64,000 bases of DNA from Stentor roeselii. Its lineage: Eukaryota; Ciliophora; Heterotrichea; Heterotrichida; Stentoridae. Positions 1-64,000 of this stretch are shown here, in pieces (within the stretch, counting starts at the first letter, position 1; every line of letters starts with the position of its first letter). Location of the stretch: assembly GCA_006503475.1 (NCBI GenBank), contig RSEH01000079.1:103241-167240 (forward strand). Direction: 5' to 3'. Below the pieces are notes generated by a model. That model saw nothing but the letters and a program-made list of their open reading frames with translations, did not search any database and had not been told where the DNA came from. The position numbers and the translations under genes were made by a program.

Positions 1-709
1 TTAAAATCAAACTCTTGCAATTACGATTGAGAAAAATTATTTAGAGTGGTAAATCTGATTTCTGATAAAAATATACTTTTCAAATACTTTTTGAACGGAA
101 GGCTCAGGCTGGTTAAATGTTTTTGGGATAAAACTGAAATTTTATTGAGAAAAATGTTGGGATTTTGCGGCACCGATCTCTGGTCAATGATAAATAAAGT
201 ATTCCTTGGAATAGCGAAGTTGAAAACCATTACTTCTGTTTAATTTGAAGTACTTCTGTTGTACTTAGAATATTTATTGGGCAAAAATGTTTGAGTAGAG
301 TATTTATAATATTTTAAAAGCTTATTAGAAACTTATTTCGTTATTTACTTAATGATCAATTTATTTTAGGGTCCGATATAGAAGGTGGCTTAATTAGGGT
401 TGATTTTAGGGCTGCTCTTACATAGGTATTTTCATATAGAGAAGAAAATACAAATATCTAATCTTTTCCAAGTTTATCAATAGAAGCGACTGATAATCAT
501 AATTATTCGATACACAAAATTAACATGCATAAATTTAATTCGTATAAGAACACATTTAAATAGTAATACAAATTCTTGATGCAATAACAAGTGTAGCCAA
601 CTTTAATAATCAAGTCTTTAATTATATCAAATTAAAACATATTCAATTAAATCATTTTAAAACCAATATTGAATTAATTTTTAACTTCTAAATAATTAGA
701 TAAATGGCT
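1..709. other. AT-rich spacer, no supported gene
   Basis: Very AT-rich sequence with only short opposing open frames (about 65-70 codons at 21-243 on both strands) that resemble no family I know. It lies downstream of the stop of the large lectin-like gene. I see no RNA gene, repeat array or telomeric repeat at this window edge. Confidence 0.6.
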
Positions 710-3700
710 TTAAATGTCTTGAAAACTATTATGAATCGCTTTTTCTTCTTCAATGTAAGAATTATGTATACTATTAAGTGAATGAGTCGGGTTGAATATC
801 TTAATAGTTCTCTTTCTGTTAAACTCCAGTTCTTCAACATTATCCCCAGCAGGAAGTACTTTAATAGAAACTTTTGATTTATTTTTGCATATTGTTACAA
901 CTTGAAGAATCAAACTGAGAGAAGAATAACAAAATGTGACTATGATAATAGATATAATCACAAATATTGAAGCATAACTTAGTTGCTTTTCTTTGTTATA
1001 TGATGTTGAGTTACTCACTGAAATTAGGATATAATAAATTATTGTTGCAACTTCCAAAAAAACGCTATAGTATAAGAAAATTCGACTTTTAAAACATTGA
1101 GTGCAAATAATGTATATCACTGTCTGAATAAATAATACCGCTAGTGCAAAAACTATCGATACTGACATTTGTAAATAGCACTGGTTACTGAAAACTATCA
1201 CAACTCCTAAAGAAATCCTGCGAAATATAAAAATAACATAAAAAAGCCACTCACTCCTCTCACTCTCTTTAAATTCATCAAAAAGTTCTCCATACCTAGA
1301 CAAAAACTCTTTCAAGTCCTCTTCAATCAAAACCGCTCTCTTATAAACGCAAAAAATCAAAAAAACGAGACAAATAAACTGAAAGGTCTAAATAAAAGTT
1401 ACAAGAGTCACTGCACAAACTACAAGGTTCAAAATTTGCAGAATTTCTTGATATTCAAAATAAGTAATTCCCAGTAAACACCCAAGAAAAAGCTCTAAAA
1501 ATGTTTGAAGCCAGTACCTTAAATAAACTTTTAATTTAAAGTAACTTAAAATTTTATCAAGACGTTGAAAGGATTTCATGCAAAGTCTAAGCACAAAAGC
1601 GAAAATATTGAAAAAGACTATTAAAAAAAGCACTGTGATAATCACTCCTGAAGTGCTAAGTAGCATATAAGTTGTTATTCCAAAATAATTTAACCGAGAT
1701 TCATTTATTTTGAACCTTTCAAAACCGAACAGGTCAAAAAAAGAAGGAATTCCTGATGTGAGTTGAGTACCTTTCAGAAATTCACTTAATTCCTCATCAA
1801 AAGTGATGTTGTATAAAAGTGTATAGGTTAAAAGCTCGACACTGTTTAAAAAGTGGTAAAGACAGTTAGGGTCTAAAGTTAAAAACGATCCTCCTAAAAC
1901 AACTCCAGCAGAACAAACATATGCGATTTTCGTGTATTTCTTAATCAAAGGCAAAGGAGCATTCAATATATTTTCACTCACATCAAACAAAGTAGCTTCA
2001 ATAATGTTCATTTTTAACAATGAGTTCTCCTGCGATTCAAGATCCTTCAAAAAACTGATGAAAACTTTAGTCTTTTTCTTTGAGTATTGATAAATCAAGT
2101 TGATTTCATAAGAATACCCGTCGATTTTACGAAGACTAAACTTTATTTTTTCTTCATTAACCTTGACAAGTAAATCAGAACTGGTTAAGTCCTCAGAGAG
2201 TTTTTCAGTAAAAATAATCATGACTTGATTTTCATTATTTACTTCAACCACCACTCCAAATGACTTGCGTTTACATTCAAAGTCCTCATAGTACCCTTTA
2301 TCACATTTACAAATGAAATCTTCATTTAAACTACTGTGAGATTTACATGAAGTGCATATTTTTTCACTCAAACATTCATCGCATAGACCTAAACAATTGA
2401 CACAGATTTTCTTGGAAGGGTTGAAAAATACTTTCTTTTCACATTTGATGCAAGTTCTGTTCAACAGTTCAAATCCGAACTCGCATGATGAGCAAGAATT
2501 TTTTTCAAATGAATCGCATTCAAGGCAGTTGAGATCTTCGCATAATGAACAGTTTTCGGAATTTCTACAACCTTTTGAACAGGCTTCTGAACAGTTCTCG
2601 CAAGTTTGGCTTTGGTTTTGGATTGGGTTGAATGAAGAAATGTTGCATGTTGAGATGCAGCCTTTGTTAATCGGGCATAATGAACATTCTGAACAATCAA
2701 ATTGAATAAGGGAAGTTAAAGATGGAGGTTTTAGGTATATTTCAAGTGAGAAGAGAAATCCTGAAAAAGAAGAACTCGAATTCGATCCTATCCACATCGT
2801 CTTTCCTCTTGAATCAATAAAATAACTACTCGATGATGTAACAGCTACTAATTCACCATTCACATATAAGCCAAAATCAGTAAAAACAAAGAACTGTACC
2901 CAAATCAAAACATGCTTCCAAACTCCTCTAATAATATTTTCTGCATAATTTATTTCAAGACTTTCTCCTGATTTCATCATAATCTTTCCAGTTAAATCTG
3001 AATCACTCAATCTCATTTCAATCAAATCCTGCAAATCCCCAAATTTTCTCAAAAAAACTCCTTCACTCCGAGGGTTGACCCAAATACAAATAAAAAACCG
3101 AAGACCAAACAAAAGCAAGTTATTAGGACTTCTAGGAACTTCTAAAAATGAATAATTTCCAGAAAAGTAAATTCCTCTTTGAAAAGCTGAAAAACTCTCA
3201 AACTCATAATTTTCCTGACTTTTTCCAATACTTGCCCAAACATTAGAAACCAGATCATTAAACTCAAGACCTTTTTTATCAAAATCAAAACTGACAGCTT
3301 TTCCATTTTCGTACTTCTCAGTGCAATTGTCTGATACAGACTTATAGCCAAGAGGACAAACTTCAAGACAAAGAAACTCTAAATAAACATCAGGACATTT
3401 TTCACATTCATAGTCGTTAATTTTGTAATAACCGTATTCACAGAAACAACTTTTATCCTTTTCGTAACTATTTTTTCCGCAGTTGTAGCAAGTTTCAAAG
3501 TTATCACAAAACAAGCAGGTTTCACTGATACACAGGTCACAATTTAAAGGATTTCTACATCCGAAGATGCAGCTTGAGTTACAAGCTATGCATATATCAT
3601 CTACTAAAGTTTCAGTGAGTTCGCAATCTTCTACACAATTTGTTAGAATTGATGATGAGCAGAGGTCAGGGTTTTGTAAATTCATATTCAGGTTTATGAA

Positions 3701-6295
3701 GTAAATTTGCAACTTCCAAAGAAATCCTTCGAATGAACTGCCTTGGTCTCCTAGAATTAGAGGACTTAAGGAATCATCGAATCGTTCTTCGGATAATAAT
3801 ATATTAGGTTTGCTGGGATAATCCAGTGAAAGAAGATAAGGAATAATATATCCATCAATATCAGAATAAACTGTAAACAAAATAACCTGCCACTTATCAA
3901 GCGATACCATATTCATATTTTGAATACTATTTTTATATTGAAAAGTCGAAGTAGATGAATCCAGAATAACCTGCAAGTTTCCCTTTTCAAGTAATTTTCC
4001 ATAACTCTTCAGTTTCATAAAAAAAACCATTGAAAAATTATGAGAAAAAATCATATCCTGACTCGTTAAAATCGATTCCCTCTTGAAATAAAACCCTCTA
4101 TTATGTACAGGTATCGGATCAGCATCATCAATATGTGGCCAAAAGCTTGATCCAGTACCTGATGTAAAGTTAACATCATTTTTTTTATCCTGAGTAACTC
4201 TCTCAATTCTATCCAACTTCAAGTCAACAACATGAGGGTCATTAACAACACATTCATGATCAACAACAATACTAAAACTCGGACAATCCCTTAAGCAAAA
4301 GTTTCCATAATGAATAAACCCAGTCTCACAGCTGAAACATCTGAAGTACCCAGGACCATAGCAATCTTTACAAGAATCCTCACAACATTTATCTGAAGTA
4401 TGATGAAAGCCAGTGTTGCAAGGTAATGGCGGGTCAGGGTTGCAGTCAACATAAAGTCCTGAACAAAAAGAACATCTTAAATCTTTACATTGATTGCAAG
4501 TTCCCCAAGTTTTGCAGCCGTTAACACATTGACTGTCACATTGAATTTCTTTACCTTCGTATTCATTAAAGTAATATAAATGGTCGTATATCCAGCCACA
4601 TCCAGCATGATACCCAGTGCAATCAACGTAAATATCATCGAAGTTGGACTTGTTATAGTTCCAGATTGTTAGTGAGTAAATGAAACCTGTAAACTTTGGC
4701 CATAGAGAAGTCTCGAAGCCGATATAGTAGTTTATTGGAGTGTCTTTGAAATAGTAACCTGGAGCCATGGTGTCACGGGTCATTGCGGAGTATATTGAAC
4801 CTGTTTCTATTGAGGTTGTTGCCGAGGAAAATGATATACTTCCGTAGTAGAATAGCCAGAAACCAGGGTAATAGTGCTTGGATTTTGATATGAAAAGTCT
4901 TGTTTCTTCGTTGTTTGAAAGGCTGATTTCTATTTCATTTGTACCTTCGATCATTATGTTGTCTGAACTGATTATTGGAGAAAGGCTGCTTGAGGTATAA
5001 ACCCAAACGGCATAGCTAAAGGTACAGCCAAGAGAAATAGGTTGTTTACTCATTAAATAACTAACCAAACTGAAGTACATTCCTCTATTATAAACAGGGT
5101 ACGGATCATCATCTTCAAAGTTATTATAAGGTGGATAAGTCAAAGAATTTTTTCCACTTTGAAATATTTCATACACCTCTTGAAATTTATCAAATTTCAC
5201 CTGAATGCTAGGTTCAAGAGACCCTTGATTATAATTATAAATGCTATCATGACAAACTCCAGACATCAAAATAAACCCTGCTTCGCATTCAGTGCATTCA
5301 TAAATATTTCCAACTAAACAATTCGATGGAAGGTCACAAAATGGAGCAGTATAAACATTTGAGCAACTTGAGCAATTAGAAAAGCTGAACCCTGAGCAAG
5401 TTTCACATAATTCACTGAAGCATGTAGAGCAAGAAGATGATCTAGTGCACCAAGGCCAAGTCGAGCAACCTGCATCACAAGAATAGCAGATTCCATAAGA
5501 CGGGTCAACAAAAACATAATATTCATTAAATTCACATCTAGGTGGTCTCATATTAAAATAAATTTCTTGCTCTTCATCATTGGATATTAAAAGTTCATAA
5601 ATAAATCCAGAAAATCCTGAAGTTGATGATCCAAGAACATAATTCATATTCTCTATAGTAAAAAATTCATAGTCATTTAGAGAGTAATATGTTGAAAAAG
5701 TTAAAGTTGTCATGTCAGTTTCGAGTTCACAGACAAAATAAGGATTAAACCATTTGTTTTGGTTAAAAGTCATGGAGTATGTCTTCGTTATTGGTGAGTA
5801 ATTTTTATAAAGAAGGATACTTAAGTATAATATTTCCCCTTGACTATAAATATGAAGTACTGTGCTTTGGGAAGTTGATATTTTAATCACAGTCCCATCA
5901 CCTCTTATTCTAATTATCATATCTATGGTGAATATCGGAGCCAATACCCAATGTTTGTCGGTTTTCAATGAACTAGTTGATGTAAAGTAAAAACCTCTTT
6001 CTTTCGTTGGGATTGGACTCAACCTGCTAGAGTCTTTGAATGAAAGACTTCCAGGATGATAAAAATCATCGATGATAGATGATTCATAGTCTAAGAAGTT
6101 GAAAAAGTTCAGGTGGATAAATGAAGAATAGCTGGTAACTTCGCAGATTTCGTATAAATCTAGCTCTGAGTTTGAAGGACAAGTCGCCACACAAGCAACC
6201 CAGCGGTAAGGGTAGCCCTGAACACAAGAAGAGCAGTCATCATCTTGACAGTAATGGTTCAGTGATGAGCACAAAGCAAGTAAGACATAAAGCAT
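710..6295 (-). CDS. Giant lectin-like/Cys-rich multi-pass membrane protein (copy 1)
   Basis: Spliced CDS is complement of 710-1123, 1139-1387 and 1403-6295, about 1851 residues. A short hydrophobic signal peptide (MLYVLLALCSS) opens the protein. Four modules follow, each starting near a 'RGFYF/RGMYF' strand and ending with 'GF(I/L)Y.L.I', the layout of a concanavalin/LamG-like beta sandwich. Each is followed by a Cys-rich block of C-x2-C / GC.W..C type like furin or EGF-like repeats. A non-Cys beta region and about six hydrophobic segments form the C-terminal third, followed by a polar tail. I infer a cell-surface protein with a lumenal/extracellular sensing part; ligand and role are unknown. 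The start is preceded by ATAATAA. Two 15-nt introns are placed by alignment with the paralogue at 24869-30451. A damaged tandem copy lies at 9924-13610. Confidence 0.88.
1124..1138 (-). other. 15-nt intron without in-frame stop
   Basis: On the minus strand this reads GTATTATTTATTCAG, phase 0 and a multiple of three, so the frame reads through it as V-L-F-I-Q. It is called an intron because removing it aligns 'ALA|TVIYII' with 'SLA|VLLYVH' of the paralogue at 24869-30451, whose 15-nt intron at 29993-30007 sits at exactly this junction. The dead copy has GTATTATTTATTTAG at the same place. Confidence 0.82.
1388..1402 (-). other. 15-nt intron ending in TAG
   Basis: Minus-strand GTAACTTTTATTTAG. 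Its terminal TAG is in frame and would stop translation after 'AVTL'. Removing it joins 'AVTL' to 'TFQFICLVF' and continues the membrane region into the C-terminal exon. The same 15 bases occur at 10602-10616 in the tandem copy. Confidence 0.93.
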
Positions 6296-9200
6296 TTATT
6301 ATTAGTAATCACTAAAAATTATTTAGTAGTTCAAGAGCTTTAAATGAATTTTTATGTTTTTTTTTTTACTTTATAGTCTTAAAACTTCAGGAATTTTAAG
6401 GCTTTGATTAAAAATTACTTTGGGTTATTTTTTATTCATAGATTGCTCTTTAGTCAGCTTAGGATATTTTTATGTTTAAGTATTAAAAACTTGATTTTTA
6501 AATATTCCATCAGAAAAACTTTTTGTGTTTAGAAATGTTTGAAAATTGACTTGAAATGATTGTTTTTGTGAGATTGAAGCAGAAAAACATCAGGCAAAGA
6601 CTTTTTATTAAACCTTGACACGAAACTGGAAAATATTGAATGCAAAACTTGTTTCTAAAGATATAAAAAGTTTTATATGATTTTGATTTTTTTAAAGGTT
6701 TTTAATGATTTGGCGTTATCAAAGATATTCATTCAGAACTGTTCTGAGATGTATTCTTAAGTGTCTGGACTTGAAAAAAAAAAGATTTGATTTAAATTAT
6801 TTAAGGATGATTATTGATAAGGAGATTTTCCGGGATTAGTTAAAATTTGCATATTGTTGATGGAGAAATACTATTTACACAATATTTTGTTGGTAAGTTC
6901 TTCGATATTTAAAATCAAATTATAACATAGATGAAATAATATATTCAAATATCTAATTACAAAATTTGACTTATATGATTTCATATTTGGAATATAAATT
7001 TATATTCAAAGGGTCAACAAATTAAAAATCAGTCTTGCTTGTATTAAGATATATCTAAAGAGTGAATTAATAATTCTTTATTTTCACTTTGATGACTACA
7101 TATTATTTCTCGATGATATCCTGCATATTCAACAGTTATGATATATCATTTAATTAAAGTCTAATTCTAATAATCTACATTGAATCAGTATAAATAAAAC
7201 TTCTTTGATGCTATTTTACTATTTTTTCAGGGGAATATATTAATTTTACACAAAATTACATATATACTTTAAGTTTAGATATCTCTTTAATCTTTAAAGT
7301 TATTGAAATTTACATTTTTTTATCGCGAAATATTTTTTTGGGTTATGGCTAATAATCTAAATAGATATTAAACACTAAGTTTATTGCCCAAAATTTTAAT
7401 CGATGTAGTCTTATTAAATTTAATCTATTTCTTTAATAAAAACATCTGCTTGATACTTGTTTATAAAAGCAACTAGAATTTCAACATATATAAGAATTAT
7501 TTAATTATATTTCTGTATAAAAAGAATAATTCATGTAAATAAATAAGTAAAATACCTTGTGATCAGTAATTCGCTCAAATAATTAAATATATATATATTA
7601 AAGTAAAATTTCCCTTACATATGATAAAAATTGAAATTTTCAGTTCTTGGCTTTATTCTTGAAAAAGTGATAAACTTGTTACAGACTTTAAGCTTTGAAA
7701 TAAAAGGAAAATGAAATATTTTTTGAGAGGGATATGTTATTAAAGTAAGTTCCAGTAGATAAATTTCAATTTTAACAGTAATTACAAAGATTGTATTCTC
7801 AAAGGATATATTTTTATTACTCTCACATCTCCCTGTTTCTGATTGTAAAACCAATCCTGAAAATTTTTATAAAAAAAATTTGGTTTTTCAAGGAACTTAT
7901 TTGTGAGAAGTAAAAACCGCTATCTTTGTTTTAAATCAACTTGTTTAATCATTTATTAAATAAAAGAGTTTTAGGATGAAGAAGTTAAAGAATTTCATGA
8001 GATATTTGCTATAAATTTGATATATATTTATGTATTTAAGTATGTATTCCCAGGAAAGCTGAAATGCATAGTGTTGATCGATATGATTTCTTTGAAGTTA
8101 TGAGGAGCAAGACTGATCAGCACATTAATGATTTAATGACGAGGATAATCAAGTCTTATGTGTATATTGATTGAATTTATTGACCCTGATTATTATATAT
8201 TAATTCTTCTTAAATATATTTAAACTCTCATGCAGCTAGGATTATGAGGGATAGTTCAAATTCTGCCTCTAGTACCTGATCTTTTCAATTAATTACTATC
8301 ATATTGAGTATGTTCAATGTATGGGCAGAATTTATTCATTAATTTTCTTTTTTTTCTTATTTACTATATTTTATCTATTGTTTAAATCTCTTCATTTCAT
8401 TGGTTTCAATATAAGTTCATTCTCCATAAAAAATTATTATTTATTGATAGAATTCAATTATAAATAGCAATGGTTGAAGTTTAATAGGAATTTATATTTT
8501 ATAAGTATATTCATTAGCCTCTATCAGTTTATATAGGCATGATAACAGTTTTTATTATATAAGTTTTCCTTCTATTGTTTTCAAAAAATTATCAAATAAT
8601 AGTCTGAATAGTATCTTTCCTTTTTCATAATAACTTTAAAATCACTTGAAGTACCTATGTTAATCTTAACTTATCCCAATAGTGGCCACCATCACTATCA
8701 AATAAAGTGTGAATGGATCAATCACAAGATATCAAATTTACTATCTCTATGATTTAAACTTTAATTTAACTCCAATTCCAAAAAAATCTTTGGGATTATC
8801 TCCAATTATCTAAAATAATTTCTAACTTCGTCTATGTAATGTTTATTTGCAGAATAATTAAAATTGAGTAATTATTCACACCCTAGAAAATACTAAACAA
8901 CAAGCATGTTCTAATATTATAATTAATTTGAATCTCTGCATTTAATCAAATGGATAAATTTCAAGTATAAATATTCACCATAGAAAATCTTGCATGATTT
9001 TGATTGATAATATAATAGCGAACTTAAGTTTATTCCAAATTCAAATCTTAGAATTTCTTAAATTTTTCAGGAAATTCTGTTATTTGAAAAATTTGATTCA
9101 ATACATATATTAAATAGAAAATTTAAAATCGAATTTACATGATTTCAGTTTGAATTAGAGCATGTGAAAATTATAAAGTGTTTTAAGATGATATTAGAAC

Positions 9201-9923
9201 TAAAAGTAAATTTGTATGATTAAAATGATATTCATTTAAACTGAATATTGAAAGAAGTTGATAAAATCACTATTTTATTAATACTTTAGAAAGTAACCTA
9301 GCAATTATTTATATGAGCATCAGTATAAGATGGGATCATATTTAAGCCCTGTCAACGAAATAGGTAAGGATAATAAATAGTTTTACCTTAGATACCTTAA
9401 CTTTTATATATTGATATTATCAAATATTCTATGGTCTTACTGACTTAATCTTTTTATATTTTAAATGTTTTTGAAGATGAAAAGATGATTATTAAATAAA
9501 TATTAAAAGTCTCTAATGAATTTTAAAATGCTTCATTTTTTATTTTTTAAATCATCACATCAATTATTTCTATATTTCTTTCCAGAAAATCTATAATATT
9601 CATAGTTAAATTTCGACCTTACCAACACTTCTCAAGTAATTATTATTCACTTCCTTTATGTATTGATGATACAAATATCACTATTAAATCTAGTAAAATT
9701 TAATATAAAATTCAGTTTCATAAAAAATTTTACACCTTTTATATTCCAATTGAAAGATTGAAATTAATTCAAATAATAGTTAATAATTCTTGGATGAATA
9801 AGTAATTAGTAACTGGAAATTTGTGTGTATGAAATCTAAACTATGATCATACAAATTTCTAAATGAACTACATTAACAAATTATCTTAGGTGAAATCATT
9901 CATTTTTATCCTAATAAATAATA
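6296..9923. other. 3.6 kb AT-rich spacer, possible short coding relic
   Basis: Extremely AT-rich with frequent stops on both strands. One more GC-rich patch at about 8040-8275 (+) reads as a short coding-like stretch (includes 'DRYDFFEVMRSK') interrupted by stops; it may be a decayed exon, but I cannot name it. An 80-codon minus frame at 7615-7854 looks like chance. No RNA gene or repeat array seen. Confidence 0.5.
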
Positions 9924-10337
9924 TTAAATGTCTTGAATACTGTTATGTATCGCTTTTTCTTCTTCATTGTAAGAGTTTTGTACACTATTTATCGAATTAA
10001 CTGGATTGAATATTTTGATAGTCTTTTTTCGGTTTATCTCCAGTTCTTCAACATTATTCTCAGCAGGAATTACCTTAATAGCAACTTTTGTCTTTTTTTT
10101 GCATATAGTGGCTAGTTGTTGAATAGAACTAAAAATGGAATAACAAAGAGTGACTAAAATAATTGAAATAACTACAAGTATTGATATGTAACTTAGTGAC
10201 TTTTCATTGTTATATGATGTTGAGGCACTCACTGAAATAAGGACATAATAAATTATCGTTGAAAATTCCAGGAAAGTGGTATAATACAGTAAAAATTTAC
10301 TTTTAAAGCATTTTGTGCAAATAATGTATAACAGTGT

Positions 10338-10352
10338 CTAAATAAATAATAC
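10338..10352 (-). other. 15-nt intron in the dead copy
   Basis: Minus-strand GTATTATTTATTTAG, the counterpart of 1124-1138. Here the last codon is TAG, where copy 1 has CAG, so it looks like a nonsense mutation until the intron is recognised. Confidence 0.82.
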
Positions 10353-10601
10353 CGCTAATGATAAAACTATTGATACTGTTAGTTGTAGATAACAATGGTT
10401 ACTGAAAACTATCACAATACCTAAAGACATCCTGCGAATAATAAAAATGACATAAAAAAGCCATTCACTCCTCTCACGTTCTTTAAATTCATCTAATAGT
10501 TCTCCGTATTTACTCAAAAATTCTTTCAAGTCCTCTTCAATCAAAACCGCTCTTTTATAAACACAAAAAATTAAATAACTTAGAGAAATAAACTGAAAGG
10601 T

Positions 10602-10616
10602 CTAAATAAAAGTTAC
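10602..10616 (-). other. 15-nt intron in the dead copy
   Basis: Minus-strand GTAACTTTTATTTAG, identical to the intron at 1388-1402 of copy 1 and at the same protein position (after 'AVTL'). Confidence 0.88.
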
Positions 10617-13610
10617 AAGAGTCACTGCACAAACTACAAGGTTCAAAATTTGCAGCATTTCCCTGTATTCAAAATAAATAATTCCTAGTAAACACCCAAG
10701 AAAAAGCTCTAAAAATTTTTGAAGCCAATACCTCAAATAAACTTTCAATTTAAAGTACTTTAAAATTTTATCAAAACGCTGAACTGATTTCATGCAACGT
10801 TTAAGCACAAAGGTTAAAATATTCAAAAAGACAAAAAAAAAAAACACTGTGATAATCACTCCTGAAGAGCTCAATATCATATAAGTTGTTATTCCAAAAA
10901 AGTTATACCTGAATTCGTTTAATTTGAACCTTTCAAAATCAAAAAAGTCAAAAAGTGAAGGAATTCCTGACGCTATTTGAGTGCTCTTTAGAAATTCACT
11001 TAATTCCTCATCAAAAGTGATGTTATATAAAAGTGTATATGTTAAAAGCTCGACACTGTTTAAAAAGTGGTAAAGACAGTTAGGGTCTAAATTAAAAAAA
11101 GATCCTCCTAAAACAACTCCAACTGAGTAAACATATGCGATTTTCGTGTATTTCTTAATCAAAGGCAAAGGAGTATTCAAAATATGTTCACTCACATCAA
11201 ACAAACTAGCTTGAATAGTACTCATTTCCAACAATGAGTTCTCCTGCGATTCAAGATCCTTCAAAAAACTGATGAAAACTTTATTCTCTCCATTTGAATA
11301 TTGATAAACCAATTCAATCTCATATGAATACCAGTCGACTTTATTAAGACTGAACTGGATTTGCTTTTTATTAACTCTCAAAAGTAAGTCAGAACTTTTC
11401 AAGTCCTTGGAAAGTTTTTCAGTAAAAACAAGAATCACTTTATTATGATTATCGACTTTAATCACCGCTTCAAAAGACCTTCTTTTACACTCAGAGTCCC
11501 CATCATATCCTTTGTCACATTGACATATGAAATCTTCATTTAATGTACTATGTGGTTTGCACTTAATACAAACTTTTGAACTCAAACATTCATCGCATAT
11601 TCCCATACATTTTATACAAACTTTCTTTTGAGTATCGTAAAATACTTTTCCTTCACATTTAAAACATGTTTTGTTTATAAGCTCAAAACCGAAATCACAT
11701 GATAAACAAGATTTACTTTTGTAAGATGTGCAGTTTATGCAGTTTGAATCTTCACATAATCAACAGTTTTCGGAATTTCTACAGCCTCTTGTGCAGGATT
11801 CTGAACAGTTTTCGCAAGTTTGGCTTTTTGTTGAGTTGAATGATGAAATGTTGCATGTTGAGATGCAGCCTTTGTTGATCGGGCATATTGAACATTCTGA
11901 ACAATTAAATTGAATAAGTGATGTAAAAGATGGAGGTTTTATGTATATTTCAAGAGAATAAAGAAATCCTGAAAAGGAAGAATTCGAATTCGATCTGATC
12001 CACATCGTCTTTCCTCTTGAATCAATAAAATAACTGCTTGATGATGTAACAGCTACTAATTCACCATTCACATATAAACCAAAATCAGTAAAAACAAAGA
12101 ACTGTACCCAAATCAAAACATGATTCCAAACTCCTCTAATAATATTTTCTTTTTAGTTTATTTCAAGACTTTCTCCTGATTTCAGTGTAATGATTATACT
12201 TAGAAATAAAAAGCCTTACTTCATCATTATTCGAAAGGATTATCTCTATTTCATTCGTTGCTAGAATAACAACTTTATCTGAACTTATTACAGGAGAACG
12301 CTCGTATAAAGGATAAACCCACATCGCATAGCTAAAAGTGCATCCAAGAGAAATAGCTTGCTACTTACAAAATAACTACTCTCACTGAAATACATTCCTC
12401 TGTTATAAACTGGGTATGGATTATCTGCTTCAAAGTTATTATAAGGTGAATAACTTGAAGAAATACTTCCACTTTGAAAAATTCCGTAATTTTCTTGAAA
12501 AGTGTCAAATTTTACTTGAATACTCGGCTCCAGAGACCCTTCCTGGTAACCGAAAATACTTAAACAAACTCCTGAAGTTAAAAAATACCCATCATCACAA
12601 ATGAAGCACCCATCATAATCTGAAATATAGCAGTTAGGTTCAATGTCACACCTCGGAAAAGGACCGAAATTCGAGCAGCTTGTGCAACTTTCAAAGAAAA
12701 ATCCAGTGCAAACATCACAATTTTCACTAAAGCAAGTAACACAAGAAGTTGATCTTGTGCACCAAGGCCAAGTAGGGCAAGAAGAGCTGCAAGGGGAACA
12801 GTAAAAATTATCATTATCAAAAAACACATAAAATTCGTTGAATTCACAATAAGGAGGTCTCATGTTAAAGTAAATTCCGTTATTTTCATTATTTGATATA
12901 AGAAGTTCATAGAAAAAACCTGAAAAACTTGAGGTACTCGAGCCGAGGATATAAGAAAGGTCGTTAAAGGTAAAGAACTCGTAGTTACTAAGGGAAAATA
13001 TTGATCCAAACTTTAAAGTTGTCAAGTCACTTTGAAGCTTGCATTGAAAAGATGGATTAATCCATTCGCCTTGTTGATATGAAAAGGAATAAGTCTTGGT
13101 TACTGGTGAATAGTCCTTGTAAAGAAGAATACTTGCATATAAGACTCCACTTTGACTGTACATATGAAATATTGTGTTTTGAGTAGTCCATATTTTTAAT
13201 ATGGACCCATCATCTTTTATTCTGATTACTAAATCGATCATGAATAAAGGAGCTAACACCCAATTTTTGCTTGTTTTTAATGAACTTGTTGTTGTGAAGT
13301 AAAAACCTCTCTCTTTTGTTGGAATTGGACTCAGTCTACTTGAGTCATCGAATGAGAGACTTTGGGGATGGTAAAAGTCGTCGATTGTGGAAGAACCGTA
13401 GTCTAAAAAGTTAAAAAAGTTGAGATGAATGAAGGGTGAAGAGTTTAAAACTTCACATTTATCGTTTAGGTCTAGTTCTGAGTTCTCTGGACAGGTAGAC
13501 ACACATGCGACTTTCAGGTAAGGGTAGCCTTGGACACATAAAGTGCAGTCTAGGACTTCACAGTAATGGTTTAGTGAGGAGCACAGGGCAAGTAACTGAT
13601 AAAAGAACAT

Positions 13611-15068
13611 TTATTATTGATTGAGATAGTTCATTTGATTAAAATGTATTCAAAATTTGTTAGTTTTTATTTAGACTTATTTATAACTTTCTAGACTTAG
13701 AATATGTGAATTTAAGTTTGAATTTAATTGTTTATGATTATTTTGAAAGAAATGAATCAAGGTTTAACCACTTCAAGTGTATTTGATTTTCTTTGCGTGA
13801 TTAAGTTTGAATATAACAATAATTTTTTATTAATGAAACTTAGTAAATTTCTGTTTAGTATTTACCTTGAAACATTATAAATACAAGTGATAAGATTTGA
13901 GATTTATAATTTACCCCAAAATTGTAAGATATAATTAACTAAAATTTATACCACTCATGCTTTACCCTTAAGACTGAAATCTAACGAAGGTCGAATATTC
14001 TATAATTAAATATAGTTTGCATGATGAAAAATTTTAACTTAATTGTTTTAAATGTTATGAGCATATCAACTTGTTATAAAAATGTATAATGTGATTGAGT
14101 CTTCAAGTCTAAGAAGATTTAATCGATCAAGAATCTAAATTATTCATATTTTTATCCTATATAAATTATTATTATCTTGCATGAAATTCTAATCAGTTTT
14201 ATACTTGAATTTGGATTTTTATCATGCTGATTGGCCTTCCTCTCAATGAATATATGATATTAAGCCGTCTATATTACCAATTTTAATGAATGCTATTTAT
14301 TAGAGAAATTTGTGTTAAAAGTCTCTAAGTTTCTCGTGTTAACTATATATGTTTACTTTTACTTATGCAGAGATGACCTATTTCGACATCATATAGTTTG
14401 AAGTAGGCTTAAAAGCGAATAAAGAAGTAACCAAAGAAAGAGATGCTGAAACTCTGACTATTTAAAGAATAAACAAATTCTTTTTGATGTATGATCCAAT
14501 CTACTTTATAAGAATAAGGCTGAAGACACTACATAATCAAAAAATTTGATGCAAAGTGATTCGTTATAAAGCGAGTAATATTCGAGGTGAATAGGGAAAA
14601 TTTTTTAAAATATTGTAATTATAGCTCATAAAGATCTGAAAGTTCATAGCTATCAAAAGCGTATGAATATTTCTCAGTTCTAATTATCTTAAAATTTACT
14701 TTTTCAATATCGATATTGAAATTTCTAAACTGGGTCTATTATTTATATATTAGACTTAGATTTATACTATTTCTGATGATGAATTTTAATTTAAAACTAA
14801 TAATTTCTCTATCTATCTGTTTACATATATATTCAACTCTCAGGCTATATAATATTGAATTTAACTAAAAAATCCTGAGATTTTTTCTTGTACGAAGTGA
14901 AGTTTCAAATGTAAACTGAAAAAAAACTACCAGAATAAAACCCTGAAGTATAGTTGAAAAAACATTTTTAAGAATAATTTAATTTGAATTCAGTTTTAGC
15001 CAGTTAAGCCACTTTATATTTATATCTGTGAATTATCTTTAAGAGATAATTAGTTAATAATTTAATTA
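13611..15068. other. AT-rich divergent spacer
   Basis: Lies between the start of the dead lectin-like copy (-) and the start of the coiled-coil gene (+). No supported gene. A short coding-like patch at about 14399-14464 (+) includes 'KANKEVTKERDAE' before a TAA, perhaps a fragment of an old gene. Confidence 0.5.
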
Positions 15069-16301
15069 ATGTCGATCTTAAGAATTTCAGAGTTTGATGA
15101 GTCGCACAAACATTGCCTATTTATTATTATGACAAAGACTAATGTCGAGCAGGTTATTAAGAGTTGGAAAAACTGTGATATTCGGTTGAATGAAGGAATA
15201 AATTACAAGTGCATTTATTTAGATTTAAGCACATTTATCATCTCTTTTGTAACGATTTCTTCAGATTCACTTCCATATGATGAATTTTTACTGCCAATGT
15301 TTCCTGATACTGATGGCTCAAATTTTGATTTAGAATCTTTGAAGAATTCTTCCATGTCTTTAAAAGTTACACATGATCCTCGACCAGAGCAATATATTTC
15401 AATCGACATCAACTACGAAATCGATAACGAGCCACTAGTTCACTATTCATGTGATAAACAATCAATTGATCCCCAAAACGAAAGTATGTTATCAGATGCC
15501 TACTGTGCCAAAATAGAAAACTTTGAAATTCTGCTCGAAAAAGAAGAAAGACTCAGAAAAATCGCAGAAGATCGATTAATCGAAATGCTTGAATCCTACG
15601 AAAACCTTTTAGAAAACAGTCGAAAAAATGAGGAAAAACTTCGAGCATCACTTGAGACTCACGAAAACCAGAAAAATGAAAACTTGAAAACAATCCAAAA
15701 CTTACAAAAAAAGCTAAACGACTCAGAGTATAACTCAAAAAAACTAGAAGACCTTCTCCATCTAACCAACTTAAAGCTAAAAGTTTACGACTACCAAGTC
15801 CTCAAAGAAGACTATCAATCCCTAAAAAAACTTTACGAAAAAAGTGAAAAAAAACTACAAGAAATGATTTCAAAACTTGAAAATAATGAAGAATGTGACC
15901 CAATAACTCTTCTTTTAAAAGAAAAGGAAGAAACTATCTTAAAAAAAAATCAAAAAATCCAAGATTTAAGTCAAAAGCTTCAAAATTTAAAGCCACCTTC
16001 AGAAAATAATCAAGTTTTTTCAGTCAGAATAAAAGAAATCGAGTCGAAACTAAAAGAAAGGAACTTGGAATTCAAACGAGAAGAAGATTTAGTATACTCT
16101 ATAAACGGTGTAAAACTTTCAGTCACTTTAAAAGAATCCTCTCTAGTAATGCGAAAACTTTCAAATTTTTACTCCCCAAGTGAAATCGTGAAAATCCCTC
16201 ATCATTCCAGATCAAAAACCGAAAACAAGTCTCTATTAAACCCATCCTCTCATCCAGCAGTGAAAATAATCCAATCCCCAACCAGATCTCGTCTCTCATA
16301 A
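15069..16301 (+). CDS. Coiled-coil protein, unknown function
   Basis: Encodes 410 residues. The first ~130 residues are mixed alpha/beta and not recognised. Residues ~140-345 are rich in Glu, Lys, Leu and Asn with heptad-like spacing, a long predicted coiled coil. The tail is basic and Ser/Pro-rich ('IIQSPTRSRLS'). The TAA at 16299-16301 directly abuts the stop codon of the opposite-strand meckelin gene at 16302, so the two converge with no base between. Another Met at residue 21 could be the start; the first is kept because the AT-rich TAATTAATG context resembles other starts here. A cytoskeletal or ciliary role would be a guess from composition and neighbour only. Confidence 0.8.
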   Translation: MSILRISEFDESHKHCLFIIMTKTNVEQVIKSWKNCDIRLNEGINYKCIYLDLSTFIISFVTISSDSLPYDEFLLPMFPDTDGSNFDLESLKNSSMSLKVTHDPRPEQYISIDINYEIDNEPLVHYSCDKQSIDPQNESMLSDAYCAKIENFEILLEKEERLRKIAEDRLIEMLESYENLLENSRKNEEKLRASLETHENQKNENLKTIQNLQKKLNDSEYNSKKLEDLLHLTNLKLKVYDYQVLKEDYQSLKKLYEKSEKKLQEMISKLENNEECDPITLLLKEKEETILKKNQKIQDLSQKLQNLKPPSENNQVFSVRIKEIESKLKERNLEFKREEDLVYSINGVKLSVTLKESSLVMRKLSNFYSPSEIVKIPHHSRSKTENKSLLNPSSHPAVKIIQSPTRSRLS

Positions 16302-19259
16302 TTATAATAAAAATCTCTTATTAACTAAAGTCTTTCTGGCCAAGTTCCATTCACCCGCCCAAGCACGAACCTTAATAACAATATTCGACACAACATAAGT
16401 CAACAAAATAGCGACATAAGTCATTCCAATGGTATAATCAAATAGTTCAAACAACGCAATATCCATCATCAAAAAGCTAAATTCCCTTCCCATCAAAAAA
16501 CATCCTTCAAAGCCAATCCCCGGATCCCTATAAAAATAAGGAGTTCCATCTAAAGTACTTAAATCAACAGGAGGCATCCTCAAAAACCTCTGCCAAGGAC
16601 TTTTATCCAACAACTGAGTTTTCGCATCTCTAACAAGTCCAGCGATATAAATTTTCATTCTCCTATTCAACTCCAATCTAACTTCCTGAGCATTTTCAAT
16701 CTTCAAGTTATTCGGAAGAGCTTCAGGAACTGTTGGAAGTTTCGAAGCTTCTCGATGTTCTTGTCGATATAGAATCATATCATTTTCCAAAGGTTGCTTA
16801 CCTAAATTGTTATAAGTCTTCCTAATAGCTGTAGGAATAAAGATTTCATAACTCTGTAGTCCGGTAGTATCTTCAGGTAAAATTCCTCTAGCACGTGATT
16901 TTCCAGAGGCTTCTTTATTAAGATTTTCCAGAAGTTCATCAAGTCCAGTTTCTGCTGAGCCATTGGGCGAGACTCCATGAATATAATACCCGTGTAAGAA
17001 CTCGTCAAGTACCATGACAGAGACATTTGCGACAGAACAGAGATCGATGAAGTTTTGAACAGGTGTAGCGAACTGATTAGAAAGGATTTTTTTGATGATG
17101 AACTGGGAGTACATGATAACCAACAGCAAGGAACATGTCAGGAAATACCGAAGGACAGGGTTTCGTGGACTTGTGTTGTTCTCAACGTTTCCCACGTCTG
17201 AAGAAGGCTGGGCTAAGGACAACTCGTCCCAGCCAAGACCGTCGAGAAGGAAGACGAAGAAGAAAAGACTGAATTCAAGAGAAATGTATCTTTTACATTG
17301 AAGCTCGTTTAACTCGTTTACGATGAATAAGTAACGCCAGGCTGATACGTATTCTTTGTATGCTTTTTCTTGATCGATTTGAGATGTCGGCTCGCGGTTC
17401 GGCTTCTCCCAGTCGATCACTAACATGTCTAGGTCGGCTTGGCGGTAGACTTGGTAAAATGCGTTGAAGAGGCAGCAGGATATTGTCAGGCATAATACTA
17501 CTTCGAATGGGTAGTAGTTCTCTTGAAAGGTGGATAGAGGAGGGACTAAAGCGTATACGTGGTATTGAAGCTTGTAGAAAATAAACCAGTAACCGGTCAG
17601 GCCAAAAATATACCAAAACATCACAAATCCCCAAGTTGAAATAAGCATACGAATACTTGTTAGAATCATCCAAGTAGTCCAAGTGGTAGGTGAATCCTTA
17701 TGAGGGTTAATCTTAGTCCAAACATAAAGTCTTGTAATCCAAGACATTAAAACAATAACATTAGCACCAATAAATATACCTTGAGCAATTTCCCAGAACT
17801 TCGAAGTATCCATAGAATACTCAGTAACAAACGAAACCGTCGCAGTATTATCTTTTTCAGTTAAATAATCTTTCCTCCTCGCTCTATAAGTCAAAATCAA
17901 ATAAGGCACATAAATCTGCTGCTCCTTATCCGACCTTAAAGTAAATCTAAGTTTCACCTTTTGTAAATATTGAATAATATCTATGTTTTTCTGCTCATAT
18001 TTCACTTTATTATCATACCCTGAAATATTATCCCAAATGAAAAACCTTCGAGTTAATTTCCAATTTGACTGACTTGATGACTCTTTATTAATTATTTGAC
18101 TATCAGCATTACGCATATTAGTAACAAGAATAGGAACATCTATATAATTTCCTGATTGTTCTTTAAAGTAAAGCTCGAAAAAAGTTGTCTGAGGCTTGTC
18201 GTATATGGTGGATAAATCGAAGCTGCATTCAATTATCATGTTTGTTCCGAATTTTCGGTATTTTTTACTGTCTTCTAAGGAATGAGGACAGAGGATTAGC
18301 TGGTCTGTCATTTCTTGAAAACCTAAAAATGTTCCGTTTATGTCGAACTCTGCTAAAAGGAACTCCATCAGGTTTAACTTTGAGTCGTCATCTGGGTCGA
18401 AAGTCACTTTTGTATCTGTGACTGGAGTTTCTAGGATAGTTTTTGTGGATCCTTGATAGAAAAGACGCTCAAGATTAACTGGAACACTCGAATCTTGATA
18501 TATAGCGCATACTTTTTGGGAAAGATCATAAAGTGTTAGACTGCATAGATTTGCAAAAGCTTGGCAAGCCTTACTAGAACTCAATATATTACATTCACAA
18601 GTAGAGTTCGGATAAATATAATCAAAAATGTAACTACTTGTACTATGTGTAGAAATTCCTGTTTCGGTTTCAACAAAGTGATATTGTAATGTAAAATCAG
18701 GAATTTCTCCACATTTACTTGTATCAAAACATGAATCAAGTGATTCAATAGTATCTTTGCAAACACAAACATAATCTTCTCGAACCATTTTATAATCCGG
18801 GCAGCTTTGACAAGAATAGCTATAAAGTCCGGTAAAAGCTTTTTCCCCTTTATCACACTCGACACATAATTTCTCATCCCTATAAGTTCCATCAATATAT
18901 TTTTCAATAATAACTTCGTACTTACTAAAATCACATTCACATTCATAGTTCGTATCATTCAACTTACCAGGGCATTTCTGGCATTTGTAGCCATCGGAAC
19001 TTGGCGCTTGCCCATCAGGGCATTTTTCACATTCAAAAACAGGCAAATCACGAGTTTTTTCAGTTTTCGCATATCCAGGTTCACAAATGCATGAAGAACA
19101 GTCTTCAGAGCCTACTTTATTATTTCCACAAGAAGTGAAATTCATTATCGAGGTGTCGTAAAAGAGCCTTTTGTTGTTCTCATCGTATTCGCAAGTGTAG
19201 TTGTAAATTCCGAACCCTTGAATAAGAGTCAATAGGCTCAAAAGCCAAATTTCCCGCAT
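16302..19259 (-). CDS. TMEM67: Meckelin (TMEM67/MKS3), ciliary transition-zone protein
   Basis: Encodes 985 residues, close to the usual meckelin length. Order seen: signal peptide (MREIWLLSLLTLIQGFG), a Cys-rich region to about residue 200, a beta-rich extracellular domain, then several hydrophobic spans from about residue 485. Near residues 735-762 is the family hallmark 'NFIDLCSVANVSV' followed by 'GYYIHGVSPNGSAET'. In other organisms meckelin sits in the transition-zone MKS module that gates the cilium; that role is transferred from the family. Translation starts only 10 nt past the stop of the upstream same-strand EF-hand-like gene and ends flush against the convergent coiled-coil gene. 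No introns are needed. The start is preceded by ATAATAATAATG. Confidence 0.93.
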   Translation of the reverse strand: MREIWLLSLLTLIQGFGIYNYTCEYDENNKRLFYDTSIMNFTSCGNNKVGSEDCSSCICEPGYAKTEKTRDLPVFECEKCPDGQAPSSDGYKCQKCPGKLNDTNYECECDFSKYEVIIEKYIDGTYRDEKLCVECDKGEKAFTGLYSYSCQSCPDYKMVREDYVCVCKDTIESLDSCFDTSKCGEIPDFTLQYHFVETETGISTHSTSSYIFDYIYPNSTCECNILSSSKACQAFANLCSLTLYDLSQKVCAIYQDSSVPVNLERLFYQGSTKTILETPVTDTKVTFDPDDDSKLNLMEFLLAEFDINGTFLGFQEMTDQLILCPHSLEDSKKYRKFGTNMIIECSFDLSTIYDKPQTTFFELYFKEQSGNYIDVPILVTNMRNADSQIINKESSSQSNWKLTRRFFIWDNISGYDNKVKYEQKNIDIIQYLQKVKLRFTLRSDKEQQIYVPYLILTYRARRKDYLTEKDNTATVSFVTEYSMDTSKFWEIAQGIFIGANVIVLMSWITRLYVWTKINPHKDSPTTWTTWMILTSIRMLISTWGFVMFWYIFGLTGYWFIFYKLQYHVYALVPPLSTFQENYYPFEVVLCLTISCCLFNAFYQVYRQADLDMLVIDWEKPNREPTSQIDQEKAYKEYVSAWRYLFIVNELNELQCKRYISLEFSLFFFVFLLDGLGWDELSLAQPSSDVGNVENNTSPRNPVLRYFLTCSLLLVIMYSQFIIKKILSNQFATPVQNFIDLCSVANVSVMVLDEFLHGYYIHGVSPNGSAETGLDELLENLNKEASGKSRARGILPEDTTGLQSYEIFIPTAIRKTYNNLGKQPLENDMILYRQEHREASKLPTVPEALPNNLKIENAQEVRLELNRRMKIYIAGLVRDAKTQLLDKSPWQRFLRMPPVDLSTLDGTPYFYRDPGIGFEGCFLMGREFSFLMMDIALFELFDYTIGMTYVAILLTYVVSNIVIKVRAWAGEWNLARKTLVNKRFLL

Positions 19260-19269
19260 TATTATTATT

Positions 19270-20085
19270 TTAATTAAAACTTTTCATTTGAAGTCTCCAT
19301 AAGTTAAACGAAAGTCTTAAAATCAAAGAAGATTGAGTCGATTTCATCAAATTTTTTAACTTTTCTTGAGCTTTGTAGTTCTTTTTTGGCATGCTTGTCA
19401 TTGAAACTTGGAAATTTGAGAAAATTTTAGAAATTTTGGTGAGGAGAGATGGTTTGTTTGGAGAAGGGGAAGTACTGCATGCACTTGTGTGACCGTCTTT
19501 GCGTTCTGTTAAGGCTGGCTTTAGTGAGTCTATGCGGGATTTTAAGGATTTGATGGAGGGGGAAAGCAGGTTGGCGATTCCATTGATTTTAGGCACTGCT
19601 AGCTTGTTAGGCGACTTATACTTGAAAGTTTGATCCAAAGGTTTGCTAGTAAAAAACGAGTTTTTTTGCGCATTTTTCGGTGTCGAGATGCTGATTTTTG
19701 TTGACTTTTGCCTTTTTATCGGTTTAGAAGAGCTTGTCTTCTTTGACAGCTCCAAGTTTGTCCCATACCTATTAAACGAGGGTTCCTTGATATGAGTAAT
19801 TAATTTACTGCAGTCATCTGATCGCTTTTTACCAGCTTGAGTAAAGACTTGCTTCGCGATAATCTTCAAAAATGACTCGAACTGCAGATAAGTCATTCTT
19901 TCGCCCGACTCTCCTGCTAAAGTGACAAAGATTTTTCGGATTTCTTGAGAAGTCAGCAGGTCAGGAAAGATTTTCAGAGATGTGCAGATCTTCAGTGAGT
20001 CGGTGTAGGACAGGATGTTCTTGTGTTGATGGGCGTCGAAGATTTTTTTGAATTCGAAGCGGTTTAGGTCTACTAAGTTTGACAT
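19270..20085 (-). CDS. EF-hand-like N-terminal domain protein
   Basis: Encodes 271 residues. The first ~80 residues have paired helices with the spacing of an EF-hand pair ('EFKKIFDAHQHKNILS' and 'MTYLQFESFLKIIAKQVF'). The loops lack a clear D-x-D-x-D calcium pattern, so calcium binding is doubtful. The rest is basic, Ser/Lys-rich and probably disordered, with a short helical end ('LRLSFNLWRLQMK'). The stop lies 10 nt upstream of the meckelin start on the same strand, leaving almost no room for a separate promoter. Function not recognised. Confidence 0.75.
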   Translation of the reverse strand: MSNLVDLNRFEFKKIFDAHQHKNILSYTDSLKICTSLKIFPDLLTSQEIRKIFVTLAGESGERMTYLQFESFLKIIAKQVFTQAGKKRSDDCSKLITHIKEPSFNRYGTNLELSKKTSSSKPIKRQKSTKISISTPKNAQKNSFFTSKPLDQTFKYKSPNKLAVPKINGIANLLSPSIKSLKSRIDSLKPALTERKDGHTSACSTSPSPNKPSLLTKISKIFSNFQVSMTSMPKKNYKAQEKLKNLMKSTQSSLILRLSFNLWRLQMKSFN

Positions 20086-20182
20086 TTAAATTATGAATTA
20101 ATTGATGGTTTTACAATCAGAAAAGAGATTGAATTAGGTGATACTAAGATTTGATTATTAACTATGAAGAGTAAGAGCTATT

Positions 20183-20854
20183 TTAAATTTTAAAAGAACT
20201 ACAGCAGAACTTTAAGAGTAAAATTTGGATGATGAATAAACCGGTCATGCTGTACATGAAAGTTTTTAAGGTTGGAGAAGTAGGAGTATTTAGTGATTTT
20301 TTAAAGGTTTTAGATTGAGAAACATCCTGAAAATCTGTTACTAAGACTTGCCGATGATATTGGTAAAATAACTTTAACGAAAAGACTTTTTCTAAATTTT
20401 CTGAATCTATTGTTCCTGTATAGCTGTAAGCAAAACCTTCAAAAATATACAAAAAACTCGGATAAAATTTCAAATTAAACTGTTTTAAAAATCTTTTATT
20501 CTTGATCATGTCAATTTTTCCTAGGTTTAAATCCAAAAGTTTATATTTTCTGTTTCTTTCAAAAGTTTCCCAATTTCCACTAAAAGTTTCAGATAACCAA
20601 GATTTTCTATCACAAATGATAACAAACCAAGGAAGACTACTGCTCGTTAAATTATTTAAAAAATCAGATGTAATTGAAATCCATTCAAAATTCTGACTTG
20701 CTAATTGATAATCTTCACTAAAAACCCTATCACAACACTGATCCACTTTAAAATCTTCAGAAAATTCACAAGTTGATTTCTCTTCTCCACAATTTCCTAT
20801 TTCCCCTCTACACCCAATCAATCCGGTAAAAAAAATCATAAAAACCCTGATCAT
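20183..20854 (-). CDS. Secretory thioredoxin-fold membrane protein without CxxC
   Basis: Encodes 223 residues. It has an N-terminal signal peptide, a domain with thioredoxin-like strands ('SSLPWFVIICDRKSW', 'IDMIKNKRFLKQFNL') and the cis-Pro type motif 'FYPSFLYIFEG..YSYTG', then a C-terminal span (~residues 196-216). This is the layout of ER thioredoxin-related transmembrane proteins. The normal CxxC redox site after strand 2 is missing, so I infer a non-catalytic chaperone or holdase type. Two Cys pairs near the N-terminus (CGEEKSTC, CC) may form disulfides. It is divergent from the carboxypeptidase gene with 106 bp between starts. Confidence 0.7.
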   Translation of the reverse strand: MIRVFMIFFTGLIGCRGEIGNCGEEKSTCEFSEDFKVDQCCDRVFSEDYQLASQNFEWISITSDFLNNLTSSSLPWFVIICDRKSWLSETFSGNWETFERNRKYKLLDLNLGKIDMIKNKRFLKQFNLKFYPSFLYIFEGFAYSYTGTIDSENLEKVFSLKLFYQYHRQVLVTDFQDVSQSKTFKKSLNTPTSPTLKTFMYSMTGLFIIQILLLKFCCSSFKI

Positions 20855-20960
20855 TATAATTCAAACAAAAAATTCAAAAATAAAAACTCACCGCCAAAGT
20901 CCACTAAAAACCCCAACTCAAAAAACATTAAAATTCCAAACTTTATCAAATCCTATTAAA

Positions 20961-23366
20961 ATGAATACAAATCCAGACCTAAACCAAGAAACACTAGAAA
21001 ACTTTTCAGAAGGTTCTTCAGTCAATACCCCAGAACCAGAAAAACTTCCTTTAAATCCGACCTGCTCATCTCCAGAGTTCCTTCCTCCGCCAATCCCGTT
21101 GATTCCAAAGACCTTAAGACCTTCAGAGCCTTTTTTCCAGAGCCAAAAAATTCCTTACGAGACTTTAGAAGACTTTTCACTCCAAGAGCAGCTTGAACCG
21201 ATCGGTGCGAAATTTGACGTAAAATTATCAGAATTAGAGAGATATGGTCCAGGAGTAAGTTTAAAAAGTTTATTTCCAAAAGAAAAACTGGTTTATTTGC
21301 GATGGTCTCATCTTCATAAAACTGACTTCAACAGTAACAAGTGCGATTTGAAGAAACTTCTAAACAAAAGAAAAAATCGAGAAAAAGAAGATAGAAATTA
21401 TCAAAATCACTTCTTGGTGGATAAGTTGGAAAGGTTTTACAAGGCTGAAGAAGGAGACTTGACTTTGGTCTTTGAGTCGCGGTTTGAGTCAGGAAATTTG
21501 GCGATGGCTTCGAAGTTGAGTGACTGGGAATATGATTTGATTTTGCAGTCAGATATCAACTCGAAGGGTCACACGCAGTGGTTTTTTTTTAGTGTTGAAA
21601 ATACTCGAAAGTCTTTGAAGGTCAAGTTTAATATCTTGAACTTCGCGAAGAGCGACTCGCTTTACAATGATGGCATGAAAGTTTTGATGTACTCGAAATG
21701 TGCTCAGGATTGTAATGGCAGAGGATGGTTTAGAGGTGGGGAAGATATCAGTTATTACAATAATGGGATTGTGAAAGAATGTAGCTCTTCGTTGAAAACT
21801 TACTCGTCACTTAGCTTTACTTATATTTTTGAGTATTCTCAGGATCGGGTGTATTTCGCTTATTCCCTGCCATATACGTATTCCTCTCTTCAGTCCTTGC
21901 TAGATTCCTACGAAAACGACAAAGTGAGGAGTCAATTTTTCCACCGTAAAACTCTCTGCAAGAGTTTAGGAGGAAACAGCTGCGACTACCTGACAATATC
22001 CAACAAAGGTACTTTAGACGACATAAAAAACAAACGAGTTGTCATAATATCATCCCGAGTCCACCCAGGTGAAACAGTCGGATCATGGATGATGCTTGGC
22101 GTTCTCGATTTCCTGACAAGTCTCGATCCAGAAGCTCAAGACTTAAGAAGCAAGTACATCTTCAAAGTAATCCCAATGCTAAACCCAGACGGTGTGATCA
22201 ACGGGAACTACAGATGCAGTCTCGTCGGAGCTGACTTGAACAGACGATGGAAAAATCCTCAAGTCGACCTTCATCCCATCATCCACAACTTAAAAAAACT
22301 CATAAAAAACACTGCTGAAAACTACGAAATCGACCTCATCTGCGACCTTCATGGACATTCTCGAAAACAAAATATTTTCATGTACGGCTGCGATTTTCCT
22401 AAATCTCCAGAAACTTGTAGACTTTTTCCTTATATTCTTAGTAAAATTTCACCTGTTTTCAGCTTTGAAGACTCAAGATTCGGAGTTCAAAAAGCGAAGG
22501 AGTCTACTTTAAGAGTTGCTTTATTTAAAGATTTGAAAATTCCGAATATTTTTACTTTAGAAGCTTCTTTTTGTGGGTCTAACTTTGGGAAGTATAAAGG
22601 GTTTCATTATACTGGAGGGATTTTAGCTGATATGGGAAGAGACCTGTGCAAGTCTCTTCTTATTTTAAGTCAAAATTCGAAACTTGCTAGAAATCCAGCC
22701 TTGAAAAAGCCGAGTTTAGTGAAAGTTTTAAAGAAAAAAACAGAAGAAGAAATGAGTTTATTAACAAGCGAGCATAATTTAGAAAGTCTTTTAAAAGAAC
22801 TTCTTCAAAAAAAAGATCTTTTGAATGAAAATGATGGAAACTTTTCAAGTAGTGGGTCAGAGTCAGAGCCTTCAGAGGATAACCTTGATCAAGACACTTT
22901 AAAAAGTCTGATCCCACAGTCAGCAGGTTTAAAAAGAGAGACTTTCTGCAAGAAAAGACTTGATCGTTCAATGTGTCTTCCACGTCACAAGTCAGTAAAA
23001 AAATGTGAAAAATGCGGTGGAGAAGAGACGACAGGACACAACTGCAAATTTAACAACTTTTCTTGTTCTTCTCGTCGAAAAATAGTAGGTCTCCGAACTT
23101 ACTACAACATCTGCGGAAAAAAAGTACATGACCAGGCAACCCAGACTCCTCCATCATTCTACGAAAAGTCTCCTAAAAAGCGATATATGAGTTCTTTAGA
23201 CCCTCTTCCTCTCGACTCCACTCTTTCCATATACGAAGAAATCGACAGTCAAAGTCGAGCCAGGTTCCTGCCAGGTCTTCAAACGACTCGTCAAAGTTCT
23301 CGAATGGACTCAAAATTCTCAGAAAGTCCAAAAAAACTTCAACCTTTGAACCTATCTAAATATTAA
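20961..23366 (+). CDS. Cytosolic carboxypeptidase (CCP/AGBL, M14 family)
   Basis: Encodes 801 residues. The CCP-specific N-domain ends near 'YSLPYTYSSLQSLL'. The M14 peptidase shows the zinc ligands H368 and E371 in HPGE, a third ligand H464 in 'DLHGHSRK', the substrate-binding stretch 'NPDGVINGNYRCSLVGADLN', and the general base E534 in 'TLEASFCGS'. CCPs remove glutamates from polyglutamylated tubulin and other C-termini in cilia and cytoplasm; AGBL2/3-like is my best subfamily guess. The C-terminal ~230 residues are charged and contain C-x2-C...H-x-C ('CEKCGGEETTGHNC'), a possible small zinc site I do not know from the family. The stop is 1 nt from the stop of the convergent phosphodiesterase. 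Confidence 0.93.
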   Translation: MNTNPDLNQETLENFSEGSSVNTPEPEKLPLNPTCSSPEFLPPPIPLIPKTLRPSEPFFQSQKIPYETLEDFSLQEQLEPIGAKFDVKLSELERYGPGVSLKSLFPKEKLVYLRWSHLHKTDFNSNKCDLKKLLNKRKNREKEDRNYQNHFLVDKLERFYKAEEGDLTLVFESRFESGNLAMASKLSDWEYDLILQSDINSKGHTQWFFFSVENTRKSLKVKFNILNFAKSDSLYNDGMKVLMYSKCAQDCNGRGWFRGGEDISYYNNGIVKECSSSLKTYSSLSFTYIFEYSQDRVYFAYSLPYTYSSLQSLLDSYENDKVRSQFFHRKTLCKSLGGNSCDYLTISNKGTLDDIKNKRVVIISSRVHPGETVGSWMMLGVLDFLTSLDPEAQDLRSKYIFKVIPMLNPDGVINGNYRCSLVGADLNRRWKNPQVDLHPIIHNLKKLIKNTAENYEIDLICDLHGHSRKQNIFMYGCDFPKSPETCRLFPYILSKISPVFSFEDSRFGVQKAKESTLRVALFKDLKIPNIFTLEASFCGSNFGKYKGFHYTGGILADMGRDLCKSLLILSQNSKLARNPALKKPSLVKVLKKKTEEEMSLLTSEHNLESLLKELLQKKDLLNENDGNFSSSGSESEPSEDNLDQDTLKSLIPQSAGLKRETFCKKRLDRSMCLPRHKSVKKCEKCGGEETTGHNCKFNNFSCSSRRKIVGLRTYYNICGKKVHDQATQTPPSFYEKSPKKRYMSSLDPLPLDSTLSIYEEIDSQSRARFLPGLQTTRQSSRMDSKFSESPKKLQPLNLSKY

Positions 23367-23367
23367 T

Positions 23368-24579
23368 CTAATAAATGTTCAATGTTTCAAGAACTTCCCA
23401 AGCTTCTCTGTTGTCTTCAATTGTTTTCAGGTAATCTTGAACGTTTTCTAGATGAGGAAGAATCACTTGCCAAAGAGGATGAATAAACATGTCAATGAAC
23501 CCTATTTGATTTCTCTTTATTTTCTGAATGTCAGAACCTATTCTCATGTACTCAGTGACTGGAATTCCTAATTTCTCTTCTTTCCATACCTGCTCGTTGA
23601 ACTCTTGGATTATTTTAAAGGACCAGACTGTTGCAAGGTCGAATTTCAAGACAGGGTTGCCAATGTCGCATGCGTGAAGGATTATGTCTGAGAAACTCTG
23701 ACGGTGGTCTTCATTTGATATGTCGTAGTTTCTTATTGCTGAGAGAAATTTTTCTATTACGAAGTTGTGAAGGGACATGTCTGTTGCGAGAATTGTTTTT
23801 ATTAAAGTTTTACGGAATTGTTGAGGGTCACAGTCAGTGTTGCTTAAAATGTCACAACCTGGTAACTCGAGGAATTTTATTAGAGAAGAAGCGTGGTGGT
23901 TCTCGAGAACTGATTGGTCGTTGTAGGTTATTGCTAACTCGTGTCGAGAGTTTATCATGAATAGGTTTGTCACGCCTGGATGGTTTAAGTCGTGACCTAT
24001 CGCTGATATCATTAAAGCGAATGTGTCTTTTGGAAGTAAATATTTTGAGAATTTGTTATTCTTCTGAGACAAGGTATAAATCATTTGACAAACTGAAAAA
24101 GCATGATAAAAGTTGTGAAACGGGTTGTCTTGATAATTTTCACACATAGCCAAGAAAAACCTCTGAAGTTTCAATATATCAATCTTAAATAGGTTATAAA
24201 AGTCAAAGAAGACATGAAGAAGACAGTATCTCAGGTCTTCCTTTGAACGTTTCAATGCCTCATAATCTTTTTCTTGCAATTTTCCCAAAATTTCTTCATT
24301 CGGAACAAAAGGTCTTGAGTTGTTGAATGGGAAGTTTTCAACTGTTGAAAAATAGATCGGAGCCAAGATGTCATTTTGAATAGTTTGAAGCCAAATACCT
24401 CTTCGTTCGTTGTTAATATCTTTTAGGTTTGAATAAGTTATCCGTATCAATGCAATCTCTGCATCTGTGGCAAGGTTTCTTTGCGAAAGGTCTCTGAGCT
24501 TTTGAATGATGTTTTCTTCATTGTTTCCAAGAGTTGGCTCAATTACCACTTGAGACTTTTTATGAGCAGAGCAACCCAT
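23368..24579 (-). CDS. 3',5'-cyclic-nucleotide phosphodiesterase (class I)
   Basis: Encodes 403 residues. The catalytic domain covers ~residues 95-395: HNFYHA (general acid H155, metal ligand H159), GHDLNHPG (H196, D197, H200), HACDIGNP (D305) and the invariant Gln in 'NQIGFIDMF' (Q358). It hydrolyses cAMP and/or cGMP; specificity cannot be read from sequence. The N-terminus MGCSAHKK could be lipid-modified, but His at position 6 does not fit the usual myristoylation rule. There is no GAF, PAS or membrane region, so it is a short stand-alone form. Convergent with the carboxypeptidase gene, one base between stops. Confidence 0.94.
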   Translation of the reverse strand: MGCSAHKKSQVVIEPTLGNNEENIIQKLRDLSQRNLATDAEIALIRITYSNLKDINNERRGIWLQTIQNDILAPIYFSTVENFPFNNSRPFVPNEEILGKLQEKDYEALKRSKEDLRYCLLHVFFDFYNLFKIDILKLQRFFLAMCENYQDNPFHNFYHAFSVCQMIYTLSQKNNKFSKYLLPKDTFALMISAIGHDLNHPGVTNLFMINSRHELAITYNDQSVLENHHASSLIKFLELPGCDILSNTDCDPQQFRKTLIKTILATDMSLHNFVIEKFLSAIRNYDISNEDHRQSFSDIILHACDIGNPVLKFDLATVWSFKIIQEFNEQVWKEEKLGIPVTEYMRIGSDIQKIKRNQIGFIDMFIHPLWQVILPHLENVQDYLKTIEDNREAWEVLETLNIY

Positions 24580-24868
24580 TAGCTATTATTTATCAACTCT
24601 CAATTTTTTTTTATTAGCAAGGGTTCATTTACTGGAAAGTCACCTGAAGATATTAAATCAGGAAAGATGCTTTTCTCAAAAATTTAATGTCTTCATGGAA
24701 TAAAACTTTATTTAAAGTAATGATTATTGAATATATTTCTCTCTATCAAGTATTAAATAAACCCATAGACTTCAAAATAAATAAAATCAAAACCAAATAT
24801 TTTCCATTCCAGATACTATCAATCATCTCTTAAAAAAATGATCACTATAAAACTTTTATTTATAAAAA
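24580..24868. promoter_or_regulatory. 289-bp divergent promoter region
   Basis: AT-rich sequence separating the starts of the phosphodiesterase (-) and the second giant lectin-like gene (+), so both promoters must lie here. TTTATAAAAA directly precedes the ATG at 24869. No other element recognised. Confidence 0.5.
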
Positions 24869-27800
24869 ATGCTTATTATCCTCATTTTTCTATGCATATG
24901 CGCCAAACATCCTTTTTGTTCCGACTCCTACTGCAGCGAATGTTTAGAAGGATTTAAATACTCAGAGACCACTTGCGTTACAAACTGTCCTGAAAGCTGG
25001 ATTCAATCCGGCTCAGGCTGCAAAAATTTCGACTCAAACGCTTTCATCAACATAACATTCGCAGATTTTCTTACCTTCGAAGCATCTTCAATTTCAAATT
25101 TCTCTCATCCTTTAGACCTGCCTTTTAGTGAGCCTTTAAAACTTGGGCCGATTCCTACAAAAGAAAGAGGCTTTTACTTTGGAGCCACAAGTAAACTAGT
25201 ATCAAAAGTGAATTGGGTAATGGGACCGACTTTTGAACTTGACATGTTTTTAAGGCTTAAAGGTGAAGGAGAAGTTTTTTCTGTTAGAAACTCTTCAGTT
25301 TCCAGCTTGTTGGTAAAATATGAAAATGGCAGCTTGAAAGTCACGATTCTAATGATAAATGAAAAAAGTACTACTGAATACAGTCTTATTTTCAATGAAA
25401 ATTTACAGCAATGGACTATATTTTCCTTTATTTGTGATTTGAAATTTGATGTAACTCGAATAAACTTAGGAAGTTTTCAGATCGACATCGTAAACAGTGA
25501 GTTTTTTCCATTACCTTTTCAGAATTACACAATAGGAGGAGGGTTTAAAGGCTTTCTTTACGAGATCTTGTTAAAAAATTCAATTCAATTCAGATATGAT
25601 CCAATGGCTGACCCTCCAATCTGCGACTTCAACCAATTCTACGATCATTCCTCAGAACTCTGCTATGATTGCCCTTCTTCTTGTCTAGACTGGCCATGGT
25701 GTTCTCGAAATTCATGCAGCAGCTGCTTCAATGAATTTTGCAGTTCTTGTAATGGTTTCGGGTACTTCGACTGTATTCTCTGTTCAAACGGCAGAACAGC
25801 TCCAGAATGTCAATTTCCAATTAACTGTAACCAAGGCTCTTTATTTAACTGCAGCATTTGCAAGTCAGGTTTTTTTAACAACAAAGGAATCTGTTTACAT
25901 GAACCTTTCAAAGTGAATGAAACAAAAGCAATTTTTTTACAATTTGAAAATTTTCAAGAAATTCAAGCAGATCTTTTTCAAAGTGGAAAAAATTCTGAAA
26001 CTTTCAGTCCTTTTAAGGAACCTGAACATGATGACCCTTTTCCTGTTTACTTGAGAGGATTTTATTTTAACTATAGCAATTTCTATAAAAGTCAGATAGA
26101 AATAGCCTTAAACCACGAGTTCACTCTTTCCTTCTGGACCTTTGTTGAAGAAAGACTTTTAACTAGTTTACTATCTGGAAAAAGAATCGTTATTACTGGA
26201 AGTTTTTCTGTTTTTTTAAAACTTTCGAATCCAGAAGAAAGCCGGTGGTTTTCTTTACGTAAACCAAAAACTGAACCTGGAAAATGGACTTATTTGATGA
26301 TGCAAATTAGCTTTGAAGACTCTACTTTTACAATTAAATCAGGGAAAAACTATCAATTTAATGATTTTCTCTCTGTTGGTGGGTACACTTTTTATGACCT
26401 TCCTGGAAATCTTTACCTGGGGTTTAACGAAGAGTTGGTTTTTAAGAACGTGAAAGGATTTAAAGGTTTTTTATACCAGTTTTCGCTTTGGCAGCATAAA
26501 AACGTTGACTTTTCTCTGATGTCTTCAAATTGTCCTACTCAGGAAGGACTTTGCTTGTGGAATATTGGGTTGTTAAAGTACTTTAATGAATATGAAAATA
26601 AAACTCTTCCTTGTGATGATGAATGTAAAAAAGGATGTCGCACTTGGGGCACTTGTGGACAGTGTCAAAAGGTCACTTGTGATGAATGCAATGATTATCT
26701 TGGGACTTGCTTGGAAAATAACTTTAAACCTTGTCTTGATGGGTATCATTTGACTCAGTCGGTTAAGTGTTGTGATCTGAGATGTGCTGATTGTTATGGA
26801 CCTCGGTATTTTAGGTGCTTGGCTTGTGAAAGTGGATTTTTTCTTAATGGAAATGCTTGTTTTCAACAGTGTCCTAGCTTTATGAGTTTAAATGGACAAG
26901 TTTGCTTGTTTCAGGAAGAGTATCCTGTCATTGACTTGGGGTTTAATGTTAATGTTTTTGAAGTTGTTGATTCGGTCAACCAGGTAAAGTTCGGCGGTAA
27001 GAAAGAATTATTCCAAAACCTAATCCCCTCATATCAACGAGGATTTTATTTCAGCCAAACTTCATTCCTAAAAAGTGAAGAAATTTTGATATCCTACAAC
27101 TTCACAGCAGTATTTTTCATAAAAATAATAAAGCCTGGTAATCTTCTATCAAAAGACGATTTTTCACTATCCTTAGACAATTCAAATACCCACATAATCT
27201 ACAAAACAACCAAATCAACCTCAACAGGATTATTATTCAACAAATGGACACTACTCGACCTTCACGTCTCTTCCGACATCGACGGTATTTTTTTATTCTG
27301 GCAAGGAAAAAAGCCTTCAACATCTCCAAACATCTCTAATCCTGCATATCTCTTAAACAACTCTCACTCAAGCCTAACAATAGGAAGTCCAACTGATTCA
27401 TTCACAGGTTTCATCTGGAACTTTCAATTATTCTACTCATCCGAAGTTTCCATTTTCCAATCATTCAACATCTGCTCTTCCAGCCTTCAAATTAACTGCG
27501 TCTCTGACTGCGACCTTTTAAAAACCTTTGAAAACTTCGAATGCATTGACTGTCTGTCTTCCTGTGACCAAGGCTGTCGCTTTTCCAACTCTTGCAGCAT
27601 CTGCAACGACCCTCTTTGCTTTCGCTGCTCAAACTACTCATCATGCGAGTACTGCCCTGATAATTCCTTCAAATCAAACATTTCTTGCATTTGTTTTTCA
27701 GGATATGAAAAAAATCACGAGGGACTTTGTGTTAAGTGTCAAGATTTTTTTTTAGAAAATTTTTGTTTTCCTCTTTGCCCGCTTGGGTTTGAGTCAGAGT

Positions 27801-30451
27801 CTTTTGAATGCAGGGAAAGGAGAAATGATGGCCTTGCTGTTAGAGTTATTTTTGATAAACCTTCTGATTGGTTTTTTGATCAAGTTGGAGGGTTGAAGAC
27901 TGTCAGAAGGGAAAAGAATTCTACGTTGGTTGATGTTGTGCCGAGTTATTTAAGAGGAGTTTATTTCAGAAATTCAAGTGGAGAGATATTGTTTCCAGAA
28001 AATGCAGAAAATATCTTGATGTTTGGAATTCGGTTTTTTTTTACTTGCTGGATTCTTCCTGAAGAGCCTGATAGTCAGTTACTGAGAAAAGTGAATAAAA
28101 ACTCAGACCTGTTTGAAATCTCGATTTTTTATCAGGTCAGTTCTTTGAAATTTTTCATTGGTGGGCAAGTGGTGCAGGTGGAATCAACTGAAGAAGTAAA
28201 AATTTTCACCTGGAATTTTTTAGTATTTTCTGCAAGTTTCTTGAATGGAAATACCGACTTTTCCCTATACACAAATGGAAAATCTTCAGATATAGTTTCA
28301 ATTTCTTCTCATATCTCAGATGAAATCGGAGGACTTCTCATTTTCAGCTCAATGACAGAAAAATCATTCAAAGGATTTCTTTACTCTTTCGAGATTTTTG
28401 TGAAATTTCCAGAATTTTCAAGTCTTTTCACTGAAAATTGTGAAAACTGCAGTTTTTGTCCAGGTTCAGGAAAATGTATTCCAGATTGCAACTTTTCATC
28501 TTTTTCAAACGACTCTTCCTGCTCAGCCTGTCAAGAAACCTGTAAAGACGGTTGTCGGTTTATTCAAAATTGTTCTCTTTGCTTAGATTCAAACTGTCTC
28601 TCTTGTGAAACCTTTAAAGAAAAGTCTTGTCTTGAATGCAAGTCTGGCTTTGAGTTGATAAACAAAACATGCCATTCATGTGAAGAAGGTTTTTATTTCA
28701 ATGGATTTTTGAAAACTTGTGAAAAATGTGAAGCGATTTGTGAAACTTGTGAAGGAATTGGAAAGTGCCTGACGTGTAAAAATAATAGTGTTTTGAATGA
28801 GTCATGGAAATGTGAATGTCAAGAAGGTTTTTACGGTAAAAACGAGTGTTTTCGGAAAAAGTTCAATGCAGTTCTTACTTTAAGTTCAGAAAATGAACCA
28901 GAGTTGATTTTTACTGAAGTTTTGAAAAATGATCTGCAAGTTTCTGATATTTCTGTTGAAATCAGTGGGAAAGTCATTCAAGTGAAAATCTTGAAAATTG
29001 ATGGCTTCAAGTTTAAGCTTAACCTTCCTTCAGTTCAAGTAAAAGGCAACGAAAAATTAGTTGTGAAGTTTTTAAAGACTCTCGTCAGTATTAAAAATGC
29101 GATTCTTGATGTCATGGTCTTGGAAATCAGTCTTTATCAGAATTCTCAAGAAAACATTGCCCAGTCTCTCCTCGCCATTAAAAAATTCACAAAGTCAGTT
29201 TTTATGAGTTCTGTCGGGACCATGATAGGCGCGTCGATCGTCAGTTTTGACCCAAACAGTTTTTACACTTTTTTAAATAGTGCCGAACTTTTCAACTATG
29301 TCGTCCTTTATGACGTTGATCTTGACAAGGAGCTTGAAACATTTCTGGTTAGTATTCAAATTTCTTCTCAACTTCCTTCGATTTTTGATGCTTTTCCTAC
29401 AAGTTGCTCAAATTTAACATCAAAAAAATTGAATACTTTTGGATATTCTTGCAATTTAATCACTGTTAATTCTGGGTTTTATTTGACTTTATTTGTTTTT
29501 TTACTGCTGGTGAATGGAATTGTTTTTATTTTAGTGATTTTGACGCCTAAGAGCTGTTCGAATAGACTCCGCCTGTTGTTAGGGTACTTCAAATACAAAA
29601 TTTACCTGCGCTTCTGGATGCAGACTTTATTCGAGCTTTTTTTCGGGTCGATCATCGGGTTTCTTTACTCTGACCTGTCAAGTTTGTCTCAAATTTTAAA
29701 TCTTTTGTTATGTTCTTTGATTATTGTAAGGTCCAGACAGTTCTTTCAGTTCCTTTCAACTTTTCTTCTGATTTACTCGATTTACAAGCGTCATTCAACG
29801 AAAGACTTTAACTTAATTCAGTCAGTTTTGAGTAAATTTGGCTTATTTTTTGAAGAATTTCGGCCTGAAAAGACAAATCAGTGGCTTTTTTACTTGTTTT
29901 TCGTGATAAGGAGATTTGCCTTGTCTGTGATTATCGTGGTTCTGCCTTTTGCAGTCCTTCAGCTGATGCTTTCAATAGTGATGAGTTTGGCAGTAAGATA
30001 AAGTTAGGTGCTTCTTTATGTGCATTTGACTGATTGTTTTCAACAGTTGAGGTTCAAGAGGTACTTTACTCTGTGTGAAGGACTGGTCCTTGTGTTTTAT
30101 TTGGTTATTCTCGTTGGGGTCAGTCCTCAGTTGAAGAAGGAGAAGGTTATCAGGTACTTGGCTATTGCGATTGTGATGACTGTTCTTATTGCTACGATTG
30201 TTCTTAGTGTTTTAGGAGCTTTTGTTAAGGTCTGGAAATTTTATAAAAATAGGAAAAGTGGAGCTAAGGTCATTTCTATGGAACCTGTTTTTTGTCCTGA
30301 GGTCTCTTTTAATCATGAAAGACTCAGCGTTTTTAAGATGAAGAACTCTGAATGTAGTATGGAATTGTCACCGAATGATGGTGAAAAAGCTGTGCAAAAT
30401 AGTGTCGTTGGATTTGATGAAGCTTCGAGGTCGTGCATTCAGAGCTTGTAG
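24869..30451 (+). CDS. Giant lectin-like/Cys-rich multi-pass membrane protein (copy 2)
   Basis: Spliced CDS 24869-29725, 29741-29992, 30008-30451, about 1850 residues against 1851 for copy 1. The architecture is the same: signal peptide (MLIILIFLCICA), four 'RGFYF...GFLY' beta-sandwich modules alternating with Cys-rich blocks ('CSRNSCSSCFNEFCSSC', 'CKKGCRTWGTCGQC'), a Cys-rich stretch at ~1225-1345, then about six hydrophobic spans and a polar tail. Sequence is clearly diverged from copy 1 but collinear throughout, so both are old, maintained genes on opposite strands. It is also intact, unlike the 9.9-13.6 kb copy. Surface receptor or adhesion role is inference; no known family name fits the whole. 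Confidence 0.88.
29726..29740 (+). other. 15-nt intron without in-frame stop
   Basis: GTAAGGTCCAGACAG, phase 0 and readable as V-R-S-R-Q. Removing it aligns 'CSLII|FFQFLSTF' with 'CAVTL|TFQFICLVF' of copy 1, where a 15-nt intron with a TAG end occupies the same junction. It would insert charged residues into a membrane span if translated. Confidence 0.84.
29993..30007 (+). other. 15-nt intron
   Basis: GTAAGATAAAGTTAG, phase 0. It contains an in-frame TAA and is needed to join 'MSLA' to 'VLLYVHLTDCF', matching copy 1 at its intron 1124-1138. Confidence 0.93.
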
Positions 30452-31610
30452 AGTTTTAGTGGTTAGTAATTATTAGAAATTATGGATTTTCATGGAGGGT
30501 TAAGGTATTGGGATAATTCATGTGTAATTGGAACCTAGTAAAATTTATTGAAACATTTTCAATTTCAAGTATATTTAAATATTCACTCTTTTTAAGCATT
30601 CAATTATTATATTGAAAGTCACATATACAAGCTTTAGGGCTAAGTCATCACTATATATTCATCTAATTATTTGAATAAAAAGAATAGTTTAAGGTAAAGA
30701 AAATGAATAATTTTATTAAGTATCTCAAAAAGATATAGCAATGGTCTTAAGTATAAACTCAATTTTTTATTTATATTGTTAGATTAGCGTATCCTCAAAC
30801 AAAAAAATTCGTCAAGCGTCTATTTTTATAGACAATATTTATAAATGTGCAATCTTAAATCATTTTTTCATCGTTTAAATTTCCCTTTAGAATTATCTTT
30901 AGACAGCTAAAGCTGATAGATATGAATTTTTATAAGATTAAAGCATCTACTTATGGAACTTGAATCCAAAACATTCAAATTAGAAAAAATATGCTCATAT
31001 TTTTAAAATTTGTTTATCAGGATCTCAGAATTTCAAGTATTCAAATTAGTTTTGTGCTCATTTTTCCAAGGCTAATCTTACAGATCAATAAAGAAGTGTT
31101 TCGATATACCCTGAAACTCTGATCGACTCAAATGGAATCTTTATCATTTTTTATGATATCTGAATACAGAGTTGAAATATTTTAACTTCTTTAATTTAGA
31201 TTTTATTTACTAAACGTGTTTTATGATTCTCAAGGTCTTCTTTTTTACTAATATAAACAAAGTTGGATTACAAAAGAAAGAAGTTTATACTTGACGAAAG
31301 TTAGCAGCTTTGAAACATATAGAAACTGGATTTTACTTATTTTTCTATCTATAGAATTCAAAATCATAATATTGGGAGATAAGGCAGTAACAAATTTACA
31401 ATCATCATTCAAAAGTGAAAATACTTTGTGAAATCCTCAAGATATTTTTTATTATAATAAAGGGTGCTGGGTAATTAACATATCTAATTTTCTGGTAGAC
31501 TGATAGATTAGGATAATGAGATCATCAAATCTAAAAATTTTAATCATTACTCTAAAAATTAATAAACTATTAATATAAGCGATGTTTGTTAAAACTATTT
31601 AATCCCGCGA
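30452..31610. other. AT-rich convergent spacer
   Basis: Separates the stops of the second lectin-like gene (+) and the phosphatase (-). At 1.16 kb it is unusually long for convergent genes in this block. No supported gene, RNA or repeat seen. Confidence 0.55.
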
Positions 31611-32675
31611 TCAATTACCACCAGAATTTTCCTTATCGCTTCTAGTCTTGAAATCCTTTATAAAATCTTCATAAAATGAATCCAAATGAAAAGTAAACTG
31701 ATTAACAGCCCTGATATCATCAACCCTTGACAACACCCTAAGATACTCAATAAGTTTAAACAGTTCTCTATCCTCCAAGTTATTATACCAAGAAATAATA
31801 GGAATTCCATTCAATATCTGAAAAGCGAAGCTATAAGCAGCATTATCAACAATAACGATATCTTTAATCGGACGATCAGTAAAAATTCTAAGGTCCTTAA
31901 CAAAAATCCCATCAATTTGAATGCAGTTGTTTCTATAAAGCCGATGATGGACCAAAGTTCTTGAAGGGTCAATCAAATCAATTACTTTATCCGCATAACA
32001 CTTGTGAGAAGCAGTAAAAACAATCACTTCAAATTCTTTACTTACAGCTGTCAACATTTCTTTTACATAAGGCCTGATGTTGATCCCCACTCGAGTAGGA
32101 GTGCCATTCGGCAGTTCGATGTCGATTTCTATCTGGCCAAGCTCAGGGCTACTTAAACAATGGACCAAAGTCTCATCTAAATCAAAAATCACTGTCTTTT
32201 TCCTTTCGTAACCTTTAGGACGGGATAATCTCAGTTCTTTAGAACTCAACTCTTCGTCAGTAGGATGACGTAAAACTTTAGCGATTTTTATTGCTTGGAA
32301 AGTGTTTAATAAATGCTCTTTTTGACGAACTGAGGTTGAACCTCTTGGGGTCGAACTTGGAGTTTTTGCTTTGGATTCAGATTTTTTTGGAGTCAATGCA
32401 AATTTTGTGCTGTGGTTGTGAGTCTCAAAAACATAGTTTGAAGGACTTTTGATCTTACTCGATACTCCTTTGGGAGTCTTACAAGCCGGTATTGAAGATG
32501 TCCTCGGAGTAGAAGGAGCAGTCAATGGCACCTTCGGAGTAAGCAAAGGTTTTTTGCTGACATATGAAACTCCAGGCTTATGAAGAGGCGAATCCGAAAC
32601 ATTAATACTAAGATCTCTAAGTGGCTTAGAAAGAATGCGTCTAGTAGAAGACTTCGGTAAATTCTTCAGATCCAT
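31611..32675 (-). CDS. FCP1/CTDSP-like (NIF) protein phosphatase
   Basis: Encodes 354 residues. Residues ~160-340 form a HAD-superfamily FCP1 homology domain: catalytic DLDETLVH (D165 nucleophile, D167), then 'IVFTASHKCYADKVIDLIDP', 'HRLYRNNC' and 'IVIVDNAAYSF'. This is typical of CTDSP/CTDSPL2/Dullard-type Ser/Thr phosphatases, which act on the RNA polymerase II tail, Smads or lipins; the substrate here is unknown. The N-terminal 160 residues are Ser/Thr-Pro-rich and likely disordered. The gene ends in TGA, evidence that TGA is a stop in this organism. It lies 67 nt downstream of the same-strand TPR gene. Confidence 0.92.
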   Translation of the reverse strand: MDLKNLPKSSTRRILSKPLRDLSINVSDSPLHKPGVSYVSKKPLLTPKVPLTAPSTPRTSSIPACKTPKGVSSKIKSPSNYVFETHNHSTKFALTPKKSESKAKTPSSTPRGSTSVRQKEHLLNTFQAIKIAKVLRHPTDEELSSKELRLSRPKGYERKKTVIFDLDETLVHCLSSPELGQIEIDIELPNGTPTRVGINIRPYVKEMLTAVSKEFEVIVFTASHKCYADKVIDLIDPSRTLVHHRLYRNNCIQIDGIFVKDLRIFTDRPIKDIVIVDNAAYSFAFQILNGIPIISWYNNLEDRELFKLIEYLRVLSRVDDIRAVNQFTFHLDSFYEDFIKDFKTRSDKENSGGN

Positions 32676-32742
32676 TTTGTTTTATTTAACTGAAAAAAAT
32701 TCAAATCAGCAACTTAAAATTCAGCTGATTAAACTATTTAAA

Positions 32743-34896
32743 TTACCCAAATTTCAAAGATTCCAGCATCTTTGAAGCCAAGTTTTTAAAAAAAGGTTTT
32801 TCACAAATCTCTAAAAAATCCTTTAAAATTTCAGAGACTTCTTCATTACTTCCAGGAATATTCATTAAAACCTCAGCACATTTTAAAAGAATTTTCGGAC
32901 TTGTATAAACCCCGAAGCCTGAAATCGAGTTTTGAATGCTTTTTGTTCTGACTTTTTCAGAACTTTTTTGATTATCTTGAAAAGAGGAGCCGACATTAAG
33001 ACTAGCAATTCTTTTATGTTTTTTTGAATTTACCTTCAGAAAATCCTGTGATTTTCCTCGAACTGCTTTTAATATCAGGTCTTTTTTCTTATTACAAGAA
33101 GTTTCAAAAAGATTTTTCAAGCCGATGAGCTTTACTGAAATAGAGCTGATATTCGAGTTCTTTAGATAAGGAACATCAGCTTTAAAATTCGGGAAGAAAT
33201 TTAAAACGCTTTTTAAGACTGAAAAGGCTTCCTCGTAGTTTTGCTGATTTTTTAAGAACTCTGCGAAAAGGACACAAGAATTGATGAACTCATAAACAGG
33301 AACCGAGTTTCTTTTAAGTTGTTCCAATTTTTCCAGTAACAACTTATGTCCTTTTTTCACAGGTAAACCCGGCAGAATTTTATGAAAAATCAAACAAAAT
33401 GCTTCAAAACTTGGAACTTCACGTAAAATCTCTAAAGCCTTTTCTGGATTACCTGACTTAAGCACCTCATCAGCTTGCATTGTTTTGATGATTTCAACGT
33501 AATGACTCTGCTCGATGTCGTGAAGCTTCGGAAACTTTTCCTTTAAGATTTTTTCTTTATAAGACTGAATTTCTGCTTTTTTCACTGCGATTTTTCTGAT
33601 CTTTTCTTGAACCTGGTTCGCAATTTTAACTTCTTTCACATCAAGACTGTATAAAACTCTCTGAAAATGCTTTTCAGCTTTGGCAAGTCTTCCAGTTTTA
33701 TAACAAGCAACAGCGAACCAGAAGTTAACTTTCGCTAAATTCCTGACCCATCTTAAAACTTCTTTTAAAGCAGAAAGTCCAGTGATGATGAATTTTTTTG
33801 TTTTGGCCTTGATGCAGATTTTTCCGAATTTATACAAAAAAAGAAGGTTGTTTTCTGATTCTTCATATTTTCTTTGCATCATTTCAAGAGCTGTCGTGAA
33901 GCGTTTTAACTTGAACAAAGATTTTGAGTAGAGGATGAAGATAAGGTTGGAAAAGTTATGAAAACGAATATCGTTTGCCTTGACGAAGCACTCAGCGATG
34001 ATGTTGTAAGACTTGAGGTATTCCTTTCGAGAATAGTGATGTTGCCAGAGTAAGATATAAGCATGAGGATAACTCACAAAGGTCTCAGTCAATCTTTGCA
34101 GCAGGGCAACTGACCGAGGATCATGTGACTTTGAGTACTGCACTGCCCAGGCGAGGAAGCCGTAGTACTTGTCAATATTCAGTATCTTCGAAGCGTAGAA
34201 CTGCCATGGTTCGATAAACTTCCCAACTTTTAACAGTCTATTGCAAGACATTTCCATTAACACCCAGTTTTTTTCAATGCTTTCTTCGAGACTTAGTAGT
34301 TTTTCTAGAAGATACTTGTAAGACCCTTTCACTTTAGGACCTTTTCGCCTTCCACACCAGCTGGATTCGTAGTCTTGTAATAATTTTGAGTTCCTTACCT
34401 GAACCTGCACCTTCCAAATGAAACTCATGTCGTTGGGTTCGATAAATAAAGATTTTTCAAAGGATTTTAAAGCTTCCAGGTCGAGGTTTAGGTAAAGTTG
34501 TGACTTTCCTTGCTCGAATAGTGACTCTGATGTGATTCTTCCTAAGTTCTTTGGAACCTTTGGGGGAAAGTCGACGAGTTTCGATAGGAAGTTGCTTGAA
34601 AGGATGAAAAAAGGATCGATTATGATACCTGTTTCATACTGGATAAAGTTATCAGTAGAACTAGAAGAACTAATTGAACAGGATTCAAAACTACTAAATT
34701 CATTTTCAGGATTTGGATCTTCACTCGGCTTGCAACTCGCAGTTTTCGAATACAAAATCGCATTTTTAGGTGAAATTAGAATACTTCTATGAATCCTTTC
34801 CTGAAAACTGCCAGGTGGAAGGTCTTCAAAGACTTGAACACTAGATTCAAGAGCCTTATCATTTTCACTATTTCGGCTCATATTTACTAAAAACAT
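32743..34896 (-). CDS. TPR-like helical repeat protein
   Basis: Encodes 717 residues from the first Met; a second Met at residue 6 (34881) is in an equally good AT-rich context, so the start is uncertain. Helix-turn-helix repeats of tetratricopeptide type are visible ('ESLFEQGKSQLYLNLDLEAL', 'FKLKRFTTALEMMQRKYEE', 'VACYKTGRLAKAEKHFQRVL', 'QNYEEAFSVLKSVL'). The N-terminal ~95 residues are Ser-rich. It is probably a scaffold; no catalytic motif or named family recognised. Divergent from RRP4 with about 43-58 bp between the starts. Confidence 0.8.
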   Translation of the reverse strand: MFLVNMSRNSENDKALESSVQVFEDLPPGSFQERIHRSILISPKNAILYSKTASCKPSEDPNPENEFSSFESCSISSSSSTDNFIQYETGIIIDPFFILSSNFLSKLVDFPPKVPKNLGRITSESLFEQGKSQLYLNLDLEALKSFEKSLFIEPNDMSFIWKVQVQVRNSKLLQDYESSWCGRRKGPKVKGSYKYLLEKLLSLEESIEKNWVLMEMSCNRLLKVGKFIEPWQFYASKILNIDKYYGFLAWAVQYSKSHDPRSVALLQRLTETFVSYPHAYILLWQHHYSRKEYLKSYNIIAECFVKANDIRFHNFSNLIFILYSKSLFKLKRFTTALEMMQRKYEESENNLLFLYKFGKICIKAKTKKFIITGLSALKEVLRWVRNLAKVNFWFAVACYKTGRLAKAEKHFQRVLYSLDVKEVKIANQVQEKIRKIAVKKAEIQSYKEKILKEKFPKLHDIEQSHYVEIIKTMQADEVLKSGNPEKALEILREVPSFEAFCLIFHKILPGLPVKKGHKLLLEKLEQLKRNSVPVYEFINSCVLFAEFLKNQQNYEEAFSVLKSVLNFFPNFKADVPYLKNSNISSISVKLIGLKNLFETSCNKKKDLILKAVRGKSQDFLKVNSKKHKRIASLNVGSSFQDNQKSSEKVRTKSIQNSISGFGVYTSPKILLKCAEVLMNIPGSNEEVSEILKDFLEICEKPFFKNLASKMLESLKFG

Positions 34897-34939
34897 TAGA
34901 TCTTACCATTTTCACTTACTCTTGAAGTACTCGTCTTAA

Positions 34940-35743
34940 ATGGAAATTGACAAAAGACTCGTGATGCCTGGAGACCTTGTCCCTTGTCCGCCAGGGTCAA
35001 TGCCTGGGTTCGGGACTTACGAGTCGAAAGATGGTCAAATTATTGCGAGTCAGCTCGGATACCCTGTTGTTCATAATCGATTAGTTGTAGTTAACCCGAT
35101 TAAAGGCAAGTACCTTGGAGAGACTTCAAATGTTGTCGTTGGACGAATCTCGCAAGTTGCTAATAAGAGATGGAAAGTCGATGTTGGATCTAGTCAAGAA
35201 GCTGTTTTGCATCTCTCTGCTGTTGACTTACCGACTGGCGAACATCGCATTCGATCTGAAGAGGACCAGCTACATATGAGGGACTATTTCAATCATAATG
35301 ACTTGCTTAGTGTGAGATTTAAGTAGGCGGAAGTACAGAGCTTGACTCAGGATGGAAAATCGATGGCTCTTCAGACTCGGACTAGTAAGTTTGGAAAGCT
35401 TAAAAATGGGATGCTGGTGATCGTACAACCTACCCTAGTGGGTCGTATGAGGCACCACTTCACCTCAGTAGCAGGAGCCGACCTAATATTCGGACGAAAT
35501 GGCTGGATCTGGGTATACTTCTCCCATTCAGCAGAAGTAGAAGTCCCTATAGAAAATCGAGCCGATATGGTAAGAGTGAGCTGCCTTATCAAACTTCTCA
35601 ACCTTGCAAAAAAGGTGATTTGCTGCGAGTCGATCCAAGAAGCTTGGGACTTGACGAAAGAAATAGAAGTGGACAACCTTTTAAGCCGAAACACTTTAGA
35701 TATAGTGAAGGAAGTAGGGATAATAGAGTTAGATATGGTATAA
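34940..35743 (+). CDS. RRP4: Exosome complex RNA-binding subunit RRP4 (EXOSC2)
   Basis: Spliced CDS 34940-35311 and 35327-35743, 262 residues. It starts with the exosome N-domain ('VMPGDLVPCPPGSMPGFGTY'), then an S1 domain ('VVGRISQVANKRWKVDVGS' to 'AEVQSLTQDGKSMALQTR') and a KH-like C-terminal domain ('GADLIFGRNGWIWVYFS'). RRP4 is one of three cap subunits of the RNA exosome that guide RNA into the nuclease core. The 15-nt intron restores the conserved 'DLLSAEVQ' junction, which is otherwise a stop. Slightly shorter than the human protein. Confidence 0.95.
35312..35326 (+). other. 15-nt intron in RRP4
   Basis: GTGAGATTTAAGTAG, phase 0, ending in an in-frame TAG. Removal joins 'NDLLS' to 'AEVQSLTQD', matching the conserved 'DLISAEVQ' of RRP4 proteins. 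Uses GTG rather than GTA at its 5' end. Confidence 0.95.
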
Positions 35744-35897
35744 ATTTCAGACAAATGCCTCATATAATCATTGATCATACTCGTCATCTCTCATCACGTA
35801 GCTTAATAGATTCAGATTGCAGTTAACTCATCAACGACAGTCCGCCCGTTTCTTTCCTCATAAAAAAATATTATAACCATTCAATATGGCTAACTAA

Positions 35898-36467
35898 TTA
35901 GGATAAAAGTCGTGGGTAGCTCTCGCCATTCATCGTCTGGCCTCGAAGTGATCTGTAGACGATATCTTGGAAACGAGATGGATTGTCTCTCATCAGCTGG
36001 GCTGCCTCTTGATTCAAAGGGTCATTTGGATTAGGCTCTAAGAATAAAAAGTTTAGACCCAATATCACTGCATTAATGCAAAGGACCGGCTTCCAGTCCG
36101 CTCGCAATATGTTAAGACAAACATTTCCTTGCAAGTTGATATTTGGGTGATAAATCTTTGTGTTGCAATGCACTCTTGGAGGCTCGTGTGGGTAAGCAGC
36201 TGGTACAGTAAAAGTGAAATGATAAGTTGCAGGGTACCAAAGTGAACTTGGTTCATCAACAGTAAGCCGTATATCAAAGTTCATGATATCATTTTCCCTC
36301 GGGAAGTCAATAACAACATTTTTCGGCAAGTCAAGTTCAGAGAGTTCTTTTTGAAGCCTAATTTCTCCAGCAGACCTTTTCCTTCCAGAAGTTCCTCCTT
36401 TTTGTTCCTCATTCTTTTTCTCTTCCTCATCACGTTGTGACCCTTTCGGCCCGAAGATTCTGATCAT
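35898..36467 (-). CDS. UBC12: NEDD8-conjugating enzyme UBC12 (UBE2M)
   Basis: Encodes 189 residues from the Met at 36467. The UBC12-specific N-terminus MIRIFGPK and a Lys/Glu-rich linker precede the E2 fold. The active site is C117 in 'NLQGNVCLNILRADWKP', with 'YHPNI' upstream and 'LFLEPNPNDPLN' downstream, all typical of UBC12. It transfers NEDD8 from the E1 to cullins. An upstream in-frame Met at 36515 would add 16 residues, but UBC12 proteins begin at MI(R/K)x(F) and the longer form would overlap the divergent SFT2-like gene, so the inner start is preferred. Confidence 0.95.
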   Translation of the reverse strand: MIRIFGPKGSQRDEEEKKNEEQKGGTSGRKRSAGEIRLQKELSELDLPKNVVIDFPRENDIMNFDIRLTVDEPSSLWYPATYHFTFTVPAAYPHEPPRVHCNTKIYHPNINLQGNVCLNILRADWKPVLCINAVILGLNFLFLEPNPNDPLNQEAAQLMRDNPSRFQDIVYRSLRGQTMNGESYPRLLS

Positions 36468-36493
36468 ATTTATTATACAACTTGATCTTATAA
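36468..36493. promoter_or_regulatory. 26-bp shared space between divergent start codons
   Basis: Only 26 bases separate the UBC12 ATG (-) from the SFT2-like ATG (+). The sequence has CTTATAA just before the + strand ATG and TATAATAAAT just before the - strand ATG. Either promoter elements lie inside the neighbouring coding region or this tiny AT-rich interval drives both directions. Confidence 0.6.
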
Positions 36494-37117
36494 ATGGCAG
36501 CCACGATTGAATCAAGGGTAGACAACATTGCTTACTTCGAGCCAGAGAAAGTCTCTCACAAAACCGCCTTATTCAATGAAAAAAGCTCAGAACAAGCCTT
36601 GAAAAGATCCTGGAATTTCGAGTCTTTATCAAAAATCAAGGACTTCGCAGTGGGATTCACAATAATCCAGTCAGCAACAAGTAAAACTAAAAGACTAGGA
36701 CAGTTTTTCGTGTTGTTTTGCATGTCTTTCACTCTTTTTCTCTTTGCTTTAAGCTCTTTGCCAATGATTCTGATATTTCCTGAAAAATTCGCCCTTTTAT
36801 TCAGCTTGGCTTCAGTCTTTTTGCACTTAGCTTTGAGTTGTTTGAAGGAAAATATGGGAGAATACATAAAGTCTTTATTAGCGAATGAGGATTATTCGAC
36901 AGTAGCAGCGGTTTATCTAGGATCTTTAAGTTTCACGATATACGCATCGGTGTATTTAGGGAATTACGTAGTTATTCTAGCAGCTTGTGGCCTTCAAATG
37001 GCGAGCATTGCCTGGTTGATGTTCTCGTTGTTTCCTCGTGGAAGTCAAGGTATTTTAACAGTTCTGAAGTTGGGAATGAAAGTTTGTCCTTCAGGGAAGA
37101 GTTTGTTGCCTATTTAG
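36494..37117 (+). CDS. SFT2: SFT2-like Golgi vesicle-transport membrane protein
   Basis: Encodes 207 residues. A soluble N-terminal ~70 residues is followed by four hydrophobic spans in two pairs. The region 'SLPMILIFPEKFALLFSLAS', the short loop 'KSLLANEDYSTVAAVYLGSL' and 'LQMASIAWLMFSLFPRGSQG' match the SFT2/SFT2D pattern (tyrosine/leucine-rich last span followed by a proline-containing polar turn). SFT2 proteins act in retrograde endosome-to-Golgi traffic in yeast; that role is carried over from the family. Its stop lies 31 nt from the stop of the convergent HECT gene. Confidence 0.82.
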   Translation: MAATIESRVDNIAYFEPEKVSHKTALFNEKSSEQALKRSWNFESLSKIKDFAVGFTIIQSATSKTKRLGQFFVLFCMSFTLFLFALSSLPMILIFPEKFALLFSLASVFLHLALSCLKENMGEYIKSLLANEDYSTVAAVYLGSLSFTIYASVYLGNYVVILAACGLQMASIAWLMFSLFPRGSQGILTVLKLGMKVCPSGKSLLPI

Positions 37118-37148
37118 TGATAAAAATACTCTTAAAGGATTATCTAGA

Positions 37149-40100
37149 TTAGTCGTTATCCTCCCAACCATCCCCTGCCCTGCCGTCTAAGTCAATCGCT
37201 GTGCAGTGAGTGATCGCGTAAAGCAACTTCTGCTCCATGGCTTCTTTCGTTGTATACGCGGGTAGGTCTAAAGTGAAGAAACAAGTGTGACTTATTGGCA
37301 TGTAGTTGTTCACTGGACCACTTGGGTTTAATCGAGTGACTTTCATATGTCTCCAGTCTTTCCCTGATGGCAACTTGGTCCTTCCCCATACGAATTTCAA
37401 GAAAAGGGTTCTTTCTCGAGGTGCAAAAGCCTTTAAAACTTCCCAGAAATAAACAATATGCTGATCACTAACAGCACATCCTTCATAATCAGTATTTTCT
37501 TTTAATATATCGATGTCCACATCAGGTGCTCCACAAACTAATGTCTCAAACTGTTTAAAACTCATCAGATTTAAATAGTCCACAGGAACCACTGCACTGA
37601 GACCTTCTCTGATAACCTCATAAATCTTGTTACTTTCATTTAAACGATTCTCCAAAGCTAAAGCAGAAAATTCTTTAGAATTTTCAAAAGTGACTTGAAT
37701 TTCTTTTCCACCTGGAACAACTTCTACTTCTTCACCAGCTGAATTTTTCGTTGTGAATTTTTCATCATAAACCATTGAAAAGTTCTCAGATGTAAGTTCA
37801 TTACTTTCAGGGTTTTTCAATATTTCTAAAATTGTGACAGTGCACAAGTCCATAGTTTTTAAGTCTTTAACTGTGAGTCTTTCACGAAGAAGAGATTTCC
37901 AGAAAATTGGAGGAAGTGAAAGGTTTAAATTGTTTTGAGTCCTTATCGCTGCTCCCATTAACTTGCCAAGGAATTTAAACATTTCTAGTTCTGTTTGACT
38001 TTTCGCTGAAGGGTTGATGATCCAGGCGTCTCTGTACTCGCCCATGTTGTTAGTGTTATTTGAAGTGGGTACCAAAAGTCTTAAAAAGGATGACATGAGT
38101 TCATCGCACATGTTGCTCATTGATTCGTTGTAAGGACCTCCTGCATCGATAGAACCTTCTCCTCGATAGTTCACCTTGTAAATCCTTTCTGAATTACGTA
38201 ATGATGTGTTCCCTACAGCTGACATTGCCCTGAAGATCTGTCCAAAGATAGAAAAAAGTCCTTCTCGGTCAACTTCTTTCTTATTTCGATGCCGCGCTGC
38301 TTTTGGCCTGTCGATGTTGATTTCAGTCCTGGCGTCATTTTTAGTTTTGTCTAAAACTGCCTTTAACAGCTTGTTTTTAATGTCAAAGAAGACGAAACTT
38401 CGACTGCCTATTAAAAATCTCTGAAGATCAGTCAGTTGAGCTTTGAAGTTAAGATCAAACAAGAAAAGAGAATTTTGCACTCTTTTATTAAAATCTTGTA
38501 AAATTTGATAAAGCTTGAAAACGTTTCCTTCTTCTACTTTTTCTAATTCAGGGTAATAGACCAGGTCAGTCTTTTTTAAGGTCAGGTCCTCTTGAGTTAA
38601 GGTCGTTGGATCTTTTCCTTTAGAAGCTGAGAACTGGTCAATGAACATCACAAGTTCATCCACTGCGCCTGACCTGAAAAAGCCAGTCAAGGAGCTTTTG
38701 TAGGTATTCCAAGAGTCTCGGAATTCTTGACTACTGGACTTTAAGAAATTATCCATCGCGCCTTGACCCCTGCCTTTAAATACAGGAGAAACTTTCACTT
38801 TATACCCGAAGTCAGCTGAAACCCTATCAGAGTCCAAAGAAAGAATATCAAGCCAAGTCGGTTCCTCGTTTTTAATGGTTACTTCAGAGTCTTTTGACTT
38901 TAAAACTGCGAAAAAACTAAAGATGCCTTCAAAGATCTTTTCTGTGATTGAAGTAACTGCCACTCGGTTTTTGAATAAAGTTAACTTATTGAGGTCAAGG
39001 TCGAGTAGTAATCCGATTGATTCTTTTTCTTGGATTGATAAAGAAGGACTGTCAGCCCAGAATATGGAAACTGATTCGTGATCCCAGGACTTGGATTCTA
39101 AATGGGATGATGGACAGACTCCTACACCGAAGTCGATTCCTTTTTTTGATTGGACTTCGAAGTAGTGCTGGCCACCTTCGAGTTTTAGGTTTGTCGGGAG
39201 GAATGAGGATTCTTCGGTTAGGTTTGTAGCTGTTAGGTTGTCTTTTGATATTGATGTCTTTTCATCTGTTGATAAATCCCAGTTGTATATATTGAAGTAT
39301 CCTGCGTTTACTGGAAACCAAATATGCACAGTATCTCCACTAATATTAACTCTTTTCGATTCAATAGACGTCTCATTAGCAGTCTCAATGCTCTTAAGCT
39401 GTACAAACTGATTAGACCCTCCAAAAGACAAAAGCGGTATAAGTGGTCCTGTAATATCATTGAAATTATAAACTTCCACTCCATTTTTATAGCAAATAAT
39501 ATTGCTCTGCTCAAAGTTAACCGTCATTTTAATTGTATCTCCAGTACCAAATGCCGAAACATTATTATTAGACAAATGTCGATGCATATCTCCATTTTTC
39601 TTCCAAGTAAACAACTTCTTTCCAAGATCAGAATTAAAACAAGCATTAAGCTCAACGGCTGAATGTTCCTCAGCCTCAACAAACCCAATATAAAGATAAT
39701 CCGATGCTCCATCATTTTCAATAAAATACGTGAAACTAGTGCAACCAGAACTTAACTTGACGCCTAACAAAGCAGCTCCCCATCCATTCGAGCTAGTCCT
39801 AGTAACCCTAAGTCCATCATTAGAAAGTTCAATATCAGGTCCTTTAAATTCAAATTTTCCTTTAACATTAACAGTATTTGCTTCCGTTAAAACATTAAGA
39901 GGTTTTTGTGAATCCCTAGAAAAAAAAGCTGTATGATTTTTTTCAGCTTTTGAATCTTTTGAAAATTCCAAGGCAAGTGAACTTGCGCCATCGACACTAA
40001 TTTCTTTACTGAAAGTTTTGACTTGATAAGGATGTTCAGATTCGAAATTCAATTCGAGCTTAGCAGCAGAAGCTCCTTTAAAGATATCAAACAAGTACAT

Positions 40101-43100
40101 ATCAAGTGTTGACTCTTTTTCGCCTAGTCCATGCATGTCAGACAATAAATCAGCAAGGTCTTGGAACCAGTTGGCTTTAATCACTTGAATCCCTGCTTTT
40201 TTACATTCAAAAAGCACTTGAATTAAAGCTTGTAAAACATTGTGGCTTGTCTTGTCATTTGAAGTAGTTTTGTAAAGAGCTTCAGCAGATTCTCCAAGAC
40301 ATCTGATGATTTCTTTCCCAGTACTACTCGTCAATCGCCTTGCAGAAACTTTAAACATATCAAGCACCATCAATTTTTCCTCAATATTCGAACTTCCCAT
40401 CAAATAAGCAAAAAGTGGGAATAAAAACTGGTCACTATCAACAAGTCCTGAAATTTTTTCATCATTTGCGATTTTCGCCAGAATTTCTAAAGCAACTGCA
40501 GAATTAGTCTTCTGAACAACACCTGAAGTACCAACAGGAATGACTTCAAACTTATACCCCCAGTAATTAACAGAGCCATCACTATGAAAATAAGTATAAA
40601 CCGTATCTCCTGGGACTTCAAAAGCAGTCCAAACGGATTCGCCTTGTCCTGAAAAGCATCGAATTTCGCCAGTTCTTCCTGTATTCTCATAAAATCTAAG
40701 CGGGTCACAGCCACTTTCAGTGTAACATTGAGGGTCGAATTCTACCCGCAGGCCAGAAGCTCCTGGAATTGAAATCACGTCATCAACGTCCATGTTGTTG
40801 TCGTATGGATGAGTGCTTTCAATTTGAACACTTTTCAGTACTCGACCTGAAGAACTCTTAGGGACTAAAGTGCAGACTAAGGCTGAAATACTTTCAAAGG
40901 CAAGGGATTTGATTAGAGATTCGTTTGATAATGAAAGGCTTTTCACGAATGGACTGTCAAGGTAAAGGAAAAGTTTTGAGATTGGAACTAGTTTTAAGAG
41001 GGACTCGAAATAAATATGAGACTTTTGAAGGGATGTGGAAAGAAGAGACTCTGATTGACGAACTAGGATGTTGTGTTCGAAAGCGAAGAGAAGGGAGTAA
41101 AGAGATGTCAGGGAATAAGAAGAGAAATCAGCTGGCTTTTCTTTTTTATCTGATACTGAAGACTTCACAGATTCAGTCAACCCGAAAGTAGTGAATTTCG
41201 GAAGAATTGATTCTAGTCTTGAAACAGGAATTCCTAGATATTCAAATGTTTTATTCAAAGCTATGAATAAATAATAAGGTTTCTCTGATTTACCAGCTAT
41301 GTTTATCGCTTTACCTTCCTTGTCAGTCAGCACTGAAAAATTTCGAGGTACTGGGACATTGTTAACTGAAGCACATTTTATAAAGATTATAGAGTTGATG
41401 CCAGGTTCCTTCTGTGTAGCCTTTCCTACTTTAGAGTAAATAGAAACAACTCTAGCATCTCCTGAAGGTGTAAGTTCTCCTAAAGTCTCAAGTCCAGGAG
41501 CTTCTCCGATACTAACACTCAACACAGAGTTCTCATTACTTCCTTTCTTAAATGCCAGAATTTTTCTCCCAGGGACCAAAAAATCACATTCATTGAAATT
41601 CTCAAAAACTTTAACAATCTCAAAATCAGGAGGAACCAATTCAACAGTATCAAAAATTTTCAGCTCTGTGATGCACCCAGTTTCTGAAAGTTTCAAACTT
41701 GAAGCAGGTGAAAAATTTTCTAATGAAAAATGAACGGCTTCAGAGATTGACCCAGTCTTTGCCTTGCATAGTTCGATTTGTTCTGGAGAAATTCCCAAGA
41801 TGTTAAGTCTTGATGAGAAAGAATCAGGAGCTCTTGATCTAATTTTCACGAATCTTTCAGTCATGTCGGACTTGATAGCTTTTTCTAGTTTTCCTTGGAA
41901 GTTGGAGTTAATTGCTTTATTGTGGACCTCGAGCATTACCAGGCTTATCAGGCTTCCTTCAGAGAGATAGAGTTGAATTTTCCCGATGCTGAAACCAGTG
42001 AATACGCTACGGTTGAAGTGCCTGGAAACTTCGGAGTTTGATTCATTTGTGATGTTTACTTCTCCGTTTGAATTCGCTGTTATTCGGAGGATTGTTGGCT
42101 GGTCTCCGATAAATGAGGAAATTGTGAAAGGCAGGTCGAGACTTCCGATTTTTATTCCTGAAGCTAGGTTACCGTCTATGGAAGTGCATTCTATTCCTAA
42201 TCGAATCGTCACTTCGTCTGTGAAGGTCTTTAAGATGTCGAATATACGGGAACTTAAGTCGAATTCTAAGGATTTGAAACTGTTGTGGCTGTCGGATATT
42301 ATTAGATGGTAGAAGTTGTTTTGGAAAATCTCTGCTTGCCCGTCAGGATCTTCAACAGTTATTCCAGCTTCATCAATAAGTGAAAGTTTATAAAGTAAAG
42401 AACTTTGAACACTTTCCGAATAATTCCCAACCAACTCAATCTGCTTAATTCCACTTTTCACACACTTCAATGCAAACAATGGCGATACTCCATTTTCCTG
42501 CAACTCATTAAAAGCCTTTTTCGAATCCTCATCCAAAAGATTAGCCTGTTCATTAACTTCTTCAATACTCATTCCCTTTTCATTTTCCATCAAAGCCTTA
42601 ACCTTATCCCTGGCCATATTTTTCGCAGCAATGAAATCCGAATTTGTAAAACTTTCTCTAAACGATTTCAATTCAATCAAATCAGCCAAAACTTTAGAAA
42701 TTTTTTCAGGATTTATTTCAAAAATCTCAAAAGCATCTTTAAACGCAGTAACAATAACATTTTGCAAACATTTATAAACTACTGAAAAAATCACAAAGCC
42801 TTCCCCTTGAGTCTTAAGAGGTTTATTGAAGCTATCATTTAAAGCAGTCCAAATAGAAAACAAGTGATCAACAATCCCCGGTCCTTTTTCCTGAAGACTT
42901 GAGAAAAGGTTGCCTTTGACTGCATTTTCAATTGACAGGATTTTACTAGCTTCGACTTTGACTGAGTTGTCATCGATTAATGAATAAACTGAAAATTTTC
43001 CTTCAGCGTCTACGTTTTTAACGATTCCCCAGGAGAACGGCGAGTCTTTCAATGAAACGACTGAGAGAGTAAAAGGTTTTCGACCGATTGCGAAGTTACT

Positions 43101-46100
43101 TGTCATGACGAGAATAGACCCGATTTGCACGCAATCCAGCAAGTTTCCCGCATTCAGAGCTTCAATTGAACTGACCTGGGCTTTCTGGATTTCAAAATAA
43201 ACATGATCTGCCCATCTTGACTCTTGAACCAGTGAAAGTAATAAGTTCCTTGCTTCATATGATGATCGCTGGTCTTCAGTCATGCTTTTTCCAATTGAAT
43301 TCAGCAGGAATTGTGCTAAGTTCTCATGATTTGAATGAAGATCTTTCCAAATAGTTTCTAATGTTGCAGGAGAATGCTGGCTTGGAAGGACCTTCGCTAA
43401 AATTCTTGAAGATAATGTCGAGATTTGAATACTTTTGCTGTTGTGTAAGTAACTTAATAGCACTTTCACGTATTCAGCACCTGATAATGACTTGCAAAGA
43501 TAACTTGACGTGAAGCCTCCATAAATAACTAGAAGCAAGGCAGTGATGTAGTCATTTGTTGCCTTTTGATTCTCATCTACTTGTTTTGAAGATTCTGGCA
43601 AGTCAGGGTGGTTCAAGTAAAACGAAGAGATTTCAGAGAAGATGTTGGAAAACTTACTGTTTGTCTTTAGTCTTGTTAATAGCTGGTAAAACCCGAGTTC
43701 TCCACTTTCAAGAAGGAGCTCAGCCGGGAATTCTCCTTTCAAATGCTCTGCAGAAACGAGAATTCCATGATTTTTGAATAAATCCAGGTACTTTTCAAAC
43801 AAATTCTCACTACTTGGGATGTAATGATCTTGAAGGTCTTTTAAAATTGCTTGAAAATCATTGTAATCAATGATTTTTTCAGGGTTTTTATGTTCTTTCC
43901 AGATGTTTTTGTTTTCTTCTGAGTTTTTGATGGCCTCAAGTGACTCGTCTTGGGTGAAGGTTTCTTTGACGAGTGATAAAAACTGAGTGAATTGGATTTT
44001 TCCGTCTTCTCCTTTGTACAAGTTGGACTGCTCCGCAAGGAGTTCATTTTCTGGCTTAGAAACTGAGCCGATCACGAGTGGGTCGATATAACTGCGATAA
44101 GTGTTTAACAACTCAGCAAGTTCAATTTGAGAGTCATTTGCGAAGCTTTCCATCCAGACTTCCATTTCACTTTTCGGAAATTCTCTTAAAATCCTTCCTT
44201 TATTGATCCAAACAGCACCTGAAGCTAATTCATCAACATTAAAATCATCTAAGTTTCCTTCTTTCAAGTCAAAACTACTCCTCATTTCAGAAAATAAAAC
44301 CTTTAAGAACATATCCTGAACATTCAGATGATTACTTTCATGATTTCCTTTCCATGATCCTGCAAGAGTATAAAACATCTGTTTAAACAGTTTCCAAGAG
44401 TTTCTCATAAGATTTTCCTTGTTCTTCGCAAGTCTTTTTATCTCTTCAACATCAGGTTGGCCGAGCAGTGTCTGATATTTTTCGAACTTTGGAGTTAAGT
44501 CCTCATTAATGCCAGTGAGGTACTCTTTAGTAGGGTCAGCTTCATTTCTATAAACATAAACTCTTTTCGCAATTCCTCCAAGTTGGAACTCAGGAACTGC
44601 TTCTTCCAAGTCTTCCCTTGTCTCTTCAGTGATGACGAACTGAGTGATGGGAAGTTCACTTCCACCGAAGTCAAGTACAAGAAAAGTTGTAGGTTGTCCT
44701 TCTACTTTTTCTAGTAAAATCTTTGTTTTTCCTTCTGGAACTGCTTCTTCAGTTAACAGTCCAATGCGAGTCACACATTTTTCAACTAAGAACTTTCCTT
44801 GAAGCTGTTCTTGTTGGAAGTCACCTTTTGCCCATTTTAGAAGAGTTTTCAATAAAGCTGTTAAAGGTTGACTCATGAAAAGATGGAGGTCTTCTCCTCG
44901 GTATTTCCAAGTAATTGCTTCGATGGCTGTGATAAAATGAGAAAAAAGTTCATAGTTAAAAGTGCAGAAGGATGAAGAAATCAGGTCTTCTTGAATACTT
45001 CGAATGACTAAAAAGAACCCGGTTTGAACTGACTTGGAGAGAAGAGGGTCGACTCCAGAGATACTGTCTGAGTAGTCCAGTTTTTCACCTTCCACTGTAA
45101 GCGACTCTGAAAATGACTTGACTATGAAGGTCTCATGTTCAGAGGAAGAGTAACTGATGAGTTTAGAGATTGATAAAAAGCCTAAAGCTCTTACTATTGC
45201 TCGACTTCGACGCTTGTTTAACGCTTCGACAAGTTGTTCAACTGGAGCAGGATTCTCTAAAAATGACTTCACAAGCTCAGCAACTCGAGAAAACTCTTTC
45301 AAGTCATCATTTTCAGCTTTTGTTGATTTGTTCTTGATAGAGACTAAAGATGTTAACTTTTTCGCTGATTTCAAAGCGTCTTTCACATTTTTCCATTTAC
45401 TTGCAAGCTTCAAGTGAGATCTTTGACCTTTTGCAATGTTCTGGACGAGGTTTTTCATGACTTTCGAGATTCCAATGTGGTTTAGACTGCTTTTATAATC
45501 AGCACCTATTAAAATCGCACATTTTTTCACAATATCATCAGAAATGCCTTTATATGTGACTTCAGTTTTTCCCGCATCAAATAATTTTTGCTTTTGTTTC
45601 TGCGCCCAGTAACGAATATTACAAGCTTCCTTAACAAAGCTCTTAACAGTAGCTCCAGCTTCAAAAGAACTCGTTAAAATCCCTTTAACAGTTTCTCCAA
45701 TTTCAAAAAATGAAGAATAAACAGCAAAAATCGCTCTTTCTGCCTGATCCAAGTCATTTCCACCGATATTCAAATGATTTCCAGTAATTCCTGACTTTTT
45801 CCTAAGAGCAGTCCATGCCGCAAGCAGGTCTTCAGTGCCTTCGACGAAGTCGTTAAAGAAATGATTGGAAGAGAAGACTTTCGGATGATCACTGTGGTAG
45901 TAATCGAGGTATTCTTTTAAACCGATCTCGTAGTTTGGCAGAAATGAAAACTTCTGAAGTGATGGACTTACAAGGTACTTCGCCGGGCGGAGGATTTGAA
46001 GAGATAACTTTTGGATTGAGTCTTCGATTTTAGGAAGGCTTTGAACGTAGACTAGTGAATGGTCACTTATACCGTAGGAGAGAAGAGGGTTGTTTAAAGC

Positions 46101-48995
46101 TTTTTGGACTTCTGGGTCGGTTTTGATTTCTTCGAGATCGCCTCGGACCATTTTAAATGCGCAACGACTGAAGAAGAACTCGATGCTGTCTTTGGAGGTT
46201 TCTGGCCATTGCTTTTTGTAGAAGGTTGTTTCGATTAGGGCTTTGATTGTGATTTTCCAGCCCCAGTAGTTGACTGAACCGTCGCTGTGGAATGTGAAGT
46301 GAAGGGATGGGTTTAATACTTCGACTGGCTCTTTAGGAAATGATTCACCCTCCCATCTCGCAAATTTATTCGTTGCAGCTTCATCCAGCCAGAGTTCAAG
46401 ATAATCACATCCATTTTCAGTTTTGCACTGAGGATCAAAACTAAGTGTATACTTAATAGCTCCAGGAACAGTAATCGAATGTTTTAAATTCGCGCTATCC
46501 GGGTAGTTATGAGAGCTTTCATAAACCTCTTCAACCGACCCGACCCCTCCAGCTAAAATAGTCTTTCCAGCAGGAATACCCGAGAAAAGCGCTGAAATAT
46601 CACTAATCGCAGGCAAGACTTCACTAATCATCTTCGACGTCAAAGGACTGAGAACCAATGCATTTAAAAGTTCATCTAAAATAGTTCCAACAAGACTATT
46701 CACCAATTTCTGAATAATTTCATCACTCGGTTTTAATCTAAGCAAATCTTGTGACTCTTTCAAAGTATTCAGGGCAGTTTCAAGGAAATTTGAGGTGTAG
46801 TCTGAAATCACTTCCAAATGTTTTTCTTCGAATTTTTCTTTCCCTGCCTGGGAAAACAAAGCGGCTTGAGCACTGCTGAGAAGTTTCAAAGCAGAGACTT
46901 TTACATTTTCTCCTCTGATAATAGCACAAGTGACTTTATAGGCCTTTTGTATTAAATTCCTGTAAAACCTTTTAACCTGTGCAATGTGGTCATCGTTGAT
47001 GTACTTCAAGATAGGAAAAAGCTTATCAGCTCTTGCGATGTTACTGAATATTTTTGCTTCAAGTTCTTCAAAGACTTGCAGTTCATGTTTTTTTTCATCT
47101 CTTTCAAGGGCTTCATTGATATAAGTTAGTTTAACTGAAGGGTCTTTATAAAAGATTTCAAAGCAGGAACTAAGAACTTTCATTGCCTCGTCAGTGAGTT
47201 CAGCATTTTTCGAGTTCTGGATAAATGCGACTGTTTGATTCAATATTTTTTTCTTTGTTTCTTCTTCGAGACTCTCGTCTTCAGTCTGTTCAGCAAGAAG
47301 AATAGAAAACATGACCAGTCGATGAAGAGATGAAATCGCTGAAACAAGAGAAGCCTCAGAAATGACTGAAGTTTCAGATGAAAAGTGCAAATCGTAAAGG
47401 TCTTGTTGAAGCTCTTGAATAGATTTGAAAGACTTTTTAGTTAACTGAAAGGAATAAGAAGGAGTTTTTGACTGGAACTTGTAATTCCGACTTTGAAACA
47501 GGTACTCGACGTATAGCAGCCCATCTGATAGTTTCTTTAAAATGAATGAAACAGTCTCACCAACTGGCTTTTCAAGGTATTCATCTGAAGGTGACTCTGC
47601 TTTTAAAAGGTTTTCAAAGGCTGAAGTACTTGGCTTGTTTATAAGAAAGTTTGAAGCGATCTCTTCAGGGTACTCCAGATGTTTATTTAAAGCGAATTCA
47701 TTGTCTTTGTTTATATGCAGATAAATTTTATACTTCTCTTGAGTGAATTTTAAAGGAGGGTTCGGCTGTTTTTCCCCATTTTTAAAGAAAGTCACTGTTT
47801 TCGCACTTGAGTCGACGAAAACTCCGATTTTATCACCTGCAGCCCAAGGAGTCATTTTAAAGCTTTCGTCTGACTTAGAGTAAACCGAGGAATTAGACCC
47901 AAAAGCGAAAGTCGTATAAGAAGAGTTGCTCCAAGCTGATTTTTCATTAAACTCCGCAGCGGCGACTCCAAAATGGCAGTTCTCATTGGTCTGAACTACT
48001 AAAATTTCAACATAAACACTGATATTCTCAATCACTGATTCCAAATAAACCACTCCATCTTCATTATCAATTGCGCCCTTGACCTTCTCTTCTTTGATCT
48101 CCAAAGCGTCACCTTTAACCTTGCTTCCCCATTTGAAAAGACTATGCATCAAAGGGACAGAGTCGAAACTTTTCAACAAAGGAAACAAAAGATTTTTCAG
48201 TTCTTTGCTCAACTCCTTCATATGAATCAGTCTTCTTCCAAACATCATGAAACTCGAAATACTTCCAGAGGACAAAGCCAGCTTAAACAACGGGAGAAGA
48301 CTGACAAGACTTCCAGCTTCTGACAAGCTTCTGATCTTTCCACAGACAACTGCATCGAAAAAGTCAGAAATCTTTTCAAAACTTTCAATTAAAGTACTAT
48401 CAGAAGTCGCTAGACTTAAAGGAACCGAATCACTTAAAGCCAAATTCGCATCATTTAAGATGAACTCAAATAACATAGGATTAACTCCAGCAACACATTC
48501 AATTAAATTCAGCAAAGTACTTAAACCAAACTTGATTGCAGCCTTCGCCGCTGTTGGAAGTTCTGAGGTAGGCCCGAGGTTATCTGACGATTTTTTGTTT
48601 TTCAAGTCGTCTACTCTAAGAATGGCTTCAAAAACTCTGCAAAATGCCTGAAGTCTTTTAGTGATCTCTGTGGATGCGAGGTCTACCTCAGTAGTTTGAG
48701 AAATGCTCTGAATCAGAGATTTGACTGCTGCCTCGTTCCGGTCTCTTGCGGCGAAGGAGTCGTATTGGCTGAATAAGAGTGATTCTTCGCTGAGGTCTGA
48801 TGAGGCTGCTTTGGCTTTTGCAGCTTCTGGACCGACTTTATACTTTCCAAGGTCGGATCTTATCGATAGTTTCGCTGAACTGAAGACAACACTTGTGTCG
48901 TGCAACAACTCGATGTCCTGGTTCAATGACTTTAATCGCTCGGTGAAGGACGCTTCGCAGGCTCGTGATACGATTTCACTAGTACTGTTTCCCAT
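37149..48995 (-). CDS. Giant HECT-type E3 ubiquitin ligase
   Basis: One uninterrupted frame of 3948 residues. The HECT domain takes ~3590-3948, with catalytic C3905 in 'SHTCFFTLDLPAYTT' and the N-lobe start 'IYKVNYRGEGSIDAGGPYNE'. Upstream, three SPRY/B30.2-like beta domains are visible (~312-425, 3030-3200, 3250-3370; e.g. 'GDKIGVFVDSSAKTVTFFKN'). Two CUB/ZZEF1-type beta domains share 'HSDGSVNYWG(W/Y)K' (~822-922 and 2722-2818). The rest is mostly helical repeats. The start MGNSTS fits an N-myristoylation signal. Substrate is unknown; giant HECT ligases with SPRY domains occur widely in protists. No intron is required, though stopless 15-nt introns cannot be excluded. A fragment of this gene is found inverted at 60552-61141. 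Confidence 0.94.
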   Translation of the reverse strand: MGNSTSEIVSRACEASFTERLKSLNQDIELLHDTSVVFSSAKLSIRSDLGKYKVGPEAAKAKAASSDLSEESLLFSQYDSFAARDRNEAAVKSLIQSISQTTEVDLASTEITKRLQAFCRVFEAILRVDDLKNKKSSDNLGPTSELPTAAKAAIKFGLSTLLNLIECVAGVNPMLFEFILNDANLALSDSVPLSLATSDSTLIESFEKISDFFDAVVCGKIRSLSEAGSLVSLLPLFKLALSSGSISSFMMFGRRLIHMKELSKELKNLLFPLLKSFDSVPLMHSLFKWGSKVKGDALEIKEEKVKGAIDNEDGVVYLESVIENISVYVEILVVQTNENCHFGVAAAEFNEKSAWSNSSYTTFAFGSNSSVYSKSDESFKMTPWAAGDKIGVFVDSSAKTVTFFKNGEKQPNPPLKFTQEKYKIYLHINKDNEFALNKHLEYPEEIASNFLINKPSTSAFENLLKAESPSDEYLEKPVGETVSFILKKLSDGLLYVEYLFQSRNYKFQSKTPSYSFQLTKKSFKSIQELQQDLYDLHFSSETSVISEASLVSAISSLHRLVMFSILLAEQTEDESLEEETKKKILNQTVAFIQNSKNAELTDEAMKVLSSCFEIFYKDPSVKLTYINEALERDEKKHELQVFEELEAKIFSNIARADKLFPILKYINDDHIAQVKRFYRNLIQKAYKVTCAIIRGENVKVSALKLLSSAQAALFSQAGKEKFEEKHLEVISDYTSNFLETALNTLKESQDLLRLKPSDEIIQKLVNSLVGTILDELLNALVLSPLTSKMISEVLPAISDISALFSGIPAGKTILAGGVGSVEEVYESSHNYPDSANLKHSITVPGAIKYTLSFDPQCKTENGCDYLELWLDEAATNKFARWEGESFPKEPVEVLNPSLHFTFHSDGSVNYWGWKITIKALIETTFYKKQWPETSKDSIEFFFSRCAFKMVRGDLEEIKTDPEVQKALNNPLLSYGISDHSLVYVQSLPKIEDSIQKLSLQILRPAKYLVSPSLQKFSFLPNYEIGLKEYLDYYHSDHPKVFSSNHFFNDFVEGTEDLLAAWTALRKKSGITGNHLNIGGNDLDQAERAIFAVYSSFFEIGETVKGILTSSFEAGATVKSFVKEACNIRYWAQKQKQKLFDAGKTEVTYKGISDDIVKKCAILIGADYKSSLNHIGISKVMKNLVQNIAKGQRSHLKLASKWKNVKDALKSAKKLTSLVSIKNKSTKAENDDLKEFSRVAELVKSFLENPAPVEQLVEALNKRRSRAIVRALGFLSISKLISYSSSEHETFIVKSFSESLTVEGEKLDYSDSISGVDPLLSKSVQTGFFLVIRSIQEDLISSSFCTFNYELFSHFITAIEAITWKYRGEDLHLFMSQPLTALLKTLLKWAKGDFQQEQLQGKFLVEKCVTRIGLLTEEAVPEGKTKILLEKVEGQPTTFLVLDFGGSELPITQFVITEETREDLEEAVPEFQLGGIAKRVYVYRNEADPTKEYLTGINEDLTPKFEKYQTLLGQPDVEEIKRLAKNKENLMRNSWKLFKQMFYTLAGSWKGNHESNHLNVQDMFLKVLFSEMRSSFDLKEGNLDDFNVDELASGAVWINKGRILREFPKSEMEVWMESFANDSQIELAELLNTYRSYIDPLVIGSVSKPENELLAEQSNLYKGEDGKIQFTQFLSLVKETFTQDESLEAIKNSEENKNIWKEHKNPEKIIDYNDFQAILKDLQDHYIPSSENLFEKYLDLFKNHGILVSAEHLKGEFPAELLLESGELGFYQLLTRLKTNSKFSNIFSEISSFYLNHPDLPESSKQVDENQKATNDYITALLLVIYGGFTSSYLCKSLSGAEYVKVLLSYLHNSKSIQISTLSSRILAKVLPSQHSPATLETIWKDLHSNHENLAQFLLNSIGKSMTEDQRSSYEARNLLLSLVQESRWADHVYFEIQKAQVSSIEALNAGNLLDCVQIGSILVMTSNFAIGRKPFTLSVVSLKDSPFSWGIVKNVDAEGKFSVYSLIDDNSVKVEASKILSIENAVKGNLFSSLQEKGPGIVDHLFSIWTALNDSFNKPLKTQGEGFVIFSVVYKCLQNVIVTAFKDAFEIFEINPEKISKVLADLIELKSFRESFTNSDFIAAKNMARDKVKALMENEKGMSIEEVNEQANLLDEDSKKAFNELQENGVSPLFALKCVKSGIKQIELVGNYSESVQSSLLYKLSLIDEAGITVEDPDGQAEIFQNNFYHLIISDSHNSFKSLEFDLSSRIFDILKTFTDEVTIRLGIECTSIDGNLASGIKIGSLDLPFTISSFIGDQPTILRITANSNGEVNITNESNSEVSRHFNRSVFTGFSIGKIQLYLSEGSLISLVMLEVHNKAINSNFQGKLEKAIKSDMTERFVKIRSRAPDSFSSRLNILGISPEQIELCKAKTGSISEAVHFSLENFSPASSLKLSETGCITELKIFDTVELVPPDFEIVKVFENFNECDFLVPGRKILAFKKGSNENSVLSVSIGEAPGLETLGELTPSGDARVVSIYSKVGKATQKEPGINSIIFIKCASVNNVPVPRNFSVLTDKEGKAINIAGKSEKPYYLFIALNKTFEYLGIPVSRLESILPKFTTFGLTESVKSSVSDKKEKPADFSSYSLTSLYSLLFAFEHNILVRQSESLLSTSLQKSHIYFESLLKLVPISKLFLYLDSPFVKSLSLSNESLIKSLAFESISALVCTLVPKSSSGRVLKSVQIESTHPYDNNMDVDDVISIPGASGLRVEFDPQCYTESGCDPLRFYENTGRTGEIRCFSGQGESVWTAFEVPGDTVYTYFHSDGSVNYWGYKFEVIPVGTSGVVQKTNSAVALEILAKIANDEKISGLVDSDQFLFPLFAYLMGSSNIEEKLMVLDMFKVSARRLTSSTGKEIIRCLGESAEALYKTTSNDKTSHNVLQALIQVLFECKKAGIQVIKANWFQDLADLLSDMHGLGEKESTLDMYLFDIFKGASAAKLELNFESEHPYQVKTFSKEISVDGASSLALEFSKDSKAEKNHTAFFSRDSQKPLNVLTEANTVNVKGKFEFKGPDIELSNDGLRVTRTSSNGWGAALLGVKLSSGCTSFTYFIENDGASDYLYIGFVEAEEHSAVELNACFNSDLGKKLFTWKKNGDMHRHLSNNNVSAFGTGDTIKMTVNFEQSNIICYKNGVEVYNFNDITGPLIPLLSFGGSNQFVQLKSIETANETSIESKRVNISGDTVHIWFPVNAGYFNIYNWDLSTDEKTSISKDNLTATNLTEESSFLPTNLKLEGGQHYFEVQSKKGIDFGVGVCPSSHLESKSWDHESVSIFWADSPSLSIQEKESIGLLLDLDLNKLTLFKNRVAVTSITEKIFEGIFSFFAVLKSKDSEVTIKNEEPTWLDILSLDSDRVSADFGYKVKVSPVFKGRGQGAMDNFLKSSSQEFRDSWNTYKSSLTGFFRSGAVDELVMFIDQFSASKGKDPTTLTQEDLTLKKTDLVYYPELEKVEEGNVFKLYQILQDFNKRVQNSLFLFDLNFKAQLTDLQRFLIGSRSFVFFDIKNKLLKAVLDKTKNDARTEINIDRPKAARHRNKKEVDREGLFSIFGQIFRAMSAVGNTSLRNSERIYKVNYRGEGSIDAGGPYNESMSNMCDELMSSFLRLLVPTSNNTNNMGEYRDAWIINPSAKSQTELEMFKFLGKLMGAAIRTQNNLNLSLPPIFWKSLLRERLTVKDLKTMDLCTVTILEILKNPESNELTSENFSMVYDEKFTTKNSAGEEVEVVPGGKEIQVTFENSKEFSALALENRLNESNKIYEVIREGLSAVVPVDYLNLMSFKQFETLVCGAPDVDIDILKENTDYEGCAVSDQHIVYFWEVLKAFAPRERTLFLKFVWGRTKLPSGKDWRHMKVTRLNPSGPVNNYMPISHTCFFTLDLPAYTTKEAMEQKLLYAITHCTAIDLDGRAGDGWEDND

Positions 48996-51866
48996 TTATA
49001 ATCACCATTGGAATTTAGCCCTTTAGTAGAGATTTCTTTGGGAATGGTTTGGTGGAGGAGGAGTGGAAGATGGGTTGATGTTTGTGGAATTAGGGATTTA
49101 TTAGGGGTTTTTTATTTTGTTGGAGAATTTTAGGGTTTTTTAGGGAATGGGTTGAATTTTTTTGATTTTGGTAAAGGTTAGTTCGAGTTGGAAAATTATA
49201 AGATTATAATAATTAATGGATTGATAGAGAATGGTTAGTTTGGAGTATTTTATAATTTGAAACTGGGAGTAATGACTTCAGTTTAGATATTTGGGTGATA
49301 AATTCAAGTTGGATTCATCAAGCTTTAAAAGTTAATTCAATATATTGATCAAGTATTAGATATTTTGTTTTATGAGCATAGAATGATTATAGATTAGAAA
49401 AATTTTTTAATTATAAGTAATCTTTTACATTTGGCCATATTCTCTTACATTAGATGTAAGATGCATTTATGTTCAGAAAATTTATCAACGTTGTAATTCT
49501 GATGGCAATGTAAAAATGCTACTGGATCATTTAACAGAAGAAAAAGGATGTTTAATGTTCAGAAGGTTGCCAAATTTGTTAGAGTCTAGATAGTTGCATT
49601 CAGTACTATCATTACTTTATTTAGGTGAGGATAGACAATGTCTTCGATGAGCGTCTTATATGATGAATTATGATTTGTTTATTGTACTTTCTTTATGACT
49701 TAGCCTTCGAATGCTACTGCCTAAAATGTCTAGTTTCAGGCTAAACATAAGCCATTCATAGCCCAAAGATGCCAAAAATATTGAAACTCATTTTCTCATA
49801 AAATAGAATATATTGAGCCATACTCTCTGAAATACCTAAACAACTCAATGTGTAAATTGAGATTTTCAATAAAAACTGCTAATATTTTTCCAGTAACAAG
49901 AAAATTTAATTCCCTTATATTCTCTCTATGGTTATTCTACAGGGCTTCAAAATAAAACTCTTCCTCTTCTTCACATCATCAAATCATCTAATCCCTCACA
50001 TCGTTTCTTGAAATCTGATACAGGGATGCATTGAATTTGTTTAAAACTTTCAACTTTTTAATCACACTTCCTACTAATTCCTGACTATTTTCAAAGTAAT
50101 CAATATTTCAATCCTCGCAATCTGCGATTTCTTAAGCTAATGTTTAATTTCTTTCCAGTTGAACGTGGCAACTTAGGCCTGATTGGAGATGACTCTAACA
50201 TGTGATTTTCTGTTTTTCCAGAAAGGGCATCTCTCGAACCGATGAACTGCTCGGGCTTGATTTTCGCTTAATTTGGTGAACCTTGTCTCGAACTTTACAC
50301 TTATGTTGAAGATTTCAAGAAATAATGAAATTGGAAGCTGTTGAAATGATCAAAGACAAATCGCATTCACTTTTAATCGAAATAAAAACAAAACTCTTTT
50401 CTCTGATTTCTTAGATGTAGAAGTCTTTCAGTCATTTTAAAAGAAAGCTTTTGTGAAATCATTGAAGGCTGAATGCTTTTCAGGTTATTAAAAGTTCTTG
50501 AATTTTGAGAATTTTAACGATTTCTTTTATTTCATATGTCTCGGGTGGTAAGTTCTCATAAAATTTTGAAGGAATTGTGAAAAGACTTGCATTGTTCTCA
50601 ATTATGAGCTGGCCCGGGCCTTGATATCTGCTGGCACGTTTAATGGGTAGATCCGCAGTTTTAAAAACACTATCTGGCATATCATGGTTACTCTTTGTTT
50701 CAATTTTTATCATTTCATATAATTAACTTTTACAAATCAAAGTTCAGACAGCACCATCAAATTTCCCTTAATTACTATGAAAACGGCCCAACAAGGCAAA
50801 GTTTCGCCCTTTTTTAATCATTTTTACTTAAATTTTAGAAGCAGTTCAAAACTTTTAAATTTTTTAAGATTTTTTTAAAACAAAAATTTTTTGAGATGTT
50901 TTAGAGCTTCTGGGTCAAAGTTCTGAGGAAAGTCGAAATTTTTGATAAAAATTTTTTTTGTAGTGGTAGTTTAAGTCGCTTCTTTTTATGAGCAACTCCA
51001 GAAGCATGATGCTTGCAAGGTGTCAAGGGCTCAATCTTGCCAAAGAACTGAGCATCAGTAACTTATTGGTGAATTTTTTTGTAATTTAAAGGAATGGTTA
51101 GATTTCATTTATCTAAAAAGTCTACTGATACGATCAGGAGTTACCTTTTTATCTTCGATTTGTAGATGATTGATTTTTTTAGCAAATTTTTAGAGTTTTG
51201 ATTTCAATCTCCCAGAACTATATGTGTTTCATTTCTCTCTTTTTAGATAATTTGAAAGGTTTTAAAGGATTTTTACCGAAGAGAAAGGGGTTAGAAACCT
51301 TTGAATGTTTGTTTTCAATACTTTTAAGTACTGGTTAATAGGCAGCTGGTTTTTACTTAAGCATTCGAATCTAAGAGAAATCTAGTATTTTCGAATCAAT
51401 TTCCCGTGTTTCAACTTTCGCTGGAATCATTAAAATTACACTGTGAAGGTAATACTTCGAAGGTTTAAAGCGTTTTAATTCTTATTTCGATTCTATATAA
51501 TCAAAGAAATTGTTAAAAAAATAGAAGATCAAGTGATTCTCGTAGTTTTTTTTAGTGTTTTACAGAATTGATGGATTGTGGCTTACTCATTTTAGAATAT
51601 TGACTGTATCGGTATAGAGATCTATCGAAATCGATTGATCTTAAAGTTTTAAGTTATTTCAGATTCATAGATGAATGAATTTAAAGACTTGATATCTGAT
51701 TCAATCGATATGCCAAAAGACTACCATTTATTTTATTATAAAGGGCTCTTATATCTATAAACTAACAAAAAACAGAGATTCATTGATACACAAGCATAAA
51801 AATATAAGTTAAGTTAAGTTAAATTTAGATCCGCTTGCATCTCTGCAGAGTGAGAATAATACCAAT
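48996..51866. other. 2.9 kb AT-rich spacer with unidentified coding-like patches
   Basis: The first 200 bases upstream of the HECT gene are strongly T/G-rich on the + strand. At 50480-50713 (-) a 77-codon frame ('GPGQLIIENNASLFTIPSKF') and at about 50100-50300 (-) a second coding-like patch ('KPEQFIGSRDALSGKTENHM') with stops on either side may be pieces of one decayed gene. I cannot name it. A short AAGTT tandem lies near 51810. No RNA gene recognised. Confidence 0.45.
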
Positions 51867-53131
51867 TCATTGAGTTGAGGGTCTCCTTAAGTACTCAGGC
51901 CGCTCTCCATAGTGAATGAAGCTGTACCCGATGTACCAAATGTTGATGGCAGCATTCAAATCCCTATTCCATTGAGCTTTACAGTGTTTACACTGAAGCC
52001 ATTGATGGAGGAGTTGATTTGTGCCTTTTTCTCTCCTGTACTTTTCATTGATACCATTCGTACTTTTGCAGCTACAGCAGAGCTTACTTGTGCAGTATTC
52101 ATCCACCAAGAAAAGTGAATACCCAGCTCTTTTCAGCAATCTTCTGATTCCAATAGTTTTCGCAGGTAGAGTTCTTCGTTGGCAACGACCTTTACATGGA
52201 CATATGAGATGTACTTCTCAAGATCAACAGTCTTGTGATTGTACTCTCTGAGTTTTCGCTCAAGATTGTCTATGTTGACGAATCCTGTACCGTCATATCC
52301 TTGCGCTGGCTGAGCTGATATGAAACTCTTTCTTTTGGATGAAAAGAAAGAGGATTTTTTCTTTCTTTTCCTATCACGCTTGCTGTAGAAGAACCTTATT
52401 AGTTCACTGTGGCTTTCACTTGGATCCTTGATGAACAACTCTTCTGATAGGCAAGGGGTTACTGCAGTGAAGATATTATTCACCCCTGGGTCAATTCCTA
52501 CAATTGTTCTTCGAGAGAACATATATCGCTCATTAATCGACATAGTATTAATGTAGCGATCATTTTCTTGAGAAGAGGCCTTAGTGTGCTTCTTCTCGAA
52601 GATGATGGAACAACCTTATCCATCAGTGGTCATAAAGTGCGAGAATTCATAGCCTTTTTTCTTGAAGGCTTTGTGGTCGAGTTTGAAATAACACTTCCAC
52701 TTTTTCGAAGGTGGATTAGACTTTAAATCTTCAGCGTTTTCTCCATGCGTGAAGTTAATTCCTTCACCTTGACCAAATTTTTGATCTAACATCAGATTGA
52801 AGTTTAGAACCTGATGCAAATAGTCCTCTCTAGAGATATAGTATCTCTGTTGACGTAGAATTTCGCTCTCAACTTTAAAAAATTTGGCATCTCTTGGAAT
52901 GAGGAGATTTTCCAACCCTGTAGTGTCCAATTGGAATGCTTTTGGAATTGCACTTGTCCTAATTGGAAACACATTTGTTTTATAGTTCCATCCTTCTTCC
53001 TTCCTAGATAGGAAGTTATGGAGAGCATACTCTTTAGGTGCTCCATTGGACAGAGTTCCATTGCCTTCTCAAGGCTTTAATTCTTGAACTTAGGAACTAT
53101 ATTCCTCCAGTGCTTTTGGAAGAATTTCGGA
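51867..53131 (-). pseudogene. Fanzor (eukaryotic TnpB-like RNA-guided nuclease) remnant A
   Basis: Conceptual reading in family order: an N-terminal helical part ('FPKFFQKHWRNIV'), 'FPIRTSAIPKAFQLDTTGLE', 'KKKGYEFSHFMTTDG', RuvC-I 'TIVGIDPGVNNIFTAV' (Asp codon 52490-52492), RuvC-II 'LVDEYCTSKLCCSC' (Glu 52098-52100), a four-Cys zinc ribbon (CCSC...CKHC) and RuvC-III 'WNRDLNAAINI' (Asp 51960-51962), ending 'GERPEYLRR'. This is the TnpB/Fanzor signature: transposon-encoded nucleases that use a guide RNA from the element end. All three catalytic acids remain, but the frame is broken by TAA after TDG (about 52613-52615), TAA near 53074, a frameshift near 52136 and another near 52990. The 16-nt or 15-nt introns possible there do not repair it. 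Confidence 0.88.
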
Positions 53132-53212
53132 AAATGATATTCGATATCAATTCAATTTCCAGTTAAAATAGAGTCTTGAGTGTAAAGAGTTTTACTTTTA
53201 AACTCTCTTTTG

Positions 53213-53257
53213 TAAGGATAAACTTCCTACGTTACTTATATAGGAAGTTTATCCTTA
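53213..53257. repeat. 17-bp perfect inverted repeat beside Fanzor A
   Basis: Left arm 53213-53229 (TAAGGATAAACTTCCTA) and right arm 53241-53257 are perfect reverse complements around an 11-nt spacer. A smaller 7-bp inverted repeat (AGAGTTT/AAACTCT) lies just before it at about 53186-53205. It sits ~80 bp beyond the 5' end of the Fanzor remnant, so it could mark the element's end; it could also be an unrelated hairpin. Confidence 0.75.
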
Positions 53258-53449
53258 AGTACTGGATTAGATTGTTTTTAAAGTCTGTCTGTAGTTGACT
53301 ACCTCACTGTTCAAGATTGAACTTATTCCTGTAACAATGATTCCTAAAGAGTGATCATAAAACCTGATCAATGTCAGGTAACAACCAATAAGTATTGCTC
53401 CAAACTGAAACTCCTGTCCTCAGATTTCAAAATAATGACCCTCATGGGA

Positions 53450-54170
53450 TATTCGATAGAATTTCTGATAATTTACTCGTTTCAGGCATATTATCTATCA
53501 CGCCGTGAGTCAAAATAAGCAAAACATGATAAAATTCAAGAGGATTCACACTTTCTGCCATCTGGCGAAGTTTCTTGATCAAGGAGCGATGTGCTTAGGG
53601 ACTGAAGTCGTGTTAGAAGCAGGCCTTTCTAGTAAAGTTTGAAGATTCCTTTGATGCTGTTGACTGAAGGGCTTGAGTCGTCGTTGTTTGAAGCGAAACA
53701 ATGATTAACTTTTTCGTCTGACTCTGGAATGCCCCAAAGCTGTAAACTGTGAAAGTCTTTGACTGTTGTAAGCTTGAAGAAGACTTCCTACTTCCCAGAT
53801 GGCTTTTGATAAGGATTTTGATGACTTTTGGATATGTATGCAAGGAGTTACGGTTCTTTATGTTTAGGTTGCTTCCTATGAAGTAAATCGCCTCTGTGAA
53901 TGAAAGTTGGATACCTGCAGAAATGTAGTCGATGAAAGTGAACATTTTAGAGTTTCGAAGGTTTTTACTAAGAATTTCCTGCTGGTTTACCTTTTTTTGA
54001 AGTTAGATCGAATCGGTTTTCGAGGTGATGAGCTGCTAGGGTGTTAATTTGACTGAAGGATAAATTGTGCTTACCGATTCGATTCTAGTTGAAGCATTCT
54101 ACAAGGATTGGCTTTTCTGCAGTTCTGAGTTCTTCCTGGTCTTTTCAAATGACATCCACTTTGGGTTCAG
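53450..54170 (-). pseudogene. Copine remnant (C2B end plus vWA domain)
   Basis: Read across several frames on the minus strand: 'LNPKWMSFEKT' and 'PILVECFN*NRIGKHNL' (end of a C2 domain), then 'MFTFIDYISAGIQLSFTEAI' and 'FIGSN' (start of the copine vWA domain; the MIDAS Asp before FIGSN is replaced by Tyr), 'NSLHTYP', 'LWGIPESDEKVNHCFA', 'LIKKLRQMAESVNPLEFYHV' and 'LLILTHGVIDNMPETS'. Copines are calcium-dependent phospholipid-binding proteins. At least two in-frame stops and several frameshifts show this is dead. It lies between Fanzor A and the duplicated SAYSD1 segment; no parent copy is in the window. Confidence 0.85.
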
Positions 54171-54689
54171 TGTTTTTTTTTGCTTCTAAGGATTCCTCCC
54201 ATCGATTCCCTGGAAAACCTTTAAAGAGGAGTTAGGGAAGGACCTCTTTACCAGTGCGTTTTTTTATCAAGTTTAATTCCATGCAATTCATTCAGAGAGG
54301 GATTACCACTGCTTGCATACTAATCAGCTCGCACAAAAAGCTGACCTTCAGCATCAAGTTTCATGTTTAATTATTAAAACATGCTATTTTCACTTGAAAA
54401 CCTGACGGCCTGAGCTGGGAAAAGAAGAATATAGAAATTTTGGATGAAACAATTAAAATTATATTAGTCTTTGTTTGATATCGCGACTTCCCAGAAACTT
54501 TTCAAATTTAAAAAAAAAAGTGGCGGCTTTTTATAGCTGCCTTTGTAAAGGATATTAGTGTTTGAGAGTAGAAGTTGATTTTGGAAAAATTATGAATTTG
54601 TATGTTTTAGATCTGTATTTAGTCTAGGTTTGAATTTCTAACTAATACGAAAGAAGCTTCATTCCAAATCGCCTTTTCACCTTATAAAA
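54171..54689. other. Spacer with an unidentified coding-like patch
   Basis: A minus-strand patch at about 54250-54365 ('MKLDAEGQLFVRAD', stop, 'YASSGNPSLNELHGI') looks coding but has stops; it could be more of the copine relic or another fragment. The remainder up to 54689 is AT-rich with nothing recognised. Confidence 0.4.
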
Positions 54690-55430
54690 AAAACTATGAT
54701 ACAGATTCAACTTAATCCATAAATATCGAGCACCGCCAGTGTTTCAATTCGGATCGATTAAAGTGCAGATGAACTAAGAATTACTGAAAATATTTCTTAA
54801 GCTAATTAAACCGTTGTTCAATCGAGCTAGTGATCAAATTCTTTGAAATGACTCAATCTGCTTAAATCATCACAGAAGGTTTTTGTACATAAGCAGTCTT
54901 TAAATACCTCAATCCCTATAAATCAGATTTATCATAAATTTATCAATATTTACTACAATCTTCATTTCTTTACACTTCAACTTCACATCTCAATCGAAAA
55001 ATTGTCATCTTTTCATTAAAACGGCACTTCTTATGTTTTTTTCCTATCCACAAGGGCAAGGTTTATATACAAGTCTCCTATTCCTAACCAAAAAGCTAGG
55101 ATTAACAATATACTTCTTTAAATTACTTCCATGTTTGATCATCGAAGCAACATCAAACTCACCAGCAAGTTTTTGCATCCAGGATTGAAAACACTATAAG
55201 CACTCTCTCCTTTCTATGTCCAAGGTTGCGAAAGATGAACCAAAAGCCAGACCCAACAAAGAACAATTCTCCGAATCCAAATTTAACAGCACTACAAAAG
55301 GCAACAATCCAACAAACAATAAAAGCAGTCATCTTGATCTAATAATAAACCCTTGAAATTCCCCTTATTTATTAGAAACTACCGTCAACTTGTGCTATAT
55401 GAACATCAAGGTGGACCATTGTATTCGAAT
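54690..55430 (-). repeat. Duplicate of the SAYSD1 / GAPDH 3'-end segment
   Basis: Collinear with about 61153-61890: the 3' flank, the whole SAYSvFN/SEC-C gene and the last ~18 codons of GAPDH, ending abruptly at about 55427. The gene copy (roughly 55015-55345) is disabled by two single-base losses, near 55225 and in the A-run near 55172. The outer parts are more diverged than the gene. Breakpoints adjoin unrelated sequence on the left and the inverted lectin-family relic on the right. Confidence 0.9.
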
Positions 55431-55477
55431 ATAGACACTCGAAAAATTTGATTTAATTCTTTAAAAAAATCAAAGTC

Positions 55478-57412
55478 CTGAAAAATAAGATGCCTAATAA
55501 GATCTGATTCAAATCGTCTTTCATCTCTAATCAATAAAAAACTGTTGAATGATGTAAATGATACTAATGCACCATTCCCATATTAAGAAAAATCAGGTAA
55601 AACAGAGAATTGCACCGATGTTAAAGATGCTTCCAAAATCCTCTTATAGTATTTCTCAGGGTTTATTCCAAGACTTTCTCCTAATTTAATCATGACTTTT
55701 CCAGTAAAAGCTCAATGTCTTAATTTTATTTCAACTAAATCCTCTATATCACAAAATTTTCTAAACAAAATTCTTTCAATTTGAGAGTTGAGCCAAATAA
55801 AAAACCGAAGACCAAGCAAAAGTAGTCGATGAGGATTTCTAGAAAATCTAAAAGGAAATAATTTCTAGAAAAGAAATTCCTCTGAAAAGCTTCAAGACTC
55901 AAAATTTCATCACTTTTTCCACTGCTGGCTCAAACATTAGAAGCCAGATCCTTAAACTCAAGAGCTTTTTCATTGAATCAACATTCACAGCTTTTCCGTT
56001 TTTGTACTTCTGGTATAATTTTCTGATACGGGCTTGTAGTCAAGACGACAAACTTGAAGTAAAATGGACTCTTAATAAATATCAGGACTTATTTCAAAGT
56101 TATTGCTGTCAATTTTTCAGTAACCATATTCGCAGAAACAGTTCTTGTCCTTTGGGAAACTATTTTTCTCTCAGTAGTAGAAGCTATCACAAATCAGGAG
56201 GTTTAACTGATACAAAGTTCACAATTTGAAGGGTTTCTACATATGAAAATTCAACTTCAGTTGCAAGTTACATATATATCATTAGGGACTCAGTGAATTT
56301 GCAATCTTCTACATAGTTTTGTTGGGATTGAAGATTATGGAGGGTTTTTGAAATTTAGATTTATGAAGTAAATTTACAACTTCCAGAGAAAATCTTCAAA
56401 TAAAATGCCTTGATCACCTATTATTGGAGGACTTGATTTTTTGTTGAAATACACTTTCATAGGGATATTACTAGGTTTACTTGGTAATTCAGTCAAAGAA
56501 GATAAGGAAAAATATACCCATCTATATCAGAATAAATTGTAAAAAAATATTCTGCCACTTATCAAGTGAGTTCGTATTCATAGTTTGAATCCTATTTTTA
56601 TATTGAAAAGTTAAAATAGTTGAATCCAGAACTACCTACAAGTATTCCTTTAGAAGTAATTTTCCATGAGTCTTCAGTTTCATGAAAAAAAAAACCATTG
56701 AAAATTTATGAGAAAGAATCAGATCCTAACTCATTAAAATCGATACACTCTTGAAATAAAACCCTCGATTTTGTACAAAGATAAGATAAGCATCATTAAT
56801 GTATGGCCAAAAGCTTGATTCAGTACCTGATGCCAAGTTGACATAATTTTTATTCTGAGTAACTCTTTTAATTCAATCCAACTTCAATTCAATAACATGG
56901 GGTCAGGAATAACACATTCATGATCAACAACAATAGTAAAACTAGGCCAATCTCTTAAGTAGAAGTTTTAGTAATGAGTAAAACCAGTCTCCCAGAAGAA
57001 ACATCTGAAGTGCCATGGACCATGCCAATCTTTGCAAATGCGGGTCAGGGTTGCAGTAAATAAAAAGTCCTAAACAGACAGCGCATCTAAAACTTTACAT
57101 AACTAGAAGTTCCCCATGCTTTACAGCGGCTAGCACATTGGCTGTCACATGCATTTCTTTATATTCATATTTATTAAAGTAAACTAAATGGTTGTATGTC
57201 CAGTCACATCCAGAATGATACACATTGTAATTAATGTTAATATCATCAAAGTTTGACTGGTAATAGTTCCGAATAGTAAATGAGTAGATAAACCCATTAT
57301 TTTAGGTAATAAATAGGTTTGAAAGCCTATATAATAATTATTTTCGATATCTTAAATAATAGCTTGAGAGCATAGTGTCAGTGTACATCCCAGAGCCAGC
57401 CGTACTAGTTTC
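55478..57412 (-). pseudogene. Third lectin-family relic, middle part
   Basis: Aligns with about 2755-4805 of copy 1 in the same orientation (modules 2 to 4 of the protein, e.g. around 'GF' strands and Cys-rich blocks), but is riddled with stops and small indels. The N-terminal quarter is absent. At its right end it meets the C-terminal part in the opposite orientation. Confidence 0.85.
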
Positions 57413-58720
57413 TATTGAAGTATATATCAAGCCTTCATCTTTCCCTCACTTATTCAATTTATTGTTCAGAATTTCCAATATACCCGATCAAAAAAACCTA
57501 CATCTTAGCATGCAACATTTCTTCATTCAACCCAATTCTAAACCAAAGCCAAACTTGCAAAAACTACTCGAAAGCCATACAAAAGGCTGGAAAAATACCG
57601 AAAACCGTACTTTATGTGAAGATCCAAACTGCATCAACTATCTTATAAAAGTAAATCTTGTTATCATGTGATTTCAGCTTTGAGCTAGTCTACCAACATA
57701 TTTTAAATGTGAATGAAAACTATTTTACAACACTCAAAAGAAGCCTTGCATAAAATGCATGGGCATATGCGATTAATATTTTAGTCAAAAAGTGTACTTA
57801 GTGCAAACCACACACTACTTTAAATGAAGATTCCATATGTCAATGCGACAAAGGATATGATGAAGACTCTGAGTTAAGTGCAAGTCTTTTGTATCAGTGA
57901 TTAAATTGAATTATCATAGTAAAGTGATTCTTTACTGAAAATTTTTCAAGGACTTAAAAATTCTGACCTACTTGTAAGAGTTAATAAAAAACGAATGTAG
58001 TCCAGCCTTAATAAAATCGGTATCCATATGAGATTGACTTGGGTTATAATAAGTAAAACAGAAAGAATGAATTTTTAGTTTTGTTAAGGATTTGATTTAT
58101 AGAAGAACTCAATGTTGAGAATGAAGACTATTCAAGCAAGTTTTGATTGATGTGAGTGAACATATTTGAATATTTCTTTACCCTTGATTAAGAAATACAC
58201 GAAAATTCCATATGTGTGCTCAGTTGTTTTAAGAGGATCTTTTTAACTTTAGACCAACTGTCTTTACCATTACTTAAACAGTATCAAGCTTTTAATCTAC
58301 ACACTTTTAATAGCATGACTTCCGATGAGGTACAAATGAATTTCTTTAAAAGTATTCAATAGTGTCAGGAATTCCCTTAATTTTTGATTTTGAAAGGTTC
58401 AAATTTAACAAATTCAGTATAACTTTTTTGAAATAACTTCCTATTTGATATGGACCTCTTCAGGAGTTATTATAACAGTGTTTTTTTTAGTATCTTTTTC
58501 AATATTTTAGCCTTAGTGCATAAACTTTACATGAAATCATTCAGAGTCTTAAAAAAAGAAATTAAAGTACTTAAAATTGAAAGCTTATCTCAGGTACTTG
58601 CTTTCAACATTTTTAAGGTTTTCTGAGGTATTTATTTCGATTTCTTATTTTGAATACCAAGAAATGCTGCAAATTTTTAACTTTGTTGCTTGTGCAGAGA
58701 CTATTGTTAACTTTAAAATA
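57412..58720 (+). pseudogene. Third lectin-family relic, C-terminal part, inverted
   Basis: Aligns on the + strand with the part of copy 1 from about 2745 down to 1395: the end of module 4, the last Cys-rich blocks ('MQHFFIQPN', 'TLCEDPNCIN') and the first membrane spans. Short open stretches near 57415-57670 survive; the rest is heavily decayed. Together with 55478-57412 it shows a single gene split by inversion, both halves abutting at the same gene coordinate. Confidence 0.85.
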
Positions 58721-58859
58721 TCATAAACCAATGATATTTAGTTTTATAATAAAATCCACTGAATGAAAAGAATAATCAACAAAATAACTATAAATAACTA
58801 TCATTAATTACTGATTATATTGATATATTAAGTTAATTAATCTTGATGCTCACCATAGA

Positions 58860-59809
58860 TTCGCTCTGACCTTTGCGTGTTGATGAATCGATTAGATTCA
58901 TCTTTCGCCCATGTAAGGTTCTATAGCAACAAACCTTTTAGATGAGTCGATTAAGTTCGCCTTTCCAGCTCATCAAAGTAAATCTCAGCTCTCTTCCCCT
59001 TTTGTGCTCTCGAAGGCCCTTGAATTTTTCTTTGATCTCAGCGTCGCTCTTAGTGGCCTTAGAACCAGGAATTTTATTATTCCTTCTTTTTCTTATTGCT
59101 TGTTGGTTCTTTGAAGCTATGTCTTTTCTAACGTGTATGATTGAGCAACTGACCCCGTCAGTTACAATCAATCATATGGTTGAATGTGTAGGCTTTTCCC
59201 GGAGAGAGCTTTTGGTCGGACTGATGCGACTCATTCTCAAAGGACTTGAAGCACTTATCGCTTGCTTTGAAGAGGCTACTCCAAAGATAGTCCTTGAACG
59301 AACAGCAGTAGTTGCTCCAAAGTGACTTTGGTCCTTTTTGTTCAAAAAGGAATCTTCTAGGAGCTTTTTTGTCAGAATCTCAGTTTCGATTCTGATACTG
59401 CATGGAGTCAGATGTGTCCTTTGAGGAATTACATTTGGGAGTTTGCATTCCTCCTCATTTTCCTCTATTTCTTTCATCATTCTAACCATGCACCTCAAAT
59501 ACTCTACTGGCCTCAATTTCAAGTCTTCGACCAGAGAGCCATTGATACCATTCTTAGGTAGTGCTACTGCTTTTATTCTTTTTATGAATGGATGGTATGT
59601 GCCACGCCTCACAAACCACCCGTTTTTTTGTAGCCTGCTTCATAACCAGTATCATCAAATACAAATCTCTCCTGCTCATCATAAGAGATGAATAATATGA
59701 GCAGTTTAGAGAGCAAGTAGGCATTAAATACAATTGAATTTGTAATAATGACTACCCTATTTTGTTTTTTCTTCGGTTTATTTTTTATAGTATTGCTCTC
59801 TCGACTCAA
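58860..59809 (-). pseudogene. Fanzor remnant B, different subfamily, 3'-truncated
   Basis: Three minus-strand blocks read in family order: an N-terminal Lys-rich part (59809-59609, 'KNKPKKKQNRVVIITNS'), then 59612-~59340 ('LPNVIPQRTHLTPCSIRIET'), then a shifted frame with 'SLFKASDKCFKSF' and 'KAYTFNHMI', and finally 59171-58938 ('VTDGVSCSIIHVRKDI'). The TDGVS motif and order match Fanzor nucleases and fragment A. Breaks: a one-base loss near 59610, one in the A-run near 59335, and a 4-bp GATT tandem duplication near 59178. A degraded RuvC-I may follow ('KRFVAIEPYMGE', Glu for Asp); RuvC-II, zinc ribbon and RuvC-III are missing. Little identity to A outside the core motifs, so these are two insertions, not one duplicated. 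Confidence 0.82.
58882..58902. repeat. Short hairpin at the truncated end of Fanzor B
   Basis: GATGAATC and GATTCATC form an 8-bp perfect stem around a 5-nt loop. A related direct copy (GATGAGTCGATTAAG) follows about 55 bp later. Small enough to be chance; noted because it sits at the element's broken 3' end. Confidence 0.5.
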
Positions 59810-60551
59810 TTTGAGTGAATTTTACTCAGGCATCATATCATCAGTGCATTGATCCAATAGAATCTCTCGATCTTTATTATATCAAATTTTTTTTTATTTT
59901 TTTCTAAAAGTTTTGGAATCACTCCAGACTTGCCCAGTTTTGTTTGCTTGTTTGATTTTCGAATTATTCTTATTGTTGATAATTATTATAATGTAAATGA
60001 TAGATTAATTCAAAAATTCATTTCATATATGGAGATAAAGCGGGCATTTTGTAAATTATGTTATCAAATGATCAATTAAATAGCTCTGAATAAGTAATCT
60101 TAGGTTTTTTTAAAAATTATCAAGAAACTTTAGGATTTATATGCATAAAATTCAAAAAGTATCACTTTTGATATTTTCCGGGTTTCATTATGAAAAAAAT
60201 TTGGATGAATTTGAAATTTTTAAGAGATTGTTAACTTTAAGAGATATTCTAGTATTTAAAGCAGCGTTCAATTAACTATCAAAAAACTTAAACTATCCAA
60301 ATGTATTTACAGTCTTTTTGAATTTATTTTACTTTTGAAAAAGCTGGAAAGTTTATTTCAAATGAAATTCAAAATTTTTCATAAACCAAAAAGTTCCAGG
60401 TCCAGGTTTATCCATATCAAAGCATAAATGCAATTGCTTAATATTTTCTTATCCACTTTGAACCGGTTATCCTCATGAATAATTCTCATCCAATCAATTT
60501 TCCTTCGCAACATCAATCAAAGCCACGAAATCCTTTTCTCCTTTTGCGATT
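59810..60551. other. AT-rich spacer
   Basis: AT-rich, many stops in all frames, between Fanzor B and the inverted HECT fragment. Nothing recognised. Confidence 0.5.
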
Positions 60552-61141
60552 ATGAGTCAATCCTTATAATGACGAGTAACTTCGCCATTCGCCGAAAATC
60601 TTTTACCCTGTCAGTCATCTCATTGAAAAATTCACCGTTCTCCTGGGCACTCGTAAAAAACGTAGACGCTGAAGGGAAATTTTCAGTTTCTTCGTTAATC
60701 ATGACAACTCAGTCAAAGCCTGTTAAATCTTTTCAATTGAAAACACAGTCAAAGGCAACTTTTTTCAAGTCTTCAGGAAAAGGACTGAAGATTGTGGATC
60801 ACTTGTTTTCTATTTGGACTGCTTTAAATGATAGCTTGAATAAATCTCTTGAGACTCAAGGAGAAGGCCTTGTAGTTTTTTTAATAGTTTATAAATGTTT
60901 GATAATTGTTATTGTAACTTGCTTTAAATGATGCTCAAAAGATTTTTGAAATAAATCCTGAAAAATTTTTAATGTTTTAGATGATTCGGTTGAATTAAAA
61001 TCGTTTGAGAAAGGTAAAACAACTCAGATTTTATTGCTGCAAAAACTTTTTAGGGTAAGATTTTGATAGAAAATGAAAAGAGCCTGAGTATTGAAGAAGT
61101 TTATTAGCAGGCTAACTTTGGGTAATGATTCAAAAAAGACC
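60552..61141 (+). pseudogene. Inverted fragment of the HECT ligase gene
   Basis: Matches the minus-strand HECT gene at about 42530-43115, but reads on the + strand. Clear collinear pieces are 'MTSNFAIRRKSFTLSV', 'NSPFSWALVKNVDAEGKFSV', 'IVDHLFSIWTALNDSLNK' and 'ETQGEGLVVF', then decayed 'ENEKSLSIEEV'. Frameshifts and stops follow near 60710 and 60930. The fragment starts and stops inside the parent exon, so it is a DNA-level duplication of coding sequence, not a gene. Confidence 0.92.
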
Positions 61142-61444
61142 TAATTAAACAAACTATGATACAATTCAACTTAATCCATAAAATATGAAGAATTACAGTG
61201 TTCCAATTCGCATTTATTAAAGTACAGATCAACTAAGAGTTACTTAAAATAAATCCTCGTCTAATTTAACCTTTTTCAATCGAACTAATATCAAATTTTT
61301 TGAAAATAACTCAATCGGTTTAAAACATCACAAAATATTCCTTGCACATATACAGTCTTTAAATACCTCAATCCCAATAATCATATTCCACATAAACTTA
61401 TAAATATTTACCCCAATCTCATTACCTTATACTTAAACTTCACA

Positions 61445-61801
61445 TTAATCCGAAAAATTGTCCTCTTTTTCATGTAAACAGCACTTCTTATGTTTTTTTC
61501 CTGATCCACAAGGGCAAGGTTTATTTGCAAGTCTCCTATTCCTAACCAAAAAGCTAGGATTAACAATATCCTGGTTCGAATTCCTTCCATGTTTGATCAT
61601 CGAAGCAGCATCAAACTCGCCAGCAAGTTTTTTACATCCAGGATTAAAAACACTATAAGCACTCTCTCCTTTCCTCTTTCCCAAGTTTCTAAATATAAAC
61701 CAAAATCCAGACCCAATAAAGAACAATTCTCCAAATCCAAATTTAACAGCAGTCCAAAAGGCAAAAATCCAGCAAACAATAAAAGCAGCCATTTTCATCA
61801 A
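61445..61801 (-). CDS. SAYSD1: SAYSvFN-domain protein with C-terminal SEC-C zinc motif
   Basis: Encodes 118 residues. It has an N-terminal hydrophobic span (~5-37), then the SAYSvFN signature 'GESAYSVFNPGCKKLAGEFD' (~45-65) and a C-terminal SEC-C motif 'CPCGSGKKHKKCC' (~96-108). SAYSD1 in animals is an ER membrane protein that senses stalled translocation; SEC-C is a small zinc-binding element best known from SecA. The combination is unusual as far as I know. Two alternative inner Mets (residues 2 and 4) exist. It lies 30 nt downstream of GAPDH on the same strand. A dead duplicate is at 54690-55430. Confidence 0.85.
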   Translation of the reverse strand: MMKMAAFIVCWIFAFWTAVKFGFGELFFIGSGFWFIFRNLGKRKGESAYSVFNPGCKKLAGEFDAASMIKHGRNSNQDIVNPSFLVRNRRLANKPCPCGSGKKHKKCCLHEKEDNFSD

Positions 61802-61831
61802 ATAATAAACCCTTTAAATTCACCTAATTAA

Positions 61832-63197
<1,366 letters not shown>

Positions 63198-64000
63198 ATG
63201 CATTCAGAGAAGAAAGGTCCTTCAGTTCATTCTCTGATCGACTTACTCCGAATCCCTCCAGATGAGCGAAAGTCTTCAGAAATAGATTCAATCTGCCGTC
63301 AGACAAGCAACTTAAAATTCTTTCAAGACCTAACCGAAAAAGAAGAGTCTTCAAAACTCCACCAAGAATGTTGCAAAGTCCTATCAGTTGAGTCCTTCGA
63401 TGCAAATCAATACGTGTGTCGTAAAGGTGAAGAAGGCCAAGCTTTTTTCTTCATATTAAAAGGAAGTGTGAGTATTTTATCACAAGAGCCTTTCGAAGCA
63501 GAAGAAGAAGAAAATTCTTCAATTCCTGACTCTTGTCAAGAAAAAATTCAAGAAAACGTTGACCCTCTTCGTGAAAAAGAAATCGCAGTGCTTCTTGTCG
63601 GGCAGTCCTTCGGCGAAATGGCCCTGATCAACGACCGGCCGAGGTATTTTTCAGTGAAATGCCTCGAAGCGACTGTTTTAGGCGTTTTGCAAAAGAAAGA
63701 CTATCAAATCATCGCAAAAGTCCATCAAATGCAGATCAATGAAAAAGTCGAGTTCATTCGAAACATGGAAGCTTTTAAGACCTGGACTCGCATTGCAGTA
63801 CAAAAAGTCAGTTATTTCTTTAAAAGCTCTGGATTTAAAAAAGGAAATGTCGTGTATCAAGAAGGTGACCCGCCGAAAGATGTTTTTATTGTCAAAGAAG
63901 GAGAATTTGTTTTCACTCAGAAGTTTTTAATTGACGCAGGTGATAAGAACCCGGATGATGCTTTTGGAAGGCTCAATCGGAGAAGGGCTGAAAGGGTTTT
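63198..64000 (+). CDS. Cyclic-nucleotide-binding-domain protein (partial, runs off window)
   Basis: Open from the ATG at 63198 to the window end, 267 codons seen. The first cNMP-binding domain (~65-185) has 'RKGEEGQAFFFILKGSVSIL' and a phosphate-binding cassette 'FGEMALINDRPRYFSV' with the key E140 and R149, so it should bind nucleotide. An acidic insert of ~30 residues (98-128) lies between its strands. A second domain begins at ~210 ('GFKKGNVVYQEGDPPKDVFI'). The Glu and Arg are as in PKA/PKG regulatory domains; the missing C-terminus decides whether it is a kinase, a CNBD2-like protein or a channel fragment. Divergent from GAPDH. Confidence 0.9.
   Translation, partial: MHSEKKGPSVHSLIDLLRIPPDERKSSEIDSICRQTSNLKFFQDLTEKEESSKLHQECCKVLSVESFDANQYVCRKGEEGQAFFFILKGSVSILSQEPFEAEEEENSSIPDSCQEKIQENVDPLREKEIAVLLVGQSFGEMALINDRPRYFSVKCLEATVLGVLQKKDYQIIAKVHQMQINEKVEFIRNMEAFKTWTRIAVQKVSYFFKSSGFKKGNVVYQEGDPPKDVFIVKEGEFVFTQKFLIDAGDKNPDDAFGRLNRRRAERV

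Follow-up and report, generated by a model that had tools for sequence, protein, structure and literature searches.

A probable Fanzor1 pseudogene in Stentor roeselii and an intact-looking relative in the same assembly

Results

Organization of the relic

The window, the whole stretch of 64,000 nucleotides analyzed here (C504:103241-167240), belongs to an assembly of 44.4 Mb in 522 contigs. At 51867–53131 its minus strand carries the remains of what very probably was a Fanzor1 gene, delimited by motifs, the profile PF07282 and tblastn and distributed over three reading frames. Frame one contains the segment PMEHLK (53032–53049), whose likeness to copies on contigs C401 and C499 was recognized by eye and which places the first frame change at 52976–53031, between PMEHLK and NVFPIR. 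Frame two runs from NVFPIR through TDG and a TAA to the DPG motif (52975 to 52484), continues with VVANEELY and ends at 52166. The second frame change lies at about 52166, in the junction between VVANEELY and PAKTIG (52149–52189), where about 54–57 codons are lost relative to the copy on C461. Frame three (52166 to 51867) comprises PAKTIG, VDEY, the zinc ribbon, NRD and RRPSTQ, followed by the terminal in-frame stop at 51867–51869. Premature TAA codons occupy 53077–53079 and 52616–52618; at the latter position C401 has Val and C499 has Phe. An earlier note, made from the sequence alone, had reported two TAA codons and a pair of frameshifts, all of which could thus be located.

The Asp, Glu and Asp codons and the four-Cys ribbon named in that note are likewise present in order. 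The RuvC-I Asp of GIDPG is encoded at 52490–52492 (DPG triplet, 52484–52492), the RuvC-II Glu of VDEYCTSKLC, in the alternative position, at 52098–52100 and the RuvC-III Asp of NRD at 51960–51962 (whole motif, 51960–51968). The ribbon (CCSC ... CKHC, 51981–52079), which belongs to the PF07282 match, has its CxxC pairs at 52068–52079 and 51981–51992, and the Glu precedes the first of them by six residues. The available passages of PMC10711439 describe as a Fanzor fingerprint the DPG Asp together with an alternatively positioned Glu six residues before the first Cys, and give a spacer of 12–18 between the CxxC pairs. In a pattern test, the right-hand piece of the relic fitted ExxxxxxCxxC, 12–30 residues, CxxC, 4–8 residues, D. 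A continuous RuvC core in one frame was not found, the relic being divided over three frames with two TAA codons and about 54–57 codons absent. As DPG and Glu stand in separate frames and, with the deletion, lie only about 130 codons from each other, the strict pattern of 120–160 residues between them is inapplicable to a single relic protein.

Homology extends back to 52975 by tblastn and to 53049 by eye. No recognizable N-terminal part lies upstream of the relic, and an N-terminal profile run over 48901–64000 yielded nothing at an i-Evalue below 0.3 except a second relic at 59 kb. The unrecognizable N-terminal part, the deletion of about 54–57 codons and this second relic (58904–59606) go beyond the earlier note.

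Genomic surroundings and the second relic

The relic is embedded in a string of decayed copies (50027–58715) with relatives on C494, on C221, at C504:70-78 kb and at 1.4–12.2 kb of the window. Downstream of the relic, 50027–51738 is a decayed copy of a sequence with open frames on C494; upstream, 53409–54364 is the decayed counterpart of a gene that forms a frame of 525 codons at C504:73.6-74.6 kb. The run is located between a frame of 3948 codons, open under the standard code, and a gene judged by eye to be GAPDH-like.

Stentor is a heterotrich with the standard code. Repeats of CCCTAACA were found 254 times in forward and 365 times in reverse orientation in the assembly, versus 0 in a reversed control. 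Among the matches listed, forward repeats lay within the first 75 bases of contigs and reverse repeats at large coordinates, and C40 carries both. Blepharisma has the same telomere repeat but reads UGA as Trp, as described in part of PMC9942806. The repeats and the standard code agree with a heterotrich macronuclear assembly, as the earlier note had proposed.

The second Fanzor1 relic (58904–59606, minus strand) represents the middle part of a gene with internal deletions and shows DNA identities of 85% to C401 and 76% to C461. One of its deletion junctions contains a 5-bp GGCGA microhomology (58905–58909), and in a C401 copy a deletion starts within a few bases of this junction, just past the RuvC-I Asp motif. 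Taken together, the two junctions look like break repair through microhomology. TA-bounded excision as a general cause of the deletions was rejected, one junction of the 59 kb relic not being TA-bounded. On C401 (L044:1-1758) the Fanzor parts are ordered middle, N-terminal, C-terminal, which may reflect tandem copies with deletions or a rearrangement. The degenerate C461 copy (L042:7700-9150, minus strand) has Asn at the third catalytic position (WYRNTNAGINI).

Assignment to Fanzor1

A profile search, suggested as a check by the earlier note, placed a 90-aa piece containing the ribbon above the Pfam cut-off of PF07282 (48.8 versus 26.3 bits; E 8.2e-13). The same piece matched the NCBIfam TnpB model at E 7e-11, under that model's full-length cut-off. 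Among solved structures, PpFz1 of Parasitella parasitica (PDB 9cf0; E 0.0041) and SpuFz1 of Spizellomyces punctatus (PDB 8gkh; E 0.01) were matched; a TnpB structure scored nearly equally (E 0.011).

Within the genome, tblastn with C499 recovered 52166–51873 at E 1.1e-14 and 52975–52457 at E 3.0e-13, the latter alignment running through the TAA. In a tblastn confined to a few loci, the RuvC-I piece matched C401 (E 1.7e-5) and C499 (2.6e-4), and the pieces in the window are collinear with C499, C401 and C461. None of 500 shuffles equaled the score of the right-hand piece against C499 or against C461. The left-hand piece exceeded all 500 shuffles against C461, narrowly (74 versus a maximum of 68), and was not clearly separated against C499, where 14 of 500 attained its score. 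Taken alone, the RuvC-I piece stayed below every Pfam cut-off (OrfB_IS605: 14.4 versus 30.5 bits, E 0.046), and NCBIfam and PHROGs gave no match up to E 1; across the own genome its sole other match was C461 (E 0.34).

The assignment relies on C499, which matched SpuFz1 at E 1.6e-26, PpFz1 at 3.7e-23 and GtFz1 of Guillardia theta (PDB 9cer) at 2.4e-8. These three Fanzor1 proteins were its only PDB matches below E 0.5, and the relic, as a relative of C499, is therefore regarded as a Fanzor1 relic. Its placement in Fanzor1 and not Fanzor2 is provisional and draws on the C499 match and the weak PpFz1 and SpuFz1 matches. The Fanzor identity claimed by the earlier note is borne out by the PF07282 score, by DPG with the alternative Glu and by the match of C499 to solved Fanzor1s. 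The Glu of the GDWE motif in C499 was considered as the catalytic residue and rejected: the solved Fanzor1s lack a Glu at that position, and PMC10711439, in the passages available, places the Glu before the ribbon, which bears out the Glu of the earlier note.

Deletion and decay

The left piece of the relic aligns with C461 residues 93–150 and ends seven residues further, so that it stops near C461 157–160; the right piece takes up the alignment at residue 215 of C461 and residue 510 of C499. Ungapped extension of the left piece gives a loss of 57 residues versus C461. If the Tyr preceding the junction is matched by eye, the loss is 54 versus both C461 and C499, the count against C499 being made by eye throughout, as the left piece by itself failed to align where it belongs in that protein. 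The missing part takes in the GIGDWE/GFGDWE strand, which has a counterpart in SpuFz1, PpFz1 and GtFz1. The statement of the earlier note that all three catalytic acids are intact is thus literally true, but with a RuvC strand deleted the catalytic core is broken. Given the two stops, the two frame changes and the loss of this strand, a working protein cannot be made from the relic.

The earlier note had suggested that the copy died recently. In a crude decay model that started from the 3′ part of C499 (474 codons, 400 runs per step), the share of runs with at most two stops fell from 90% at 0.01 substitutions per site to 12% at 0.05 and 2% at 0.08. The model is compatible with a fairly recent death and suggests it, short of proof. 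Against it count the relic being somewhat shorter than the model sequence and the flanking decayed copies being 70–80% identical to their relatives. A DNA search of the assembly that skipped very common words revealed no other copy of 51867–53131, and amino acid identity to C499 is 28–39%, so that C499 was not a recent donor. Of the idea that an active relative supplied this copy, there stands an intact-looking relative in the assembly; its role as recent source does not.

C499 and its family

A search of the assembly for intact homologues, also envisaged in the earlier note, led to C499 (L003:1-1853), an open frame of 608 codons that is truncated where the contig begins, the 5′ end being absent. 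Judged from its sequence, it looks intact as far as assembled, with the DPG Asp, Glu and NRD Asp as residues 255, 532 and 578. C499 fails the published strict pattern of 120–160 residues from DPG to Glu and fits with widened spacers only. A Glu-Ser-rich, low-complexity insertion lies in its RuvC part just after the DPG motif (L003:800-1130).

The whole assembly was searched with PF07282, C499, C461 and the right end as queries. As lower bounds, this yielded C499, eight further right ends and the two window relics; C401 contributed at least two places and C461 at least one, and fragments occur on both C178 and C257. The right ends are found at contig ends of C499, C249, C268, C60, C130, C230, C319, C394 and C68, nine unrelated sites. 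They are 97–100% alike, with 0–3 mismatches to C499 over the 76–130 bases present. Sequences are common up to GTAATA, 26 bases past the stop codon, and then diverge, TT following in four of the nine; the nine sites place the right end to within a few bases. Between their flanks (up to 4 kb), blastn detected no similarity at E 1e-5. All nine copies end at a contig break. Four of the eight short copies begin at L003 position 1777 or 1778, 76–77 bases from the end, which would be the remainder expected at a repeat if a k-mer assembler had used k=77; the other copies may therefore be longer than they are in the assembly. Near-identical right ends at unrelated sites, each broken at a contig end, suggest a young multicopy family fragmented by assembly.

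When the first 420 bases of C499 served as DNA query for a left end, only C499 itself and the C178 fragment were detected. Nor did an inverted repeat emerge as left end: the reverse complement of the right end occurred, with up to three mismatches, at 55 places versus 41 in the reversed control. Nine of the 55 are the known right ends, and the two inspected among the other 46, on C506 (the sole match with two mismatches) and on C409 (one of 45 with three), lie inside long open frames. A single-protein query for C499 relatives in IMG/VR returned three stretches fitting a pattern, none of which was confirmed. RNA folding at the 3′ ends of three stretches gave no signal (z 0.05, -0.39 and -1.08).

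Discussion

Our results argue strongly that 51867–53131 is a pseudogene of Fanzor1, an RNA-guided DNA nuclease of eukaryotic mobile elements. By analogy with characterized Fanzor1s, the enzyme when alive would have associated with an RNA transcribed from the 3′ end of the element that encoded it, taking a guide sequence from the element flank, and would have cut DNA matching this guide. The relic has kept the conserved residues, but stops, frame changes and loss of the RuvC strand rule out a working protein, and its family persists elsewhere in the genome as C499, with right ends at nine sites.

A working gene hidden by assembly or sequencing error is very improbable. Such an error would need to account for only two stops and two frame changes, and contigs do break at copies of the C499 family, sequence of this kind being hard to assemble here; however, 54–57 codons are gone with homologous sequence on both sides, the N-terminal part is unrecognizable and no near-identical copy was found that could have been mixed in. 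Eliminated sequences can be TA-bounded. We weighed a whole germline (micronuclear) copy, the missing piece of which was lost by programmed DNA elimination at macronucleus formation, and consider it improbable, though the likeliest of the alternatives. The macronuclear type of the assembly, with its telomere repeats, and a TA within the deletion junction at 52 kb speak for it, but a TA says little where the junction is AT-rich, GGCGA and not TA bounds one deletion of the 59 kb relic, and the TAA at 52616 resembles a point change.

That the gene works after all, by means of tiny introns, frameshifting or an altered genetic code, deserves next to no credence. Tiny introns do occur in heterotrichs, mostly of 15 and 16 bp in Blepharisma (as given in part of PMC9942806), but both frame changes need removal of 2 modulo 3, which neither length fits. 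Moreover, the TAA at 52616 replaces a single codon, 54 missing codons are not restorable by a tiny intron, and a changed code is contradicted by the window frame of 3948 codons open under the standard one. Equally negligible is a contaminating prokaryotic TnpB or Cas12 fragment. The ribbon does match TnpB and Cas12f profiles and structures, yet the relic combines DPG with the Glu in the alternative position, its best match is C499, whose solved-structure matches below E 0.5 are three Fanzor1s, and its position between decayed copies of own-genome sequence largely refutes contamination.

With the Fanzor1 pseudogene as the preferred reading, the 52 kb locus itself is ordinary, as a dead Fanzor copy is; the interest lies in the ciliate's live-looking family. 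We tentatively propose that C499, with at least nine insertion sites, represents a multicopy Fanzor1 family that moved recently in a heterotrich somatic genome, the window relics being older lineages that decayed partly by internal deletions following double-strand breaks. If this holds, a live-looking Fanzor family in a ciliate macronucleus would bring an RNA-guided nuclease and programmed DNA elimination together in one cell; heterotrich development clears transposons from the somatic genome by such elimination, and this is the setting of the C499 family. Adjoining GTAATA, nine candidate guide sequences would be available from these right ends.

Ciliate Fanzors may already be contained in a survey across eukaryotes reportedly published in 2023 by Jiang and colleagues. 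Fanzor and ciliate occur together in five papers; a literature search pairing Fanzor with Ciliophora gave no match, and with a heterotrich name only PMC12203969 among the matches listed, where the accessible part deals with Fanzors in passing. The word ciliates is absent from the main texts, as far as available, of PMC10711439, PMC10432273 and PMC3627910, and the seven eukaryote groups given in the consulted part of PMC3627910 do not include them. The family would therefore extend Fanzors to a group not named in these texts.

Comparison with characterized Fanzor1 proteins

SpuFz1, the best solved-structure match of C499, resembles C499 and the relic in the order of RuvC and ribbon, in the Glu just before the ribbon and in NRD. 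In contrast to SpuFz1, the 52 kb relic is broken, and C499 has the Glu-Ser-rich insertion after DPG. SpuFz1 genes possess 30-nt inverted repeats and ghost elements, according to passages of PMC10432273, whereas neither inverted repeats nor a left end were found for the C499 family here. PpFz1, in contrast, has been expressed and its structure solved, and it carries a RuvC insertion domain of its own, to which cyclophilin binds (part of PMC11423790). In GtFz1, the guide RNA and the gene share the stretch that encodes the final 17 aa, as stated in a portion of PMC10432273. With its right end 26 bases past the stop codon, a guide RNA of C499 located there would overlap the gene in the same manner. 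The third catalytic residue of GtFz1 is Asn (excerpts of PMC11423790), which is shared by the C461 copy, whereas both the 52 kb relic and C499 have Asp.
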